64,000 nucleotides of DNA from Bdellovibrionales bacterium. GTDB taxonomy: Bacteria > Bdellovibrionota > Bdellovibrionia > Bdellovibrionales > Bdellovibrionaceae. Below are positions 1 to 64,000 of the stretch, one piece after another. Location: the NCBI GenBank assembly GCA_018266295.1, contig JAFEAQ010000014.1, positions 1-64,000 of the forward strand. The letters are read 5' to 3'. A model generated the notes under the pieces. It made no database searches. It saw nothing but the letters and a program-made list of their open reading frames with translations, and was not told the DNA's origin. Made by a program: the position numbers and the translations under genes. How positions within the stretch are numbered: position 1 is the stretch's first letter; the number at the start of each line of letters is the position of its first letter.

Positions 1-70
1 CCACGATGGTCGGACAGCCCCGTTCTCACGGACGGATGGCCCACGCGAAGTAAGCGACTGGGCGAACACG
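1..70 (+). repeat. REP-like element, copy A (5' end cut by window edge)
   Basis: This matches, gap-free over about 70 positions, the reverse complement of a second copy at 22431-22508. Conserved blocks are CACGATG (loop of the first hairpin), GTTCTCAYGGACGGATGG (linker) and CGACKGGGCGAAC near the end. The bases between the blocks differ but keep pairing: here CCCACGC pairs with GCG and TGGG across the second hairpin. The left arm of the first hairpin is mostly outside the window. The copy lies about 200 bp upstream of a RAYT-type transposase gene, the usual setting for REP elements. That the transposase acts on it is inference. Confidence 0.7.
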
Positions 71-231
71 TAAGTCTCATCGCACATCACGGAAAAACTG
101 AAACTCTCACCAGGTTTTTTTAAAGAGCTGATGAATTCAAATAATCATGTCGGGAAAGAAATAGAAGAAAGAATAGAGAGAAGTAGAAATCTTAAATCTT
201 CTTATAAATCATTTACTTAGCACTAAATCCA

Positions 232-260
232 TTGACCTCATATCAACAAATTATTATATT
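232..260 (+). promoter_or_regulatory. Candidate sigma70-type promoter of the RAYT gene
   Basis: TTGACC at 232-237 and TATATT at 255-260 are separated by 17 bp. Transcription would start near 266-268, directly before the ATG at 269, so the message may be leaderless. No Shine-Dalgarno precedes the ATG, which agrees with this. Confidence 0.45.
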
Positions 261-268
261 GCCCAAGA

Positions 269-922
269 ATGAAGAAATCCTCCTCCCCACTTTTTGATTA
301 TCATGACTCTGGTACTACAAAACGTAAGTACGGAAGAACCACTCATGGAGGGATGGAATCAAAAGGAAGAAGAAAAGAATATCGGCCGCTTTCAGAAAAG
401 AAATGGATTCGCCTCACATTAAAATCTTCTAAAGCAAAAGGCCCTTGGAGCTTCCTCACTCCCAAGAATCAACAAATCATCCGCGAGATCCTTAAATCCA
501 AATCAAAAAAATGGGGTGTACAGATTGCTGAAGTCGTCAACGTCGGGAATCACCTTCACATCAAGCTTAAATTCAAATACCGCGAAGGCTTTCAAAACTT
601 CCTAAGATCCGTAACAGCACTCATCGCAAGAAAAATCACCAACGCTCGCCGTGGGTATAAGATTACAGGTCAGCAAATCTCAGCTCAAACAACCTTGAAG
701 CTATCAAAAGATACCCAAACGACAGATAGAAAACCTTCTGAAAACAAGTTCTGGCAAGGCCTCGCCTTCACCCGCGTGATCAAGACCCGCATCGAAGAAC
801 TCCAGCTCCGTGGCTACTTCAAAGCCAACCGCCTTCAAGCCGCCAAAGGCCAGAGAGCGCGTGAGGAGTACTTACAGAAATTCAATGAGTGGATCACCTG
901 TATGCGGCAAGGAACTGCGTAA
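269..922 (+). CDS. RAYT / Y1-family (IS200-like) transposase
   Basis: Predicted single-strand DNA transposase of the HUH/Y1 class, probably a REP-associated tyrosine transposase. It is 217 residues with a very basic N-terminal extension. The core holds the metal-binding HUH-type motif NHLH (in VGNHLHIKL, about residue 90), followed by a helix typical of the family (FLRSVTALIARKITNARRG). A tyrosine in RGYFKANRL near residue 183 is the best nucleophile candidate, but the usual YxxxNP context is not clear. It lies downstream of a REP-like repeat and is not paired with an accessory gene such as tnpB. Known RAYTs are chromosomal, usually single copy, and cut REP hairpins. Intact frame, so probably functional. 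Confidence 0.7.
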   Translation: MKKSSSPLFDYHDSGTTKRKYGRTTHGGMESKGRRKEYRPLSEKKWIRLTLKSSKAKGPWSFLTPKNQQIIREILKSKSKKWGVQIAEVVNVGNHLHIKLKFKYREGFQNFLRSVTALIARKITNARRGYKITGQQISAQTTLKLSKDTQTTDRKPSENKFWQGLAFTRVIKTRIEELQLRGYFKANRLQAAKGQRAREEYLQKFNEWITCMRQGTA

Positions 923-990
923 GTGCGAGGCCGCGCGCGCGGGAGGCTGTGGTGTAAGACATGGCCTTCTTGTGGAAAAATTATCTATCG

Positions 991-2214
991 CTACTTTGGG
1001 GCGATCCAAATGTCGATGATTTCGCCTTGCTTGATTTTGCCTTTGCTATCTCTGAACCAGAATTTTGAACGTTCGCGCTCTTCCGCGTTTTTGCCTAAGA
1101 GGCGCACCACGTCCTTTTTGTATTTCAGAGAAATCTTTGTCACTTTTTTCGAAAGCGGCATCATCTCTTCAGGCTGACTAATGCCATCGCCATTTTTATC
1201 TTGCCACAAGACAAGCTTATGGAAGTCTTTGTCTTTCGCATCAATCACACCGTCTTTGTTAGTATCCAGCGCACGCAAAGCTTCAAAGCCATTCGGAGTG
1301 GCCTCTCCGTCTTCACCAAAAAGTTCGTTCTTTTGATCGATCAGCCCATTGCCATCACGATCCAATGCCACAAACCAACCCGGATGCTCCGCCTTCGGCC
1401 ACATCGTCTCTCCCCCAGGGTTTAGAGGGAACTTGCTGGAGTTATCAAAGTTCGGTCGCTTGTCATCTTCAAACACCATGAGCGGTGACCAGAAACCGCC
1501 ACAGAAACCCGTTTGACCAGGGTAAGAAACGTTAATTTCGATATTCGAAGTATCTGTTGAAACCGAAATACCGCCGATAGAAGCCGATACAGATCCAGAC
1601 TTACCCATGAACTCACCACAACCATATGTTGGAGTGAATGAAGACCAGCCATAATGGCCCCACACAGGTCCTGTGTTACAGTCCTTCACGTCTTGATCAA
1701 AGCCACCGTTTGCCAGAGACACCGTGGTATTTGCCGGCATTGTGATTTTACCGCTGGAGTCAACGGCGACTCCGGTTTTAAACGGCGTCTTAAGAATCAC
1801 AGTGTTGCCGTAGATCGCCGCGGACTTCACAACAGACGGTGCAAATTTTGAAGCATCCATCGGCTGCACTGCAGAGCCCGTCATACCCGCCGCTGTTACA
1901 AGACTGGCTGGATACTCAACCCAAAAGTTGTAAGTCGTTCCACCGATGGCTAAGTCGAAAGTCGCCTTCAAAACCGAATTCGGAGCAAGGGGATTTGGCA
2001 CTCCACGCAGATTCGTTGGAAAACAGGAGTTATGAATTTTAATCGTGACCGTTTCATTCTCAGCACGGGTGACGAGCCCCGAAGCCGGAGCACTCACTGC
2101 GGATTCCCCGAGCGAGGAGGTATTTACGGACATTGGATAGTTCTGTACCTGAGCGAAGCTAACGCTTCCACCGAGGAGTGCTGACATTAGAGTCAGTAAC
2201 TGAATGTTTCTCAT
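991..2214 (-). CDS. Secreted protein with EF-hand-like calcium-binding loops
   Basis: Last gene of a minor-pilin operon, 18 bp after the PilW-like gene. A TTG four codons upstream extends the frame, but ATG at 2214 has a GGGGG Shine-Dalgarno and starts a typical signal peptide ending SVSFAQ. The middle has no family I recognise. The C-terminal 130 residues contain EF-hand-like loops DRDGNGLID, DTNKDGVIDAKD and DKNGDGISQPEE, then a segment ending in IIDIWIAP. The same C-terminal module recurs in the lipoprotein at 8575-9867. PilY1-type pilus-tip adhesins are also calcium-binding and encoded with minor pilins, so a tip-associated role is plausible but inferred. Confidence 0.6.
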   Translation of the reverse strand: MRNIQLLTLMSALLGGSVSFAQVQNYPMSVNTSSLGESAVSAPASGLVTRAENETVTIKIHNSCFPTNLRGVPNPLAPNSVLKATFDLAIGGTTYNFWVEYPASLVTAAGMTGSAVQPMDASKFAPSVVKSAAIYGNTVILKTPFKTGVAVDSSGKITMPANTTVSLANGGFDQDVKDCNTGPVWGHYGWSSFTPTYGCGEFMGKSGSVSASIGGISVSTDTSNIEINVSYPGQTGFCGGFWSPLMVFEDDKRPNFDNSSKFPLNPGGETMWPKAEHPGWFVALDRDGNGLIDQKNELFGEDGEATPNGFEALRALDTNKDGVIDAKDKDFHKLVLWQDKNGDGISQPEEMMPLSKKVTKISLKYKKDVVRLLGKNAEERERSKFWFRDSKGKIKQGEIIDIWIAPK

Positions 2215-2232
2215 ACGAACCCCCAAAACGTT

Positions 2233-3207
2233 CTACAAGGCCTCTGCCTTATTCACCTTAAAGTAAATCATCCGCTTTAAGACTGAATCCCGGCGCAACG
2301 TAAAGCGATCAATTTTATCCGCCAACAATTGCGGATTCGAAAAAGAACCATTGTCATAAACAGCACGGTAAAGACTCGAAGGCGTAGTCTTAAACCCCTG
2401 AGTCTGCGTGTCTTTCACTAGGTAGTATTTCACAATCTTCACTGCACGCAAACGAATGATCGACTGACCACCGCCCACCGAAGGAACCGTTCTTAAGAAC
2501 GTATCTGCCGAATCGATGGCTGCACCGGTTTCTGGATGCGTGGTCAAAATATTAGTCGCAAAACTTCCCGTCAGTGGATTCAGTGATTGCCCCGAAACAG
2601 TGCCTACAAAAATCGGACTGCGCGGTGGAATCTGCAAATCGACTTTTCCGCCCGTGACAACACGCACTTTCGCCGGAGTGTCCAGCATCAGAGTTTTATT
2701 CGCTTTCCAAAATCCAGGACGCTGAGCCGCCACCCACGCATTTCGATTGATCGACACAAACGACAAAGAAGCTGCCTGATTGAAATCCGCCGAAGAGGCC
2801 CCCACATTGTAAGCCATCACCGGATCATAGATCAGCAATCCCCCTGCGGATTTATCCTGAGTTAAAATATAAAACTCAGTCTTCCCGTCAAGGGTCAGAT
2901 TGATTTCGCGGTCGACACGTTGTTTTAAATAACTCTGCGGCACATCCGGATAGAAATCAAAAAATGAAAGACCATTGTCATCCTTCACATTCATGTTGTT
3001 ATACGAAGGATCAAGGCCATTAAAGTCATTAAATAAAATCCGTTCAGCCAAAGTCTCATCGATATTGGCTTCGAGGTTCTTGCGCATGCGGATCTGATCT
3101 TTGATTAATGAGATCTGAGTGCTCGCAACAAGACCTACCGCGACGCTTGCGATACCAAGCGCCACCATAAGTTCTGCAATGGAGAAACCTCTATTATTTA
3201 TCCTCAT
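2233..3207 (-). CDS. Prepilin-like minor pilin, PilW type
   Basis: Class I prepilin signature: short leader MRINNRG, then cleavage before FSIAELMVALG with Glu at +5, followed by the hydrophobic N-terminal helix. At 324 residues it is long for a pilin and matches the PilW/GspJ size class. The ATG overlaps the stop of the PilV-like gene by 4 bp (ATGA), so the two are translationally coupled; a GGTGAG ribosome site lies inside the upstream gene. Expected to be processed by PilD and inserted into a pilus or pseudopilus initiation complex in the inner membrane. The globular part has no recognised domain. Confidence 0.72.
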   Translation of the reverse strand: MRINNRGFSIAELMVALGIASVAVGLVASTQISLIKDQIRMRKNLEANIDETLAERILFNDFNGLDPSYNNMNVKDDNGLSFFDFYPDVPQSYLKQRVDREINLTLDGKTEFYILTQDKSAGGLLIYDPVMAYNVGASSADFNQAASLSFVSINRNAWVAAQRPGFWKANKTLMLDTPAKVRVVTGGKVDLQIPPRSPIFVGTVSGQSLNPLTGSFATNILTTHPETGAAIDSADTFLRTVPSVGGGQSIIRLRAVKIVKYYLVKDTQTQGFKTTPSSLYRAVYDNGSFSNPQLLADKIDRFTLRRDSVLKRMIYFKVNKAEAL

Positions 3208-3662
3208 TTTGCACTCACCACGAAAACGTAATCACGATATTTTTCACCCTTTACGGCCCATGATTTATGGGTCATACGCAAAGTCACCTGGTAAAGACCG
3301 CGGAACTGTTCCAGCGGCTGAATAATATATCCGTAAGTACCGGCACAATCGGGGCATTCGGCTCTCGTACTGAGAACACCAATATCCCAAGCCATCGGGA
3401 GATTATCCAAAGTCAGAGCAGTCTCTTTGCCCGTCTTGTAATTGAAATTGACCTGATAGTTTTCGATACTGGCTTTGATATTTTCGGCGATATCATCCAC
3501 TTGGCGCTCCGAAGAAGACAGCACCAAGCTGTCCCGCGAGCTTCCTTTAAGCGAGATAAAACCACCGATAAACGCAAACATCACGATCGACAGCAATCCC
3601 AATGAAAGAAGGACTTCGATAAAGGTGTAACCGCTTTGATTATTCAACTTAAAAGTTTTCAT
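3204..3662 (-). CDS. Prepilin-like minor pilin, PilV/GspI type
   Basis: Leader MKTFKLNNQSG, then YTFIEVLLSLG with Glu at +5 and a hydrophobic helix, the class I prepilin signature. An upstream in-frame start at 3695 lies inside the preceding gene, but AAGGAG nine bases before the ATG at 3662 and the position one base after the upstream TAG decide for 3662 (152 residues). A CPDC pair in the head suggests a disulfide. It sits between the giant PilX-like and PilW-like genes with no gap, as minor pilins that form one priming complex usually do. Confidence 0.72.
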   Translation of the reverse strand: MKTFKLNNQSGYTFIEVLLSLGLLSIVMFAFIGGFISLKGSSRDSLVLSSSERQVDDIAENIKASIENYQVNFNYKTGKETALTLDNLPMAWDIGVLSTRAECPDCAGTYGYIIQPLEQFRGLYQVTLRMTHKSWAVKGEKYRDYVFVVSAK

Positions 3663-3663
3663 A

Positions 3664-6642
3664 CTAGCGGGCTCCTTCGCGAGATTGTTCAACAACGAAG
3701 AACCGAATCAAACGGCGTTTACAAGTCGTATTCGAGGCCCCAGAAACCAGACCACAATCAGGATCCACCGCCGTCCACTGGAAAGGATCTGCCTTCGCAC
3801 GAAGACTGATCACGTTACACGCCATTCGGTCTGCAACCTCTTGAATTGAAGGCAACGGATGCCAAATCGGAGATTTCTGCGCCGTACAGCTTGTGCCAGA
3901 AACAGACTTCAAAACTCCGGCAGCACGCAACTCCTGCGTGACCTGCGGATGATAAATACTACTCCAAGTAATACCGGCTTTATAAGCTGACGGATCGATT
4001 TGCAGCTTACCGACAATAAATGTACCGATAATACGCAGCGGATTCTGGCGGGCTTCGATACGTAAAGAATCACAGGTATAGAAACCAGTAATCAGATTGG
4101 CACTGGCTGCAATCACGCACTCTTTGGCGATCGAGTAAACCTTAAAGACACCGTCCGCGCCAGAGTCTAACAAAAGCGTCTTATCGAAGGCCGGATCATG
4201 GCCCGCCACTGAAGAGCTGTCGCCCGCAAAGTTCCATGAACTGCGAGTTGCCCCGGAGAAGTCAACGTCCCAACCGGCACCACCGAAGGACTGAGAAGCC
4301 GTCGCACTGCGCGCATCTTCACAGAGCTGATCCAGAGAATCATAATCGTCCGCATCGTCGGCCACAGCCGCCAACGCGCCACTCGTACTGGTTAAAGCCA
4401 TCGAATCTGGCACCACGAGAGATGTTTTATCCGCGCTAAAATTGAAATTCAAATAGCGCAATAAGTTTGGATTCGCAGGATTCTTGATGGAATTCGTACG
4501 ATAATAAGTACTGTCATAAGCCTGAATGCCAATCGAAGGCTTGATCAGATTTCCTTTAGCATCCAGCAAATTCTGCACGTTGGAAGCGGTGATTTCCATA
4601 TCCACATTCGAAACAGTCCCCCACTTCGCATTGATGGGAGTCATTTTAATTACAAATTTAGGCGGATTATCAAAAACAGACAAAGCATCCTGAGCCTGTT
4701 GTACGGCCTTCGTTGCATTTGTAATCACCGTTTGCTGATTTGGCACATCAGTGTTTTGCAATTGATCGATCGTCGACTGCAAAGATTGAATCTGCGATTT
4801 CAAACTCGCAATCACATCCGGATCTTGATAATAACCCTTTGGCACCGGTGTTGGCGTCGGGGTTGGGCTCACAATAATAACAGGAGTCGACGTCGGTGTC
4901 GGAGTTGGCGAGCTGCTTGTTGAGGTATCATCCGGCGTCGCACTCGCATCCGGAGTCGGCGTTGGCGAAGGACTTGGTGTCGGCGTAATATTGAGATCCG
5001 GCGTCGGTGTTGGCGACGGAGTCGGTGTCGGCGCTGGTTTTACAGGTTTCGCCTCTTCAGTCGCGAGATCTTTCTTTGCTTTCGCCAAGGCGTTTTTCGC
5101 ACTTGTGAGTGAACTATCCAATGTATCAGCCTTATCTTTAGCGAGCTTCAATGCCGACTGGGCAGAAGACAGAGCCGACTGTAGCTGAGCTTTATACTCT
5201 GGCGAACCCACTTCAGGAACAATCGTCAACGTCGATGTTGCCGTCATCGGCGCTGTCACAATACGATCTCCGAGAATAAATGTCAGAGTCATCACCATAG
5301 CTCCATCGGTTGAGCCTTTGCGGCTGACCGTTCCGCTGCCAAAATTCGTGGTCGTTGGTTGCGGAACGTCCCCTTGGTAGGAAAATTTATTCCCCTTATC
5401 CAAAAAGAGACGATAGGTTGGATTATTCTTATTATTGCTTCTTAAATTCGTCGCCAGTTGGGATTTATATAGATAGCTTGCCGAAGACAAGTTTTGGCTG
5501 CGCTCAATACATTTAGACATGAGCCCCGCATCCGGTGTCGATCCCGCAACGACTTTACCAAAAACTTGAAGACCTTTATCAAGTCCTCCGTCATTTTCAA
5601 TACCACGCAAGAAGCCACCAAAAGTCGAAAGATCAGACCAGTAACGGTCTGAAAGCCCGCCTGAAGAGCGTGGCACGAACTGTCCACCGTCTGAATTTTT
5701 AACCCAGCCGTTCCCCAGGTAAACACGGTCGGCAAATGTCACAGCCGCGTAGTTTCCGGAAGCACTGCTTGATGTTGAGCGCGTGTCCGGCGGTAAGTAA
5801 ATATCCTGATTCACAAACACAGGGCTTAAGAACACAAGACCTTGCCCACCACCGGCTTCGGACTTACTTCCGAACATATGTAAAGCAACATCGCCCGTTG
5901 CCATTCCTGCATTATAAGTCTTATCTAGATGCAAATCCTTCGGTACTAATAAGGCAAAAGAACCGACTTCACGTGGATAAATAACGATCTGTGAAGTCAC
6001 CGTCAGTGGCGTGCTGCCGACAGTGATCACATCCGACGAACTTTTGGATGTCTTAAGAGCCAGCGTTGCTTTCAGATAAACTTCGCGGCCCGCACGTGGT
6101 AAATAACCGCTCTCGTCGCGAGTCAGCGTCACGCTGATCCCATCAACCTTGACGACTTTACCAGTCGTTTCATCTGTCACAGTTTTCAAATTCTGCAAGA
6201 CAGAAAAAAGCGGATGGGATGTGGTTGCATTATCGATGCGAATATAGCGAGAGATGCTCTTCAGCGGAATATTTGTTTTATCCACCGGGCCGACGTTGGT
6301 TCCCATCGCGATCAGATTCAAAATAAAATTCACCTGATCATTCGACATAATCAAACGCTCAACACTGCCAGTATTGACGAGATTACATTGGTTGCTCGGA
6401 GCATTGAGAAGGAGGTCATCATCCGTGAAGCAGTACTTCTGGCGCATGCCATAGAGCACGTAGTCCATCGTACTATTCAATGCAAAACGCAAGTTCACAG
6501 CGTTGATGGTTTTACCGATTTGCTTTTTCTGGGCAATCACGTAGTCAGACAAGAAATAGAAGCCAATGCTGATCACCGCGGTCACGGTTAAGACCTGCAT
6601 GAGCATACTGCCCTTGTTATTTAGGAAGAGTGGTTTCCGCAT
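3664..6642 (-). CDS. Giant minor pilin, PilX/GspK-like, with Pro-Thr linker
   Basis: First gene of the pilin operon, 992 residues. The N-terminus ([11 protein letters not shown] then [19 protein letters not shown]) resembles a prepilin, but position +5 is Gln instead of Glu, as in the tip-most GspK/PilX subunits that lack Glu5. Most of the protein is a very large extracellular head. Residues about 480-532 and 604-654 look like paired coiled-coil helices rich in Ala, Lys and Gln; between them is a linker of about 65 residues made almost only of PTPTPSP-type repeats. The C-terminal third is Cys-containing and ends near the PilV-like start. A long adhesive tip subunit is the likely role; the ligand cannot be guessed. 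Confidence 0.65.
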
Positions 6643-6659
6643 ACATCTATCCTCGATAC

Positions 6660-6687
6660 GTTCAGTATTGTGTTGCCTCTACTGAAC
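6660..6687. promoter_or_regulatory. Inverted repeat upstream of the minor-pilin operon
   Basis: GTTCAGT and ACTGAAC, separated by 14 bp, lie 18 bp before the first pilin start codon, so the hairpin would form in the 5' leader or act as an operator. No regulator can be named. The rest of 6643-6940 holds only the terminator-like hairpin at 6839-6860 and no gene. Confidence 0.3.
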
Positions 6688-6838
6688 TCATCGACAGGAC
6701 TGAGCTTTCTTTAAAGGATTCTTTGCAAATTATGATGGACTCTCACGAATGCGGACAAGTTTGAGTCAACATGAACCGTGTCCAACAAACGCGTATCTAT
6801 TTATTCGTAGATAAATTCTTAATAAAGCACACTAAAAT

Positions 6839-6860
6839 GGAGAAAATAAAGATTTTCTCC
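6839..6860 (-). terminator. Probable terminator of the CheZ-tail gene
   Basis: GGAGAAAA and TTTTCTCC form a perfect 8-bp stem around TAAAGA, and on the minus strand the stem is followed by ATTTTAG. It lies about 80 bp past the stop at 6941. The U-run is short, so termination may be partial. Confidence 0.5.
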
Positions 6861-6940
6861 TCTGAAAATGTCCGCAGGCGTCCATGTGTGTACAGGAGAA
6901 TTCATGATCGCATTGGGATATTTGGTAAAAACTTTTTTGA

Positions 6941-7465
6941 TTATCCGACACCCAATTTGCGAAGCAAATCGTCGATTTCGTTTTGATCCATCTTCTTATT
7001 TTTCGACTGCGAGTCCACCGACGCGCGCACATCCGCTCCGAACTGATTTGAAACCCAACGAAGTCGTTCAAGAAAAGTGCTGGTGAAAGAACTCTTCATA
7101 TCTTCCACTGAATCTTCACCTAAATTGTTAATCCACTCGCTCAATGTTTCAGTGGCGTCCAGCAAAAGGGCGACACAGATATCAAAAAACTGTCCATTGC
7201 CCTTGATCTGTGAAGCTTTGTAACCAACCGCTTTGCAGAGTTGTGCGTAGTCCGCCACCATGTGCAGAGGGTGATCTTGTGGAACCAAGAGAGCTAGACT
7301 TTTGGCGCCCCCCATAATCCGATCCACCTTCTGGCCGTACTCTTCCAGCTGTGAAACTTGGGAAAAGTCACCTTCGATGCCTTCAAGCAAATCGACGAGG
7401 TCCTGAATGATCCCTTTAGACTCGATCACAAAATCTTTTACTATATCCTTATCTATATTCGACAT
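6941..7465 (-). CDS. HPt-like helical protein with a CheZ-like C-terminal CheY-binding tail
   Basis: The start MSNIDKD at 7465 is preferred over the longer frame because the extra residues overlap the divergent gene and look non-coding. The 174-residue protein is all helical. Residues 10-65 (DFVIESKGIIQDLVDLLEG to MGGAKSLALL) resemble a histidine phosphotransfer helix pair, but the phosphorylated His position appears to be Arg or Met. The last 16 residues, MDQNEIDDLLRKLGVG, resemble the C-terminal peptide with which CheZ binds CheY-P (ending in QVDDLLxSLGF) and the FliM N-terminal peptide. A CheY-binding adaptor or phosphatase-like role is inferred. It is divergent from an HD-GYP-like gene with only 35 bp between starts. 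Confidence 0.5.
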   Translation of the reverse strand: MSNIDKDIVKDFVIESKGIIQDLVDLLEGIEGDFSQVSQLEEYGQKVDRIMGGAKSLALLVPQDHPLHMVADYAQLCKAVGYKASQIKGNGQFFDICVALLLDATETLSEWINNLGEDSVEDMKSSFTSTFLERLRWVSNQFGADVRASVDSQSKNKKMDQNEIDDLLRKLGVG

Positions 7466-7500
7466 AGAATAAGCGTAACAAATTGAAGGGTTCGTTAGCA

Positions 7501-8430
7501 ATGGATTATGTCTCTATTCGTGTAAGTACTTTGCGCGGAGATCAAAAAATTGATTTCAACGCTTACATTAAAATTAACGACAAAATGATCCTCTATCTTC
7601 GTCGTGGAGATTCCTTCGAGGGCGATCGCCTCAAGCGCTTGAAAGACAAAAAACTTAAAAAAATGTTCATTCTGAACGACGAAGAAACCAAGTATCGCGA
7701 CTATCTTCAAAAAAATATCGAGATGGCTTACGACGAAAAATCTGGCAAGGACATCAATTCCCGAGCTGAAATCGTTCAAGGCCAGCAACAAAGCAACACA
7801 GAAGAAGTGTTCGAAGATCCGGGCAATATCGAATCCTATAACAACACCAAAGATGCGGCCGGGAAGTATGTTCAATTCCTACTAAGTAACAGTAAAGCTA
7901 TCGGCGCCGTAATGAATATCGCAAATGATGAGTGCAACATCGCTCACCATGGCGTAACCGTCTCGACGCTGTCTGTGGCGCTGGCGCAGAAACTCGGAGT
8001 GACAGATCCAAAGAAAACGCAACTCCTTGCTCTCGGTGCGCTTCTACATGACTTCGGCCATCACGACTCAGGAGTCGCCCTGAATCGTCCACTCACCGAC
8101 TTCACCAAAGAAGAAATGGCCGTTTACACGAATCACGCAGGCCTCGGCGCTCAGAAAGTTCAGGATAAAAAACACTTCGATCAAACAGTTATAAACATCA
8201 TTGCTCAGCACGAAGAATGTATTGACGGCAGCGGTTTTCCAGCTGGCTCGCGTGACAATCAAGTCGACCCTTTGTCCGTGATTGTTTCCAGTGCCAATGC
8301 CCTTGATCGCATGATCACATTTGAGAAAATTCCGCGGACAGAGGCTGTGAAAAAATTAATGATTGATCAAGTCGGACGTCACCCCCTGAACCACATTCAG
8401 TTCCTAGGTGAGATCCTCAAAAACATGTAG
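7501..8430 (+). CDS. HD-GYP-like phosphohydrolase
   Basis: Probable cyclic-di-GMP phosphodiesterase or related metal-dependent phosphohydrolase. The ATG at 7501, with GAAGGG upstream, is preferred over a TTG at 7483. Residues 1-110 form an N-terminal regulatory region. The HD domain shows HH at 149-150, HD at 183-184 (LLHDFGHH), His212 (NHAGLGAQKV) and His237 (AQHEE). The signature loop is DGSGFP at 242-247, a variant of the usual GYP, so c-di-GMP hydrolysis is likely but not certain. 309 residues. Transcribed away from the CheZ-tail gene, so shared regulation of motility signalling is possible. Confidence 0.7.
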   Translation: MDYVSIRVSTLRGDQKIDFNAYIKINDKMILYLRRGDSFEGDRLKRLKDKKLKKMFILNDEETKYRDYLQKNIEMAYDEKSGKDINSRAEIVQGQQQSNTEEVFEDPGNIESYNNTKDAAGKYVQFLLSNSKAIGAVMNIANDECNIAHHGVTVSTLSVALAQKLGVTDPKKTQLLALGALLHDFGHHDSGVALNRPLTDFTKEEMAVYTNHAGLGAQKVQDKKHFDQTVINIIAQHEECIDGSGFPAGSRDNQVDPLSVIVSSANALDRMITFEKIPRTEAVKKLMIDQVGRHPLNHIQFLGEILKNM

Positions 8431-8476
8431 GCCCCCTCTACAGCTGTCTAATAACTAATAGGCAACGTCTCAAAAC

Positions 8477-8511
8477 AAGATACGGCAAAACACCCTATTG
8501 CCGTATCTTTT
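8477..8511 (+). terminator. Rho-independent terminator after the HD-GYP-like gene
   Basis: A perfect 12-bp stem (AAGATACGGCAA with TTGCCGTATCTT) around a 9-base loop is followed by TT. It ends the HD-GYP-like transcript and separates it from the next lipoprotein gene. Confidence 0.75.
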
Positions 8512-8574
8512 GACTCCGGCATGCCCTCCCACAGGGGCTCGTTTTTGCATATAAATGCTCTACGGGGCGTGGTG

Positions 8575-9867
8575 ATGGGCAGCAAACGAAGGATTCTACA
8601 ACTCAAGCACATGGCGGGTTTAACGGCCCTGGTATTGCTGTTTCAAAATTGCACAGCAAATCACCTCGTCATCGATGAAGATCTCAAAACCGCCCTTCTT
8701 GCCAGCAACAAGATCCTCACCACCTCAAGTCCTGATGAAGATAGCAAAATCGCCACTTTCACCTTCGTCTGCCCGCAAGCCGGAAACGACAAACCTAAAG
8801 ACCTTCTTCATAGCGGCGAACTCAAAGCCGTGGTTGAGAAGTACGACTTTGAGAGCAACACCTCGACAGTCCTATGCGAAGTCCATAACGTCAGAAAACA
8901 GATTCTCGATAGCCGGAGTGTCGACCTTTCAAGCTGCGAAGAAATTCCGGGTCCGCAAAATGCTCACATGGATTTGTATATCGTAGAAGAATCCGTTACG
9001 AAGAACTTCAGCCAGCACAAAATCAACATCGACACAACGCCACTCGCACTGGGTGGTTATTCCCTGAACTATCTTGCGATGAGCCCCGAGGCAAAGAATT
9101 CAGCCTGTGACGAGGCCGGCGCACCACTGATGATTCAGCTTGGAAATAACACAACGGCCCTCACTCTGACAGCACCGAGCGACGGGGTTGATCTGGATCT
9201 CTTGGGTGGCAAGTCCTACCCAAGCCCGCATGATAAAGTCCACGCATCTTGGCCAACACCAAACTCGGCAAACGACGTTTACATGCTCGTAAAACCAAAC
9301 CGTGACCATCTTGTTCTGGGAGCTGATGAAATGTTTGCCGATACCACACTCGGCCCGGACACAAAGTACGTTAAACAAGGCTTCGCAGCTCTTGCAAAGT
9401 ATGATGACAACAAGGACCAAATGATCACCGCGGAAGACGTTGTTTTCAGTGAACTTCGTCTATGGAAAGACTCTAACCATGACGGCCGAGTTCAAGAAAG
9501 CGAACTCAGCACATTGTCAGATTTAAAAATTTTAGCCTTGGATTTACGCTATGAAACTCAGTACCGCGAAACGGATGCTTATGGCAACCAAAGCCGTTAC
9601 AAATCCGTTGTGGTCATGGAAGACCAAAGTTACGGAATGATCTTCGATCTCTGGCTGCGCTTTATTCATAAAACACCGGCGCCAGAAATCGTCAAGCTCG
9701 CTCCGGTCCCGGTTAGTGAGGATGCTGGCGCGGCGGACTCCAGTGACGATCACGAACTTCCATCTCTTGATCAGAGCCCTGCAGACACGAACTCACAAAT
9801 AAGCGAACCCCACGAGGAGACGCCTCAGACAGAGTCAGCTCTGTCTGTTGCCGAGCCGGCAGAGTGA
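8575..9867 (+). CDS. Probable lipoprotein with the EF-hand-like C-terminal module
   Basis: The ATG at 8575 begins MGSKRRILQLKH and a hydrophobic stretch ending LFQNC, a plausible though imperfect lipobox; an earlier frame start at 8521 lies too close to the terminator. The middle is not recognised. Residues about 270-380 contain YDDNKDQMITAEDVVF and LWKDSNHDGRVQESEL, then a segment ending MIFDLWLRF. This aligns with the end of the secreted protein at 991-2214 (shared GFxAL, LWxDxNxDG, IxDLW). The tail after residue 385 is rich in Pro, Asp, Glu and Ser, like a disordered surface tail. Its last 155 bp overlap the convergent gene. Confidence 0.55.
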   Translation: MGSKRRILQLKHMAGLTALVLLFQNCTANHLVIDEDLKTALLASNKILTTSSPDEDSKIATFTFVCPQAGNDKPKDLLHSGELKAVVEKYDFESNTSTVLCEVHNVRKQILDSRSVDLSSCEEIPGPQNAHMDLYIVEESVTKNFSQHKINIDTTPLALGGYSLNYLAMSPEAKNSACDEAGAPLMIQLGNNTTALTLTAPSDGVDLDLLGGKSYPSPHDKVHASWPTPNSANDVYMLVKPNRDHLVLGADEMFADTTLGPDTKYVKQGFAALAKYDDNKDQMITAEDVVFSELRLWKDSNHDGRVQESELSTLSDLKILALDLRYETQYRETDAYGNQSRYKSVVVMEDQSYGMIFDLWLRFIHKTPAPEIVKLAPVPVSEDAGAADSSDDHELPSLDQSPADTNSQISEPHEETPQTESALSVAEPAE

Positions 9868-11785
9868 TATTCAACATAGTGTATTTGAACGGTGAATAGT
9901 AACCAGCGCCCTTATCAACCATCACTTCCACTTTGCAATTCGCAAAACTTTCCCCACTCATATTGTTAATACGAATCGAAGACGAAGTCTCATCGAAGCT
10001 TTTGCGAATCTGGGCGCTGAGAACAGAGCTCTGGTGGATCGGCAAGCGGTCCCGGAAGTCTTCACTGCGGTTTAAGTAGTAATCTTCTTTCAAAGCCGCC
10101 GGATGATATGCCTCGCGCAGATAACTGCCGCTGGCGACAGCCTCACGCAAATCAGCCCCCACAAAGCCGCCGAGTTTGTTAAACCACTGTTTCTGAGTCT
10201 TATCGACTCCCGGAGAAAGCATGTTGGAACCCAAGGCCTCGCTGCGACCGACAAAGCTGGATTTAAAGCCACTCCCCGTCACATATCCGTAAAGGATCAT
10301 GCCATAGAAGTGATACCACGTACCGTACTTGTCTTCTGAATAGTTATAGCCACTCGTGATAGGGCGAAGGCGTTTGGTGACAGGCATATTCTCGCGGCCA
10401 CCATAGCGCCAGTTGGCTGAAAGCAAATTCTCGATGGTTAAAAGAGCCAAGTACACGTCTCCGCGATGGATGCGGAGACTTGCGCGGAACATTTCTGGGA
10501 AGGTAATACTGTTATAATCCTGCGCGACGATCCATTGCCACAGATCCGTCTCGTGACCTGTGGTCATAAAGCGCGAGGAAAACCCCATGCTCAAAACCAC
10601 AAAGAGTTTTGAGAAAACCATGACCGGGCTTTTAATATTTTGTTCTGTCTCAGGCGCCCAGCGGTGGAAGATTCCTACCATGGCTTTATTGCCGCGCGGA
10701 GCTTCCTCACGCAGAACTTGCTTCATCATTTCCGTAAACTCTTCAAGTTTGATCGGCTTATCCCGGCCTTGAATCGACGGCCCGGGCCCCTTCGTCATAG
10801 GTTCTGATTTTTTACCGGCAAGAGGTTCCACCATCTCCCAGGGCTCCGGTTGCCACGGATCGGTGATGCTCCCAAAGTCGTCGTCTTGGAAGAGAGCTTT
10901 TAACGCATTCATCGGCACCTTCGCCGCGCGCGCAATCAAAGCTGCATCACCTTCAGGATCAATCACACGGTAAGATTTCTGCGTATAGAGGTCTTTATCA
11001 TAGGCATTCGCCGCAGGCATTCGCGAGGACAAACCCGATGCCAAAGAAGCATAGACCTGTTCTTGCAAAATTGAGCTACGAGCATCCATCAGCAAATCGC
11101 GAATCGTGTTACGAATGGTTTTATCTAAATTCAAGAACGGAATGAGGCGGGCTTTTGCATAGGCCGACTCTTTTGCCGAGAACACCTGGTAACTTTGCGC
11201 CCAAGTGAGGTTGTCGCCCATCTTATAAAAGGCCGTGTAACTGCCACCACGGGCAAAAACACTCTCGATTTGAGTAAATTCCTGAGCAGCAATCAGATCC
11301 GGATAATGCAAAACTTGAAAAGCTTTTTCCCATTCCATCGGCACATGGGATTTGTCGACCGAACCATAGCGAAGCGAGATCGCTAGACTTGCCATACTGG
11401 TCTTGATTTCACCAGTACACTCGCTTCCAACGCAAGATTTCACTTTCAAGTTCTTAGAGTAACGAGAGACCTCGAGCGGCGAAGACATCCGTTGACGGAT
11501 CTCACTCACACTCAAAGGCAGATAAAAGGACGAACGCACAACGATGATATTACGAATACCGTCCGTACTCTTAGCAACACCATAGATATCCATATAGCGC
11601 GGGATTTTTGCCGCATCCGCCACCGGCACAAACTGCGTGGCTGTTTGAATGCGATCGACCCGACCGTCTTTGACGTCGCTAAACAGAAGCTGCTGTTCTT
11701 CAACGATGCTGACCGGAGACGCGGCCATTGCCGCCCCCCAAGAACTCATCACCATGAAGATCGAAAAAACGTGCCTTTTGAGCAT
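9713..11785 (-). CDS. Exported protein of unknown function (690 aa)
   Basis: The signal peptide MLKRHVFSIFMVMSSWGAAMAA is followed by a mature protein of about 665 residues with no domain I recognise. A CVGSEC pair near residue 130 could be a disulfide. The middle has a Pro-rich charged linker (about residues 318-350) and the second half is rich in Trp and Tyr. The frame is uninterrupted and codon use resembles its neighbours, so it is clearly coding, but its 3' end overlaps 155 bp of the convergent lipoprotein gene. Divergent from the L,D-transpeptidase gene across 253 bp; an envelope role is only guilt by association. Confidence 0.6.
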   Translation of the reverse strand: MLKRHVFSIFMVMSSWGAAMAASPVSIVEEQQLLFSDVKDGRVDRIQTATQFVPVADAAKIPRYMDIYGVAKSTDGIRNIIVVRSSFYLPLSVSEIRQRMSSPLEVSRYSKNLKVKSCVGSECTGEIKTSMASLAISLRYGSVDKSHVPMEWEKAFQVLHYPDLIAAQEFTQIESVFARGGSYTAFYKMGDNLTWAQSYQVFSAKESAYAKARLIPFLNLDKTIRNTIRDLLMDARSSILQEQVYASLASGLSSRMPAANAYDKDLYTQKSYRVIDPEGDAALIARAAKVPMNALKALFQDDDFGSITDPWQPEPWEMVEPLAGKKSEPMTKGPGPSIQGRDKPIKLEEFTEMMKQVLREEAPRGNKAMVGIFHRWAPETEQNIKSPVMVFSKLFVVLSMGFSSRFMTTGHETDLWQWIVAQDYNSITFPEMFRASLRIHRGDVYLALLTIENLLSANWRYGGRENMPVTKRLRPITSGYNYSEDKYGTWYHFYGMILYGYVTGSGFKSSFVGRSEALGSNMLSPGVDKTQKQWFNKLGGFVGADLREAVASGSYLREAYHPAALKEDYYLNRSEDFRDRLPIHQSSVLSAQIRKSFDETSSSIRINNMSGESFANCKVEVMVDKGAGYYSPFKYTMLNITLPARQQTELTLSEASPRGVRLFVSSCLQGSDQEMEVRDRHWSPPRQHPH

Positions 11786-12038
11786 AGGTCCTCCACTGCG
11801 CCGAAGCTTTGGTTACAAGGCCCGTGCCAGGACGCGGAGCTTCTAATATCTTTTTTACAAGTGCCGAAACGTTCCCAAACCGCAAACGCGCGCCCAATGT
11901 CAATAAAATCGACATTAGCGCCTCTCGGTGAGCCCCCTGAAAAAGTAAGGTCCTTTTTACTTCCGAAAGATACCCTCATGAAAATCCTTAGGCTATAAGG
12001 CGACCTCTTACAAACATCCCTGTGGAAGGACGATTTAT

Positions 12039-13490
12039 ATGCGCCTAAATTTGAAATCCGTCGGTATGGCATTCGCGACAGCTCTTGTCGCCTTGGTTCC
12101 TGCACTCAGCAGTGCCCAAAGCAAAGCCAACCTCAAAGTCGGTCAACGTTATTACATCACTGCAACGACATTGAATGTCCGCAGCAGCAACTCAACGACA
12201 GCACAAAACGTCGTGGGTCAGCTGACTCAGAACGACCTGGTGGAACTCTATGATCTTTTGAACGAAGCCACTCCGCTTGTGCAAGTAAAGATCATCCAAT
12301 CCGTGAGCATCAAAGCCACGGCAGCTCCGGACCTCTTCATTTCAAAGGACTACTTGAGCGAAAAGCCAGTGATCACAAACACCACTCCGGCTTCTAAGTA
12401 TTTCGTGGTACAAAACATCGCGACAGAAAAGACCCGCGTTTATGAGCGCTGCACTCTGACTCCCGATTGCGCCCATAAATTGATCTTTGAAACAGACACG
12501 GTTGTTGGCCGCCCAGAAGAAGGCGAAGCCGGCGATCCAAAAGCTTTCATCACTTGGCTCGGCCACTCCCGCATTTCAGACTGGGTGAAGTTCTACTCAG
12601 ACGGTGCCGGCACTTACCCGCCTTGGTACACGGCCGGTCAGGACATCAAGTCCATCCCAGGTCCTATCAGCAACAACATCAATAAAACATTGGGCGCTAA
12701 AAAGTGGACGATCAAGTACAAAGGTCGCTCAACAATGTACGGCGCTTTCGGCTGGTTCGCAGCTCGCTTGGCTCCTGCAGATGCAACAGGTGTGAATCAC
12801 CAATGGATGCACGGAACGATCGGCTGGGGTGTTGATGAAGACAAAGCCATTGAAATCACTCGCGGCTTTTTCGTGAACTTGTTCTCAAATCCTGGTTCGC
12901 ATGGTTGCACTCGCTTGGAAAACCGCTCAATTGCGTTCTTGCGCCAAATCTTGCCAGTGGGAACAGACGTTTACCGCGTTTATGCACGTGAATCCGTTCG
13001 TGAGAATACTCCGGTTCTTTCTCGTTATGTGAATGAACAAACGCCAGGCCGTTGGGATTACATCCTGTTGACGGATGGCGCGCAAAAAGTGAACGGCTTG
13101 ACTGCGGATGCGGCAACAATCCGTGGCTCTGGCATTGCGATCATGAAAGACGTGAACTTCCTCGAAGAAGGAACGTTCAATTATGACCGTTATCCAAACG
13201 CCGTGGCTCCGGACTATTCTAAAAGCGCTTCTAGCGGCAAATCCGGCGATCGTTACCAAATCGACTCTGGCAAAGCTAAAGATGCCGCCAACACACACTT
13301 CCGTGGTTACTTCCTCGTCGATGAAGGCCGTTTCGTGGATTACCAACATCCGGATGAAGTGGCTGTCGCAGGCAAAGTAAAAGTCAGCGGTCTTCCGGAC
13401 TTCAGAAACTCTGTCCCTGATTCTTTACGCACCACCGGCACGCACTACCCTCCGGCGATCAACTATAAAGGTCGCGACGGCGGAAACTAA
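12039..13490 (+). CDS. Secreted L,D-transpeptidase (YkuD domain) with SH3-like domain
   Basis: Predicted periplasmic peptidoglycan transpeptidase. Signal peptide ends SALSSAQ. Residues 30-110 look like an SH3b domain (YYITATTLNVRSSNSTTAQ). The YkuD catalytic region contains HGTIGWG and then SHGCTRLENR with His288, Gly289, Cys290 and Arg292, matching the catalytic SHGCxR signature. Enzymes of this class form 3-3 cross-links or attach ligands to meso-DAP, and in Bdellovibrio L,D-transpeptidases are known to modify the predator and prey wall. The ATG follows GGAAGGACG. A strong terminator follows, so it is monocistronic. Confidence 0.85.
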   Translation: MRLNLKSVGMAFATALVALVPALSSAQSKANLKVGQRYYITATTLNVRSSNSTTAQNVVGQLTQNDLVELYDLLNEATPLVQVKIIQSVSIKATAAPDLFISKDYLSEKPVITNTTPASKYFVVQNIATEKTRVYERCTLTPDCAHKLIFETDTVVGRPEEGEAGDPKAFITWLGHSRISDWVKFYSDGAGTYPPWYTAGQDIKSIPGPISNNINKTLGAKKWTIKYKGRSTMYGAFGWFAARLAPADATGVNHQWMHGTIGWGVDEDKAIEITRGFFVNLFSNPGSHGCTRLENRSIAFLRQILPVGTDVYRVYARESVRENTPVLSRYVNEQTPGRWDYILLTDGAQKVNGLTADAATIRGSGIAIMKDVNFLEEGTFNYDRYPNAVAPDYSKSASSGKSGDRYQIDSGKAKDAANTHFRGYFLVDEGRFVDYQHPDEVAVAGKVKVSGLPDFRNSVPDSLRTTGTHYPPAINYKGRDGGN

Positions 13491-13516
13491 ATCTCAGCGT
13501 CAATCACGATTTCGAT

Positions 13517-13551
13517 AAGCCCACAGTTTCAAAAGAACTGTGGGCTTTTTT
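13517..13551 (+). terminator. Rho-independent terminator of the L,D-transpeptidase gene
   Basis: AAGCCCACAGTT pairs perfectly with AACTGTGGGCTT around a 7-base loop and is followed by a T-run. It may also stop the convergent csbD-like transcript. Confidence 0.88.
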
Positions 13552-13565
13552 GTTCATATGACGAC

Positions 13566-13844
13566 CTATGTTTTTTTAATTTTTTGTTTTAATTCGTCAA
13601 CTTTGCGATTCACAGTATCAGAGACTTGCTGCGGAGAGAACTTCCTATCCATCTCACGCATGAATTCAGAAACATTGCGTGTAGCTTCGTCTTTTTCCAT
13701 GCCGAATTTCTGCTGAATAATACCGGCCAAAGCTTGGGCATTGCCTTTCGATTTGCGAATTTCGTCGTCTGTAAGTTCGCCCCATTTCTTTTTGATCTCA
13801 CCGGATATCTCTTTAAATTTGCCTTCAAATATATCTCTGTTCAT
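13566..13844 (-). CDS. CsbD-like stress protein
   Basis: Small hydrophilic 92-residue protein. MNRDIFEGKFKEISGEIKKK and WGELTDDEIRKSKGNAQALA match the CsbD family core (G..K...G..K..WG.LTDDE). The second half is helical and Lys-rich. CsbD proteins are induced by general stress; the molecular role is unknown. AAAGGGGGA lies three bases before the ATG, a strong but close ribosome site. It neighbours an ElaB/YqjD-like gene, another stress-type protein, transcribed divergently. Confidence 0.75.
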   Translation of the reverse strand: MNRDIFEGKFKEISGEIKKKWGELTDDEIRKSKGNAQALAGIIQQKFGMEKDEATRNVSEFMREMDRKFSPQQVSDTVNRKVDELKQKIKKT

Positions 13845-13992
13845 AAATCCCCCTTTTGTAACGGCCCATGGTAATGCCGAAATAGCACTGGGTTTTGACG
13901 TAAATTTCGCAGATCCGTAATCAAAAACTGATTCTCAACATCTATCATTTTTTTCAAGTCGATAAACCTAACCTCATATGAAAGGGAGTAAT

Positions 13993-14280
13993 ATGGAACC
14001 ATCAACAAATGATCTTAAGAACGCAGCAGCTTCAGCAGGCAACTATGCCGGCGAAAAAGCACGCCAAGTAGCACACAATGTTTCAGACAAAGTTTCTGAT
14101 AAAATTGATAAGTCACAGGCACGTATCGAAGACATCTACAACGCGGCAAGAGATCGCGCTGAAGACTACTACGACAACTCTGTTGATTTCGTGAAAAAGT
14201 ATCCTGTGTCAACAGTCGCTGGCGCGGTTGCGATCGGCTTCGTTGCCGGTATGCTTCTTCGTCGTACAACAAGACACTAG
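13993..14280 (+). CDS. ElaB/YqjD (DUF883)-like membrane-anchored protein
   Basis: The 95-residue protein has a long amphipathic helix rich in Ala, Lys and Asp (KARQVAHNVSDKVSDKIDKS), then VKKYPVSTVAGAVAIGFVAG with a C-terminal membrane segment and basic end RRTTRH. This is the layout of ElaB/YqjD proteins, which tether to ribosomes at the inner membrane in stationary phase. The ATG at 13993 has AAGGGAG before it; the ATG at 13978 would destroy that site. A terminator lies right after it. Confidence 0.7.
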   Translation: MEPSTNDLKNAAASAGNYAGEKARQVAHNVSDKVSDKIDKSQARIEDIYNAARDRAEDYYDNSVDFVKKYPVSTVAGAVAIGFVAGMLLRRTTRH

Positions 14281-14293
14281 TTTTATCACCCCT

Positions 14294-14320
14294 AAGCCCC
14301 GTTGAAAAACGGGGCTTTTC
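14294..14320 (+). terminator. Rho-independent terminator after the YqjD-like gene
   Basis: AAGCCCCGTT pairs perfectly with AACGGGGCTT around a GAAA tetraloop, followed by TTC and TCTTTT. Confidence 0.85.
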
Positions 14321-14337
14321 TCTTTTGAGGAGTTGCC

Positions 14338-14838
14338 ATGCAATGGCTTAGCCTTTTATTTTCGTTTTTTCTCGGAAAATTTAACGTCGCTCGCGCCCCA
14401 AGCCTGAAGGATAGCGTGTCCTTTGTATTCGAAGAAGCGGCTTACCGTAGCCGCAAACCCGCCGTTCTGATTTTAGGTGGGCTCGGTTGTATTCTGCTCT
14501 TGTGTGGCGGCTTTTTTATGGGCCTTATTGACCTGACAACTCAAATGGATCGCGAAGGTTCCGTTCGCGCCACTGCCAGCGCCATCAGCGGTTTTGTCTT
14601 GGTAGCAATTGCCCTTGGGGTTTTCTTCTGGATCTTCACCCGCGCTTGGCCCGGTGCCCGCAATGTGAAGGCAAAAAAGGAGGAGAAGGAAATTCCCGCC
14701 AGTGGCCTTGAACAAGCCCTCACTCTCCTTGTGATGGACTTCATCAAAGAGCGAGAGCTGAAACGTGAAGAACGCCGCCATCCCCATATTCCACCGGTTT
14801 CAGAGACGAACGAACGCACTCCGCCGCCCCTCCACTAA
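14338..14838 (+). CDS. Small two-helix inner-membrane protein
   Basis: 166 residues. Two strong membrane segments lie at about residues 44-66 (LILGGLGCILLLCGGFFMG) and 82-104 (ISGFVLVAIALGVFFWIF), followed by a charged cytoplasmic helix and a Pro-rich tail. In enterobacteria YqjD is followed by the two-helix membrane protein YqjE; position and topology agree, but sequence similarity is not obvious. The ATG follows TTGAGGAG. A terminator separates it from the YqjD-like gene, so it may have its own promoter. Confidence 0.6.
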   Translation: MQWLSLLFSFFLGKFNVARAPSLKDSVSFVFEEAAYRSRKPAVLILGGLGCILLLCGGFFMGLIDLTTQMDREGSVRATASAISGFVLVAIALGVFFWIFTRAWPGARNVKAKKEEKEIPASGLEQALTLLVMDFIKERELKREERRHPHIPPVSETNERTPPPLH

Positions 14839-14886
14839 ATAAAAAAGTGCTTTACGTATCCTTCTTAGGAGGGTCATAATCTCTTC

Positions 14887-15699
14887 ATGGTAAATTGGAA
14901 CGTTAGTCCGACAATCGTGAATCTTGGCCCTCTTCAATTGCGCTGGTACGGTCTCATGTTTTTGGTGGGTTTTCTTATTGGCTACCAAAGCATGCGCAAA
15001 ATCTGCACCTGGGAAAATAAACCCCTCGAAAAGTTAGACTCCCTTTTAACTCATATTTTCTTGGGCACCCTTATCGGCGCTCGCCTTGGGCACTGCCTAT
15101 TTTATGAGCCGGGATACTACTTGAGCCATCCTTTGGACATTATCAAAATCTGGGAGGGCGGCCTTGCAAGCCATGGCGGTGGCATCGGGGTGTTGATTGG
15201 AATCTGGCTCTTTTCTCGCAAGAATAGAGAATTCCCGGTTATGTGGATCTTTGACCGTGTCGCAATCTTTACGGTTTTAACGGGAGCGTTCATCCGTATC
15301 GGAAACTTGATGAACTCAGAAATCATCGGACGCCCGACAGATGTTCCGTGGGCCTTCGTTTTTGAAAGAGTCGACAAACTCCCTCGTCACCCAACCCAGA
15401 TTTACGAAAGCCTGTGCTACTTTGCGATCGCGCTTTTTGGCTGGCTGACGTATCGTAAGTACAAGGCGAAACTCCCTTCAGGGCGCGTGTTTGGCCTCAC
15501 CCTTGCTTTGATCTTCTTAGCCCGCTTTACCATCGAATTTTTCAAAGAAAACCAAGAGGCCTTCGAATCTTCGATGACGATCAACATGGGTCAGTTACTG
15601 AGTGTTCCTTTCATTCTCGCGGGAATTTATTTTTATGTTCGTTCATTCCGCGAAGTTCCTGCAGAAAATACGAAGTCTGTAAAGAAACGATCAAAGTAA
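14887..15699 (+). CDS. lgt: Prolipoprotein diacylglyceryl transferase
   Basis: Lgt transfers diacylglycerol from phosphatidylglycerol to the lipobox cysteine of prolipoproteins, the first step of lipoprotein maturation in the inner membrane. Seven membrane segments are apparent. Diagnostic motifs are IGARLGHCLFYEP, GGLASHGGGIG, RIGNLMNSEIIG (the Lgt signature) and RHPTQIYE. 270 residues is the usual length. The AGGAGG site lies 13 bases before the ATG, an unusually long spacing. This agrees with the several lipoproteins predicted in the window. Confidence 0.95.
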   Translation: MVNWNVSPTIVNLGPLQLRWYGLMFLVGFLIGYQSMRKICTWENKPLEKLDSLLTHIFLGTLIGARLGHCLFYEPGYYLSHPLDIIKIWEGGLASHGGGIGVLIGIWLFSRKNREFPVMWIFDRVAIFTVLTGAFIRIGNLMNSEIIGRPTDVPWAFVFERVDKLPRHPTQIYESLCYFAIALFGWLTYRKYKAKLPSGRVFGLTLALIFLARFTIEFFKENQEAFESSMTINMGQLLSVPFILAGIYFYVRSFREVPAENTKSVKKRSK

Positions 15700-15740
15700 T
15701 TCCACTCTTCTTCCAAAGTTCACAGACCTAGGTTGATTTT

Positions 15741-15781
15741 TTCCCGAAGATTTTTTTTCTTTCATTTTCTTCGGGAATTTT
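15741..15781 (+). terminator. Probable terminator of lgt
   Basis: TTCCCGAAGA and TCTTCGGGAA form a perfect 10-bp stem around a 17-base T-rich loop and are followed by TTTTCC. Confidence 0.6.
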
Positions 15782-15827
15782 CCATAGAAATGTTGCTACA
15801 ATAATTGCATCACTTAGAAAGTTAAGA

Positions 15828-16958
15828 ATGCAAAACAACATAGCGACTAATACATCGGCGACTTCCGCTTCTAAAATTCTTCAGTCCTGCCTTTCCCGCT
15901 CCTGGGGCGGACTTGAGATGGTTGCCTATGAGAATGCACTTTCTTTGCGCGACAATAATACCGAATGCTTCACGCTTTGTTTCTCAGGAAGTCCCCTCGA
16001 AAAACATTTGCAAATGCAAGGACTCCCTACTCTGAGCCTTTCTCAGCGCAGCATTTTTGATTTTTTAAAAGTCCGCCACTTCATTCAAGAACATGGAATT
16101 AAAACCATTCTCGTTCAACATTTGAAGGATCTTCGTCTGCTTTCAATGGCGACGATGAACCACAATGACGTGAAAATGGTCGCGATCTCTCACACTTTTG
16201 TGAACGTAGATAAAAAAGATTTTATCCACCGCTGGACCTATAAGAAACTCTCCAAGCTGATTTGCCTCACCAGTCTTCACAAGCAAAATCTTTTAGAGCA
16301 TCTGCCGCTGGACGAGCAGCAACTAGAAATCATCCCCAACTTTGTGGACACAGAACGCTTTAATCCCAAGAACCGTTCAGAGACTGTTCGAAAAAGCCTT
16401 GGCGCAAAGCCCGGCATTCCTCTGATTGGTATTGCCTCTCGTCTGGATCCACAAAAGGGTCAAGACACGGCTCTGGAAGCGATGGCTATTCTGAAACGCC
16501 AGAAGGTTCCTCTGCAACTTGTGATTGTCGGCGAAAACACGCTGAACGAAATGAATTACCTTGAAGTGCTGAAAAAGAAAACAGCGGAACTCGGCCTTGA
16601 AGACTGCGTCTCTTTCACCGGTTACCGTGCTGATATGGAAAACATCATGGCATCACTCGATGCCCTTGTAATGCCTTCGCACTGTGAAACTTTCGGCCGG
16701 GTTTTGATTGAAGCGATGGCTTCTAAAACTCCGATCATCGCGACTCGCGCAGGCGGTGTTCCCGACATCATCGACTCAGACCGCCTCGGCCTGCTCGTAA
16801 GTCCACAAAATCCAGAGGAGCTGGCGGTAGCAATGAAGAAGATTGCCAGCAATCCTGAGCTTCGTAATGGCCTTTCAGAAAGCGGTTACTTTAAGGTGCG
16901 CTCAACCTACGCTAAAGAGGTTGTCGAGAGCCGCCTGATGAATCTTTTAGAAGTTTAA
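15828..16958 (+). CDS. GT-B glycosyltransferase, family 4 type
   Basis: The 376-residue protein has the two Rossmann domains of GT-B enzymes. The N-terminal domain shows SRSWGGLEMVAYENALSL. The C-terminal domain shows IPNFVDTERFNP, IGIASRLDPQKGQD and the E-x7-E-type donor site in SHCETFGRVLIEAMASK, followed by ATRAGGVPDII. These are typical of retaining family 4 transferases using nucleotide sugars for LPS, capsule or glycolipid synthesis. No other polysaccharide gene is nearby, so the acceptor is unknown. It has no good Shine-Dalgarno. Confidence 0.82.
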   Translation: MQNNIATNTSATSASKILQSCLSRSWGGLEMVAYENALSLRDNNTECFTLCFSGSPLEKHLQMQGLPTLSLSQRSIFDFLKVRHFIQEHGIKTILVQHLKDLRLLSMATMNHNDVKMVAISHTFVNVDKKDFIHRWTYKKLSKLICLTSLHKQNLLEHLPLDEQQLEIIPNFVDTERFNPKNRSETVRKSLGAKPGIPLIGIASRLDPQKGQDTALEAMAILKRQKVPLQLVIVGENTLNEMNYLEVLKKKTAELGLEDCVSFTGYRADMENIMASLDALVMPSHCETFGRVLIEAMASKTPIIATRAGGVPDIIDSDRLGLLVSPQNPEELAVAMKKIASNPELRNGLSESGYFKVRSTYAKEVVESRLMNLLEV

Positions 16959-16961
16959 AGC

Positions 16962-17912
16962 TTACTGCGGGTAAGCGACGACTTCGATATAGAACTTACC
17001 CTTTGCCGTCGTAAACGGCACACGCATCGACGCAGACCCCTCAGGACATTTCATCAACTGACCTGCACCATGAACAACCTTAGGAATGGTCATCGCCACA
17101 CCAAACTGCGCCAAGTCGGGCTTCGCATTTCCGTAGATGATATTATTAATCTCGCCGACAGCATCTTGGTTTTCGGCATTAATATCTGTCTGCTCTTCCA
17201 TCAACATGTTAGTGACAAGTTCAAGATAGCTGGGCTTATCAAAAGAAATACTCAGCTGTCCTTTGAAGTTCTGGCTGACGATATCGAGGATCGATGAAAT
17301 CACCCCGGACATAGGCTCCTGGCAGCTTTTCATCTCAGGTTTTCCCATGGTGATTTGACTTACTTGAAACTGACCAAGCACCTTGAGCGTCGATGAGATA
17401 ATCGCATTAATCACGCGCACGTCGACAGAGTAGCGGGAACTTTCGGGAGTTTCTTCTTCGGTGCCTCCAGAGAGGTCTTGAGTGAGAGCTAAGATCATTT
17501 CTTGCGGATCAAAGGGTTTGGCAAAAACCCTTCCGGTCTTTAAAGATTCCGGCAATTGCTCAATGGCCTGAGCACTCACAACGTAAAGATGTCCGTCTTT
17601 GGTGTTTTTCACAGAGCGAAAATTATTGGCAAAACCGCTTTCGACCATGCGAGGAACACTGGTATCGAGGATGATCGCATCGAATTTCTGATTAACAGCT
17701 TTTAAAGATGCCTGTGCACCGTCTTTGGCTGAGACCAAAGTCAATGCAATATCTTTCTTTCGGAGCTGTTCAGCCAGCTCCGCTTCGCCCAATGTTTTAT
17801 GTATAGTTCCGTCATCAACAATAAGAACATAACGGCGATACTTTAAAGCTGTATTCATAACATCGATCTCACCCGCAATAAGCTGTTCGGTTGAGAACCG
17901 AGCATTATTCAT
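16962..17912 (-). CDS. Receiver domain fused to a CheX/CheC-like domain
   Basis: Residues about 25-150 form a response-regulator receiver: YVLIVDDG (acidic pocket), AIILDTSVP (phosphorylatable Asp), VVSA and FAKPF (conserved Lys). Residues 165-316 resemble CheX, a CheY-P phosphatase, with VRVINAIISSTLKVLGQF and the signature-like EINNIIYGNAK. CheX-type proteins dephosphorylate CheY-P, so this may be a self-regulated or cross-acting adaptor. Start uncertain: MNTALKYRRY at 17858 is closer to the receiver fold and has GGTGAG upstream. Convergent with the glycosyltransferase, 3 bp apart. Confidence 0.68.
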   Translation of the reverse strand: MNNARFSTEQLIAGEIDVMNTALKYRRYVLIVDDGTIHKTLGEAELAEQLRKKDIALTLVSAKDGAQASLKAVNQKFDAIILDTSVPRMVESGFANNFRSVKNTKDGHLYVVSAQAIEQLPESLKTGRVFAKPFDPQEMILALTQDLSGGTEEETPESSRYSVDVRVINAIISSTLKVLGQFQVSQITMGKPEMKSCQEPMSGVISSILDIVSQNFKGQLSISFDKPSYLELVTNMLMEEQTDINAENQDAVGEINNIIYGNAKPDLAQFGVAMTIPKVVHGAGQLMKCPEGSASMRVPFTTAKGKFYIEVVAYPQ

Positions 17913-17975
17913 ACAAATTATTTTGACCGCGATTTAACCACCGCTGGTGTCTCAAGATTAGATACCAAATCGATT

Positions 17976-18911
17976 CTAGTGTTGCGGAGGATTTTCTTCT
18001 TGATAAGGAGAAGGATGTTTATCTTCTCCCTCTTCAAAGAAGATTCCACGGAAGGCCCGCAGGAAATCCTCGATCCGAGTCGAGGTTGTGTTGCTTGAAT
18101 CTCGTGCACCTTGGGTATTAATAAGCCCCGAATTGAACGCCCGGTACATCTCGACAAACTCGCGGGCCACTGGCGCAGAAAGTCCGGTCTGCATCAAAAT
18201 CTTTTCGCAATCGCGATCGCTGAGTTGCTGGTAACTGATTCTTTGCTCAAGAATGCGCGAGAGCAACACACACACTTCTGCCATGCTCACATCGCGAGGG
18301 CCCAAGATGCTACGCACGTTTTTACCGACAAAATTTCGGCCTAAAAGATGCTCCGTCGCAACCCGGGCAATATCCAAGGTCGCCACCATTGGGATTGGCA
18401 GATCCGCCTGCAAGGAAGCCATAATCATTTTATTCTGACGAATTGTCTGTACGAAGCTCAGCAAATTCTCCATAAAAAACGCCGGGCGCAGATGCATGAT
18501 ATTGCAAGACTCGAGCTGATTCAGGCGTTGCTCATGATCATGCAGATACTGAATCACTCCGGTCCCCATGGAGTGTTCTGCGCCGAAGCTTGAAAGGTTC
18601 ACCACGTAGTGCAGCCCGGAATCACGGAGAGCTTTGTAGATGGACTCACTGAGTTTGCGATAGTGATTTCCCAGAGAATCCGTGCGGTAATCTGGTGGAA
18701 TCATCACAAAGGCGGCATTGCAATCTTTGAAGCATTTGGTGAGAAAGCCCGTGTCACCGATTTCTCCGAGGTAAAGGTCTGCTCCGAGACGCTTAAAGCT
18801 TTCAAGGTTCTGGGCATTTCGTCCCACCACCCGCACCCGTTCACCTCGCTTCAGCAAAGCGTCCGCAATCTTACTTCCCACATTCCCTGAGGCACCCAGC
18901 AGAGCCAACAT
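17976..18911 (-). CDS. NmrA-like NAD(P)-binding protein
   Basis: The Rossmann fold starts at the N-terminus with MLALLGASGNVGSKIADALL (GxxGxxG) and VRVVGRNA. The atypical SDR core continues with HYVVNLSSFGAEH and LRPAFFMENLL, the pattern of NmrA-like proteins, which sense NAD(P) redox state or reduce small molecules. 311 residues is usual. The end (KHPSPYQEENPPQH) is polar and looks disordered. AGGAGG stands four bases before the ATG. Substrate unknown; the immediate neighbours are signalling proteins. Confidence 0.72.
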   Translation of the reverse strand: MLALLGASGNVGSKIADALLKRGERVRVVGRNAQNLESFKRLGADLYLGEIGDTGFLTKCFKDCNAAFVMIPPDYRTDSLGNHYRKLSESIYKALRDSGLHYVVNLSSFGAEHSMGTGVIQYLHDHEQRLNQLESCNIMHLRPAFFMENLLSFVQTIRQNKMIMASLQADLPIPMVATLDIARVATEHLLGRNFVGKNVRSILGPRDVSMAEVCVLLSRILEQRISYQQLSDRDCEKILMQTGLSAPVAREFVEMYRAFNSGLINTQGARDSSNTTSTRIEDFLRAFRGIFFEEGEDKHPSPYQEENPPQH

Positions 18912-18954
18912 AAAACCTCCTAGCTTCTAGGTCTGAGCATATAGCGGAAGATTT

Positions 18955-18983
18955 CGAGAATCTCGTCACGAGACAGTGACGAG
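18955..18983. promoter_or_regulatory. Overlapping inverted repeats in a divergent intergenic region
   Basis: CGAGAATCTCG (an 11-base palindrome) overlaps CTCGTCAC-GAGACA-GTGACGAG (8-bp perfect arms). The site lies 43 bp before the NmrA-like start and about 95 bp before the divergent gene. It could be an operator or a pair of alternative hairpins. No regulator is assigned. Confidence 0.3.
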
Positions 18984-19041
18984 CAATAGACGGAATCAAC
19001 ACGACTTATGTCTTGAGCAAGTATTATGTTGCGAAATGAGA

Positions 19042-19072
19042 TTTACACTCCGCCCTATTTTTAAGCTATAAT
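19042..19072 (+). promoter_or_regulatory. Candidate promoter giving a leaderless message
   Basis: TTTACA at 19042-19047 and a perfect TATAAT at 19067-19072 are separated by 19 bp. The ATG at 19079 is only 6 bases beyond, about where transcription would start, so the message may be leaderless. The GAGG before the ATG is too close to act as a normal Shine-Dalgarno. Confidence 0.45.
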
Positions 19073-19078
19073 AGAGGT

Positions 19079-20707
19079 ATGAAGTACATCTACATTCTTG
19101 AAAATGAAGAGAAATTTCGAGATGAGATGATCGAAGCAATCAGGAAAATCGATCCTCAGTTGCTGATCCGTTACTTCGCATCCCTCGAAGAATTTTCAAA
19201 GTGGATCAAATTGGTCATGATGGAAGGAGCGGACGCTCTTCCCAAAGGCGGCACTGCGCCGGCTGGACAGTTAGAGCCCACGGGTGGCACCCACCAATTA
19301 CCTCTCATCATTTCAAAAGACGAATTCCTTGGTGCCCGACACATGTCCCTGCTTCGAAAGACCAGGGACTTATTTATTAAAAAAGGCCTCTGCACCCAAG
19401 AAGACCCCACCTCCCTCGTTCTGACAAGCTTCGACAATCCTGATTTTGATATAAAGCTCGCCGAAGACCGCATCATCAACAACGTCATCTTTAAGCCGTT
19501 TGACAAACTCATTCTGCAACAGCATTTGGCATTTGCCATCGGCGGCCGTCATCCGGTGTCTTCATACTCCGTACACAATATGAAAACCACCGCGGCGATT
19601 GAGATGCTCAAAGAGGTTGAAATCGAAGCGCTCTCAGACATCGGCTTTATCAGTATCAGCAATCGTCCCCTGAAGGTCGGCGCCCTGGCGAAGTACTACA
19701 GTCCCGCATTCTTGTCGATTCAGCACCGAAGTATGATGGCTCTTTGTGTGAAGTGCGAACCGCATCCCGAGCGCAAAGACTTTTATCGTTGTGGTTTTAC
19801 TTTCCTCGCGGCGGACACTTTTCAGATCACCAATATTCGCAAACAAGTGCGAGCAAAAGACGTAAAACCTTTTGCTTACGAGTGGATTGCTAAGTCGCAA
19901 AATGCCATGCCCGTTGAAATTGCCGTGATCACCTCCGAAGATCACCTCGGCCAGCACTTTAAAGACAGCGTCGATAAAAGCTTCGGAAATGTTCAAGTTC
20001 ACCATTTTGCAACCCTGCAGGATTTCCTTTATACAGTGGATCCAGAGCTCGCTAAGAAAGACAAGCGTGACATTGACTTCAGTAAACGCCCTCATATTAA
20101 AAACACTCTGCACGCCATTGTCGCCGATCACACCCTTTTCGAAGGGAGCTTCAAAGAACGCTGGCAGACTGTGCTTGATACCGTGAAAGCAAAACTCAAA
20201 AAACCGGACACTCCATCGGGCCTGACCGAAGTTTTTGTTATTTCAAAACATCCTTATTCGGATCCTGAAGAACGCGCACTTGGTGAAGTGGTCCGTGATA
20301 TTTTCTTTCAGCCGGTGGATCCGATCTACATGGCCAAGAAGCTTCTCGCCTTTATTCCCACCTTGCACCCGACCGAAGAAATGAAGATCGTGACCGTGGA
20401 TCTGCACCACAAAGCCAAAGCCGCAAGTCCGATTGAAATCAGCGAATTCTCAGAGGCCGGCTTGGTGTTTAAGTATTATCGCCCCATCAGCACTGGGGCT
20501 TTCCGTGAGTTTGTTTTGTGGCTCCCCCATGAACTGGATACACCTGAGTTCCTAGCGACCTGCAATTACTGTGAAGAAAGCAAGGCCACCAAAGGCGAAT
20601 ACTTCAATCATTTCGTCTTTTTCGGTACGAATGATCACTACTTGAAGCATATCCGTCGCTGGATTCTTCAGAATCACGTTCACAGTAAAGAGAGCGAAAG
20701 CGCCTAA
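19079..20707 (+). CDS. Tandem receiver-like / PilZ-like signalling protein
   Basis: The 542-residue protein appears duplicated. Residues 1-160 look like a divergent receiver (KYIYILENEEKFRDEMIEAI, then VIFKPF with the conserved Lys-Pro). Residues 170-275 look like a beta-rich PilZ-type domain (EIEALSDIGFISISNRPL, YRCGFTFL). Residues 285-430 repeat the receiver pattern (VEIAVITSEDHLGQHF, FFQPVDP) and 435-540 the beta domain (SPIEISEFSEAGLVFKYYRP). Canonical PilZ RxxxR and NxSxxG residues are only partly recognisable, so c-di-GMP binding is uncertain. Domain names rest on pattern alone. It ends 48 bp before the Fur-family gene and may be cotranscribed with it. Confidence 0.5.
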   Translation: MKYIYILENEEKFRDEMIEAIRKIDPQLLIRYFASLEEFSKWIKLVMMEGADALPKGGTAPAGQLEPTGGTHQLPLIISKDEFLGARHMSLLRKTRDLFIKKGLCTQEDPTSLVLTSFDNPDFDIKLAEDRIINNVIFKPFDKLILQQHLAFAIGGRHPVSSYSVHNMKTTAAIEMLKEVEIEALSDIGFISISNRPLKVGALAKYYSPAFLSIQHRSMMALCVKCEPHPERKDFYRCGFTFLAADTFQITNIRKQVRAKDVKPFAYEWIAKSQNAMPVEIAVITSEDHLGQHFKDSVDKSFGNVQVHHFATLQDFLYTVDPELAKKDKRDIDFSKRPHIKNTLHAIVADHTLFEGSFKERWQTVLDTVKAKLKKPDTPSGLTEVFVISKHPYSDPEERALGEVVRDIFFQPVDPIYMAKKLLAFIPTLHPTEEMKIVTVDLHHKAKAASPIEISEFSEAGLVFKYYRPISTGAFREFVLWLPHELDTPEFLATCNYCEESKATKGEYFNHFVFFGTNDHYLKHIRRWILQNHVHSKESESA

Positions 20708-20754
20708 ATGCCCGCCCCTTGCCGTTTCCGCTTAAGGGTGCTATCTTCAGGAGC

Positions 20755-21219
20755 ATGAAGAAAGACGCCAAACTCCCGCACAAAGCCACTCCGAAAACCG
20801 CTATTTTTGCGAAAATGAAGGAGCATAAAATCAAGGTCACTCGCCAGCGCGAGAAGATCATTGATTGCTTGATGGCGGCTCCTCAACCACAAACAGCGGA
20901 GGAAATTATGGCGAAGCTCAAAAAGAGCAAAGATCCTGGAAAATGCGATCTCGTCACAATCTATCGCACGCTTCATCAGTTTGAAAAAATCAATTTAGTC
21001 CAAAAGAGCTTCTTCAGCGAGAACTCCGCTCAGTATTGCCTGAACGATCTCGACGACCATCACCACCATCATCACTTTCTGTGCAAGAAGTGCCAGAAGA
21101 TCACCGAAATCGACTCATGCCTACTCGACGGTCAGTTAAAAGCCCTTGAGAAAAAAGGCTTCCGTGATATTTCCCATCGTTTGGAATTTTTCGGCGTTTG
21201 CCCTCAGTGCGCCGCTTAA
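20755..21219 (+). CDS. Fur-family metal regulator, probably Zur type
   Basis: Start MKKDAKLPHK at 20755 with CAGGAG upstream; a longer in-frame start at 20719 lacks a ribosome site. The winged helix spans residues 20-85 (IKVTRQREKIIDCLM, CDLVTIYRTLHQFE). The dimerisation half has a six-His run at 102-107 and structural zinc pairs CKKC (110/113) and CPQC (149/152). Fur proteins repress metal-uptake genes when loaded. The adjacent ZrgA-like gene and a palindrome at 21233-21253 point to zinc as effector, but Fur or PerR remain possible. Ferritin lies two genes downstream. Confidence 0.82.
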   Translation: MKKDAKLPHKATPKTAIFAKMKEHKIKVTRQREKIIDCLMAAPQPQTAEEIMAKLKKSKDPGKCDLVTIYRTLHQFEKINLVQKSFFSENSAQYCLNDLDDHHHHHHFLCKKCQKITEIDSCLLDGQLKALEKKGFRDISHRLEFFGVCPQCAA

Positions 21220-21232
21220 ACGATTAAATTCT

Positions 21233-21253
21233 AATTGCAAATATTTTGCATTT
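21233..21253. promoter_or_regulatory. Candidate Zur/Fur operator
   Basis: TGCAAA-TAT-TTTGCA is a perfect 15-bp inverted repeat extended to 21 bp with one mismatch. It is AT-rich like Fur-family boxes and lies between the Fur-family gene and the ZrgA-like gene, about 40 bp before the latter's start. Binding is inferred from position and symmetry. Confidence 0.5.
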
Positions 21254-21292
21254 AAGATGAACTGGCGTAAATCTTCAACAAAGGATACGTCC

Positions 21293-21808
21293 GTGAAACC
21301 TTTCTTTGCGCTCCCGGCTTTATTTCTAGCCTGCTCTCTTTACGCTGCAGAAAAACATGAACATCGCGAACACGGGGCTCACGTCCATGGTTCCGCCGAG
21401 CTTTCAATTGCCTTTGATGGAACACAAGGAAAAATCGAATTCAAAAGTCCGAGCGAAAGCCTCTTCGGCTTTGAACACGCCGCAAAATCAGACGCCGACA
21501 AAAGAGCTGTCGAAGAGGCTTTTAAAAAATTCGAAGCCAACATCGCCGATATGATTAGTTTTGACAAAGTCCTCGCCTGCCAATTTACCAAAGACAAAAT
21601 TGAAGTGGTCTTTGAAGGTAAAAACCACAGCGACACAACAGCCGCGTTCAGTGTGAAATGCGCGAAATCTCCAGTGGGCAGCAAGCTCGTCTTTAATATT
21701 CAAAAGCAGTTCCCAAAATTGAAAGACGTCGACGCTCAAATCATTGCTGATGCCGTTCAAAAAAGCGCCGAAATCCGCAGCAATGGAACCACAGTAGAAC
21801 TTAAATAA
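21293..21808 (+). CDS. ZrgA-like (DUF2796) exported zinc-associated protein
   Basis: The GTG at 21293 is chosen because AAGGAT precedes it and it begins a signal peptide (VKPFFALPALFLACSLYAA). The mature N-terminus is His-rich, EKHEHREHGAHVHGSAELS, matching the DUF2796/ZrgA family, periplasmic zinc-binding helpers of zinc uptake controlled by Zur. The remainder is a small alpha/beta domain with two Cys (ACQF, VKCAK). 171 residues. It follows the Fur-family gene with a candidate operator between them, so it is likely metal regulated. A zinc ABC transporter is not in the window. Confidence 0.72.
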   Translation: MKPFFALPALFLACSLYAAEKHEHREHGAHVHGSAELSIAFDGTQGKIEFKSPSESLFGFEHAAKSDADKRAVEEAFKKFEANIADMISFDKVLACQFTKDKIEVVFEGKNHSDTTAAFSVKCAKSPVGSKLVFNIQKQFPKLKDVDAQIIADAVQKSAEIRSNGTTVELK

Positions 21809-21852
21809 TTTTAATTCTCATTTTCGCCGAAAAGATTCACTGGCATTTAAGA

Positions 21853-21885
21853 GTGTTTTTGCTAAGCTAACTTCTGCAAAAACAC
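21853..21885 (+). promoter_or_regulatory. 10-bp hairpin in the ferritin 5' leader
   Basis: GTGTTTTTGC and GCAAAAACAC pair perfectly around a 13-base loop and end 4 bases before the GGGAG ribosome site. With no T-run it is not an obvious terminator. It could stabilise or control the ferritin message, or be an operator; the TTTTGC/GCAAAA halves recall the nearby candidate metal box. Confidence 0.4.
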
Positions 21886-21900
21886 GCCAGGGAGATTTTA

Positions 21901-22332
21901 ATGAGCAAAACTAACGAGAAAATTATCGCAAAGTTGAACCAGATTTTGGAAATGGAAATCTCCGGAGTCGTTCGCTACCTTCACTACTCTTTTATGATCA
22001 TGGGTCCTAATCGCATTCCTATTCAAAAATGGTTCCATGACCAAGCTCAAGAGGGCTACCAACACGCCACAATGGTTGGCGAGAAGATCACGGCCCTGGG
22101 CGGTCACCCGTCCTTGAACGTCTCTAAAGTTCCCGAGACGAAGACTCACGCGGTTCTTGATATTTTGAAAGAGAGCCTGGTGTTTGAAGAAAAAGCCATC
22201 GAGCTTTACTACGAGCTTTTGTCTGAAGTGAAAGAAGACATCGCACTGGAAGAAATGGTGCGCACCTTGATCCGCACTGAGACTGAGCATATTGATGAAG
22301 TGAAAAAGATGCTCGTCACGAAGAATAACTAG
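21901..22332 (+). CDS. Bacterioferritin-like ferritin
   Basis: The 143-residue four-helix protein has ferroxidase-type residues in each helix: EMEISGVVRYLHYSF, QAQEGYQHA, EEKAIELYYELL and RTETEHIDEVKK. This is the E/ExxH pattern of bacterioferritin and related ferritin-like proteins that oxidise and store iron. A haem-ligand Met cannot be assigned with certainty. GGGAG lies before the ATG. It sits just downstream of the Fur-family/ZrgA pair, which groups metal homeostasis here, and is followed by a strong terminator. Confidence 0.8.
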   Translation: MSKTNEKIIAKLNQILEMEISGVVRYLHYSFMIMGPNRIPIQKWFHDQAQEGYQHATMVGEKITALGGHPSLNVSKVPETKTHAVLDILKESLVFEEKAIELYYELLSEVKEDIALEEMVRTLIRTETEHIDEVKKMLVTKNN

Positions 22333-22362
22333 TTCCCGCACGAGAGATAGAGCCGGTGAAAT

Positions 22363-22400
22363 AAACCCACATTCCTCTCGAAACGTGGGTTTTGTTTTTT
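22363..22400 (+). terminator. Terminator of the ferritin gene
   Basis: AAACCCAC pairs with GTGGGTTT, followed by TGTTTTTTT. Nearly the same 30 bp recur at 22714-22749 behind the flagellin gene. Confidence 0.88.
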
Positions 22401-22430
22401 TCGGGCCCGTACCCTGCCCCTTTTGGCTGA

Positions 22431-22508
22431 GCACGTTCGCCCCGTCGAGGAAAGCACGACGGCCATCCGTCCATGAGAACGGGGCCTCCTGAGCATCGTG
22501 CTCAGGAG
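22431..22508 (-). repeat. REP-like element, copy B
   Basis: On the minus strand this has a perfect 8-bp hairpin CTCCTGAG/CTCAGGAG around CACGATG, then the linker containing GTTCTCAYGGACGGATGG, then a second hairpin (CGTCG/CGACG) and GGGGCGAAC. It matches copy A at 1-70 without gaps in the conserved blocks, while the stem sequences differ. It lies in a 440-bp gene-free stretch between the ferritin and flagellin terminators. Confidence 0.72.
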
Positions 22509-22589
22509 GGAATGAAGACTTAAAGGCAAGTACTTGAATTGAAGGCTTGATTGCAAAGAGTCTTCTCATCAAATGGTCTATTATACGAC

Positions 22590-22712
22590 CGGGGCGTCTT
22601 ATAGACGATTCGCTCTAAAGGGTCCTAATGTACGAGAACCTGACGGCCTGGATGGCCGGCAGGAAGAGATGCGGAGCCAGCAGAAGCGGCGAAAACAATG
22701 CACCTTCAAAAA
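22590..22712 (+). other. Possible structured RNA or regulatory segment
   Basis: Gene-free DNA between two near-identical terminators. On the plus strand it can form CGTCT-TAT-AGACG (22595-22607) and a stem of CTG and CGGCC against GGCCG and CAG with loop TGGAT (22640-22662), followed by more GGA triplets. A terminator-capable hairpin ends it at 22749. No open frame with a ribosome site and no known RNA family is recognised; it could equally be decayed sequence. Confidence 0.25.
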
Positions 22713-22750
22713 AACAAAACCCACATTCCTTCCGAAACGTGGGTTTTGTT
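22704..22750 (-). terminator. Terminator of the flagellin gene
   Basis: On the minus strand ACAAAACCCAC pairs with GTGGGTTTTGT (11 bp) and is followed by a run of seven T. The stem is a close copy of the ferritin terminator. Confidence 0.85.
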
Positions 22751-22772
22751 ATTATCCGACTCTCTCGGATTT

Positions 22773-23606
22773 TTAGCCAATAAGTTTCAGAGCCAGCTGG
22801 TTCATCTGATTTGCTTGCGCCAAAGTCGAAGTTCCTGCCTGCATCAAAATATTATTGCGAGTCATTTCCGAAGAAGCTTGAGCGACATCGGTATCACGAA
22901 TACGTGAATTCGCCGCGCTTAAGTTCTCTATTGAAACGCCCAAGTTGTCCGCTGTTGAAGTCAAACGGTTTTGAATCGCCCCGAGATTTGCACGGTAGCC
23001 ATTCACCGACGTTTGCGCATTGTCGAGTGCTTGCAGAGCCGTTTGCGCGCCCTCTTTCGTTGTGTAATCAAGCCCTGATAAACCTAAGGCATCGATTGTC
23101 GCAACGTTTTCAGAAGCATCGAAACTGATTCTGTCTTCCTCGGCATTATTGAAAATACCAACCTGGAAATCAAATTTTGGCGTGCTACCATCCAAGAGCT
23201 TCGTCGTACCCCATGTTGTCACAGAAGCGATACGCTGAATCTCAGATTTCAACTGTTGGGTTTCCTTATCCAAGAATCCACGCTCTGTTTTACCGACTGT
23301 ATCGGAAGCCGCTTGGATTCCAAGTTCACGAAGACGAACGATGATATTGCCAATCTCGTTCAATCCACCCTCTGCAGTTTGCACCATGGAGATACCATCG
23401 TTTGTATTTCTTTGCGCTTGTCCCGCGGATCTGATTTGTGCTTTCAGATTTTCTGAAATCGCCAAGCCCGCAGCATCGTCAGCCGCTTTATTAATTCGAC
23501 TGCCTGATGACAATTGCGCCATCGAGCTATTCAATAATCGCTGACTGCCAATCAAGTTTCTTTGCGCATTGATGGCTGCTATATTCGTTGTTACTCTCAT
23601 CCCCAT
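22773..23606 (-). CDS. fliC: Flagellin
   Basis: The 277-residue protein has both conserved flagellin ends: GMRVTTNIAAINAQRNL, LSSGSRINKAADDAAGLAI and TNDGISMVQTAEGGLNEI at the N-terminus, and SRIRDTDVAQASSEMTRNN then LAQANQMNQLALKLIG at the C-terminus. The variable centre is short (about 60 residues). It forms the flagellar filament after export by the flagellar secretion system. GGGGAGG lies eight bases before the ATG and inside a short upstream mini-ORF. Bdellovibrio genomes carry several flagellin genes; only one is seen here and no other flagellar gene adjoins it. Confidence 0.95.
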   Translation of the reverse strand: MGMRVTTNIAAINAQRNLIGSQRLLNSSMAQLSSGSRINKAADDAAGLAISENLKAQIRSAGQAQRNTNDGISMVQTAEGGLNEIGNIIVRLRELGIQAASDTVGKTERGFLDKETQQLKSEIQRIASVTTWGTTKLLDGSTPKFDFQVGIFNNAEEDRISFDASENVATIDALGLSGLDYTTKEGAQTALQALDNAQTSVNGYRANLGAIQNRLTSTADNLGVSIENLSAANSRIRDTDVAQASSEMTRNNILMQAGTSTLAQANQMNQLALKLIG

Positions 23607-23610
23607 AGTA

Positions 23611-23631
23611 TCATCCTCCCCTGAACTGCAT
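23611..23631 (-). promoter_or_regulatory. Six-codon mini-ORF in the flagellin leader
   Basis: AAGGAGG five bases before an ATG opens a reading frame of six codons (MQFRGG) ending in TGA four bases before the flagellin start. The last codons GGA GGA are themselves the flagellin Shine-Dalgarno. Translation of the mini-ORF would therefore cover or release the fliC ribosome site. Several GGA triplets here would also suit a CsrA-type regulator. Confidence 0.45.
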
Positions 23632-23768
23632 GTGAACCTCCTTGGTATCGTTTGTATTCAGTCCATTAAAAAAGCGCAGCATCCTGGCTACGCTGATTTT
23701 GTGCTTAATATTTCGGGATTCCGATGTGCGACTGAACTCGGCTTGAGGAGAGAATTGCGGTAAATTTT

Positions 23769-23996
23769 TTGTCAAAGACAGAACTTGACCCGACTAATCA
23801 GTTCTATGATTATGCGGTCATGCGGATACTTAAGGAAATTAAGGCCACATTCAAAGAGTCCGGATTCAAAGGTGTCACCCGAAAATACGGGTGGAAACTT
23901 TTTCTAGCGGTCTTTGTTTATTATCTGATTCGGGATATCACTCTCTATATCGTGATTCCCTATCTCGTGTATCAAGGTTTTGCTGGACAGTCGTAG
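23769..23996 (+). CDS. Small single-pass membrane protein
   Basis: 75 residues from a TTG start, or 58 from the ATG at 23820; neither has a good ribosome site. A charged N-terminus (RILKEIKATFKESGFKG) is followed by one or two hydrophobic stretches (WKLFLAVFVYYLIRDITLYI). It overlaps the convergent gene by 25 bp. No family recognised. Hydrophobic pattern and codon use suggest it is real, but it is the least certain gene in this area. Confidence 0.4.
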   Translation: MSKTELDPTNQFYDYAVMRILKEIKATFKESGFKGVTRKYGWKLFLAVFVYYLIRDITLYIVIPYLVYQGFAGQS

Positions 23997-24358
23997 AGAC
24001 GAATCAAACGCGCGCCAAAGTATGCGCCCGAGCGAGACAAACTCCATGGTGGATACGGCAAGAATTTTACTTCTGCACACTGTCCCTTTTGCACAACGGC
24101 CCAACGGCGATCTTCAGAAGAGGCCGTGAAAATTTCGCCGGTCTTTGCATCTTTCACTGCCACCGCAAATGAAAAGACTTGGTTTGCGGGCTTCGCCCCT
24201 TCCGTTGTCACCACGGCCAGCGGCGCTTCGACACGCTCAACGCCATAGACCTCACCGTCCACTGATTTTGAAAAGATGTACGGGTACCAATTCACTAAAA
24301 CAAAAACGACAACACAGAGGCCGGCAACGACTAATAAACCAAGTAAAGCTTTTTTCAT
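23972..24358 (-). CDS. Membrane-anchored periplasmic protein, unknown
   Basis: The 128-residue protein starts with a signal anchor (MKKALLGLLVVAGLCVVVFV), then a small soluble domain containing FSFAVAVKDAKTGEIFTASS and RRWAVVQKGQCAEVKFLPYP, ending in LIRLYDCPAKP. Two Cys could pair. No family recognised. It is convergent with the small membrane protein gene. Confidence 0.55.
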   Translation of the reverse strand: MKKALLGLLVVAGLCVVVFVLVNWYPYIFSKSVDGEVYGVERVEAPLAVVTTEGAKPANQVFSFAVAVKDAKTGEIFTASSEDRRWAVVQKGQCAEVKFLPYPPWSLSRSGAYFGARLIRLYDCPAKP

Positions 24359-24400
24359 GGAGTTGAGTTTAACCCTTAATCCGGCGCAGCAATCAAGGAA

Positions 24401-25915
24401 TTAAGAGGCCTTGGTCTTCATTTGTGGGATTTGACCTAGAATCTCCATGGAATACTCATCCAAAGAGAAATCGCAGTGACGACACTTCATCACGTAGTGA
24501 CCTTTTTCGTTCGTATCCAAGAAGAGAACCGCATCCGGATGGTGCGGACACGTGAGAGATCCCGAGAATGAGTTCATGCGATCTTGCGGCGCCTGCACAA
24601 GTTCAAACACGATGTTCTGATCCCCTTCAAAGCCTTTGATCACACGCTCACCGAGACGATTCATTCCGAAGTTTTCCGTCTCGAGCACCGCTGCCACATC
24701 ACAATCCACCAGGATCTGATCGGGCTCCGCCAAGTTCGTCAAGCGAGAAGCCAGCGGCAGTGGAGCGCCAATGGCGGTATAGCAACGGAAGAATTTTTTA
24801 TTCCCATAGAAACCAACATTGGCATAGCCGACAGAGATTCCCATCCGAATCTGCATTTCTTTTTTCCAGTTCATCAAATAGAACTCGCGATCTGCTTGAA
24901 GTAAATCACGCACTTCCAGTGCTGCATAACAAGTTCGTTGCACAAAGTCCTTGTGATTGATCGGATCGTTGGCAAACGCGAGGATCCCGTCCCCTTGGAA
25001 CTTATCAATCGTGAGGTCATACTTCAGGAACGTCGAAACCACGGTGTCCATAAAACGCGCGAGCACCTTGTCCACTTTTTGCTGATCGAGACGCACGACC
25101 CTCTCAGTCGAGCCTACGATATCGACGAAAATCGCACAGATCTGCGCACGATGAACACCCTTTTCAAGGTCAACGCGGCCTTCGCGGATCGCGCGTACGA
25201 CCTGGGGGCTAAATTGCGAACTGAGAGTATTCAAGCGAACCGCTTCGCTGGTCTTTGCTTCAATCAAAGCGTCGCGATTGGCGATTTCAGATTTCAGCGC
25301 CATGCGCGAGTTGATTTCACGAATACGCAGTCCCTCGTTGAAGTGACGGATCAAGAAACAAACGATGATAGATCCGACTGTAAAGAAAGTATGAACGAAA
25401 ATCGTTTTATAGTCCGAAATGCCCTGCGCTTTGGTCAGCACGATGGCGTAGTACGGAGAAAAAATCCCCGCTCCCAACATCACGAAACTGAGCCGATTAA
25501 ACGGAATAAATGACAAACCGCCAATGGCAACGAGATTCAACCCCGCATAGTACGGAGTTGAGGCCTCCGGAATCATATAGATGATGGCATTGATACAGCC
25601 GGCCACTCCAATTCCGAAACCGACCGCGACCATTTGCGCGTGACTGAACACACGCACGCGGTCGATCATGTATTTTGCGCCAAAGCACATCGGAATCACC
25701 AGCAAACGGATCGCAAGAAAGGTCCACTTAAACTCAGGATAGAAAGTCAAATCCGCCAGCCAAAACACCATAAACAACGGAATCGCCATCCAGTGACAAA
25801 TCACGTGGATCACAGAGCGAATTTCTTCCATCACCTCGAATTCTCGAAGCGCGCTCGTGGTTATTTCTGGTGGCAGGCTCTCTTCTCTCTGTCCCAAGCA
25901 GTCCTTACTTTTCAA
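24401..25915 (-). CDS. Divergent membrane-bound class III nucleotide cyclase
   Basis: Six membrane helices (residues about 40-200) are followed by a linker helix and a class III cyclase domain (about 255-440). Metal-binding Asp residues are present in AIFVDIVGST and KFQGDGILAF. The usual IGDxVNxAxRL segment is IGAPLPLASRL: the base-selecting Asp is Ala and the transition-state Asn is Pro, while Arg remains. Activity or product may therefore differ from cAMP. The C-terminus adds a zinc-ribbon-like CPHH/CRHC element. The TTG start overlaps the upstream methyltransferase gene by 11 bp; an ATG at 25831 is the alternative. The operon link suggests joint signalling. Confidence 0.75.
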   Translation of the reverse strand: MKSKDCLGQREESLPPEITTSALREFEVMEEIRSVIHVICHWMAIPLFMVFWLADLTFYPEFKWTFLAIRLLVIPMCFGAKYMIDRVRVFSHAQMVAVGFGIGVAGCINAIIYMIPEASTPYYAGLNLVAIGGLSFIPFNRLSFVMLGAGIFSPYYAIVLTKAQGISDYKTIFVHTFFTVGSIIVCFLIRHFNEGLRIREINSRMALKSEIANRDALIEAKTSEAVRLNTLSSQFSPQVVRAIREGRVDLEKGVHRAQICAIFVDIVGSTERVVRLDQQKVDKVLARFMDTVVSTFLKYDLTIDKFQGDGILAFANDPINHKDFVQRTCYAALEVRDLLQADREFYLMNWKKEMQIRMGISVGYANVGFYGNKKFFRCYTAIGAPLPLASRLTNLAEPDQILVDCDVAAVLETENFGMNRLGERVIKGFEGDQNIVFELVQAPQDRMNSFSGSLTCPHHPDAVLFLDTNEKGHYVMKCRHCDFSLDEYSMEILGQIPQMKTKAS

Positions 25916-27383
25916 TCACCACAAAGAGGTTCACTCCGAGGGGTTCTTTTTCAACATAGACTTTCGAACCAAAGCCCTTAAACATTCTTTCAAGGTCTTC
26001 TTTCGAGCGATAAATCAGATTCCAGTCCAGCCACAGCTCCATAAACGGCGCACAGGGATTTTCAGTGCTGAAATTACCGATAATGAGTTTTCCGCCCGGC
26101 TTCAAACAAGCCAGCATCTTTTGCGCCGCCATTTGCGCCACAGGCTCTGTGAAATAATCAAAGAGACCGGCAGAGTACACGAGGTCGTAGTCCTTTTCAG
26201 GCAGACCCGCGGCGATCACGTTGCGGATCGCAAGATTTCTGAATTGGAATTTAAATCCTGATTTCACAAAGCGCTCAATCGAACCAATTTGCTTTTGCGC
26301 ATGTTTTAAAGACTCTTCGTCCTGATCTAAGCACGTGAAGGACACATTACGTCCATAGCACTCGCGGTGATTTTGCAAGAAGAGCTGTTGTTCAACTGCA
26401 GGACCGCTGGCTACTGAAATAATCTTCATTGCCTCGCTTGCCGGATGCGCTTTCACCAACTGAGCGAGCTTGGCTTCAAGATATTCACCGCGGTTTTTCA
26501 CCGCAACACCCGCCGGCTCATCAACAAAGTACTTATGCATACATTGATCAAACAAAGTACGCCCCGTCACTTCTGCACGATAGAGGTGATTCATCATTTC
26601 ATAATCACCGGCATAGCCGCGGGGTTTGTAATAGGCGCGCGCCGCAAACGGAGCGCCGTAAATATAAGGTCCGATTTGTTCACGAATAAAATCCGTCGCA
26701 AGCTGCGTGTCTTCGGGGCTAAGACCCTTCAACATCGGCGGAACTTGGTTGTAGACATGCGGAACAACGCTGCCAATGTACTCACCCATGTTTTCAACGA
26801 TGGTCATGCGGTACTCTGCGGCCTCTTGGGCATTATCAACCGGAGCGTCTTTTTCAAGCTGATCAATTTGCTCTTTGAGTTTTTGGAACCAGTCGCGAAC
26901 CTGGAAAACGATCTGGCGGTAGTTTTCCGGCAGACGCTGAACTTTGGCGGCGTACTCGTTCTGTTTTTGTAAAACACCCGCAGTGAGCTCCAAAACTTTG
27001 ATACGGTCGACCTTAAAAGGCTCCCCGACGGTTTCAAAGGCCCAAATGCTTTCACCATTTACGCTGGTGGGGTGCGCCTCATCACGCACTTTGCGAAGAT
27101 GCAAAGTCTGAGTTTCTGTGCCGTCGAAGATAACCTTCGCGGTGCAGAACTCCTCTTTCGCGAACTGAGCTTGCAGGTTTTGATGGGCTTGATGATTCAC
27201 CAGCGCCGCACAACCAAAGGTGCTCAGATTCAAAATTTCAACTTTTGTTCCCTGGAAGTCTAAAAAGCATTTTGCCGTATCAAGATGTAAACGATCCTGG
27301 CGAACGATTTTCTTACGTTTTCCCGTGCTTTCTTCATTAATGAAGAAGCCTTCTTGTTTCATTGCAGCAGACGATCGACTCAT
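25905..27383 (-). CDS. PilZ-domain protein fused to SAM methyltransferase (PhcB-like)
   Basis: Residues 20-125 look like PilZ (RQDRLHLDTAKCFLDF and LNLSTFGCAAL, the NxSxxG motif). Residues about 200-490 form a class I SAM methyltransferase: YYKPRGYAGDYEMMNHLYR, IISVASGPAVEQQ (SAM loop), DYDLVYSAGLFDYF and LKPGGKLIIGNFS. The region before the SAM loop resembles proteins annotated as 3-hydroxypalmitate methyl ester synthases (PhcB-like), which make a quorum signal in Ralstonia. That assignment is from memory of the motif and is tentative. GGAGAA precedes the ATG. It leads a two-gene operon with the cyclase. Confidence 0.65.
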   Translation of the reverse strand: MSRSSAAMKQEGFFINEESTGKRKKIVRQDRLHLDTAKCFLDFQGTKVEILNLSTFGCAALVNHQAHQNLQAQFAKEEFCTAKVIFDGTETQTLHLRKVRDEAHPTSVNGESIWAFETVGEPFKVDRIKVLELTAGVLQKQNEYAAKVQRLPENYRQIVFQVRDWFQKLKEQIDQLEKDAPVDNAQEAAEYRMTIVENMGEYIGSVVPHVYNQVPPMLKGLSPEDTQLATDFIREQIGPYIYGAPFAARAYYKPRGYAGDYEMMNHLYRAEVTGRTLFDQCMHKYFVDEPAGVAVKNRGEYLEAKLAQLVKAHPASEAMKIISVASGPAVEQQLFLQNHRECYGRNVSFTCLDQDEESLKHAQKQIGSIERFVKSGFKFQFRNLAIRNVIAAGLPEKDYDLVYSAGLFDYFTEPVAQMAAQKMLACLKPGGKLIIGNFSTENPCAPFMELWLDWNLIYRSKEDLERMFKGFGSKVYVEKEPLGVNLFVVIEK

Positions 27384-27574
27384 CGGTGGTTCTCCTTAAG
27401 CGTTTATCTGCGCTCTTGATCGGTTTATTTAGAACGGAGCAGTATCTATCGGACGTCTAGATCCTTCATAACACGTTGTTTAATGTACCCGGAATAACAT
27501 CGGTATCTACGAATCACCTAGCCATTAGCCCCAGAGGGAAGCTACACTAAAGTGTTACTTGAAGTGAGGACTCT

Positions 27575-29155
27575 ATGCTGGATGCACTACTAGCGGGAAT
27601 CGGATGTCTCGCCATTGGAGGCGGACTCGGGTTCGCTTTCCGTAAATACATGAATTCATACACCATCAAGAAAGCCAAAGAAGAGGCTGCCGACATTCTT
27701 GATGAAGCACATGCTGCTGTTGAAATCCGCAACTTGGAAGAAAAAGAACGCGTTCAAGAAATCGAACTCGAGATGTGGTCTAAAGTTGAACCGGATATGT
27801 TAAAAGTCGAAGCGCGCATCGAAGAGATCCAAGAGATCGTCGATGAGAAAAAAGCCAAGTATGATGCTGCCCTTGCAGAGGAGCGCAAGAAAACTCAGGC
27901 TCACGAAAACGAAACGCGCCAGGCAGAAAAAGCGGTTCAGGCTCAAGAGGCCGAGCTGCAAAAAGTCCGCGCGCAGGAAAAAGAACTCAACACCGAGTTC
28001 ACAAAACGTCTTTCGCAAAAGCTCAACACCACGGCTGAAGAAGTTAAAACCCAGATCGGTGAAATGCTTGAAAATGAAACTCGTCAGCGCCTACAAAAAT
28101 GGGCTGAAGAGTACGAGGAAGAAACCAAAGAGCATGCTGAGACCAAAGCCAAACGTATTTTGGATGTGGCTCTTGATCGCTTTGCCCGCCCCTATTGCGC
28201 AGAACGTGGCATTGGTGCCGTCAACTTCCCGGACGCCAATGCTCGGAGACTTTTGGTGGATGCGGCCGGTGAAAACATTAAGACTCTGCAAGAGGTCTGC
28301 GGTTGCGACATTATCGTAGAGCCCGAAATGGAGATGGTCGGGGTTGCGGGCTTTGACCCGGTTCGCCGCGAACTCACCCGCCGCGTTTTAGAGCGCGTGC
28401 TTAAGGAAAAGAAGAATATAAATCCCGACTTCATTCGTAAAATTGCTGAGAACCAAAAGAAAGAACTCTTCCGTCAAATCAAGGCGGATGGGGATGCGAT
28501 TGCTAAAGAACTTCGCCAGCAAGATCTTCATCCTGAAATTAAACAAATGATGGGAAGCTTGCGATATCGCTACTCTTTCACGCAAAATCAATACTTCCAC
28601 TGCGGTGAAGTGGGCTGGCTCGCAGGGCTTCTTGCTTCAGAGCTCAAGTTGAATGTGAAGACCGCTCGTCGTGCGGGTTTATTGCATGATATCGGTAAAT
28701 CCATGGACCATGCCGTTGATGGCGGCCATGCCGTGATCGGTGCTGACTTTATCGGCGCCCGCAACGAAGCGCCAGAAGTCGTGCACGCAGTTCGCGCCCA
28801 TCACTACGATGAGCAGCCCTCAACCGATCATGCATTCCTGGTGATTGCAGCCGATGCGATCTCAGGGGCTCGTCCAGGCGCCCGTCGCTCGACGATTGAG
28901 TCCTATAATCAAAAAGTGACTGAGCTCCAAGATATCGCCCGCAGCTTTGAAGGTGTGACGGATTGTTATGTTTTGAACGGCGGCCGCGAGATCCGCGTGA
29001 TGGCCAATAGCCGCAAGGTGGATGATACTCAGATTCTAAACTTGGGTCGCAAAATCGCGACAAAAATTGAAGAAGAATGTAATTATCCGGGCCAAATTAA
29101 AGTGGTTGTCGTGCGCGAGACTATTGTATCTGAAAGCACAAAGGCGCATAATTAA
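27575..29155 (+). CDS. rny: Ribonuclease Y
   Basis: Membrane-anchored endoribonuclease that starts mRNA decay. Residues 1-25 form the membrane anchor, 28-200 a long coiled coil rich in Glu and Lys, about 205-275 a KH domain (NFPDANARRLLVDAAGENIK), and 330-430 the HD domain with HCGEVGWLAGLLA, AGLLHDIGKSMDH and HAVRAHHYDEQP. The C-terminal VVVRET is typical. 526 residues is the usual length. A 12-bp palindrome (ACACTAAAGTGT) lies 20 bp upstream. A good terminator follows at 29221. Confidence 0.93.
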   Translation: MLDALLAGIGCLAIGGGLGFAFRKYMNSYTIKKAKEEAADILDEAHAAVEIRNLEEKERVQEIELEMWSKVEPDMLKVEARIEEIQEIVDEKKAKYDAALAEERKKTQAHENETRQAEKAVQAQEAELQKVRAQEKELNTEFTKRLSQKLNTTAEEVKTQIGEMLENETRQRLQKWAEEYEEETKEHAETKAKRILDVALDRFARPYCAERGIGAVNFPDANARRLLVDAAGENIKTLQEVCGCDIIVEPEMEMVGVAGFDPVRRELTRRVLERVLKEKKNINPDFIRKIAENQKKELFRQIKADGDAIAKELRQQDLHPEIKQMMGSLRYRYSFTQNQYFHCGEVGWLAGLLASELKLNVKTARRAGLLHDIGKSMDHAVDGGHAVIGADFIGARNEAPEVVHAVRAHHYDEQPSTDHAFLVIAADAISGARPGARRSTIESYNQKVTELQDIARSFEGVTDCYVLNGGREIRVMANSRKVDDTQILNLGRKIATKIEEECNYPGQIKVVVVRETIVSESTKAHN

Positions 29156-29220
29156 CCTACATGAAGTTCCTAGGTCGGAAGAGCCTTACAGCAAAGCACT
29201 TCAAACACCTGAGGAACGTA

Positions 29221-29250
29221 AAGGGAGCGAACCAGCTCCCTTTTTCTTTT
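29221..29250 (+). terminator. Rho-independent terminator of rny
   Basis: GGGAGC pairs with GCTCCC around GAACCA, followed by TTTTTCTTTT. Confidence 0.85.
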
Positions 29251-29298
29251 CCGAAAAGGTACCAGGTCGCTTTTCAGAATTGACTTCCAAATATCGAA

Positions 29299-29850
29299 TC
29301 AAAGTTTGTGCGACAAGAGCAACTCCTTGGTTCGCTCAATGGCTTGCTTTGTCGAATCGATTTGATCCTGCGGGGCCTTGACCTCAAGACGGAGTTTTAA
29401 GGCTTTCTCGAAGCATGCTAGAGCTTCAGCGTAGCGTTTTTGATCAAAAAGGTTCTTTCCCTGATGCTGGAGCGCGAAAGGATAAAAGTATTTCAGATCT
29501 TCTCGCTGTGATAGCTGAAGACACTCTTCAAAGAGTTCATTACTCTCAGCAAAATTCTTTTGTTCTTGGTAAACGTGCGCGAGACGGATTTTCTGCTGAA
29601 GCTCAGAGGCTGCCCCCAAATTTTTTTCGGCAATGATCTCGAGTGCTTTTTTTAACATTAACTCAGCTTCATCAAAGCGATCCGCAGAACGCAGGTTCAC
29701 TCCTAACTCCCCCATCGCGCGGACTATTTCTTTAGGATCCTGAAGCGTTTTTAAATGGTCGTGCTGAAACTGAATGTACTCGTTCAAATGCGCTAGATCC
29801 TGCGGGCGAAACCGCAGGTTTAAATCCAAATAGAACTCAGGCTTTTTCAC
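29299..29850 (-). CDS. TPR-repeat protein
   Basis: The 183-residue helical protein has tetratricopeptide units: RFDEAELMLKKALEIIAEKN, then KNFAESNELFEECLQLSQ and KRYAEALACFEKALKLRLE. No signal peptide, so probably cytoplasmic. TPRs mediate protein contacts; the partner is unknown. It lies downstream of fadE on the same strand but beyond a terminator. Confidence 0.75.
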   Translation of the reverse strand: MKKPEFYLDLNLRFRPQDLAHLNEYIQFQHDHLKTLQDPKEIVRAMGELGVNLRSADRFDEAELMLKKALEIIAEKNLGAASELQQKIRLAHVYQEQKNFAESNELFEECLQLSQREDLKYFYPFALQHQGKNLFDQKRYAEALACFEKALKLRLEVKAPQDQIDSTKQAIERTKELLLSHKL

Positions 29851-29866
29851 TTATAACTCCCAATAA

Positions 29867-29892
29867 AAAACCCCGAGTCGCCCCGGGGTTTT
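29867..29892 (-). terminator. Rho-independent terminator of fadE
   Basis: AAAACCCCG pairs with CGGGGTTTT; on the minus strand it is followed by TTTTTTATTGG. Confidence 0.85.
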
Positions 29893-29914
29893 CATCTCAC
29901 ACTGTTCTTTTCAA

Positions 29915-32350
29915 TTAGCCGTGAGTGGCGTGGTATTGCTCTTCAGAGAAGTCATCCACGAGGATCGCGTCGTAGCGAACGTTGTCAGACTGTTGGATGA
30001 GTTTGTATTCATCCTCAGAGATCACGTTTTTAGCGCGAGCATCGTCAAGCAACATTGCCGTTTTCTTCTTCGGAAGAAGCCCGTCGCGAATGGCTTTCTT
30101 GATTTTCTTCTCAGCCGCTTCCGCTTTCAAAGTGATGCTGAAAGCATTTTCAAGGCGGTGCAACTGCTCGCCTTCTTTCGTTGGCAAGAAGATCCCTTGA
30201 GTCAAACGATCGCGCACAGAACCGTCTTTCAACATGCTGCTAGCAATCGCGTGGCTCCAGCCGTCAGAAGCTTGGGAACCGATCGAGTTGATACGTGACC
30301 AAGAACCGATCCAGCCCTTCACAAACCAGCGAAGACCTGGGATTTTCAAGTTATCAAACAATCCATCGAAACCTTTTTGGATTTCAGCCATGCAAAGTTT
30401 CAGATTGTAATGCACGAATGCCAAGTCTTCCTCACGACGGCCTTCAGCTTCGAATCTGCGCAACACAGAAGTCGCCATGTACATATAAGCCAAGATGTCG
30501 GCGAAACGACCGGTGATTTTCTCACGGAGTTTCAGCTCACCACCCAAAGCCGCCATCGAGATGTCAGCCATGATTGCATAAGTCGCTGAAGCCCATTGCA
30601 AACGGCGGAAGTAACGGCGCATTTGCGGATGGCAGCTTGGCGAACCAGCGATATAACCACGAGTCACACTCAAACCGATACTGCGGCAAAGGTTGCGCAC
30701 AACGTGACCCACGTGACCCCAGAATGCCGTATCGAAGGCTTGCAAGTCTTTCGCGTCCATGGCTTTCACTTCAGTGTAAGCATATGGATGAGCACGAAGA
30801 GCCCCTTGACCGAAGACGATCAAAGTACGAGTCATAATGTTCGCACCTTCCACCGTGATACCGATGGGAGTTGCGATATAGATTTCAGCCAGCAAGTTAC
30901 GGGGACCTAAAGAAATACCCGCGCCGCCCATGATATCCATCGCGTCGTTGATCCCTTTACGGCCCATTTCAGTCGAGTAATATTTTTGGATTGCCGTGAT
31001 CACGGAAGGCTTCAAACCTTTATCCAAAGCGCCCAGTGTATAACGTCTCATTGATTCCAACATATAAGTCGCCGCACCCAAACGTGCCAAAGGCTCTTCA
31101 ACCCCTTCAAACTTACCGATGGAAAGACCGAATTGACGACGAACCACTGCATGCGCACTGACTACGCGAGAAGCAAGTTTCGCGCCGCCTGTTGCTTGAG
31201 CTGGCAAGCTGATACCGCGGCCGGCAGCTAAACACTCCGTGAGCATCAACCAACCTTTACCGCAACCATCTTTACCACCCACAACGGCGTCGAGTGGAAC
31301 CACCACGTCTTTACCTTGAGTCGGACAGTTGTAGAACGGAGTTCCGAGAGGATCATGACGACGGCCGATCACAACGCCTGGAGTTTTAGACGGGATCAAC
31401 GCGCAAGTAATACCGATGTCCTCACCCATGCCCAAGAGATTTTCAGGGTCACGCAGACGGAATGCCAAACCGATGCAAGTTGAAATCGCCGCAAGAGTGA
31501 TCCAACGTTTGTTCCAGTTAAGTTTAATGTAGAGCTTGCCATCAGTGCCTTTAAACACCACACCACTTGAAGTGATAGAACCGGCATCAGAACCCGCTGT
31601 TGGCTCAGTTAGTCCAAAGCAAGGAATCTCTTCACCTGAAGCCAAGCGCGGAAGATAGTACTTCTTTTGCTCATCAGTTCCGTAGTGAACAAGCAACTCT
31701 GCAGGGCCCAACGAGTTTGGCACCATCACCGTGATTGCTGTCGAAAGCGAGCGAGAAGAAACTTTCATGATCACTTCAGAGTGCGCGAGAGCCGAAAAGC
31801 CCAAGCCGCCGTATTCTTTTGGAATGATCATACCCAAGAATTTTTGTTTTTTAATGTAATCAAAAGCTTCGTCAGAAAGCTTACGAGATTTCCAGATCTC
31901 CCAGTGATCCAACTTTTTGCAAAGCTCTTCCACCGGGCCGTTCATGAAAGCTTGCTCTTCGGCTGTCAGATTTGGATAAGCCTCTTGCATGAGCTTGTCG
32001 AAATCCGGCTTTCCAGAGAAAAGATCTTTTTCAACCCAAACAGTCCCAGCGTCGATCGCTGCGCGCTCTGTCTCGGAGATCTTAGGCAAGAAGCCCAACT
32101 TATCCATCATGTTCATCACAGGCTTCGTCACAAGAGCTGCACGAAGCGGCTTGATGTTGAAGATCGCCATGATGACGACGTAAACACCGAGCAACCACAT
32201 TGGCGCACCAAAACCGAAGAGAATCACAGCAACTGCGATCGTCCAAACGATGAGCGGGCTACCTAAAAATCCGATTGCGAGAAGACCGACAAGAGAACCG
32301 AGAACGGCCCACCATGGGCACGTCAAAAAAAGACCATGAATGCTTTCCAC
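29915..32350 (-). CDS. fadE: Acyl-CoA dehydrogenase
   Basis: FadE carries out the first, FAD-dependent oxidation of acyl-CoA in beta-oxidation. At 811 residues it matches the long FadE class rather than the 380-residue dehydrogenases. Two membrane segments at the N-terminus (residues 10-70) precede the dehydrogenase core: LGMIIPKEYGGLGFSALAHS, CFGLTEPTAGSDAGS (FAD/substrate loop) and the GGAGISLGPRNLLAEIYI region. The helical C-terminal extension is also typical. Fits use of host lipids. Its own terminator follows. Confidence 0.93.
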   Translation of the reverse strand: MESIHGLFLTCPWWAVLGSLVGLLAIGFLGSPLIVWTIAVAVILFGFGAPMWLLGVYVVIMAIFNIKPLRAALVTKPVMNMMDKLGFLPKISETERAAIDAGTVWVEKDLFSGKPDFDKLMQEAYPNLTAEEQAFMNGPVEELCKKLDHWEIWKSRKLSDEAFDYIKKQKFLGMIIPKEYGGLGFSALAHSEVIMKVSSRSLSTAITVMVPNSLGPAELLVHYGTDEQKKYYLPRLASGEEIPCFGLTEPTAGSDAGSITSSGVVFKGTDGKLYIKLNWNKRWITLAAISTCIGLAFRLRDPENLLGMGEDIGITCALIPSKTPGVVIGRRHDPLGTPFYNCPTQGKDVVVPLDAVVGGKDGCGKGWLMLTECLAAGRGISLPAQATGGAKLASRVVSAHAVVRRQFGLSIGKFEGVEEPLARLGAATYMLESMRRYTLGALDKGLKPSVITAIQKYYSTEMGRKGINDAMDIMGGAGISLGPRNLLAEIYIATPIGITVEGANIMTRTLIVFGQGALRAHPYAYTEVKAMDAKDLQAFDTAFWGHVGHVVRNLCRSIGLSVTRGYIAGSPSCHPQMRRYFRRLQWASATYAIMADISMAALGGELKLREKITGRFADILAYMYMATSVLRRFEAEGRREEDLAFVHYNLKLCMAEIQKGFDGLFDNLKIPGLRWFVKGWIGSWSRINSIGSQASDGWSHAIASSMLKDGSVRDRLTQGIFLPTKEGEQLHRLENAFSITLKAEAAEKKIKKAIRDGLLPKKKTAMLLDDARAKNVISEDEYKLIQQSDNVRYDAILVDDFSEEQYHATHG

Positions 32351-32408
32351 GTTGCAACTCCTTTTGCTAACGTTTCAATTACACGCTGGTTTTTAAAGAA
32401 GGGCAAAT

Positions 32409-32440
32409 AAAAAAGCCCCCGTACAAGACGGAGGCTTTTC
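32409..32440 (-). terminator. Terminator of the small Ala/Pro-rich lipoprotein gene
   Basis: AAAAGCCCCCGT and ACGGAGGCTTTT pair with one mismatch; on the minus strand a T-run (TTTTTTATTT) follows. Confidence 0.8.
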
Positions 32441-32471
32441 AAACATTAAGCAATTTTCAAGAATACGAGAA

Positions 32472-32684
32472 TTACTTAGTTTCTGCTGCTGGAGTCGCTG
32501 CAGGTGCTTCAGCCGCTGGAGCTGCGCCTTCAGCTGGAGCCGCTTGACCTTCAGCAGGAGCTGCTGGAGCTGCCATTTGCTCTTGTGCTGCTGGAGTTGC
32601 GTTTTCAGCAGGAGTGTTTTTTGAGCAAGTGAAGCCAGTAGTGAAAGACAATGCAAGCAATGCTGCTACAACGATTGATTTCAT
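32472..32684 (-). CDS. Small Ala/Pro/Glu-rich lipoprotein
   Basis: 70 residues: a signal sequence (MKSIVVAALLALSFTTGFTC) with Cys20 as a possible lipidation site, then about 50 residues of almost only Ala, Pro, Glu and Gln (repeats of APAEGAAP type). Such sequences are unstructured and may span the periplasm or coat the surface. AGGGGAT precedes the ATG, and a terminator follows, so it is a complete small transcription unit. No family assigned; the DNA is repetitive and could change length easily. Confidence 0.7.
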   Translation of the reverse strand: MKSIVVAALLALSFTTGFTCSKNTPAENATPAAQEQMAAPAAPAEGQAAPAEGAAPAAEAPAATPAAETK

Positions 32685-32809
32685 GTTGTGTAATCCCCTT
32701 TTAAATTAATACCTATCGCTATTACGCAGATCGGCAATTGTTAATGAACTAGTAATTCAATACCTTAGTCCACATAAATTGCACGAACCGTCACAGTTTT
32801 GCAATAAAA

Positions 32810-33628
32810 TTATTTCTGGCAATTCGAGCACCAGTAGGTCGATCTTCCGCCTAAAATTTGAGCAGAAATAGGTGTGCCACAAACAACACACTTTTCACCT
32901 TTACGATCGTAGACTTTAAATCTTTGCTGAAAATATCCGCTTTCTCCGCTGAACTGCTCGTAGTCACTAATACTCGAACCGCCGGCTGCGATTGATTCGA
33001 GCAAAACTTCTTTGATCGCACTCACAAGCTTGTCGCACTTTTCTCGACTGACTTTCAACGCCTGAGTCTTTGGGCGAATCCCCGCTCTAAAAAGAGCTTC
33101 ACTGGCGTAGATGTTGCCGACGCCGACAACGATTTTCTGATCCATGATCGCGACTTTCACCGCAACGGCTTTGCCGCGGAATTTTTGCCACAGCACTTCT
33201 CCGGTGAAAGCCTCTGAGAGAGGCTCGTAGCCAAGAATTTTTAATTTCGGATGTTTCGCTTCGTCGCCAACCGCAACGAAGTCAAAAATTCCAAAGCGGC
33301 GCGGATCACGATAGGCCAAGCGAAGACCGCCTGCGAAGTGCAGGTAAATGTGATCATGCAAACGCTCATCACCAGGAATTGCCAACCGCCATGTCCCGGT
33401 CATACCTAGATGCGAAAGCAAACTGCCTTTCGGCGTGCGCAACAACAAATACTTCGCACGACGTTCCACCGAAGTGATTTTTTGCCCGACAAGACTTTGC
33501 ACTTTCTTAACGGGAATAGGATCACGCAAATCCTTGCGCATGAGCTCGATCTTGGTGATCTCAGGTTTTTTCTTAAGAATCTCTTCAAGACCTTTACGGA
33601 CGGTCTCAACCTCTGGAAGTTCTGGCAT
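32810..33628 (-). CDS. mutM: Formamidopyrimidine-DNA glycosylase
   Basis: Base-excision repair enzyme removing 8-oxoguanine and formamidopyrimidines. The true start is MPELPEVETVRKGL at 33628: Pro2 is the catalytic nucleophile and Glu3 the acid, so the longer frame to 33658 is excluded. LLSHLGMTGTWRL, VGNIYASEALFRAGI and the C-terminal zinc finger CVVC...CSNC are all present. 272 residues is standard. Transcribed divergently from the halogenase. Confidence 0.95.
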   Translation of the reverse strand: MPELPEVETVRKGLEEILKKKPEITKIELMRKDLRDPIPVKKVQSLVGQKITSVERRAKYLLLRTPKGSLLSHLGMTGTWRLAIPGDERLHDHIYLHFAGGLRLAYRDPRRFGIFDFVAVGDEAKHPKLKILGYEPLSEAFTGEVLWQKFRGKAVAVKVAIMDQKIVVGVGNIYASEALFRAGIRPKTQALKVSREKCDKLVSAIKEVLLESIAAGGSSISDYEQFSGESGYFQQRFKVYDRKGEKCVVCGTPISAQILGGRSTYWCSNCQK

Positions 33629-33793
33629 ATGGAACGTGTGTAGTTGAAAGCGTTCCACCTTACAAGCTCAATAAGGGCGTTTCATGAATGATTCTCGTAG
33701 GAGAATTTTCCAAAGTTCCGCGTTTAACCACAGGACGTTTGAAAAATGTCTGAAAAAATGCTCTTATGTCCCCTCAAATTACGAGGGATTCCG

Positions 33794-35389
33794 ATGGCTT
33801 CCATTGCTGACCATATCGAAAACGCGTTTGACCTTAGTTATACCGACTATCCAAAGTTTCCGGCAACGGAGATCAAAACCATCGGCATCTTGGGTGGCGG
33901 CACCGCAGGTTACTTGGCGGCTTTAGCTCTGACAAAGTTGCATCCTCAGATCAAAACTTCGGTGATCGAATCCAGCAAAATCCCGGTGATCGGCGTTGGC
34001 GAATCCACAACCACGGAGATCGTCCCCTTTTTGCATCGCACATTGGGAATTGATCCCATGGCTTTCTTCCGCGAGGTCGAACCGACTCTCAAGCTTGGGA
34101 TCAAGTTTGATTGGGGTGCTCCAGGAGATTATCACTTTAATTTTAATTTCTTTGCCGGTCACCATCAGGAATCCTATTACTACGAAGACTCCATCAATAA
34201 CGCCAACTGGGCGTCAGTGCTGATGGACCATAATAAAATCCCCGTTTTGCGCGACAAAGACGGTTCTTTGGTTTCTTTATTGCAAAGTATTCCTTTTTCT
34301 TACCACATCGATAATAAAAATCTGATTCGCTTTTTAAATAAAACTCTGAGGCAGCGCCAGATTCCAATCATCGATGCCGAAGTGGTCAAGGTGAACCAGG
34401 ATGAAAACGAATTCGTCTCTTCACTTGAGACCGATGATGGTCAAAAACTTTCTTTTGATCTCTATATCGATTGCTCGGGCTTCCGCTCACGGGTTCTTGG
34501 TCAGGCCCTTAAGACTGAATTTCTACCTTTCAACTCTACTCTGATCAATAACCGCGCGTTGACTTTTGATACTCCTAATAATGATGTGATCGGGCCCTTC
34601 ACTCGCTGCTCGACGATGAACAACGGCTGGTGCTGGACGATTCCGATGCGCCAAGAAAACCATCATGGTTACGTGCATTCGAATTTGTATTGTGATGAAG
34701 AAACCGCGTTGAAAGAAGTGCGCGCGAAGTTTGGTCCGATTGAAAAATACAAAATGGTGGAGTTCCGTTCTGGCCGCCACAAGCAAGCTTGGAATAAAAA
34801 CGTCTTTGGGCTGGGCAATGCTTACGGCTTTGTCGAGCCTCTTGAGTCCACGGCGATTCAAACGGCGGTTCATAGCATTATGACTTTATGCCGTCTTATG
34901 CCGAACAATCACCAAGACCGTGCCTCGATTGCGGCCCTCAACCAGGAAATTGCAGTGACGTGGGACACCTTCCGCTGGTTCCTTGGTATTCACTACAAAT
35001 ACAACAAGCAGCTCGACACTCCTTACTGGCAATGGTGTCGCGAAAACACCAACATCGGTGATGCGCAGCTGATCGTAGATCTCTTCCATCAACGTCCGCC
35101 ACTCTCCTCGAGCAATCTGGGGACGAACTCTCCGTTCACGGCTTTAGAAGCCATGGTCTTTAACAGCAATAGCTACGACACGCTTTTGTACGGCCAAAAA
35201 GTGGCAAAGCCCGTAAAGCCAAAGATGTCCAAAGAAGAATACCTGAGCCGCACGTACTCATATCAAGAACTGACAAAGAGCGCTTTGACTCTGCACGAGC
35301 TCTTTAAACAAGATTATCTCTTCACCGAAGGTTTATTGGAGCAACTTTTTGATGATCCCGATACATGGATCGTCGAGACTGAGGCCTAA
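33794..35389 (+). CDS. Flavin-dependent halogenase (tryptophan halogenase family)
   Basis: Predicted FADH2-dependent halogenase. GILGGGTAGYLAALAL near residue 31 is the FAD loop, VIGVGESTT follows, and GWCWTIPM near residue 279 is the WxWxIP motif diagnostic of flavin halogenases. The Lys in PTLKLGIKFDW is a candidate for the catalytic lysine. FGLGNAYGFVEPLESTAIQ is also typical. Start MASIADH at 33794 has GAGGG upstream; 33746 is an alternative. No NRPS, PKS or flavin reductase is nearby, so substrate and product are unknown. Confidence 0.85.
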   Translation: MASIADHIENAFDLSYTDYPKFPATEIKTIGILGGGTAGYLAALALTKLHPQIKTSVIESSKIPVIGVGESTTTEIVPFLHRTLGIDPMAFFREVEPTLKLGIKFDWGAPGDYHFNFNFFAGHHQESYYYEDSINNANWASVLMDHNKIPVLRDKDGSLVSLLQSIPFSYHIDNKNLIRFLNKTLRQRQIPIIDAEVVKVNQDENEFVSSLETDDGQKLSFDLYIDCSGFRSRVLGQALKTEFLPFNSTLINNRALTFDTPNNDVIGPFTRCSTMNNGWCWTIPMRQENHHGYVHSNLYCDEETALKEVRAKFGPIEKYKMVEFRSGRHKQAWNKNVFGLGNAYGFVEPLESTAIQTAVHSIMTLCRLMPNNHQDRASIAALNQEIAVTWDTFRWFLGIHYKYNKQLDTPYWQWCRENTNIGDAQLIVDLFHQRPPLSSSNLGTNSPFTALEAMVFNSNSYDTLLYGQKVAKPVKPKMSKEEYLSRTYSYQELTKSALTLHELFKQDYLFTEGLLEQLFDDPDTWIVETEA

Positions 35390-35473
35390 ATCACAAGGGC
35401 CAGGTTTTGATGTTTCACGTGACAAACCCGGCAAGAGATAACAAGCTATATTTAATCGAATATGTGAACTGGG

Positions 35474-35504
35474 TTTTGTTCGATTTCATCGAGCAAAAGT
35501 TTTT
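35474..35504 (+). terminator. Hairpin with T-run after the halogenase
   Basis: TTTTGTTCGAT pairs with ATCGAGCAAAA (11 bp with one G-U on RNA) around TTC, followed by GTTTTTC. It is 85 bp past the stop, and its position suggests a terminator. Confidence 0.5.
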
Positions 35505-35505
35505 C

Positions 35506-35525
35506 AAATGGTAGGGTCGCCATTT
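35506..35525 (+). promoter_or_regulatory. Hairpin with TAGGGTCG loop, copy 1
   Basis: AAATGG-TAGGGTCG-CCATTT: 6-bp stem around an octanucleotide loop, upstream of the SodC-like gene. A second hairpin with a different stem but the identical loop lies at 36119-36138 before dapB. Confidence 0.45.
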
Positions 35526-35608
35526 TCAATGGAAGCCCTATGTCCGATACTATAAATGATCGTCCTGTTTTCACTCAAGTCATTCAAAAAATAAGAAAGG
35601 CCGGTAAA

Positions 35609-36061
35609 ATGAAAATAAACTTCGCCGTTGTCATTCCATTTTTTTTATTTTTAAGTTCGCAAACCCTTGCTCAAGCGACTGACGAAACTCAGACTCAAAA
35701 ACAAAAAGACTATCACTTCACAATCAAGAGTGCCGCCAAAAAAGAGCCTGCCACCGCGGTTTTGAAGCTCACCGAGAAAAAAGACTTTGTTTATCTTTAC
35801 TTTGAAGGCTCCGCACTTCAGAGTGGCAAATACAAACTGCTCAAAGCAGAGAGCTGCGCAGCTTTAAAAAAACAGCTTCGCGCCAAAAAGCCACTGGAAG
35901 AATCAGATGAACTCTATTCATTTGAAACAAAGTACGGCAATATTTCTGGCGAACGAAATCTGCCTGCTAAAAATTTTCAAGAAATGGGCATCGGCCACAT
36001 AGGCATTGCGATCGTCAAAATTGAAAATAAAAATAATATTATTATCTCATGTGTTAATTAG
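35609..36061 (+). CDS. Exported SodC-fold-like protein lacking metal ligands
   Basis: Start MKINFAVVIPFFLFLSSQTLAQ (35609) gives a clean signal peptide; the frame extends to 35540 without reason. The mature part of about 125 residues follows the layout of periplasmic Cu/Zn superoxide dismutase: a beta strand pair, then SGKYKLLKAESC where SodC has PGxHGFHIHExGxC, KYGNISGERN where SodC has GNI, and the end IISCVN where SodC has ACGVI. The two disulfide Cys are retained but the metal-binding His are not. It is probably not a dismutase; the fold assignment itself is tentative. Confidence 0.5.
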   Translation: MKINFAVVIPFFLFLSSQTLAQATDETQTQKQKDYHFTIKSAAKKEPATAVLKLTEKKDFVYLYFEGSALQSGKYKLLKAESCAALKKQLRAKKPLEESDELYSFETKYGNISGERNLPAKNFQEMGIGHIGIAIVKIENKNNIIISCVN

Positions 36062-36118
36062 CACTTAAGATCTATTTGAACAAAAATTTAAGGGTGTGGG
36101 ATTTTTCTCATAGTTTTT

Positions 36119-36138
36119 GGAAAGTAGGGTCGCTTTCC
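36119..36138 (+). promoter_or_regulatory. Hairpin with TAGGGTCG loop, copy 2
   Basis: GGAAAG-TAGGGTCG-CTTTCC: 6-bp stem, 24 bp before the dapB ATG. Same loop as copy 1 with an unrelated stem, which argues that the loop and pairing matter rather than chance. Confidence 0.45.
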
Positions 36139-36162
36139 CAGGAGACACTCTGAGGAGAAGCT

Positions 36163-36933
36163 ATGCCTATAAAAGTTGGTCTGTTTGGCTTTGGCAGAAC
36201 CGGTGCCATTGTTGCAAAAGAAATCACCATGGATCCGGGCCTCTCGCTGGAGTGGGTTTGCCGAAAATCTCCGCCACAAGACTCCCCTTATGCCAGCCAA
36301 GTTCTAGGCTATGCTGACAACTTCGCCCCGTTTGTTTCGGTGGATGCGCTGAACGAAAATTTCTTAAAATCTCACCCCGTAGACCTCATCATTGATTTTT
36401 CTTCCTCTGCAAATGCAAAATCCTATGACAAAATCGCTCGTCTCGGAATCAAATTAGTCAGCGCTATTTCTAATTACAAAGAAGAAGAATTCGCTTTGGT
36501 GAAAGAAGCCAGCCAGAAAACTTCGGTGCTTTACTCTCCGAATATCACTCTGGGCATAAACTGGCTAATCATGGCGTCGAAGATGCTTAGAAAGATCATT
36601 CCGCACGCCGATGTTGAAGTCGTCGAAGAACACTTCCGCGCCAAAAAAGACATTTCCGGTACGGCCTTGAAACTGGCCAGACAATTGGAGCTTGATCCGA
36701 AAGAACACGTCAATTCCATTCGTGTCGGCGGCATCGTCGGTAAGCACGAAGTTATTTTCGGCTTACCACACCAAACAATTCGCCTGGTCCATGAAAGCGT
36801 CAATCGTGCGGCTTTTGGAACCGGGGCGATTTTTGCCGCCAAATGGTTAAAGAATCAAACCCACGGTTTTTACACTATGGAGAATGTTTTAAAGGAAACT
36901 TTCTACAATAAAATGCACGAGGTCACTTATTAA
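36163..36933 (+). CDS. dapB: 4-Hydroxy-tetrahydrodipicolinate reductase-like
   Basis: DapB reduces the DapA product in the lysine/meso-DAP pathway using NAD(P)H. VGLFGFGRTGAIVAKEI is the cofactor loop. SPNITLGINWL corresponds to the SxNxSxGVN motif and EEHFRAKKDISGTALKLA to the catalytic ExHHxxKxDxPSGTA, with the proton-donor His and Lys kept but the second His changed to Phe and Pro lost. FGTGAIFAAKWL ends the fold. Length 256 is close to normal. The changes make it a divergent DapB; a related reductase is possible. Confidence 0.78.
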   Translation: MPIKVGLFGFGRTGAIVAKEITMDPGLSLEWVCRKSPPQDSPYASQVLGYADNFAPFVSVDALNENFLKSHPVDLIIDFSSSANAKSYDKIARLGIKLVSAISNYKEEEFALVKEASQKTSVLYSPNITLGINWLIMASKMLRKIIPHADVEVVEEHFRAKKDISGTALKLARQLELDPKEHVNSIRVGGIVGKHEVIFGLPHQTIRLVHESVNRAAFGTGAIFAAKWLKNQTHGFYTMENVLKETFYNKMHEVTY

Positions 36934-39710
36934 GGTTTGTATTTCCAGAGGTCATACAGCCAACCCTTGGTGTTATTAGCGTCGTAACCCTTGCCACCAT
37001 AAAGCCACAAGTTATTGGAGCTATCCATCCACGACATTTGATACCAGCGGGTGCCCGGCGTGTTGCTGGCACTAAAGCTTCCTTGCGAACTCGCCGTGCC
37101 GAATTGCTCTGCAAGGTTGCTTCCGGTCACCCAAGTCCATTGACCGTTGCTTGGATCAAACTTCCAAAGGTCATTCAGCACATTGATGTTTCCACCAGTG
37201 CTGTCCCATCCCCAGCCGCCAAAGAGCCAAATCTTACCACTGCTGTCGATCCCTCCACGCACGGACCAACGGCAGCCCGGCAAATTACTTGTACTGCCAG
37301 TCCCTTTCGTGCCATAGGTTCCACTCACTCCACTAAACTTCGAACCAGAAACCCAGGTCCAGTTCGTGCCGTCGAACTTCCAAAGATCACAGAGGAAGTC
37401 ATCAACGTTATTGGCATCAACTCCGCCGCCGCCAAAAATCCAAATATTTCCCGCACTGTCGACCCCACCAAAGGACTCTTCACGTCCGCCGGGAACATTC
37501 GAACCCGCAGCAACACCTTTCGTCCCATAGGTCGGACCAGATGTCGCAATGGTCTTCCCCCCGGAAACCCAGGTCCACTGAGTCCCGTTAAATTTCCAGA
37601 GGTCATTTAAGTGACCATAGTTCGGTGTGGACGCGGAATCATACCCCGCTCCGCCAAACAGCCATAAATTTCCCGAAGCATCTTTCCAGTAACTCATACT
37701 ATTGCGCGCCCCTGGAGTGTTCGATGCCGCGGCGGTTCCTTTGGTACCGTATGTTCCTTTTGACAAATAAGTTTTTGAACCAGTCACCCACGTCCACTGA
37801 CTGTTGGTGGGATTAAATTTCCACATGTCATTCAATTCGCCCCAATTGTTTGCAGAGTCATTCCCATAGCCGCCAAAAATCCAAATCATGCCTGAGGCAT
37901 CCATCCACGCCGCCGCCAGCCCGCGCCCGCCGGGGGAGTACGCAGTTCCCGCAACCCCTTTTGAGCCAAAAACTCCCTGCCACGAAGGATAGCCATCACC
38001 AAAAAGCATGGTCCATTTTCCATTCGCTGGTTCGTATTTCCAAATATCATTAAAAGGTCCCGACCCACCTTGAGGACTCACCCCGTAACCACCAAAGAGG
38101 TAAAGGTTTCCTGAAGCATCTTGAAAAGTCGAAGCTCCATAACGAGCCCCCGGAAGATTGGTGGTACTGCCAACACCTAAGGTTCCGGGAACAATATTCG
38201 ACGTGGAGTCCTTAGGCCCCGAAACCCAAGTCCATTGCAAGTTACTAGGATCAAAACTCCAAAGGTCTGAAAGATAACCTTGATTGTCGGAGTTTTTATC
38301 CATCCAACCCCAGCCACCAAAAAAGAAAAATTTGCCAGTCACCGGCTGAACCCACATCATTGGAAAAACCCGCGTGCTCGGAAGATTGCTGGTACTACCG
38401 ACGCCCTGAGTGCCATAAGTTCCGGACATGGGATCATATGTTTCTAGAGACTGCGAGCCAGAAATCCAAGCCCATTGCCCGGTGGAAGGATTAAACTTCC
38501 AGAGATCATTGCTCGCCCCGGAGTTTCCACCAGTGTCGAAAGAAAGACCCGAGAACAGCCATAAGTTTCCGGCGGCATCCGTTTTACCGACGGCGGATTT
38601 TTTTGCCCCCGGCGTATTCGCAGCAGCGGCAGTGCCTTTCGTTCCAAACGTCGGCACCCCGGACACCGAGCTACTCCCTGCAACCCAAGTCCACTTCCCC
38701 GAGGAGATTTCGTACTTCCACATGTCGTTAAGAAAACCGCTGGTGCCACTAGCGTCGGTCCCCTCGCCTCCAAAAACCCAGAGGTTACCGATCTTATCAG
38801 CCCAAGTGACGTACTCTATCCGCGGCCCCGGATTGTTGCTGGTACTCCCAGTCCCTTTCGTACCATAGGCCGCTGGCATATCCGCCTGCTGGTAACCGCT
38901 CATCCAAGTCCACTGACCTGTCGTGATGTCGTATTTCCAAAGATCCGAGAGATTGCCGAAACCACCGACGCAGTCCAGACCGACGCCGCCAAAGAGCCAA
39001 AGATTGCCGGAGGCATCGACCATGCCATTGTCACCTTGATTCGCGCGCCCCCCGGGCACATTGCCAGCGGCGGCAACTCCTTGCGTGCCGCAAGTGCCGC
39101 CTTGCCCGTACCACTTGTCACCGCTCATCCACGTCCACTCAAGTGTTGTCGGGTTAAAACGCCATAGATCATTCAAACTTCCGTAACCATGACCAAGCTC
39201 ATCGCCGCCCCAACCACCAAAGAGCCAAAGATTGCCCGAGTTATCAACCCAGCTGACCGAACCCACGCGCGAACCTGGAAAGTTCGCCGTACTTGGAACA
39301 CCTTTGGTTCCGTAATTACCACCTTGCTCAACATACGGATAACCGGCCACGAAGGTCCACTTGCCGGTCGAAGGTTCATATTTCCAAAGGTCACTGTTAT
39401 GACCGGTATTTCCGAACCATGGGTCTCCGTCATCATAACCGTCACCGCCGAAGAGCCAAAAATTTCCGGAGTTATCAACCCACGTGACAGAGTCGGTCCG
39501 CGCGCCAGGCCCCGCATTGGTGCTCGCAACTCCCAGACTCCCGTGGCTAAATTGATCGTTGGTTTTGGAACCGCCAACCCAAGCCCATCCATTCGTGGCG
39601 CTTTGCTGTGCTTTCCAAAAGGCAAAAGGAATCACTTGTCCCATAACGGGATGCTGCCCAACTATAAGCAAACAAATACTGATTGTTAGCCATAATTTAG
39701 TGATTCTCAT
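36930..39710 (-). CDS. Secreted Kelch-type protein with 12 repeats
   Basis: 926 residues with a signal peptide ending HPVMGQ and then the motif VIPFAFWK, shared with the Gly-rich protein at 43717-46089. The rest is 12 repeats of about 73 residues with pattern WTWVSGS, GTYGTKGTAA, SNTPGAR, DASGNLWLFGG, GYD and LNDLWKF. These are Kelch/galactose-oxidase-like units, so one or two beta-propellers are likely. No catalytic residues are apparent. Probably surface exposed and binding carbohydrate or protein. Overlaps dapB by 4 bp, convergent. The repeats are similar at DNA level and may recombine. Confidence 0.82.
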   Translation of the reverse strand: MRITKLWLTISICLLIVGQHPVMGQVIPFAFWKAQQSATNGWAWVGGSKTNDQFSHGSLGVASTNAGPGARTDSVTWVDNSGNFWLFGGDGYDDGDPWFGNTGHNSDLWKYEPSTGKWTFVAGYPYVEQGGNYGTKGVPSTANFPGSRVGSVSWVDNSGNLWLFGGWGGDELGHGYGSLNDLWRFNPTTLEWTWMSGDKWYGQGGTCGTQGVAAAGNVPGGRANQGDNGMVDASGNLWLFGGVGLDCVGGFGNLSDLWKYDITTGQWTWMSGYQQADMPAAYGTKGTGSTSNNPGPRIEYVTWADKIGNLWVFGGEGTDASGTSGFLNDMWKYEISSGKWTWVAGSSSVSGVPTFGTKGTAAAANTPGAKKSAVGKTDAAGNLWLFSGLSFDTGGNSGASNDLWKFNPSTGQWAWISGSQSLETYDPMSGTYGTQGVGSTSNLPSTRVFPMMWVQPVTGKFFFFGGWGWMDKNSDNQGYLSDLWSFDPSNLQWTWVSGPKDSTSNIVPGTLGVGSTTNLPGARYGASTFQDASGNLYLFGGYGVSPQGGSGPFNDIWKYEPANGKWTMLFGDGYPSWQGVFGSKGVAGTAYSPGGRGLAAAWMDASGMIWIFGGYGNDSANNWGELNDMWKFNPTNSQWTWVTGSKTYLSKGTYGTKGTAAASNTPGARNSMSYWKDASGNLWLFGGAGYDSASTPNYGHLNDLWKFNGTQWTWVSGGKTIATSGPTYGTKGVAAGSNVPGGREESFGGVDSAGNIWIFGGGGVDANNVDDFLCDLWKFDGTNWTWVSGSKFSGVSGTYGTKGTGSTSNLPGCRWSVRGGIDSSGKIWLFGGWGWDSTGGNINVLNDLWKFDPSNGQWTWVTGSNLAEQFGTASSQGSFSASNTPGTRWYQMSWMDSSNNLWLYGGKGYDANNTKGWLYDLWKYKP

Positions 39711-39892
39711 TCCTTATTTATCGGCATATCTGTTCCCTAAAAGGAGCAAAATACGTTTTTTGTTAATTTTTTCTTTAAGGCGCGGCCGCCCCGAGACAAC
39801 TGAAACGCCCATGAGTGTCCATCAGTACACGCTCTCCGTCGACTGATGTTTGTTTCATATAGTTTCTCAGAAAACGAACCGAAGGATTATCT

Positions 39893-40144
39893 ATGCAGAC
39901 CTTCAAACGGCGTCTCATTCAGGCTAGCAGTGTGATTTTGGCTGTGGCAGCGGCTATTGCTGGATTTTACGCGTATCAAAATTACACACGCAAAACGCAA
40001 AACGAAGAAATGCTTCGCAACTACAAACATCGCGAAGAACAGCAGCACAAGTTTAACGAAGTGATGAGAGCTCACCGCGAGCGAGCTCTCATTAGAAAAC
40101 CGAAGTCACCAACTCACCCCTCTAAGGCGCCTGAGTCACCTTAG
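39893..40144 (+). CDS. Small membrane-anchored protein
   Basis: 83 residues: one N-terminal membrane segment (IQASSVILAVAAAIAGFYAY), then a highly charged helix (KTQNEEMLRNYKHREEQQHK) and a Pro/Lys-rich end. GAAGGATT precedes the ATG. No family recognised. Overlaps the next, convergent small gene by 23 bp. Upstream, CATCAGT and ACTGATG form an inverted repeat at 39820-39848. Confidence 0.55.
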   Translation: MQTFKRRLIQASSVILAVAAAIAGFYAYQNYTRKTQNEEMLRNYKHREEQQHKFNEVMRAHRERALIRKPKSPTHPSKAPESP

Positions 40145-40304
40145 ACCCCGGCATTTTTTTAGGAGCTTTATCATCTTCTGTAAAGCGTCCAGTTTCTGAG
40201 GAGTGTTGAGCCACGCGATTTTTCTGATGTTGCTCTTTTAAGTCCCCATCGTACTTTTTACTTGTCTGACTAAAGCCTTTGTTTTTGTTGTGACCACGAG
40301 ACAT
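40122..40304 (-). CDS. Small hydrophilic Lys/Gln-rich protein
   Basis: 60 residues with no hydrophobic segment, rich in Lys, Gln, Ser and Asp (MSRGHNKNKGFSQTSKKYDG). Probably disordered and cytoplasmic. An excellent AAGGAGG lies before the ATG, supporting a real gene despite its size. It follows the His/Tyr-rich lipoprotein gene by 13 bp on the same strand, so the two are likely one operon. No function can be assigned. Confidence 0.5.
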   Translation of the reverse strand: MSRGHNKNKGFSQTSKKYDGDLKEQHQKNRVAQHSSETGRFTEDDKAPKKMPGSKVTQAP

Positions 40305-40317
40305 AGAGTCCTCCTTG

Positions 40318-40965
40318 TTAGTAACACATGCTTGCGCCCGTCGCAGGACTGCAGCCGTTCCAACTGCTTTGCTGACAGAAAGAGTTTTGCGGAGTAGACC
40401 ATTCGCCGTCTTTCATGCAACTTTTCCAATAACTGCTATTCACGTTGGAAGCTTGAGCTGCAAAATCTTTATTGATACTAACTAACAAGTCGCGAGCTTG
40501 TGCTTCTGACATATCTAGTTTTGCAGCCATTTGCCGAATCCCTTCGACTGAAGGCAAATCATGTTTCGCAATAGCTTTTAAGTCTGATTTACCAAGACCG
40601 ATAGATTTAAATGAGGACATACCTTGTGCTGGCAGACCGGCAAAAGCCTTCTGAATTTTTTTAGCAACATCAAGACTGACACCGTGTTTGTCGGCAAATT
40701 TTTGTGCATCCGAGTTCGCAGCTGTTGCCTCTAAGTCAACACTCCAATAGCCATAGCCATATCTGTCTCCATAGTAACCGCCATTGTAGTAGCCATCATC
40801 ATAGTATCCACCGTGATAGTGACGATGATGGTGATGGCGATCATAGTAACGGCCAATACCGATACCTACTCCCACCCCGATAGCGCCGGCGACAACCTCC
40901 CCGGTACGGCAGCTGACTAAAACTTGAGAGCCCAGAATTAATGCAAGAACAATTAATTTTTTCAT
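40318..40965 (-). CDS. His/Gly/Tyr-rich lipoprotein
   Basis: Start MKKLIVLALILGSQVLVSC at 40965 (GGAGGG upstream) gives a lipoprotein signal with lipobox LVSC at Cys19; the longer frame is excluded. A glycine-zipper-like GAIGVGVGIGIG follows, then a short His/Tyr/Gly tract (YYDRHHHHRHYHGGYYDD) that could bind metal, then a helical domain and a C-terminal region with four Cys (SCMKDG, FCQQSSWNGC, MCY). No family recognised. Outer-membrane location likely. Confidence 0.65.
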   Translation of the reverse strand: MKKLIVLALILGSQVLVSCRTGEVVAGAIGVGVGIGIGRYYDRHHHHRHYHGGYYDDGYYNGGYYGDRYGYGYWSVDLEATAANSDAQKFADKHGVSLDVAKKIQKAFAGLPAQGMSSFKSIGLGKSDLKAIAKHDLPSVEGIRQMAAKLDMSEAQARDLLVSINKDFAAQASNVNSSYWKSCMKDGEWSTPQNSFCQQSSWNGCSPATGASMCY

Positions 40966-41102
40966 TTCAAATCCCTCCTTGAGAGTCACGGGTTCCTTTG
41001 GGAAAACCTTAGCACTTTCCGGGAGCACGACCGAATGGTCTTATATTCCACGAGCTTGGCCTAAACACGCGAAAAAATCTCTGCCGAGCGGCAAAGTGGC
41101 CT

Positions 41103-41831
41103 TTATTTCAAGTAGTTTTTGAAAAGCGGAGTATAGATATCGCTGCGCGGATCGATACGGATTTCTGCTTCCGCGGATGCTTCAGAGAATTGAATTTGTG
41201 AGCTTGTTAAAACTGCAAGCGGAGTTCTTTCGCGGGCTTCGCCCATACAGAGAACTGCCGCCGCCGCCAGCGAGTCCGCGACATCCACGTGGGTGAACTT
41301 CAGCGGTTTGCCAAAGATATCTTTCTCTCCGACAAGGGACACAACACCTTTAAATCCCCAGTGTGCGAGCGAAAATCCGGTGACCCCTTTGCGAAGCGGC
41401 ATCGAGTGGGAATCCGTCAGAAGAATGCCGAAATCTTTAAGGCGAAATTTGTTTTTAAAATGGCGGCCGATGGACTCAGCACTGACAAAGGGCTTTTCCG
41501 GATACAGAATATATCCACCCGACTCGCTATTGGATTCATCAATCCCAGAAGATGGAATCAAAACTCCGTGCTTAATGGTGAGCTCCGTCCCGAAACCACC
41601 TTCACATAAATAGTGATCGGCCTCTTTCTGAATCAGAGCCTTTTTCGCAATACTTTCTTTCGCAACGATTCGCCCTTCGGCGAGTGAGATGATTTTCGAA
41701 GTGATCGCAAGCACTGTTCCTTCAAGTGATTCCCCTGCAAGACTCTTTTCAAGAAACTCGAAAAGATTTTCCCCGGGATGATAAACGCCGGTGCTTAAAG
41801 CGAAGGTGCGAAGTTCTGATTTACGAGTCAT
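41103..41831 (-). CDS. CofE-like (coenzyme F420-0:L-glutamate ligase) family protein
   Basis: The 242-residue protein matches CofE in several stretches: VLAITSKIISLAEGR, SSGIDESNSESGGYILYPEK, LTDSHSMPLRKGVTGFSLAH and FTHVDVADSLAAAAVLCMGE. CofE adds glutamate to coenzyme F420 using GTP. No other F420 gene is in the window and Bdellovibrio is not known for F420, so a related amide ligase activity on another substrate is possible. GGAGAA precedes the ATG. Probably cotranscribed with the small gene upstream at 41860. Confidence 0.7.
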   Translation of the reverse strand: MTRKSELRTFALSTGVYHPGENLFEFLEKSLAGESLEGTVLAITSKIISLAEGRIVAKESIAKKALIQKEADHYLCEGGFGTELTIKHGVLIPSSGIDESNSESGGYILYPEKPFVSAESIGRHFKNKFRLKDFGILLTDSHSMPLRKGVTGFSLAHWGFKGVVSLVGEKDIFGKPLKFTHVDVADSLAAAAVLCMGEARERTPLAVLTSSQIQFSEASAEAEIRIDPRSDIYTPLFKNYLK

Positions 41832-41859
41832 TTCTCCATTCTAGTGGAATTCACGGGAG

Positions 41860-42126
41860 CTATTCAAGCTCCCAGAGCCAGTGAGCCAAGAGATTTTCAA
41901 ATTCGCTCAGATTTGCGCCACCCTTGAGCCAAATTCTTTTGGGGGCATTGCTTTGAAACTCTCCAGGGATAAAATCAACGAACGTCCCTTCGCGCACCAC
42001 TTGGCTTGTCACCGAAACAACATTATCCCAGCCTGTGCCGCGCAACCAGGCTCTTAATTCACTGAGGAGTTTATCTCCAACGAGGGGGTTGCTGTTTGAA
42101 ACACGGATGATACCGACTTTTGCCAT
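41860..42126 (-). CDS. Small conserved-looking protein, unknown
   Basis: 88 residues from MAKVGIIRVSNSNPLVG at 42126 (an extra six codons upstream are possible). Mixed alpha/beta with a Trp-rich end (LLAHWLWELE). No family recognised. It is 28 bp upstream of the CofE-like gene on the same strand and may act with it. Confidence 0.5.
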   Translation of the reverse strand: MAKVGIIRVSNSNPLVGDKLLSELRAWLRGTGWDNVVSVTSQVVREGTFVDFIPGEFQSNAPKRIWLKGGANLSEFENLLAHWLWELE

Positions 42127-42269
42127 GACTTTAAACCTCTTCACCTAAGTTTCAATCAGTGTAAAAAGAAAACACACCCAAGTGGTTGCTGGCTTGTCAG
42201 GAATTGTAACAAATTGTAATCGAGCTAAAACACCCGGGATTCCAAGAGGTTGACATTCCCCTTGGCGGC

Positions 42270-42290
42270 CCTCATTCTCATTTAATGAGG
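42270..42290 (+). promoter_or_regulatory. Hairpin occluding the thioesterase Shine-Dalgarno
   Basis: CCTCATT pairs perfectly with AATGAGG around CTCATTT. The right arm contains GAGG, the ribosome site of the gene starting at 42297. A TTGACA at 42250-42255 could be the -35 element of the promoter, with a weak -10. Confidence 0.45.
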
Positions 42291-42296
42291 ACCTGA

Positions 42297-42782
42297 ATGA
42301 TGCCGCAATATAAGCACCTCAAATATGATCCTGCACTCCTGATTCCAAAGCCATACTATGGCGATCCCAAAGGGTCTTTCGTTGTGAGTTCTTCACAAAT
42401 GGAAATCGCGCTACAAAAGTCCTCGGTTGCAAAAGAGCTTCTTGCCGAGGTTTGGTTCAGCATCGCAACAGCGGGCCCACCCGGCCATGTTCATGGCGGA
42501 TGTCAGGCTGCGGTGCTAGATGAGATGATGGGTTCCACCGGCTGGCATCATGGCTATCCCGTCGTCGCTGCAAAAATCGAAGTGGAGTTTTTAGAAATGG
42601 TCCCCGTGAATGCGCAGTATTCATTACGTGGCCGAATCACCTCCGTTGAAAATCGTAAGATCTATATCGAAGCGGAGCTTTTTGATAAAATGAAAACCTA
42701 CGCGCGCTCCAAGGGACTTTTTATCACGCTCACAGAAGAACAAAAGCAAGACCTCGCTCGCAAAATGAAGACAAGCCAATAA
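42297..42782 (+). CDS. PaaI-type hotdog thioesterase
   Basis: The 161-residue protein has the hotdog motif GPPGHVHGGCQAAVLDEMMG followed by VAAKIEVEFLEMVPVNA. In this family the HGG loop and the following Asp/Glu hydrolyse acyl-CoA thioesters, usually as tetramers. Substrate unknown; aryl- or medium-chain acyl-CoA are usual. Two adjacent ATG codons (42297, 42300) fit the ribosome site equally. Confidence 0.8.
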   Translation: MMPQYKHLKYDPALLIPKPYYGDPKGSFVVSSSQMEIALQKSSVAKELLAEVWFSIATAGPPGHVHGGCQAAVLDEMMGSTGWHHGYPVVAAKIEVEFLEMVPVNAQYSLRGRITSVENRKIYIEAELFDKMKTYARSKGLFITLTEEQKQDLARKMKTSQ

Positions 42783-42911
42783 ATACTTGTCTTGAGAGTC
42801 CAGAATGCCGAGGTCATCAGCAAAATAACGCTACCGAGTTGCACAAATTCTTGCTCCTAAGGTAAAAATCCCCTCAAATAAATTCTTTAAGAGTAAAAAC
42901 GAGGTTCTTCG

Positions 42912-43712
42912 ATGAAACGTGTTTTGATGGCAATGGTTGCGCTCAACTTGGTCGCCTGCGCGAGTTATTTTAAAAGAAAAGAATGTGAATCCACCAACTG
43001 GTTTGAGCACGGAAAATCCGTCGCACTTCGTGGCGAATGGCTGAACTCCGACCAGCTCGTCAACGAGTGTCGCAAAGTCGATGCCGATATTCAGGAGTCT
43101 CAACTCGATCAGGGTTTCAAAAACGGCATGCAACGCTACTGCACTCCGGACAATAGCTACAAGACCGGCAAAGACGGAGACCTTTTCTCGCGTGATTTAT
43201 GCGAAGGTCCTGAGATCAGCGTTCTCTTGCAAAGCTATCGTAGAGGTGTCACCGACTACTGCGCAAAAACCAACGGCCAAAACGCCGGCGCTTCCGGCAA
43301 GAAATATCAAAACATCTGCCCGAAGGAGCTTGAGCCCGGCTTCTTGGTGGAATATCGCAAAGGCCGCAAGAAGTACGTGCAAGCGATGATCTCGAATCGC
43401 GAAGATGACATTCGCGACATCGACGGCAAGCTTTCCAATAAACGCAATCAGTTGAACTTTACCCAGATGCGTTTGAATAACCTTGAAAGCCAGAAGTCTT
43501 CTTTGCAAGCACAAAAGAACTTTACTCCGGCGAGCAACACAAGTCAGATCGGTTATCTCGATGGCCGTATCACAGCTTTAGACCACGACCTAACGGCCGC
43601 AAGAAACGAAGTTTATTCTCAGCAGGGCGAAATCAGCACGCTAGAGAAGACTCGCTCCACAAAAATGGAAGAGATCGCAAACTTCAAAGCGGAAATCCCG
43701 GGACTTGATTAA
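42912..43712 (+). CDS. DUF2799-like lipoprotein with coiled coil
   Basis: The signal MKRVLMAMVALNLVAC gives a lipobox LVAC at Cys16. Residues 20-150 show repeated GF/GxxxYC units (DQGFKNGMQRYC, LQSYRRGVTDYC, GFLVEYRKGRKKY), the pattern of DUF2799. Residues 155-262 form a long coiled coil (DIDGKLSNKRNQLNFTQ and onward). Periplasmic, outer-membrane anchored; function unknown. The stop is 4 bp from the convergent Gly-rich gene. Confidence 0.7.
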   Translation: MKRVLMAMVALNLVACASYFKRKECESTNWFEHGKSVALRGEWLNSDQLVNECRKVDADIQESQLDQGFKNGMQRYCTPDNSYKTGKDGDLFSRDLCEGPEISVLLQSYRRGVTDYCAKTNGQNAGASGKKYQNICPKELEPGFLVEYRKGRKKYVQAMISNREDDIRDIDGKLSNKRNQLNFTQMRLNNLESQKSSLQAQKNFTPASNTSQIGYLDGRITALDHDLTAARNEVYSQQGEISTLEKTRSTKMEEIANFKAEIPGLD

Positions 43713-43716
43713 AAAA

Positions 43717-46089
43717 CTAATATTCCGTAATGATTCCTCCCGAGACCGTCGAGACCGTGCCCGGATTAAACCACACGCCATAACCGGGCCCGCCATTCGT
43801 TGGAATATATAAAACACTGCCCGTGCCGTTGACTGTTGTGTTGGTCGCGGAAATACTCGAAGTCGTCGAAAGCATTTTGACGGTGGATTTTCCCCTCACA
43901 AAAATGTTCACAAAAGTCTGATTGCCCGCATCCTGCGGAAAAGGTGTCTGCAGATAATTACCGGCATTGTCGAAATTATCAAAATAAAGATCACCGTACG
44001 CCGCTGCCGTTGTTTTTGCGTAAACTGTACCTGCACCGCCCCAATAACCCGATGAACTATAGCCACCGCTTGCATAAAAGTGATTCAAGGCCATAGTTCC
44101 CGTAAAAGCTCGGTAGTACAAAGCAATACGCCCACCACCGCCCCCACTCGATCCCGGATTATTCAGAGTGTACCCACCGGTAGCCGAAAAATCTCCCCAG
44201 TTGCCGGCCGTATTGCCGATGGTATCGGCTGTAATCCAGATCGACCCACCGGCCCCCGTACCGACATTGTCTGCGGTCACATACCCGCCACGCATATCAA
44301 ACGAGCCATCGTTAATGAGCGCACCTGTGAGTTCAATTCTGAGGACTCCGCCACCCCACGCTCCGCTATTCCCCGACGCCGACTCGCCACCGCCGCCACC
44401 CCCTGGCGTGCTCGGTTGCATAAGGCTTCCGTAAGGAACTGCCGAGACAAATGAAGGCGTCGCTGGATTTACACCGCCGTAACCGCCATGGGATCCACCA
44501 GCGTGTTCTCCGGCCCCGCCGGTGGTTGTAAATCCATTGGTCGCTCCAGTGTAACCATTCCACGAACCGCCACCGACATAACCCGCGCGCATCAAGTACA
44601 CGACGGAGGTGTTATCAACGGTCATATTGTTTCCAACAATATGCAAGGGGGTGTAAAAGACATCATTACCATCACCACGCGTGAATAAGTAAGTATTGCG
44701 GCTGATCACCAGATTTCCCGTGTGAATATTCACCGCGCGAAGGATGCTAAAGTTATCGACCGTTAATGTTCCTTCCACGGTGATTTTCATCACGCTCACA
44801 TCGGCATCCCGGGTAATGATCACGTTGTCGAAATGGTTTTGATAATCATCAATGAACCAAAGACTATTCACCTTTCCCAGCGCACTTGGATCACCACTAC
44901 TGACGGTCATTCCGGTCGCACCGTCATTGGCTGAAATCGTATGCGCTACGGGATTTAAGCTCATGATATTGACGACGACCTCTTTACCGACAAGCTCTCC
45001 GGCTGCAAGAATATGACTCACATTTCCGGCAGAGGCATAATTCACTGCCGTCGATGAAAGCGCCGCCACAGAACCGGCGACACCGACGGGAGTATATCCC
45101 CAAGCGCCGTTGCCATTGCCAATAATATAGAGATCACCGTAAGCCTGCCCCGTTTGTCGCGCAAGAAAAGTTCCGTGTGCACCAGGCCCCGTCGAGCTAG
45201 TCATGGAAGTGGTCGTTGTTTGAATGAAGTTCTCGTTAAAGGCCATGGTTCCACCGAGAGTTCCATAATAAAGCGCGATGCGGCCACCGCCACCTGAACT
45301 CGTGTTCACCTGACCCGGATCACCACCACCCCCATAGGCCTGAAGGATCGGGGTGCTTGCGTTCGAAGTGAATTTCTCGGCCGTCAGCCAAATAGAACCG
45401 CCGGCTCCGCCACCGACATTGTTTTTTCCAGCCGCGGCACTGGCTCCATTTGCCGAAATCACGCCGTTGACCAGCATCTCACCACCGGAGACAATCCGAA
45501 TGACGCCGCCACCGTCGCCGCCTGGATTCGTCGAAGTGTTGGCTCCGCCGCCGCCACCGTATTCTGCCGGTGCATACACATCGCCATAGCATGGGACAGT
45601 GTACGGACCACTCCCGGTAGAAGCATGTGAGCCACCGGCACCACCGCTCGGCCCGTTGGTATTAATATTTCCTCTGAAACGCCCGCGGTTGCTATTATTA
45701 GCTCCTTGGCGGCCGCCGAGATAGCCTTTGCCATCGGCGGTGATCATCGCCCCCGCTTTGACAATGACATTGCCCGAAGAATTCAGATTCACCTGTGTGC
45801 ACGCCGTTGTGGTACAGGCCGAGTGGGTCAGAATCGCTCCGCTTTCAACCAGAAGATCTTTAATGTTAATCGGGGTGTTTAAGCCGATCGTCAGATTCGC
45901 ACTGGGGTAAAGGTGCCAGCTACAGCCCGTGTAGTCTGCCACATTACTAGAGTTGATCGTCAATGTGCCGACGAATTTGCATCCTCCCTTCCAAAAACCA
46001 AAAGGAATTAAATGCGCATAACTCTCTGTCACCGATCCGCCAAGACAGAGGCAAAACGAAATAAGCAAAAATAAAAAAGCCGGTTTCAT
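43717..46089 (-). CDS. Large secreted Gly-rich protein with duplicated module
   Basis: 790 residues. Signal peptide, then HLIPFGFWKGG, the motif also found at the start of the Kelch-type protein. Two similar modules (about 115-300 and 500-690) each contain GGAGGSH, a GGGGG loop, GGGVIRI or GGGVLRI, GAGGSIWLTA or GAGGSIWITA and GGGGRIALYY, and each is followed by AYGDLY. Between them lies a beta-rich stretch. It looks like a surface beta-helix or adhesin; no enzyme motif. It is transcribed divergently from the TIGR02147-type regulator gene at 46350. Confidence 0.72.
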   Translation of the reverse strand: MKPAFLFLLISFCLCLGGSVTESYAHLIPFGFWKGGCKFVGTLTINSSNVADYTGCSWHLYPSANLTIGLNTPINIKDLLVESGAILTHSACTTTACTQVNLNSSGNVIVKAGAMITADGKGYLGGRQGANNSNRGRFRGNINTNGPSGGAGGSHASTGSGPYTVPCYGDVYAPAEYGGGGGANTSTNPGGDGGGVIRIVSGGEMLVNGVISANGASAAAGKNNVGGGAGGSIWLTAEKFTSNASTPILQAYGGGGDPGQVNTSSGGGGRIALYYGTLGGTMAFNENFIQTTTTSMTSSTGPGAHGTFLARQTGQAYGDLYIIGNGNGAWGYTPVGVAGSVAALSSTAVNYASAGNVSHILAAGELVGKEVVVNIMSLNPVAHTISANDGATGMTVSSGDPSALGKVNSLWFIDDYQNHFDNVIITRDADVSVMKITVEGTLTVDNFSILRAVNIHTGNLVISRNTYLFTRGDGNDVFYTPLHIVGNNMTVDNTSVVYLMRAGYVGGGSWNGYTGATNGFTTTGGAGEHAGGSHGGYGGVNPATPSFVSAVPYGSLMQPSTPGGGGGGESASGNSGAWGGGVLRIELTGALINDGSFDMRGGYVTADNVGTGAGGSIWITADTIGNTAGNWGDFSATGGYTLNNPGSSGGGGGRIALYYRAFTGTMALNHFYASGGYSSSGYWGGAGTVYAKTTAAAYGDLYFDNFDNAGNYLQTPFPQDAGNQTFVNIFVRGKSTVKMLSTTSSISATNTTVNGTGSVLYIPTNGGPGYGVWFNPGTVSTVSGGIITEY

Positions 46090-46173
46090 CGCACACGTCC
46101 CATAAAAAATAAAAGCTAATAAATATATTTTAAGTTAGCGCGCGACAGAGCCTTAGTTGAAAGCAGCTGTCTA

Positions 46174-46193
46174 GACTCATCTGAGTCATTTTT
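46174..46193. terminator. Hairpin with T-run in the divergent region
   Basis: GACTCA-TC-TGAGTC is a perfect 6-bp inverted repeat followed by ATTTTTT on the plus strand. It may be a short terminator/attenuator for plus-strand transcription or an operator; its half-sites resemble those at 46245-46265. Confidence 0.35.
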
Positions 46194-46244
46194 TGCTGTG
46201 TACAATCGCACTCAAAGAGCGCTCTCGGGCAACGTCGCGAACAC

Positions 46245-46265
46245 CTGTCGGAGTGACTCGGACAG
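46245..46265. promoter_or_regulatory. Palindrome upstream of a TIGR02147-type regulator gene
   Basis: CTGTCGGAGT and ACTCGGACAG flank a central G and match as inverted repeats except at one position. It lies 85 bp before the regulator's start and about 155 bp from the divergent secreted gene. A DNA-binding site is likely by symmetry; the binder is unknown. Confidence 0.4.
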
Positions 46266-46349
46266 TATTTAGCTCTTCACGCTTCGTCCATGTCCTGGCA
46301 TGGGCAAAAGAATTTGCATCACTAAATCAAGTTTCATATCTAAATTTAT

Positions 46350-47147
46350 ATGACTAATAACAATGATTATCGCGAGTTCTTAAAAACGGCGATCACCGAG
46401 AAGTTGGATCGAAGACCCGGATACTCAATGAGAGCCTTCGCAAAACACGTCGGGATCAGCGCTTCTCATCTTTCTCGCGTCCTGAGCGGCAAAAAAGATC
46501 TCTCGCCGGAGTCCGCAACTCGCATCGCTATCGAACTGCAACTGAGCGAAGACCAAATCAACCATTTTTTGGATCTCGTGAGCCTCCAGAGTGCGAACTC
46601 TCACACCAAGAAACTGCTTTTAGAAAGAATCCACCGAAGACAAAATCGCCCTTCCCGAAAAGCTTTGAACTCGGAAACCTTTCAGGTGATTTCGGATTGG
46701 TACTATTTTTCCATGCTGGAACTCATCCGCACACAGGGATTTCGTTCCGAAGCCGGTTGGATCGCAAGGCGATTAGGACTGACCATTTCTGAAGTTGAAA
46801 CTGCCATCCAGCGATTACAGACTCTAGGGCTTATTCGTATTGATCAGAACCATGTCATGACAAGCACCGGAGAGATTGACCCCCAATCAGTGAGTGAAAT
46901 ATCGAGTACAGCTGCGCACAGACACTACGAGCAAATAGCCCAGAAGGCCTTCACAGCTCTGAAGGAGCAGCCTTTCGCAGAACGAGAATTTCTAGGAATA
47001 CAATTAGCGTTTAACAGAACGAATCTTCAGAGGGCAAAGACGATGATCCGGAATTTCACAGAACAGTTTGAGACGGAGTTCCGCTCTCACCCGGGAGAAG
47101 ACGTCTATCAACTGAATCTGCAGTTCTTTAGTTTAACTAAAAAGTAA
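46350..47147 (+). CDS. TIGR02147/DUF4423-type transcription regulator
   Basis: The N-terminus is a lambda-repressor-type HTH (YSMRAFAKHVGISASHLSRV, LSGKKDLSPESATRIAIELQ). The core is the TIGR02147 domain: FQVISDWYYFSMLELIRTQG, WIARRLGLTISEVETAIQRL and LGLIRIDQN, a winged-helix unit found mainly in Bdellovibrio and Fibrobacter. 265 residues is usual. Divergent from the Gly-rich secreted gene with palindromes between, so it may control that gene. Its end overlaps the next, convergent gene by 11 bp. Confidence 0.85.
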   Translation: MTNNNDYREFLKTAITEKLDRRPGYSMRAFAKHVGISASHLSRVLSGKKDLSPESATRIAIELQLSEDQINHFLDLVSLQSANSHTKKLLLERIHRRQNRPSRKALNSETFQVISDWYYFSMLELIRTQGFRSEAGWIARRLGLTISEVETAIQRLQTLGLIRIDQNHVMTSTGEIDPQSVSEISSTAAHRHYEQIAQKAFTALKEQPFAEREFLGIQLAFNRTNLQRAKTMIRNFTEQFETEFRSHPGEDVYQLNLQFFSLTKK

Positions 47148-47649
47148 CAAGCTCTTTAGAAAAGGGCCGTCTATTAATGGGAATCAGAGCTTGGTCAAAC
47201 TTTTTCGTTTGGTCAAACGAGTTTGCCTTATAGAGTATTACTCCATCAGTTCTTTTCTCATAAGACTCAGCATCAAAACCACTATAACTTACATTATAGA
47301 TTCTATAGAGAACACCCTCAGAGCATTGAAAACTCGCCCACTGAATCTCTTTCGTATTGTTCTTTGGATCGGCGCGGAACTTTCCATCCACAATCCAAGG
47401 AATCTCTTCGTTATAGACAAAAAACAAAGTTCCTTGCACATCACCGCGCATGATCTTCAGAGTTTTATGTTCTAAAGAGCCATCCGAGTTAAGCACATGA
47501 TACTCGCCTGAAAGATCCGGGCACTGCGAGTTGTAGCCGATCCAATTGATATTTCCGCTACCAACATCACCCGTTCCACCGCCCGCAGCGAGACAAAGTG
47601 TTCCGTCAAAAAACAAACTACTTAGAAAAAATAGAGTGAAAAATTTCAT
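47137..47649 (-). CDS. Small exported protein, unknown
   Basis: 170 residues. Signal peptide ends DGTLCLAAGG; the mature part is beta-rich with two Cys (SQCPDLSGEY, FQCSEG). No family recognised. Divergent from the TIGR02147-type regulator at 47799 across 149 bp, repeating the exported-gene/regulator arrangement seen at 46089/46350. Confidence 0.6.
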   Translation of the reverse strand: MKFFTLFFLSSLFFDGTLCLAAGGGTGDVGSGNINWIGYNSQCPDLSGEYHVLNSDGSLEHKTLKIMRGDVQGTLFFVYNEEIPWIVDGKFRADPKNNTKEIQWASFQCSEGVLYRIYNVSYSGFDAESYEKRTDGVILYKANSFDQTKKFDQALIPINRRPFSKELVTF

Positions 47650-47798
47650 TTTTACCTCGAATCGCTCTCATCTTTAATCGCGCACACGCAGAGATCAAGA
47701 GTAAATAAAACTGCCGCTACACAACAATATCTAAGTCGCAATATTGACTCAGCGATTTTCATAACAGACGCTTGTCTGCGAGAAAGTGAGAAAATATT

Positions 47799-48635
47799 TT
47801 GAACCCAGTAATCAAAAATCCCGACATTACTACGTACACGGATGCCCAGCAATTTCTGCAAGACTATTATTTCTACCGCAAAACCCTCGATGAGCAATTC
47901 TCGTATAAAAATTGGGCTGAAGAACTCGGCATTAAAAATCGCTCGTTCTTACGATTGATGACAACAGGCCAGCGTTCGATCTCAGAATCGACACTTCAAC
48001 AAATGGTCGGACGGATGGGACTTGATAATCTCGGTCAGCAATACTTCACTCATCTTGTTCGTAAAGGCAATGCCCGCAACGAGAAAGAGCGCACTCGCTA
48101 TGAACAAGCACTCAAGAATCTCGTGCGCCTTCATCAGAATCGCATTGAGATCACGGACACTCTTAGTTTTTTACAATCTCCTGAAATTCCAGCGCTTCAA
48201 GTTCTTATTAGCTATACAGATATTCAGCGGAGCGTCTCTTCGCTCGCCAATCTGTTAGAGCGTCGTGAAAGCGAAGTCTCTCAGTGGTTAAGCACTCTCA
48301 GAAACCTCGGACTGGCGGAAGAGGGCGAAGACGGTCAATGGCAAGCGCGCGCGCAAAGCTATCAAATCAAAGATCAACCTGGTAATGAGAGCCTTAAGAA
48401 ATATCATGCGAAAACCTTGCAACATGCTATTCAAGCACTTGAGACAGATAAGGACTCGCGCCGCTATCGCACCCTGCTGATGCCATTAGCCCCTGACCAG
48501 TTCGCTGAAGTCTGGGCTGCGATCAATGAATTTACTGTTCTTCAGCTTGAAAAATACAATGGCCAAGAATTTTCCGCACGAAGACTTTATCAAATGAATG
48601 TGAACCTCGTGCCGATCACAAAAGCAGAGAGTTAG
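47799..48635 (+). CDS. TIGR02147/DUF4423-type regulator, second copy
   Basis: The 278-residue protein has YTDAQQFLQDYYFYRKTLDE, then the HTH-like FSYKNWAEELGIKNRSFLRL, then the TIGR02147 core EIPALQVLISYTDIQRSVSS with a winged-helix-like segment EVSQWLSTLRNLGLAEEGE. The start is TTG at 47799; no later ATG keeps the whole domain. It is related in layout to the regulator at 46350 but not a recent duplicate. Probably controls the divergent exported gene or the exported operon that follows. Confidence 0.8.
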   Translation: MNPVIKNPDITTYTDAQQFLQDYYFYRKTLDEQFSYKNWAEELGIKNRSFLRLMTTGQRSISESTLQQMVGRMGLDNLGQQYFTHLVRKGNARNEKERTRYEQALKNLVRLHQNRIEITDTLSFLQSPEIPALQVLISYTDIQRSVSSLANLLERRESEVSQWLSTLRNLGLAEEGEDGQWQARAQSYQIKDQPGNESLKKYHAKTLQHAIQALETDKDSRRYRTLLMPLAPDQFAEVWAAINEFTVLQLEKYNGQEFSARRLYQMNVNLVPITKAES

Positions 48636-48639
48636 AACT

Positions 48640-49317
48640 CTAGTGGAAAGCGGAGAAGGTTTTTTTTCCTTCGCTTTTCTCTAGCGGAATCACCTGACGG
48701 AAGACATAGCGATCAAACTGTGCCGGATCACCGCCGGAATAGAGCTGCAGCTCTTTATCGGTGATGCGAACACGGTCTACGCCTGAGCGGGTGAGGTCAC
48801 CGAAGATATGAACTAACAGTGACTGCGCTTTCTGCGCAATCGTCACAGGAACGCCGATAATCACAAACGGCGTTTTTCTGAGAGGTCCCCAGAAAAGATC
48901 CTTAATCGCACCTAGTGGCAACGGCACCGGCGTGATCGGCTTAATCTGACCATAGCGAAGAAAATAAACGAGGATCTCCATTTTGTTAGGGTCTTTGGAT
49001 TCAAGATGGGCGCAGATATAGATGCTATCGCGCTTTTTTTCCATTTCGACAACGAAAAGTGGAATCGGCAGAACTTGGAACTGACCATTCTCATCAGGAC
49101 GAACGAAGGCTTCATACTCAAGCGCATCGACCGAACCATCGCTGCTGAACTCGCCAACAACATCCGCACGGACCAGAGCCGTATTGTCCTCATTCCCCTC
49201 CTCATCGCGCCACTGAATTCGGCGCGAAACGCTTTCAAGCTGAGAAACCGGAATTTTACATTTTGCTTCTGCAAAGAACGGCAAAAGGGCCAGGGCAAAA
49301 ATAATTAATTTTTTCAT
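48640..49317 (-). CDS. Exported protein, unknown (225 aa)
   Basis: Signal peptide MKKLIIFALALLPFFAEA then a mature protein with CKIP, an RIQWRDEEGNEDNT segment and SGVDRVRITDKELQLYSGGD. No family recognised. The ATG overlaps the stop of the upstream gene by 4 bp (ATGA), so it is translationally coupled, and it is the last of three exported genes. Confidence 0.6.
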   Translation of the reverse strand: MKKLIIFALALLPFFAEAKCKIPVSQLESVSRRIQWRDEEGNEDNTALVRADVVGEFSSDGSVDALEYEAFVRPDENGQFQVLPIPLFVVEMEKKRDSIYICAHLESKDPNKMEILVYFLRYGQIKPITPVPLPLGAIKDLFWGPLRKTPFVIIGVPVTIAQKAQSLLVHIFGDLTRSGVDRVRITDKELQLYSGGDPAQFDRYVFRQVIPLEKSEGKKTFSAFH

Positions 49318-50156
49318 GGCAAGGCCTCCGAACCTAAAACAGGCACTGGATCTTCACTCGCGCCGTTCTGGCGAATTTTACCTTTCAGATAAAAAGGGCG
49401 CTTTAACACCACGACATTCACGTTCGTGCGCAAAGCCACTTTCACGGACTCAACACTGCCGTCCTCGGCAGGATGTTGATTCATAATCAGAGCGCCATCA
49501 TAGACGACTTTTCCCTGCTCATTCGCTGTTGGTGCGAAGTGCACGTCGATCGAATTCACTTTTGCAAGATAGTTCTTAGCCCAAACACCACCGCGTGCAG
49601 CCAGCACTGCCAGAGCTTCCGGATCTTCGGGGAGAATGATCTTCAAATCACCCACCAGGAACTCGTCATAGCGAATCTTCTCTGCGGACTCTTCACCCCA
49701 GATGAAGTTACGAATGGCATACAGAGGTTTTTCAAGACGCATCTCAATCACCTGCGAAATCAGCTTGCCCCAACCGCCGTGCGGTGGCCGCCACTGAATT
49801 TCAATCGGATGATAACGGCCCTGCTTATCTTGAATCCAAGTATAAACGGTGCCGGCAAGCTGCTCTGTTTTCATCGACTTCATAAAATCTTTATAAAGAC
49901 ACTGTCCAAGTCCCGGATAAGAAAAATCTTGAGCGGGATCTCCTTGGCGGAACGTACAGACCTTAGAATCGATGCCTTGGCCTTTTAAAGCCGCATCGAT
50001 ATCAAGCACCAGCTTCTTTGCAAACCAATAGGCAAAGGCATCCAGCTTACCAACCTTCATAGTGGTAGGAACCGCCGGAGCTTCCGCCCAAGCAGGACTC
50101 GCAGCTTGAAGGCCGAGAGTGGTTGCTATAATGATTGCAAGAGCTTTCATTCTCAT
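49314..50156 (-). CDS. Exported protein, unknown (280 aa)
   Basis: Signal peptide ends ASPAWAE. The mature protein has a helical start (KLDAFAYWFAKKLVLDIDAA) and two Cys (SKVCTFRQGD, GQCLYKD). No family recognised. It is the middle gene of an exported three-gene operon (50878 to 48640), 17 bp after the first gene. Confidence 0.6.
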   Translation of the reverse strand: MRMKALAIIIATTLGLQAASPAWAEAPAVPTTMKVGKLDAFAYWFAKKLVLDIDAALKGQGIDSKVCTFRQGDPAQDFSYPGLGQCLYKDFMKSMKTEQLAGTVYTWIQDKQGRYHPIEIQWRPPHGGWGKLISQVIEMRLEKPLYAIRNFIWGEESAEKIRYDEFLVGDLKIILPEDPEALAVLAARGGVWAKNYLAKVNSIDVHFAPTANEQGKVVYDGALIMNQHPAEDGSVESVKVALRTNVNVVVLKRPFYLKGKIRQNGASEDPVPVLGSEALP

Positions 50157-50173
50157 AATTATTTCGTCACGGT

Positions 50174-50878
50174 TTATTTTGTTGCGTATGTGAAGCTGAT
50201 TTTATAACCACCTTCTTCGCTCAGAGTTCCTGAGAAGCGGCAATCCACAGGCACTTGCTTGTTTTCGCCAGAAATGAAATCAAAGAGCATTTTGTCAGAC
50301 TCGCAGGTCCCGGCGATATCCTGAACTTTCGGGTTGCGAGCGTTCACGCGCTTTTCCGCCGTCAAAGAGTGAATACGAATCGTTAGGAGGTTTTTATTCA
50401 ATTGATTCGTCACCTTCAAAACAAGCGGACGCGGCAACCATTTCTTAGCTTTCTTATCGTAGCCCGAATAGAACTTGGCATTGATTTTTGCGATCTGCGC
50501 ATTCATCTTCAAATCAACAGCAAGATTCAGATCCGCAGCACCCGCTTTTAATTTCGGGAAGACCTTCATCATCTGTTCGTTCACGGGCTCGCCACCTTTA
50601 GGAACTACGAGGTCCAAAGACCAATCGCTGCCAAAGCCGACCATGCCGTTCAAGCTGACATCGTTTGTTTGCACCTTCGCCGGGCCGTCACCATTGCTTT
50701 CAATAGTGATGTCACCGATATTGAGATCGACGGACGCCTTTTCGATCGAGTTTAAAACCTGCTCCATCAAGCGGGCCTGGATCTCGTTATCCATGCCTGT
50801 TGCGTTGGCCCCAGCGGCCAGCACCTGTCCCGAGATAAGGGTCGAAGCAACCAAGGCTCCTAAGATGATCTTTCTCAT
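50174..50878 (-). CDS. Exported protein, unknown (234 aa)
   Basis: True start MRKIILGALVASTLISGQVL at 50878, with GGAGG five bases upstream; a longer frame to 51031 has no ribosome site and crosses the promoter region. Mature protein alpha/beta with two Cys (GTCESDK, VDCRFSG) and repeated strand patterns (NLAVDLKMNAQIAKINAKF) suggesting a beta-barrel or lipocalin-like fold, unproven. First gene of the three-gene exported operon; divergent from an Xre-type regulator with a palindrome between. Confidence 0.6.
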   Translation of the reverse strand: MRKIILGALVASTLISGQVLAAGANATGMDNEIQARLMEQVLNSIEKASVDLNIGDITIESNGDGPAKVQTNDVSLNGMVGFGSDWSLDLVVPKGGEPVNEQMMKVFPKLKAGAADLNLAVDLKMNAQIAKINAKFYSGYDKKAKKWLPRPLVLKVTNQLNKNLLTIRIHSLTAEKRVNARNPKVQDIAGTCESDKMLFDFISGENKQVPVDCRFSGTLSEEGGYKISFTYATK

Positions 50879-50920
50879 ATAATCCTCCGCTGGCTCTGAG
50901 GAGCAAGATCCGCGCCCCCT

Positions 50921-50936
50921 TCTAAAGCGTTTTAGA
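50921..50936. promoter_or_regulatory. Candidate operator between exported operon and Xre-type gene
   Basis: TCTAAA-GCGT-TTTAGA is a 16-bp inverted repeat, 43 bp before the exported-protein start and 175 bp before the HTH gene. Position and symmetry suggest binding by the adjacent HTH protein. Confidence 0.45.
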
Positions 50937-51110
50937 CGGACACCTATGTAGAACCTTTCAACATCAGCCTCAATGGCGGCAGCACAAATGCTGCCCGCGT
51001 CCCGAATCCCGCCTCCTGTCATTATTCTCAATTTGCATATTATTTACGTTTTTATTCATTTTTATTTTGCAGTGCAGAAAGATATAACGGGCCCATCAGA
51101 GCGAGGGTTT

Positions 51111-51395
51111 ATGGATACCATTCATGCGCGACTCAAAAGATATCGTCAACAACGAGGTCTCACGATTCAAGAGGTCTCTTCCCGTACAGGCATTCCAGCA
51201 AGCACATATAAGGAGTGGGAAAACGGCCGCCAGATCCGCGGCGAACCTTATTTGCTATTAGCTGAGGTCTATCAAGTTTCTATACAGGAACTTATTACCG
51301 GACAAAAAAACAAGTCCACTTCACTACTTGCAAGATTCGACCTGCTCGAAGCGGAAATTCAGAACATCAAGACAGAGCTGATCTCGTACTTGTAA
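51111..51395 (+). CDS. Small Xre-family HTH regulator
   Basis: 94 residues from MDTIHARLKRYRQQRG at 51111 (GAGGG upstream); the longer frame to 50973 is non-coding in appearance. Helix-turn-helix of Cro/CI type at residues 6-60 (LTIQEVSSRTGIPASTYKEW, ENGRQIRG), then a short C-terminal helix that may dimerise. Divergent from the exported operon; likely local regulator. Confidence 0.75.
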   Translation: MDTIHARLKRYRQQRGLTIQEVSSRTGIPASTYKEWENGRQIRGEPYLLLAEVYQVSIQELITGQKNKSTSLLARFDLLEAEIQNIKTELISYL

Positions 51396-51484
51396 AACGA
51401 AACACGACTTTTTTCTGAAAGTGCCTGGGAGCGCCAGTATAACTCGCTCAACCAATATAAGTCTTAACTTTTTAAGGAGAATTT

Positions 51485-52177
51485 ATGTTTAAAACATTAC
51501 TGACCATGACAGTTCTTACAGCGACGGGCTTTGCCGCCCATGCCGGGGATCTTCGTTGCTCCGGCCAAACAAGCGACACACGTCCTTTGGTTGCAAGAGT
51601 GACCGGCGAAGAACCGGCAAACGATGGCACTGTGAAGAGCGTTGCTCTTGAAATCAAGAAAAACGGCGGCTTCCTTTTTCAAGGCGAAAAGCCCAACGGA
51701 AAAGCGGATGCTGTGAAAGGCGGCTTCGCTCTCTTCAATTTGAAAGATCGTGATTACAACGCTTCTTTGGCGGTTCCTGTCAGCGGTAACGGCAATGCTG
51801 AGGCCCGCGTGACAGATATAAAAACAAAGGAAGTTCTTGCGGTGATTCCCCTCCAGTGTTCAAAAACAACTGGCCTTTCAAATCGTGAAAAAAACGCCCT
51901 TTGCTTAAAGGCGGCGGAAGCCGCTGCGAATAAAGAAATCCATAAAGAAGACAAAGAGGCCTCGATTATCGACGATAACACGACGATCGTGGATAAAGAC
52001 GGCAATAAATTCGCGGACTGGGAAAACTTCACAGGCCTTTTCGTTTTCGAATACAGTGTCAATGAAGAGTGTCTGGATGGCCTCCAAGTTGAAACTCGTT
52101 TGAAAACAGACGCCAAAGGCCGTCCTCAATGCGAAGTGATCAAGGTTGAAGGCTACGGCCAACGTGACTGCGGATAG
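51485..52177 (+). CDS. Exported protein, unknown (230 aa)
   Basis: Signal peptide ends TGFAAHAG, and a strong AAGGAG precedes the ATG. The mature part is beta-rich (VALEIKKNGGFLFQG, YNASLAVPVSG), then a charged Ala/Lys segment, then VNEECLDGLQVETRLKTD. Five or more Cys suggest disulfides. No family recognised. Tandem with the next exported gene, 37 bp apart. Confidence 0.6.
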   Translation: MFKTLLTMTVLTATGFAAHAGDLRCSGQTSDTRPLVARVTGEEPANDGTVKSVALEIKKNGGFLFQGEKPNGKADAVKGGFALFNLKDRDYNASLAVPVSGNGNAEARVTDIKTKEVLAVIPLQCSKTTGLSNREKNALCLKAAEAAANKEIHKEDKEASIIDDNTTIVDKDGNKFADWENFTGLFVFEYSVNEECLDGLQVETRLKTDAKGRPQCEVIKVEGYGQRDCG

Positions 52178-52214
52178 TTTCCAAAATTTTTAAAAATATA
52201 AAAGGATAAAAAAT

Positions 52215-52871
52215 ATGAAAACACTTTTAATGACACTGACATTGATCTTGACGTCTCTCTTTGCAAACGCAGCCACCGGCAATGGCCCGATCGATACACC
52301 TTGGGCTGACAGCGTGACTCAAGTTTATCGTGAATACTATGACCGCGCTCCGGGAGTTCTGGTGCCAAAGAACTTTAAGATGACAAAAGTTCTTTTCCAC
52401 GGATCTCAATTGTCGAATCCGAACAATAAAGTCTTTACCGCCTATTTTGATATCGGATCCGGCGACAAGACCTACCATGCAGCAATCCAATTTAAAACGG
52501 ATGCAAATGGCAAGCTGGATTCTTTCGAGGACATCTTTGAAATTTCAGCATCAATGGTCACAGATCAAAACGGCAACGACCGCCGCTTCCCGATGGGTAT
52601 GAATGAAAGCCAGTTCGCACTGCTCCGCCAAGAGGCTTTTGAAGCGGCAAAACCTGTCTTCGTTCAAGCCAATGGCAAAGCCAACGTGGGTACGGTCTAC
52701 GTTCAAACTTTCGATGCGAGCGAAACAATGCAACCGAAAATCAGCATTGAAGTCAGCGCCGCTGCTATTCCAAAAAACTGGGAAGGCCAATCCATGAGCC
52801 AATCCGTCTATGTACTTGTCGCTACGAACAACGGCAAAGTGCTTAATGTGAAAAAAGGTTGGTATTACTAA
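52215..52871 (+). CDS. Exported protein, unknown (218 aa)
   Basis: Signal peptide ends SLFANAATG. The mature domain is alpha/beta and Cys-free, with YHAAIQFKTDANGKLDSFED and PKISIEVSAAAIPKNW. No family recognised. Same strand and likely same transcript as the gene before it; its stop overlaps the convergent pilin gene by 4 bp. Confidence 0.6.
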   Translation: MKTLLMTLTLILTSLFANAATGNGPIDTPWADSVTQVYREYYDRAPGVLVPKNFKMTKVLFHGSQLSNPNNKVFTAYFDIGSGDKTYHAAIQFKTDANGKLDSFEDIFEISASMVTDQNGNDRRFPMGMNESQFALLRQEAFEAAKPVFVQANGKANVGTVYVQTFDASETMQPKISIEVSAAAIPKNWEGQSMSQSVYVLVATNNGKVLNVKKGWYY

Positions 52872-54001
52872 TAAGGAATCGGAGTGACGAGGGTCGTGAT
52901 ACTGTTAAATCCGGCGGAGTACGAGCTCGAAGCGGGCCTGTACTCTATATTAAACGGCCCTTCGATTTTCTGCGAGAACGCAAAAAAGCAAGCCCCTTCA
53001 AAACAGGCTTCAACTCGGCCATTATAGACTTTAAATCTTAAAACAGAGGTCGAAGTCAGATTCATATATGCAGGCTTCGTCGCCACAAGCGTACTGCCTC
53101 CATACCACAGTTCAAAAGTAGGACCCACGGGGTTTAAACGAAACTCAAAGTTACAAACCCCTGTTACGTAATCAACCAGGCACACGCGGGCGATCCCCTC
53201 TGCGTCCGGAACAGAATCCGCATTCAAATCCGAAGCCCCAAAGGCATAGCGAAAATCTGCCTGGGTGCTGGAGCAAGGAAGAATCGGCCGGTCATAGTGA
53301 CCACTGCCCGTCACAAAGTTTTTCCCGCTCACCGTCGATGCCACTTGAGCGGCCGTCACCGTCACGCCCGAACCTTGGGCCACCAGAACCGGATTCCCTG
53401 CCGGTGTCACTGGCGGGCAATAAAATCCACTTTTCACCAAACGGAAATTCAGGCGATTAAAATTGAGTGGCAAATTATTTGGCGAGCTATAGCGAAAGTT
53501 CGCTGAAATTTCGACCGCCGGATTTTCACAGGGACTCGCCGAACACAAAGACCGTGCGCGGATCTCAACCCGCAGAGGGCATTGCGGATTCGGTGTTCCC
53601 GTCGGTGATTCACCATAGGTATCGCAGGCATTTCCCTCCGGAGAAAATCCCATCGTCGGTTTTTGAAAGTCATAGAACAAACGCCCTTTGGCATCATAGA
53701 TATCGATCATCTGCGCTGTCAGGCCACAATCACGATCTGACGGAGTCAACGACGCTTGGTTCTTAAAACAACCGAAGCTTGCGGCATTCAAATCTCCGAG
53801 CACCGTTTGCTCCCACGAGCCACTGCTGCGAAGAAGACTGAGAATATTCGAACGCACCACCAGAAAGTTCGATTGCATGTCGAGTTGATTCTGCCCGACA
53901 GAGAGCTGGCGGAAAATGGAGATGCTTGCCGTCATCACGCCAAGAATCAGGGCCATGGTCACCATCACTTCAAAAACCGAAAAACCTCTACGTCCTAACA
54001 A
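52868..54001 (-). CDS. Prepilin-like minor pilin (cluster 2, Glu5 type)
   Basis: Leader MLGRRG, then FSVFEVMVTMALILGVMTAS with Glu at +5, the class I prepilin pattern. The 377-residue protein carries the shared Cys-rich head (IDIYDAKGRLFYDFQKPTMG, CDTYGE, CENPAVEI) plus a C-terminal domain of about 170 residues that looks like a beta-sandwich (LRFKVYNGRVEACFEGAC). Follows the next gene by 3 bp, so the two form an operon. Confidence 0.7.
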   Translation of the reverse strand: MLGRRGFSVFEVMVTMALILGVMTASISIFRQLSVGQNQLDMQSNFLVVRSNILSLLRSSGSWEQTVLGDLNAASFGCFKNQASLTPSDRDCGLTAQMIDIYDAKGRLFYDFQKPTMGFSPEGNACDTYGESPTGTPNPQCPLRVEIRARSLCSASPCENPAVEISANFRYSSPNNLPLNFNRLNFRLVKSGFYCPPVTPAGNPVLVAQGSGVTVTAAQVASTVSGKNFVTGSGHYDRPILPCSSTQADFRYAFGASDLNADSVPDAEGIARVCLVDYVTGVCNFEFRLNPVGPTFELWYGGSTLVATKPAYMNLTSTSVLRFKVYNGRVEACFEGACFFAFSQKIEGPFNIEYRPASSSYSAGFNSITTLVTPIPY

Positions 54002-54004
54002 CCA

Positions 54005-54571
54005 TCACCTCAGCCTGAAATTACGCTCATAATTATCAGTGTTCAAATCAACCGCCCCTGCCACTCCCGTCGGGGTCAAGACAAGCTTCCCCCGCACCAC
54101 CACAGGGGGGCTGTAACAGGTACCCGTGGCCGGACACTCTGGCTGCCAAGTCATCTCATAGCGTAGAAAGCAGCTCCCAGGGTTTGTCGTTCCAAATGTA
54201 GTACAGGGTTTAAAATCAATATCAAAGCCATTGCTCGGGCTCGAAGAATCAACAAGCACATTTCCTTCATCATCATAAACGGCCAGTGGGTACTCTCCCA
54301 TTGGGCACACGAAAGAAGGATCATTCATGCATTTCTCAAGATCCGCTCCACTGTTTTTATTGAGAGCAGCAGTGACCGTTCTGTTCCACGAGCGTTGACT
54401 TTTGAACGAGGACTCAACGGACAAAACCAAGGAATCGAGTGTTCCTTTGAAAAACGTGCGTTTGCGGGCAACACTATTTCCGGTGATTCGCGCTGAGATA
54501 TAGAATGAAATTGAGACAACTGCGACGAGCAGAACGACTATATAGCCAATGGCGATGAAGCCTCGATTCAT
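54005..54571 (-). CDS. Prepilin-like minor pilin without Glu5 (cluster 2)
   Basis: A very short leader MNRG precedes FIAIGYIVVLLVAVVSISFY; +5 is Gly, not Glu, as in GspK/PilX-type tip subunits. 188 residues with the Cys-rich head: CPMGEYPLAVYDDEGNVLVD, SNGFDIDFKPC, SCFLRYEMTWQPEC and CYSPPVVVRG. The same head occurs in the pilins at 52868 and 54660. First gene of a two-gene operon, divergent from the solenoid pilin with 88 bp between. Confidence 0.65.
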   Translation of the reverse strand: MNRGFIAIGYIVVLLVAVVSISFYISARITGNSVARKRTFFKGTLDSLVLSVESSFKSQRSWNRTVTAALNKNSGADLEKCMNDPSFVCPMGEYPLAVYDDEGNVLVDSSSPSNGFDIDFKPCTTFGTTNPGSCFLRYEMTWQPECPATGTCYSPPVVVRGKLVLTPTGVAGAVDLNTDNYERNFRLR

Positions 54572-54659
54572 ATCAAAACACTCCCAAGAAAATTAGAAAA
54601 TATTTCTATGTTTAAGTCCATGAGAAAACATGACGAAATGTTTAGGGTCGAGGTACGTT

Positions 54660-56942
54660 ATGAATCGCCGAGGGTTTACTGTAATTGATTTTATGCTCGC
54701 GTGCGCTCTAGCTGGAATCTCAGGTCTCGCTCTCATGTCGTTCGGACAGCTCGTGAGTGAATACACAAGAAAAGCCAACGTTAAGTTTGGCGTCTCAGAC
54801 GTGCGTTCTGAGATTATGATGATCACCATGGATCCAAAAGCCTGGGGTCTTAACATCTCTAAAGCCGCATCCTCTGCGGATGCCGGCGGAACATACAATC
54901 CTGAGATGGCATGCCTTAAAGACAAAACCAACTGTAACGAAGGGGAATACCCTCTTTCATTGTTCGACGGCTCTGGCCGAGTTCTTGTCGATGCCTTAAA
55001 TCCTAACCAGGGCTTTACCTCAAAAGGCTCTCAATGCTTTACCTATGGTGCAACCGATGGGAGCGAGGGCGACTGTATTTTCCGTTACCAAATGCGCTGG
55101 GAAGCGGTTTGTCCGCCAGCGCAAACGTCCTGCAAAAATCCGCAGGTTCATTTGAAACTGAATCTTTTAACGAGCACTCAACAGCAATCGACCTATATGA
55201 ATATGCGCACAACGCAAGTTGCGATGGGCATGGACATGATTGCCGTAGACCCTATCGAGATGAGCAGCATGTCCACTCCGCCTCCGGCAACACCACCTGC
55301 GGATCCAAGTCTGGTGTCTTATACAAACTCAACTCTCTATTCCACAAGCAACACGATTGTGATTGATTTGTCTGCTTTTGTCGAAGACGCAACAGGCGTG
55401 ACGTTCAGTCTTGCGGCGCCAAAGTCTTCAGAGAACGGAACTGTAATTCTCTCCGGCAGCAGCGTGACTTACACGCCGGCGGCTGGTTTCTATGGCCATG
55501 ACACGTTCCCATTTGTGGCGACCGATGCCTTGGGCGGAGTGAAGCTCCTCAATGCCAAAGTCGAAGTGATGACTCCGCACTCTTGGACGGGCCAGGCCGG
55601 CGATAAAGATGCTTCAAATCCACTCAACTGGTGCGGAGTTGTTGTTGCCGGTCAGTGTGACCATGCCTCTTTCGGCAGCGGCCTCTTAAACAGCGATGCT
55701 CACGTCGTTTTCGATGACACTTGTCTTGCTGGCAATTGCGACGCGAACTTTCCGCAGTCGACAATCACGATTCGTCGCTACGAACAAAAAGCCACGTACA
55801 AATCGACCGTGACGATGAATTGCAGCGCCCTGAACGTCAACTCACTGAGCTCTGGCTCTTACGCCCTCAGCAATAAAATCTCGAACTCCGGCGACAACGT
55901 CGCCGATCTGGATATTCAAGGTGGATCGTTTAAAGCGGTTGGCAGCTGTAAAGCCACTGTCTATGGTTGCACGCACATCGGCTCTGGTGTCACGAGCACC
56001 GATCTTCCGGCAATGAATATCTTTACTGACAAAAATCCACTGGGTGCTGCACCTGCCGCCGGCTCTTGCACGGGCTTTAAGGCTGAAGCCACCAAAGAGC
56101 AGTTGCCATCCTTTGCGAGCAATCCAATTGTACTGACCCCTGTGAATGAATCGAAACCGGAACTGTACTTGGATAAATCTTTGGATCTTGCCAATTTCAA
56201 AACCGGCACTTGTGTGAACACCTATTCTACTTGCTCGGTGTACTATACTTCTGATTTAGATCCAGCGACGACTTCAGCGTCGAACGCTGTGAACGGAAAC
56301 TTTAGCAGCAGTATTTTCGCTGGCCATTGTAAGAACTTTTTCGATCAAGCCTCTTCACTGGTGTTAGATGCGACGAACGACGTGAACAAAAGTGGCTTCG
56401 CTGGAACTTTCACGGTCCCAGCTGCACGTAACGTTGCTGTCAGCGGCGGTGCGGGAACTCTCTATATTCGTTCAGCTATTAAAGTAACAAGTGTCTCCGG
56501 CATTGCGGGTGATACTGCAATTAATGCTGGCAGCGTTGACGGCATCGGCGGCATGGCCGGAACTCTGTGTATTAAAACAGGCGTGCTTGGCGATATCACG
56601 GGCACAGCCGGAGAATTTAATATCTCAGCAACCACCGTCGGAAACCTCAAAGGTGGTGCCGGCACACTGAGACTTCGCGCTTACTCGATCAAATCCATTC
56701 AAGGTGCAGGTCCCATGGACGTGACTGCAAAAACACTCGGCGCACTTTCCGGTGCTGGCACGATGGAAATGCGCGTCGGTGCGATCGATACGATTACCGG
56801 TGCAATGACTCTGAATTTGTACGGCACTGTCGTGAATAGCTTAGATAATTTTGCCGGTGATGTTTGCCTCTATAACGGAGCGAAGATCCTCAATGTGGGC
56901 TCTTACGCCGGCACTATCAAAGACTGCGGCACAGCTCCTTAG
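54660..56942 (+). CDS. Minor pilin fused to cadherin-like domain and beta-solenoid-like tail
   Basis: Start MNRRG at 54660 (GAGG upstream) rather than 54630. The prepilin helix FTVIDFMLACALAGISGLAL has Asp at +5. Residues 65-185 are the Cys-rich pilin head (GEYPLSLFDGSGRVLVD, CIFRYQMRWEAVC, CKNPQVHL). A Pro linker (PPPATPPADPS) leads to a cadherin/Ig-like domain near residues 225-310 (FSLAAPKSSENGTVILSG, YTPAAGFYGHDTF). Residues about 595-755 are nine or so repeats of 17 residues (AGTLYIRS, AGTLCIKT, AGEFNIS, AGTLRLRA) that look like a right-handed beta-solenoid. Likely a long adhesive tip. Confidence 0.65.
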   Translation: MNRRGFTVIDFMLACALAGISGLALMSFGQLVSEYTRKANVKFGVSDVRSEIMMITMDPKAWGLNISKAASSADAGGTYNPEMACLKDKTNCNEGEYPLSLFDGSGRVLVDALNPNQGFTSKGSQCFTYGATDGSEGDCIFRYQMRWEAVCPPAQTSCKNPQVHLKLNLLTSTQQQSTYMNMRTTQVAMGMDMIAVDPIEMSSMSTPPPATPPADPSLVSYTNSTLYSTSNTIVIDLSAFVEDATGVTFSLAAPKSSENGTVILSGSSVTYTPAAGFYGHDTFPFVATDALGGVKLLNAKVEVMTPHSWTGQAGDKDASNPLNWCGVVVAGQCDHASFGSGLLNSDAHVVFDDTCLAGNCDANFPQSTITIRRYEQKATYKSTVTMNCSALNVNSLSSGSYALSNKISNSGDNVADLDIQGGSFKAVGSCKATVYGCTHIGSGVTSTDLPAMNIFTDKNPLGAAPAAGSCTGFKAEATKEQLPSFASNPIVLTPVNESKPELYLDKSLDLANFKTGTCVNTYSTCSVYYTSDLDPATTSASNAVNGNFSSSIFAGHCKNFFDQASSLVLDATNDVNKSGFAGTFTVPAARNVAVSGGAGTLYIRSAIKVTSVSGIAGDTAINAGSVDGIGGMAGTLCIKTGVLGDITGTAGEFNISATTVGNLKGGAGTLRLRAYSIKSIQGAGPMDVTAKTLGALSGAGTMEMRVGAIDTITGAMTLNLYGTVVNSLDNFAGDVCLYNGAKILNVGSYAGTIKDCGTAP

Positions 56943-57035
56943 CTTGCTCTTTAAAATTCTGCGAATCCATTCGACCAGACGCGCTATTCAAGTCTACTCC
57001 TTGATTTTTAGCGCCCCTCACTCAAGGATGGTCGG

Positions 57036-57749
57036 ATGGATAATAAGCCGCAGCATAAACCGGAAAACGCCCTTCTCAACATCCTCTTTAATATCGCGAT
57101 CCCGATTCTGATCCTAAATAAAGGTTCGAAGTACATGGGCTCGTTCTGGGCACTGATTATAGCTCTGGCTTTTCCGCTATCTTATGGAATCTACGACCAC
57201 ATCACACGCAAGAAAACCAACGCAATTTCGGTTCTGGGTCTGATCAATGTCGGCATCACAGGTAGCCTGGCGCTGTTTAAACTGCATGGAATGTGGTTTG
57301 CGGTGAAGGAGGCCGCGTTTCCACTTCTGGTCGGCGCTTTTGTCTTCGGCTCGGCCTTCACCAAGAATCCATTCATCTCGACCCTGTTTTTGAATCCACA
57401 ACTCATTGATGTGGGCTTGCTCAAGAGCCGTCTCTTTGAACGCAAAACTGAGAGCGAATTTGCCGAACTTTTAAAAAAATCCACTCTGTGGATTTCACTG
57501 TCTTTCGTTTTCAGTGCGACTTGCAATTTTCTGCTCGCAATCAGAATTTTTGAACCAATCAACGAGGCCCTTGACGGCGAAGCTCAGGCACTCATCCTCA
57601 ATGAACAAATCGCCCGCATGACGACGTGGTCGATGGCGGTGATCGTGCTTCCGTGCATTCTCTTTATGGTCGCGATTTTCATGTATCTCAGCAAAGGCAT
57701 GCAACGCCTCAGTGGCCTGACTGAGGATGAGCTTCTCGCTAAAAAATAA
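57036..57749 (+). CDS. VC0807-family membrane protein
   Basis: 237 residues, about six membrane helices. NALLNILFNIAIPILILNKG and GLINVGITGSLALFKLHG with KEAAFPLLVGAFVFGS match the VC0807 family as I recall it. Function of the family is unknown. AAGGATGG precedes the ATG. Confidence 0.65.
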   Translation: MDNKPQHKPENALLNILFNIAIPILILNKGSKYMGSFWALIIALAFPLSYGIYDHITRKKTNAISVLGLINVGITGSLALFKLHGMWFAVKEAAFPLLVGAFVFGSAFTKNPFISTLFLNPQLIDVGLLKSRLFERKTESEFAELLKKSTLWISLSFVFSATCNFLLAIRIFEPINEALDGEAQALILNEQIARMTTWSMAVIVLPCILFMVAIFMYLSKGMQRLSGLTEDELLAKK

Positions 57750-57752
57750 TTC

Positions 57753-58493
57753 TTAGAAACTTCCGTCCATCGGCGCCGGCATTGGTGGCGGTGGTGGTGG
57801 GAAATAGCCATTGTCGAAGTCAGATCCACCTTCTGGGAATGGAACTGGCGGCGGCGGTGGAGGGAAACCCTCTGGTGGTGGCTCGAAATTCTCGGCTGGC
57901 GGCGGGAACGGAGGAGGAACATAGCCTTCGCCGCCAAAGTCGTCGAAAGCCGGTGGCGGAGGGAAGTTCGGAACAGAACCGCCCCCGAAATTGCTGCCGC
58001 CTCCGGATGGAGAACTACTGCCCCCGCCTTTACCACCGAGCAAGTTGCGTTTAGCGATATCAAAGCGTGGACGCTCTTTATCAAGTCCGTATTCTTCCAT
58101 GGCCCATTCCGCGCGCTTTTTAGCTTCGGCCGCGTTCTTAGGTTCTTGAGCTTTCTTTTCTTTCACGTAGGCTTTGCGATTGGCTTCGTACTCTTCGTAA
58201 TCTTCGTATTTATCTTTGAGATCGGCCTTGTATTCGGGGCCGCCTTCTTGCGGAGACTCTTGTTTTTTGCGTTTTTTATCAGCAGCAATGTCTTTTTTGC
58301 GCTGCTCTTCCCAGTCGGCCTGTTCTTTCAAGTAAGCTTTCAAGCCCGCTTCACGCTCTTGATCGAATTCTTTGTCCTCTTTCTGCTTTTTGTAAAACCC
58401 GGCACGTCGTTCATCTTCGCTTTGCGCCAAAGCAAGCGAGCCGCTGACGATCGAAATACCAATGAGGAAAGCACCCAGAACTCGTAAAAACAT
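57753..58493 (-). CDS. Exported charged and Pro/Gly-rich protein
   Basis: Signal peptide ends GSLALAQ. Residues 25-150 are extremely charged, Lys/Glu/Asp-rich helix (GFYKKQKEDKEFDQEREAGL); residues 155-246 are Gly/Ser then Pro-rich (FPPPPPPVPFPEGG). No fold expected in the tail. Low complexity makes any homology call unsafe. It could span the periplasm or coat the envelope. Confidence 0.6.
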   Translation of the reverse strand: MFLRVLGAFLIGISIVSGSLALAQSEDERRAGFYKKQKEDKEFDQEREAGLKAYLKEQADWEEQRKKDIAADKKRKKQESPQEGGPEYKADLKDKYEDYEEYEANRKAYVKEKKAQEPKNAAEAKKRAEWAMEEYGLDKERPRFDIAKRNLLGGKGGGSSSPSGGGSNFGGGSVPNFPPPPAFDDFGGEGYVPPPFPPPAENFEPPPEGFPPPPPPVPFPEGGSDFDNGYFPPPPPPMPAPMDGSF

Positions 58494-58606
58494 GGGATTA
58501 GTTTACCGCGGTTTTATGATTAAGAAAAAACATAAAAAGATCCTCGACCTTCATCTAAACAGGCCCTATTATGGGCCCTCTTTGCGAGCCAAAAGGAGTC
58601 AATTTC

Positions 58607-59617
58607 ATGGAAATTTTGGAACAATTCGGCCTTTTCACAGCGCAAACCGCGGTTATTGTCCTTGCTATTGCGGCCATCATCATCCTGATCGCAGTTCTTG
58701 CCGCAAAAGCCCAAGACAAACCTGAGATCGAAATCGAGCTCCTTCACAAAAAATACAAGCTTTTTGCCAAAATCCTGAAGTCTGCAACCCTGAACAAGGA
58801 CGAGCAAAAAGAAGAAAAGAAAAGAGACAAAAAAGAAGCCAAAGAGAGAAAGCACGAGCACACCCGCAAGGTTTTCGTGGTCGACTTTAATGGGGACATC
58901 AAGGCTTCCGCCGTCGATCACCTTCGCCAAGAAATCACAGCAATCTTGAATGTGGCCACCGCACAGGATGAAGTGGTGATTCGCCTTGAAAGCCCGGGCG
59001 GCGTGGTTCATGGCTATGGCCTGGCGGCTTCTCAGCTCCTCCGTGTTCGTGAAAAAGGGATCCCGTTGACTGTTTGCGTGGACAAAGTGGCCGCCAGCGG
59101 CGGCTACCTCATGTCGTGTACGGCCAATAAAATCCTCTGCGCGCCGTTTGCAATCGTCGGCTCCATCGGCGTCGTTGCCCAGGTTCCGAATATCCACCGC
59201 GTTCTCAGAAAACACGATGTCGATTACAAAGAATACACCGCCGGCGAGTTCAAACGCACGGTCAGCTTGCTCGGCGAGATCACTCCGAAGGGTGAAGAGA
59301 AGTTTAAGGAACAACTTGAAGCCACTCACCGACTGTTCAAAAATTTCGTTCAAGCAAATCGCCCAAACTTAGACGTCACCAAGGTGGCGACGGGCGAATA
59401 CTGGTATGGAAATGACGCCAAAGATTTAGGCTTAGTGGACGAAATTCGCACCAGTGATGATTATTTATTGAGTCAATCTGACACCAACCAGGTCATCAAA
59501 GTGAGCTTCGCAAAGAAACAGAAATTAGGCGAAAAACTCTCTGGAGTTTTGGGCCGAGCCGCTCACTCTGCACTCTGGAAAATTTACGAAGATCTCGAGA
59601 GAAAAACCTTCTTGTAG
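58607..59617 (+). CDS. sohB: S49-family membrane protease SohB
   Basis: Inner-membrane serine protease with the active site in the periplasm, related to signal-peptide peptidase SppA. Start MEILEQFGLF at 58607, with AAAAGGAG upstream. One membrane helix (TAVIVLAIAAIIILIAVLAA) and a charged linker precede the S49 domain: VIRLESPGGVVHGYGLAASQ, the nucleophile Ser in VAASGGYLMSC, and the Lys in TAGEFKRTVSLLGE as the general base. Length and order match SohB. Confidence 0.9.
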   Translation: MEILEQFGLFTAQTAVIVLAIAAIIILIAVLAAKAQDKPEIEIELLHKKYKLFAKILKSATLNKDEQKEEKKRDKKEAKERKHEHTRKVFVVDFNGDIKASAVDHLRQEITAILNVATAQDEVVIRLESPGGVVHGYGLAASQLLRVREKGIPLTVCVDKVAASGGYLMSCTANKILCAPFAIVGSIGVVAQVPNIHRVLRKHDVDYKEYTAGEFKRTVSLLGEITPKGEEKFKEQLEATHRLFKNFVQANRPNLDVTKVATGEYWYGNDAKDLGLVDEIRTSDDYLLSQSDTNQVIKVSFAKKQKLGEKLSGVLGRAAHSALWKIYEDLERKTFL

Positions 59618-59731
59618 TCGTCCCAATAGCTACTTGCGTCGGTTCAAAAAAATAAATCATTGTTGAGACTGAAGTCTTTGCTTTACATTGCGTGCCACGC
59701 TCGGTATTCATTTTCAATTGCTTTGGCAATT

Positions 59732-59772
59732 CGTTTGCAAGAGCACCTCCTCCGGTGCACGCTCAGCAAACG
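59732..59772 (+). promoter_or_regulatory. Leader hairpin with anti-Shine-Dalgarno loop before oppD
   Basis: CGTTTGC pairs with GCAAACG; inside, GAG/CTC and CACC/GGTG extend the stem, leaving the loop TCCTCC. A smaller perfect hairpin AATTGC/GCAATT lies just before it at 59716-59731. The loop is complementary to the GGAG of the oppD ribosome site at 59795-59800, so the two could pair and block initiation. Confidence 0.5.
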
Positions 59773-59808
59773 ACTGCTGGCGAAAAAGCCTTTGAAGGAG
59801 TACGCAAA

Positions 59809-60774
59809 TTGTCTGACGTTGTACTGTCTGTACGGAATCTTGAAACCACTTTCAAATCAAAGTTGGGTCCTATCCGTGCCGTGAACAAAGTTTCCTACGA
59901 TATTCACAAAGGCCAAACCTTGGGGATCGTCGGCGAATCTGGTTGCGGTAAATCTGTGACATCTTTCTCCATCATGCGCCTGATTGAACCTCCAGGAAAA
60001 GTTTCCGGCGGCGAAGTTTTACTAAAGGGCCGTGATCTTTTAAAACTTTCTGACAAAGACATGGAAGACGTCCGTGGCGGCGAAATGGCCATCATCTTCC
60101 AAGAACCGATGACGGCGCTAAACCCGGTCCTCACTATCGGTTTCCAAATGGACGAGCAAATCAAGCGCCATATGAAGCTTGCACCAAAAGAAGCCAAAGA
60201 CCGGGCGATCGAAATGCTTTCGCTCGTGGGTATTCCGTCTCCGGCGGAACGCTATAATGCTTACCCTCATCAACTTTCGGGCGGTATGCGCCAACGTGCG
60301 ATGATCGCCATGGCTCTTTCTTGCAACCCAAGCTTCTTGATCGCCGATGAGCCGACGACGGCGTTGGATGTAACAATCCAAGCTCAAATCCTCGAACTCT
60401 TTCAGAACTTGCAAGAAAAGTTGCACATGACAGTTCAGTTTATCACCCACGATTTGGGCGTGATCTCTGAAATTTCTGACAACGTGCTTGTGATGTACGG
60501 CGGCCAGGCTTGCGAAAAAGCTTCTACGCTGGAGCTTTTCAGAAATCCTCGTCACCCCTACACGGCGGCGTTGATTGAATCCCGTCCACGTTTAGGCCAC
60601 AGAACCAATCGTTTGAAAACCATTGAAGGCAGCGTACCTGCACCGATGGATCTACCGGCAGGTTGCCCGTTCCAGAACCGCTGCCCGCGTGCAAAATCTG
60701 AATGTTTAACGTTTAAGCCACCAATGACTAAAATTGGTCCTGACCACGAAGTGGCTTGCTTCAATCCCCTTTAG
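59809..60774 (+). CDS. oppD: Oligopeptide/dipeptide ABC transporter ATPase
   Basis: First ATPase of a peptide importer. The start is TTG at 59809, eight bases after GAAGGAG; the longer frame to 59692 would run through the leader hairpin. [12 protein letters not shown] is Walker [16 protein letters not shown] the signature and [11 protein letters not shown] Walker B. The C-terminal [13 protein letters not shown] is the oligopeptide-family Cys motif with a probable iron-sulfur site. 321 residues, as usual. Operon continues with oppF. Confidence 0.88.
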
Positions 60775-60783
60775 GAAAAGACT

Positions 60784-61800
60784 GTGGAGACCCCCGTGCA
60801 AGACATTCTGCTTGAAGCAAAAAATATCAAAAAATACTTCCCAATTAAAAAAGGTCTTCTTCTGCGTGAAGTCGGCCAAGTGAAGGCCGTTGACGATGTG
60901 ACTCTCACGGTTCGTCGCGGTGAAACTTTGGGCCTCGTGGGCGAATCCGGGTGCGGAAAATCCACTTTGGGCCGCACACTCATTCGTTTGTACGAACCCA
61001 CCGGTGGCGAAATCACTTTGGACGGCAAAGATTTCTTAAAGCTTTCCGGCACCGAACTTCGCAACCGCCGTAAAAACATCCAAATGATTTTCCAAGATCC
61101 TTATGCGGCCCTCGATCCGCGTATGACTGTGGGCCAGATCATTGCTCAGCCGTTTGCGATTCATAAAACGCTTGGCCCTAAAGAAGCCGAAGTGCGCGTG
61201 AAGCAGCTCTTGGAACTTGTGGGCTTGAAAGCTTCGCACATCAACCGTTACCCGCATGAGTTCTCAGGCGGTCAACGTCAGCGCATCTGTATTGCGCGTG
61301 CGGTGGCTTTAGAACCTGAACTCATCATCTGTGATGAACCAGTGAGCGCCTTAGACGTCTCGATCCAGGCGCAGGTTTTGAATCTGCTGAAAGACCTGCA
61401 AGAGCGTTTGAAACTTACTTATATTTTTATTTCCCATGATTTGTCGGTGATCGAGCACATCTGCGACCGCGTCGCTGTAATGTACCTCGGTAAGATCGTT
61501 GAGATCGGCACTCGCGATGAACTCTTTGCAAATCCTAAACACCCTTACACCCAGGCACTTTTGGGTGCGATTCCTCATGTGGGTGAAGGCAAAAAACAAA
61601 TGAAGAGATCCTTGAGCGGTGACGTTCCAAGCCCGATCAACCCGCCGTCTGGTTGCCACTTCCATCCGCGCTGCCCGCACAAGATGGACATCTGCTCAAA
61701 AGAACGCCCGGTTCTGAAGGGCGATGGACACCAGGCCTCTTGCTGGCTTTTAGATAAAAACCAAAACACCCATGAAACTTCCAAGAAGGAGTCTCTATGA
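60784..61800 (+). CDS. oppF: Oligopeptide/dipeptide ABC transporter ATPase, second subunit
   Basis: Partner ATPase of the importer. The GTG at 60784 has AGGA upstream, 9 bp after oppD. Walker [20 protein letters not shown], signature FSGGQRQRICIARAVA and Walker B LIICDEPVSALD are intact. C-terminal Cys motif FHPRCPHKMDICSKE. 338 residues. Overlaps oppA by 4 bp. Confidence 0.88.
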   Translation: METPVQDILLEAKNIKKYFPIKKGLLLREVGQVKAVDDVTLTVRRGETLGLVGESGCGKSTLGRTLIRLYEPTGGEITLDGKDFLKLSGTELRNRRKNIQMIFQDPYAALDPRMTVGQIIAQPFAIHKTLGPKEAEVRVKQLLELVGLKASHINRYPHEFSGGQRQRICIARAVALEPELIICDEPVSALDVSIQAQVLNLLKDLQERLKLTYIFISHDLSVIEHICDRVAVMYLGKIVEIGTRDELFANPKHPYTQALLGAIPHVGEGKKQMKRSLSGDVPSPINPPSGCHFHPRCPHKMDICSKERPVLKGDGHQASCWLLDKNQNTHETSKKESL

Positions 61801-63560
61801 ATAAAACTTTGAAGCTTGGTTTGGCTGCTGCCCTCACGGTGGGCGTGCTTGCAAACTGCACAAAGAAAGAAGCTGCTGCGCCGACTAGCGGAGAGTCGAA
61901 CACAACGGCTGCTGCAACAAACTCTGCCAAAAACGCAGAACTCAAAATCGGTATCAGCCAGGAGTTCGAAAACTTGAACCCTCTGATCATGTCCATGTCT
62001 GCATCGTCTTACATGTACAGAATGGTTGGTCGTACGTTGGTCTCTTTGGATGCTGACGGTAAGTGGTTCACTCAGCTTGCGAAGTCGATCCCTTCTTTGG
62101 ACAACGGCTCAGCGAAAATCGTTGATGTTGGCGGCAAAAAGAAAATCATCGCAACTTGGGAAATCCTCGACAACGCAAAATGGAATGACGGCACACCTAT
62201 TACTTGTGCTGACTTTGCATTTGCTTTGAAAGTTGCAGCAGCACCTACTGTGTCGGTGGGAGAAAAAGAAACTTTCACTCAAGTTGAAAAAATCGAAGCA
62301 GATCCTGCAAATCCTAAAAAATGTACTTTCACTTACGAGAAAGCAAAATGGGATTTCTATGCATTGGCTCAGTTCTACCCGCTTCCTAAGCACTTAGAAG
62401 AACCGGTCTTCAACAAGTACGGCAAAGAAAAAGAAGGCTACGAGAAGAACTCAAACTACACCAAGAACCCAACAATGAAGGGTCTTTACAATGGTCCCTA
62501 CGCGATCACTGAAGTCAAACTCGGTGACCACGTGACGTTTGAACCAAACGCGGACTTCTACGGCCCTCAGCCGAAGATCCAAAAGATCATCGTGAAACTC
62601 ATTCCTAACACAGGAACCATGGAAGCCAACCTTCGTTCAGGCACGATCGACATGATCGGCACGTTGGGCCTTTCTTTGGATGAGGCTCTCGCTTTCGAAA
62701 AGAAAGTAAAAGCTGAAAACCTTCCTTACGAAGTGACTTTCACTCCATCGATCACTTACGAGCACATCGACCTTAACTTGGACAATCCCATCTTGAAAGA
62801 TATCAAAGTTCGTAAAGCGTTGATCACAGGCTTGAACCGCGAAGATCTTGTAAAAGCTCTCTTCGAAGGCAAGCAAGAAGCTGCGATCCACAATATCTCT
62901 CCTAAGGACCCTTGGTTCACTCGCGATCCAAAAGACATCACTCTCTACCCTTACTCTAAGCGTGAAGCTGGTAAGTTGTTGGATGAAGCTGGCTGGAAAA
63001 TGGGCGCGGACGGCTATCGCTACAAAGACGGCAAAAAGCTTTCTTTGGTGTTCATGACGACGGCGGGCAACAAAACTCGTGAGTTGGTTCAAGTATACTT
63101 GCAAGACCAATACAAACAGCTCGGTATCGAAATCGTCACTAAGAACGAACCGGCACGTGTGTTCTTCGGCGAAACCACTCGTAAACGCAAATTTGGCGCA
63201 ATGGCGATGTTTGCTTGGGTTTCTTCACCTGAAAACAGCCCACGTTCTACTTTCCACACATCGGCAATTCCAACCGAGAAAAACGGTTGGTCTGGTCAGA
63301 ACTTCATGAACTGGTCTAATAAAGACAACGACAAGTTGATGGAAGACCTGGATGTAGAGTTCGACGCTAAGAAACGTTTGGATTTGATCCACAAAATTAC
63401 GAAGCACTACACAGACGACGTACCGGTATTGCCGTTGTACTACCGTTCTGATGTGAGTGTTGTACCTAAGAACTTGAAAAACTACCGTCCAACAGGACAC
63501 CAGTTTGCTGAGACCAACGACGTTGAGAAGTGGGATCTTGGCGGTTCTACATTGAACTAG
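61797..63560 (+). CDS. oppA: Peptide-binding lipoprotein of the ABC importer
   Basis: Extracytoplasmic family 5 solute-binding protein. Lipoprotein signal MNKTLKLGLAAALTVGVLANC (Cys21), then a Gly/Ala/Thr linker and the binding fold: LKIGISQEFENLNPLIMSMS, WNDGTPITCADFAFALKVA, then KVRKALITGLNREDLVKALF and AGKLLDEAGWKMGADGYRYK, all typical of OppA/DppA. 587 residues is slightly long. The ATG overlaps the oppF stop by 4 bp. Peptide length preference cannot be told. Confidence 0.88.
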   Translation: MNKTLKLGLAAALTVGVLANCTKKEAAAPTSGESNTTAAATNSAKNAELKIGISQEFENLNPLIMSMSASSYMYRMVGRTLVSLDADGKWFTQLAKSIPSLDNGSAKIVDVGGKKKIIATWEILDNAKWNDGTPITCADFAFALKVAAAPTVSVGEKETFTQVEKIEADPANPKKCTFTYEKAKWDFYALAQFYPLPKHLEEPVFNKYGKEKEGYEKNSNYTKNPTMKGLYNGPYAITEVKLGDHVTFEPNADFYGPQPKIQKIIVKLIPNTGTMEANLRSGTIDMIGTLGLSLDEALAFEKKVKAENLPYEVTFTPSITYEHIDLNLDNPILKDIKVRKALITGLNREDLVKALFEGKQEAAIHNISPKDPWFTRDPKDITLYPYSKREAGKLLDEAGWKMGADGYRYKDGKKLSLVFMTTAGNKTRELVQVYLQDQYKQLGIEIVTKNEPARVFFGETTRKRKFGAMAMFAWVSSPENSPRSTFHTSAIPTEKNGWSGQNFMNWSNKDNDKLMEDLDVEFDAKKRLDLIHKITKHYTDDVPVLPLYYRSDVSVVPKNLKNYRPTGHQFAETNDVEKWDLGGSTLN

Positions 63561-63592
63561 TTTTTTCGGATTTTTGTTAAGAGGAGATCTCG

Positions 63593-64000
63593 GTGACTAC
63601 ATATATCCTTCGGCGTCTTATCCAAACACTCGCAGTGATAGCGATCCTATCCTATGTGTGTTTCTATCTCATGACTTTGATGCCGGGGGATCCTGTCGAC
63701 ATGATGATCTCCTCAAATCCTAAGATCACGGCTGCAGACGTCGTGCGTTTGCGCGAACTCTACGGTCTTGATCAACCCTCCTATGTCCGTTACGGCCACT
63801 GGGTGGGCGATATTCTTAAAGGCGAATTGGGTTATAGCCGTACCTACCGCGTACCGGTTCAAGAACTTCTCGGCCCACGTCTGACAAGCACGTTTATCCT
63901 TTCCATGGTGGCATTGGTTTTCTCAATTTTGATTTCAGTTCCACTGGGCGTGTTTTCAGCTCTTCGACCTGGCAGCAAGGTCGACTATGTGATTAACTTC
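63593..64000 (+). CDS. oppB: Peptide ABC transporter permease, 3' end beyond window
   Basis: 136 codons from GTG at 63593 (GAGGAG upstream) to the window edge. The translation begins VTTYILRRLIQTLAVIAILS and continues with LMTLMPGDPVDMM, LRELYGLDQPSYVRYGHWVG and GELGYSRTYRVPV, the DppB/OppB N-terminus with its first membrane helix and the conserved GDPxxxM segment. It would form the pore with a following oppC, not in the window. Confidence 0.88.
   Translation, partial: MTTYILRRLIQTLAVIAILSYVCFYLMTLMPGDPVDMMISSNPKITAADVVRLRELYGLDQPSYVRYGHWVGDILKGELGYSRTYRVPVQELLGPRLTSTFILSMVALVFSILISVPLGVFSALRPGSKVDYVINF

Follow-up and report, generated by a model that had tools for sequence, protein, structure and literature searches.

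What could a pilus gain from three adjacent pilin-like proteins, one of which ends in a beta-solenoid? The question is raised by the window, the whole stretch of 64,000 nucleotides that was analysed, which comes from a Bdellovibrionales genome of 4.22 Mb and contains a gene trio located away from the core pilin operons. The preliminary description had called the trio a minor-pilin cluster including a pilin with a beta-solenoid, with a Gly5 and a Glu5 pilin divergent from an Asp5 pilin, and this was borne out: there are three ORFs with prepilin-type N-termini and a shared head, a solenoid is predicted by AlphaFold2, and the Gly5 and Glu5 ORFs are both present on the minus strand. We consider it probable that the trio is the minor-pilin tip complex of a type IV filament, although the distance from the core pilin operons counts against it; in such a complex the 188-aa pilin would initiate the filament, and binding domains would be presented by both modular pilins. 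The features are as follows.

52868-54001, minus strand: 377-aa modular minor pilin with Glu5, a TTG start and a C-terminal beta-sandwich (residues ~225-372) of galectin/ConA-like predicted fold (ORF, low-confidence model)
54005-54571, minus strand: 188-aa minor pilin of the same head family with Gly5 and without an extra module (ORF, head match)
54572-54659, no strand: divergent intergenic region of 88 bp between the 188-aa and 760-aa genes (ORF map)
54660-56942, plus strand: 760-aa modular minor pilin with Asp5 (ORF and translation, Pfam, AlphaFold2)
54660-54830, plus strand: class III leader (MNRRG) and pilin helix alpha1, residues 1-57 (AlphaFold2 helix 8-57, head profile against solved pilins)
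54831-55184, plus strand: six-Cys pilin head, residues 58-175, with Cys 85, 92, 126, 139, 151 and 158 (invariant columns, AlphaFold2)
55344-55568, plus strand: Big_9/cadherin-like Ig domain, residues 229-303 (Pfam PF17963, structure matches)
55569-55787, plus strand: WTG...NWCG...C..C motif region, residues 304-376 (common to lipoproteins and long solenoid pilins of relatives)
55788-56375, plus strand: Cys-containing region without a confident model, residues 377-572 (AlphaFold2 pLDDT below 50 through most of 386-572)
56376-56939, plus strand: predicted C-terminal beta-solenoid, residues 573-760, about 10 repeats of 16-18 residues, with the C-terminal motif GDVCLYNGAKILN..C (repeat period, AlphaFold2, structure matches)

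The 760-aa ORF starts with ATG at 54660, codes to 56939 and its stop ends at 56942; a longer frame of 770 aa opens upstream, and the prepilin start is the one at 54660. On the minus strand, the 377-aa ORF (TTG at 54001) begins almost directly after the stop of the 188-aa ORF. A promoter and terminator scan gave results no better than shuffles and no promoter-like match in 54572-54659, and PADLOC gave no match. A prepilin peptidase gene is present in the genome. PilY1 was searched for in the same genome and in 197 relatives without a match, but since no control gave a match either, this does not establish its absence.

The N-termini read MNRRG/FTVID (760 aa), MNRG/FIAIG (188 aa) and LGRRG/FSVFE (377 aa), which places Asp, Gly and Glu, respectively, at position 5. 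The prepilin helix with Asp5, claimed beforehand for the 760-aa protein, was thus found in the letters and in the AlphaFold2 model (helix 8-57). As in type IV (class III) pilins, a leader with Gly at its end precedes a hydrophobic alpha1, and this helix can be aligned to mature pilins: against the PDB, the profile of the head family gave alignments to solved type IV pilins that include their mature residue 1 (best E 3.4e-6). The models PF07963 and TIGR02532 stayed below cut-off or unmatched on all three proteins and matched other members of the head family; since Asp5 and Gly5 depress the scores, this is weak evidence against a pilin. A search with residues 1-175 of the 760-aa protein found both neighbours (29% identity at E 2e-16 and 26% at E 3e-13) as well as proteins from numerous relatives. 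The Cys-rich head of the preliminary description is indeed present and, in an alignment across 15 relatives, its six Cys were invariant and Trp62, Gly118 and Pro161 near-invariant. AlphaFold2 modelled the head as beta strands over residues 91-171, mostly with pLDDT 80-90, and no pilin was among the fold-search matches of the whole model. Pfam and NCBIfam did not recognise the head members, save for their pilin motif at the N-terminus and a handful of weak matches to prepilin or minor-pilin models. Near-full-length matches to the head at E 1e-15 or better were counted from the listing in about 49 of 369 genomes of the phylum; a tally of 253 of the 369 was rejected as its distribution, since it takes in helix-only matches. 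By these searches the six-Cys head is new, absent from Pfam and NCBIfam and recurring across Bdellovibrionota, often as triplets.

Minor-pilin triplets at the tip of a pilus are known from a predator. KilL/M/N of the Tad pili of Myxococcus xanthus, which are experimentally tied to prey killing, likewise form triplets with a large member carrying a variable C-terminal, distal domain, with numerous predicted disulfides and several such clusters of paralogues per genome, and a tip has been predicted for Bdellovibrio (PMC12075869). A tip of this Tad/Kil type in a predator of the Bdellovibrio group is nevertheless unlikely, because KilL/M/N are homologues of TadE/F/G with other domains than the trio, the tip1-4 genes, as defined by sequence, hardly occur outside Myxococcales (PMC12075869), and heads of the present family aligned with PDB entries of type IV pilins, some members having PF07963 or TIGR02532. 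No Tad model of Pfam or NCBIfam matched the trio or the members of the head family.

What the proposed tip would present depends on the modules behind the heads. In the 760-aa protein, alpha1 and the six-Cys head are followed by Big_9, the WTG/NWCG motif, the unmodelled region and the beta-solenoid, so that, as in modular pilins, non-pilus domains (Big_9 and solenoid) lie C-terminal to the pilin moiety. Pfam Big_9 (PF17963) matched residues 229-294 with 36.3 bits at a cut-off of 23.6, and this region of the model resembles cadherin and phage-collar Ig domains (Z 7-8). Of the cadherin-like domain proposed earlier the Ig-like part stands, whereas the cadherin model itself (Cadherin_5) remained below the Pfam cut-off on the 760-aa protein. 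The earlier description had also omitted residues 377-572 and the region 304-376, which reads VMTPHSWTG...NWCG...C....C; about 180 residues ahead of the repeats were left unmodelled by AlphaFold2. Neither a scan of genome contigs with the single sequence nor a search of PDB sequences revealed, respectively, a close relative of the whole 760-aa protein or a match for it or for the solenoid profile, which was built from the solenoid of the window and its four paralogues.

Residues 573-760 are predicted to form a beta-solenoid, in which regular short repeats are stacked as beta turns. Period 17 in residues 561-760 outscored 500 of 500 shuffles, in agreement with the 17-residue repeats noted at first sight; their number is about 10 instead of about nine, and the units, counted over 581-757, vary between 16 and 18 residues. 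A structure prediction had been proposed as the check on the solenoid, and AlphaFold2, with a model built from 11 sequences, indeed returned a beta-solenoid with near-continuous beta strand over 575-757 (pLDDT 74-91). Pfam gave nothing above chance for the solenoid and Foldseek with the 760-aa model nothing at E 1e-3, but the realigned Foldseek candidates were beta-helices: the Ca-dependent antifreeze domain of MpAFP (Z 14.3, rmsd 3.7, 201 residues), HxuA (Z 11.6, rmsd 3.3, 172 residues) and tapirin (Z 11.3, rmsd 3.1, 186 residues). Left-handed helices of the LpxD/GlmU type ranked high but had an rmsd near 11 and were rejected. The tapirins of Caldicellulosiruptor share with the solenoid model the beta-helix adhesin fold only, without a sequence match, and the likeness of the modelled fold to beta-helices says nothing on the function of the solenoid. 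Some of the matched beta-helices are adhesins.

The 377-aa protein yielded a model with a mean pLDDT of only 51, and its lectin-like C-terminal half was mostly at 21-57. The C-terminal strands of this low-confidence model aligned with galectins at Z ~11 and rmsd ~3 over 120-135 residues, most of a galectin domain, and the C-terminal half is conserved in counterparts from two relatives. The C-terminus is probably a sandwich of the lectin type, which we take as a lead; sugar binding is putative.

Where else the modules are found gives a hint to their origin. In this genome the paralogues of the solenoid belong to two lipoproteins, a short ORF and another pilin of 541 aa on contig C19 (GQSLVSV, Ser5), which combines a head of a different kind with a stalk rich in Pro and Thr. 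All 16 solenoid proteins read from other genomes had a lipobox by eye, typically FQNC. Among the sequences read, the window-type solenoid is thus otherwise on lipoproteins and is found on two different pilin heads only in this genome, which is new as well. In a small tree the two solenoid pilins clustered with the short C6 ORF (support 0.88); because the tree joins all three, one graft followed by head-to-head transfer is as likely as two grafts. The WTG module was found on lipoproteins (L010, L011, L015, L034 and L043) as well as on pilins (L042, L044-L046 and L084), and proteins of 1043-1122 aa in relatives combine the WTG region with long beta-strand-like repeats. Furthermore, a lipoprotein of the window (8521-9864) matched the C-terminus of the modular pilin L107 over ~310 residues with 33% identity, indicating a third module common to lipoproteins and pilins. 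From this distribution we infer that the solenoid was grafted onto pilins as a surface-binding module, its other carriers in the lineage being lipoproteins.

The named relatives, which were traced through a shared module, are metagenome genomes of Bdellovibrionales/Bdellovibrionaceae and one Oligoflexia. On the same head, Pfam identified RCC1 repeats (L086, L087), the S74 chaperone (L088, L112), thrombospondin-1 (L090, L091) and Calx-beta (L108), while Fibrinogen_C in L109 was just under the cut-off. Gly-rich modules (L049, L093) and vWA-like modules (L057, L102, L106, L109) were assigned by eye; in L057, L106 and L109 a DxSxS is visible, yet vWA was not confirmed by Pfam and, for L057, by a PDB sequence search either. 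By these assignments, the large member exchanges its C-terminus from one relative to the next (solenoid, RCC1, thrombospondin-1, S74 fibre, Calx-beta, Gly-rich, vWA-like), which is new, and the lineage seems to change the grip of its pilus by replacing the end piece. The idea of alternative pilus tips, raised in the preliminary description, is strengthened by this swapping and has a precedent among predators in the Kil tips of Myxococcus (PMC12075869). Genome G005, where a TSP1 cluster occurs alongside one of the solenoid type, fits alternative tips in one cell.

Modular pilins are common, with up to 264 architectures (PMC8179133), and ComZ of Thermus already combines a pilin with a beta-solenoid (PMC6561018), so that the preliminary description, which did not know of such an architecture, is only partly right on this point; among the papers searched, none joins modular pilins with Bdellovibrio. 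For ComZ-PilA2 of Thermus thermophilus it was argued that a pilin with a beta-solenoid fits only at the fibre tip (PMC6561018), and the 760-aa protein resembles ComZ in being a solenoid pilin beside a small pilin. It could be asked whether the trio is likewise a DNA-uptake tip, with the solenoid pilin as DNA receptor for natural transformation, since ComZ binds DNA and is accompanied by a small pilin (PMC6561018). This is improbable: the solenoid of ComZ sits inside the pilin sheet, between its last two strands, and comprises ~380 residues, whereas the solenoid described here is C-terminal, behind Big_9, with ~190 residues; the same solenoid is found on lipoproteins; and the RCC1, TSP1, S74, Calx-beta or vWA-like substitutes in relatives fit varied ligands better than DNA.

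The proposed tip complex also resembles PilA-PilB-PilC of Streptococcus sanguinis (PMC9934059, PMC8179133), a modelled tip adhesin of three minor pilins, in which a small PilA without Glu5 is joined by the modular PilB and PilC with grafted C-terminal domains, that of PilC being a ConA-like lectin (PMC9934059). The trio corresponds to this in its adjacent minor pilins, one without Glu5 and the others modular with an acidic residue 5. Unlike PilABC, it belongs to a diderm lineage, has a six-Cys head unrecognised by the models used, a divergent gene order and a solenoid in place of vWA, and it is known from sequence alone. Of 44 clusters read, at loci chosen because they match, 20 were triplets, and exactly one non-acidic position 5 was found in 13 of these (one of the calls, L108, being a mis-placed site) where ~9 were expected from the overall frequency; because the sample was selected by matches, this count is modest support. 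All five triplets with a solenoid-type or Gly-rich large member (L042, L044, L045, L046, L049) contain a small pilin without Glu5, and in the same five another Glu5 pilin also adjoins the large member.

Taken as a tip complex, the trio would be assembled as follows. The prepilin peptidase of the genome would cut the leaders of all three proteins. The 188-aa pilin would enter first, since without Glu5 it cannot neutralise a pilin above it, and would start or cap the filament, as do PilA of S. sanguinis and K of HIJK complexes. The two modular pilins, that of 377 aa with its lectin-like part and that of 760 aa with Ig domain and beta-solenoid, would then stack via their alpha1 helices, and their bulky modules would stick out as the exposed end. 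If the solenoid does bind surfaces in this way, the complex would anchor the filament to a surface made of polysaccharide or protein, perhaps that of prey. Pseudopilins do not usually bear modules that are large and varied. A short periplasmic pseudopilus of a type II secretion-like system, with the modules in cargo handling, is therefore also improbable: GspH models match the helix weakly and HIJK complexes likewise contain one member without Glu5 (PMC9934059), but no Gsp model reached its cut-off on the trio and the modules of the pilins are also on lipoproteins of likely surface location.

A role of the proposed tip in prey contact is plausible by analogy to the Kil tips and to the MAT fibres of Bdellovibrio (PMC10769870). 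In the latter, from the same bacterial group, C-terminal adhesive modules are exchanged on a constant carrier and S74 is common to both systems; MATs are trimeric surface fibres behind a signal peptide, whereas the modules of the trio follow a pilin helix. What stands out is a six-Cys platform that extends across the lineage, together with modules common to lipoproteins, fibres and pilins. It is possible, and we suggest it tentatively, that this is a tip platform of Bdellovibrionota as a whole, a six-Cys triplet whose large member takes its modules (solenoid, WTG solenoids, EF-hand-like domain, S74 fibre) from the surface lipoproteins and fibre proteins of the same organisms. If so, the same recognition module would be displayed both by the cell surface and by the tip of a filament that can retract, and the range of prey or surfaces would evolve through grafting of domains onto pilins. 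A conserved head with interchangeable distal modules would give a concrete list of candidate receptors for pili of the Bdellovibrio group and extend the principle of modular pilins to a large diderm group with a head family unnamed in current databases. The acidic residue 5 of the large member itself varies, being Asp in this genome and Glu in the closest relatives.

Both members of an additional pilin pair elsewhere in the genome matched the profile of the six-Cys head family.
L115:4647-6232, contig C11: pilin pair of 253 and 278 aa, with Glu5 and Gln5

With the profile as used, the heads of cluster 1, the other minor-pilin cluster of the window, fell outside that family. Its 992-aa member carries Gln5 and not Glu5, which is present in the other two, and an EF-hand protein is encoded immediately downstream.
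Window 2233-6642, minus strand: cluster 1, pilin triplet
Window 994-2226, minus strand: exported EF-hand protein, 411 aa (PF13202 at the cut-off)

A locus of a relative places the WTG module, known from residues 304-376 of the 760-aa pilin, on a second head type, and a second solenoid pilin, which has the GQSLVSV motif, is encoded in the own genome. The latter has a Pro/Thr-rich stalk and is adjoined by a pilin-like ORF of 288 aa.
L084:4549-8004, Oligoflexia bacterium: GQSLVS pilin, then 928-aa pilin with WTG module
L039:5004-6626, contig C19: second solenoid pilin, 541 aa, GQSLVSV, Ser5

In another relative, pilins end in S74 chaperone-like modules, as do the trimeric S74 MAT surface fibres of Bdellovibrio; Pfam S74 was confirmed in the one of the three that was scanned.
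L088:6201-11998: three such pilins in a row

Modules are also common to pilins and lipoproteins. The solenoid of the 760-aa pilin is present in two lipoproteins encoded next to each other, the longer with a long PTPTP stalk. The C-terminus of a modular pilin of a relative (L107) has a module in common with a window lipoprotein (~310 residues, 33% identity).
L038:6170-8783, own genome, contig C11: two solenoid lipoproteins side by side
Window 8521-9864, plus strand: lipoprotein, 448 aa, FQNC lipobox
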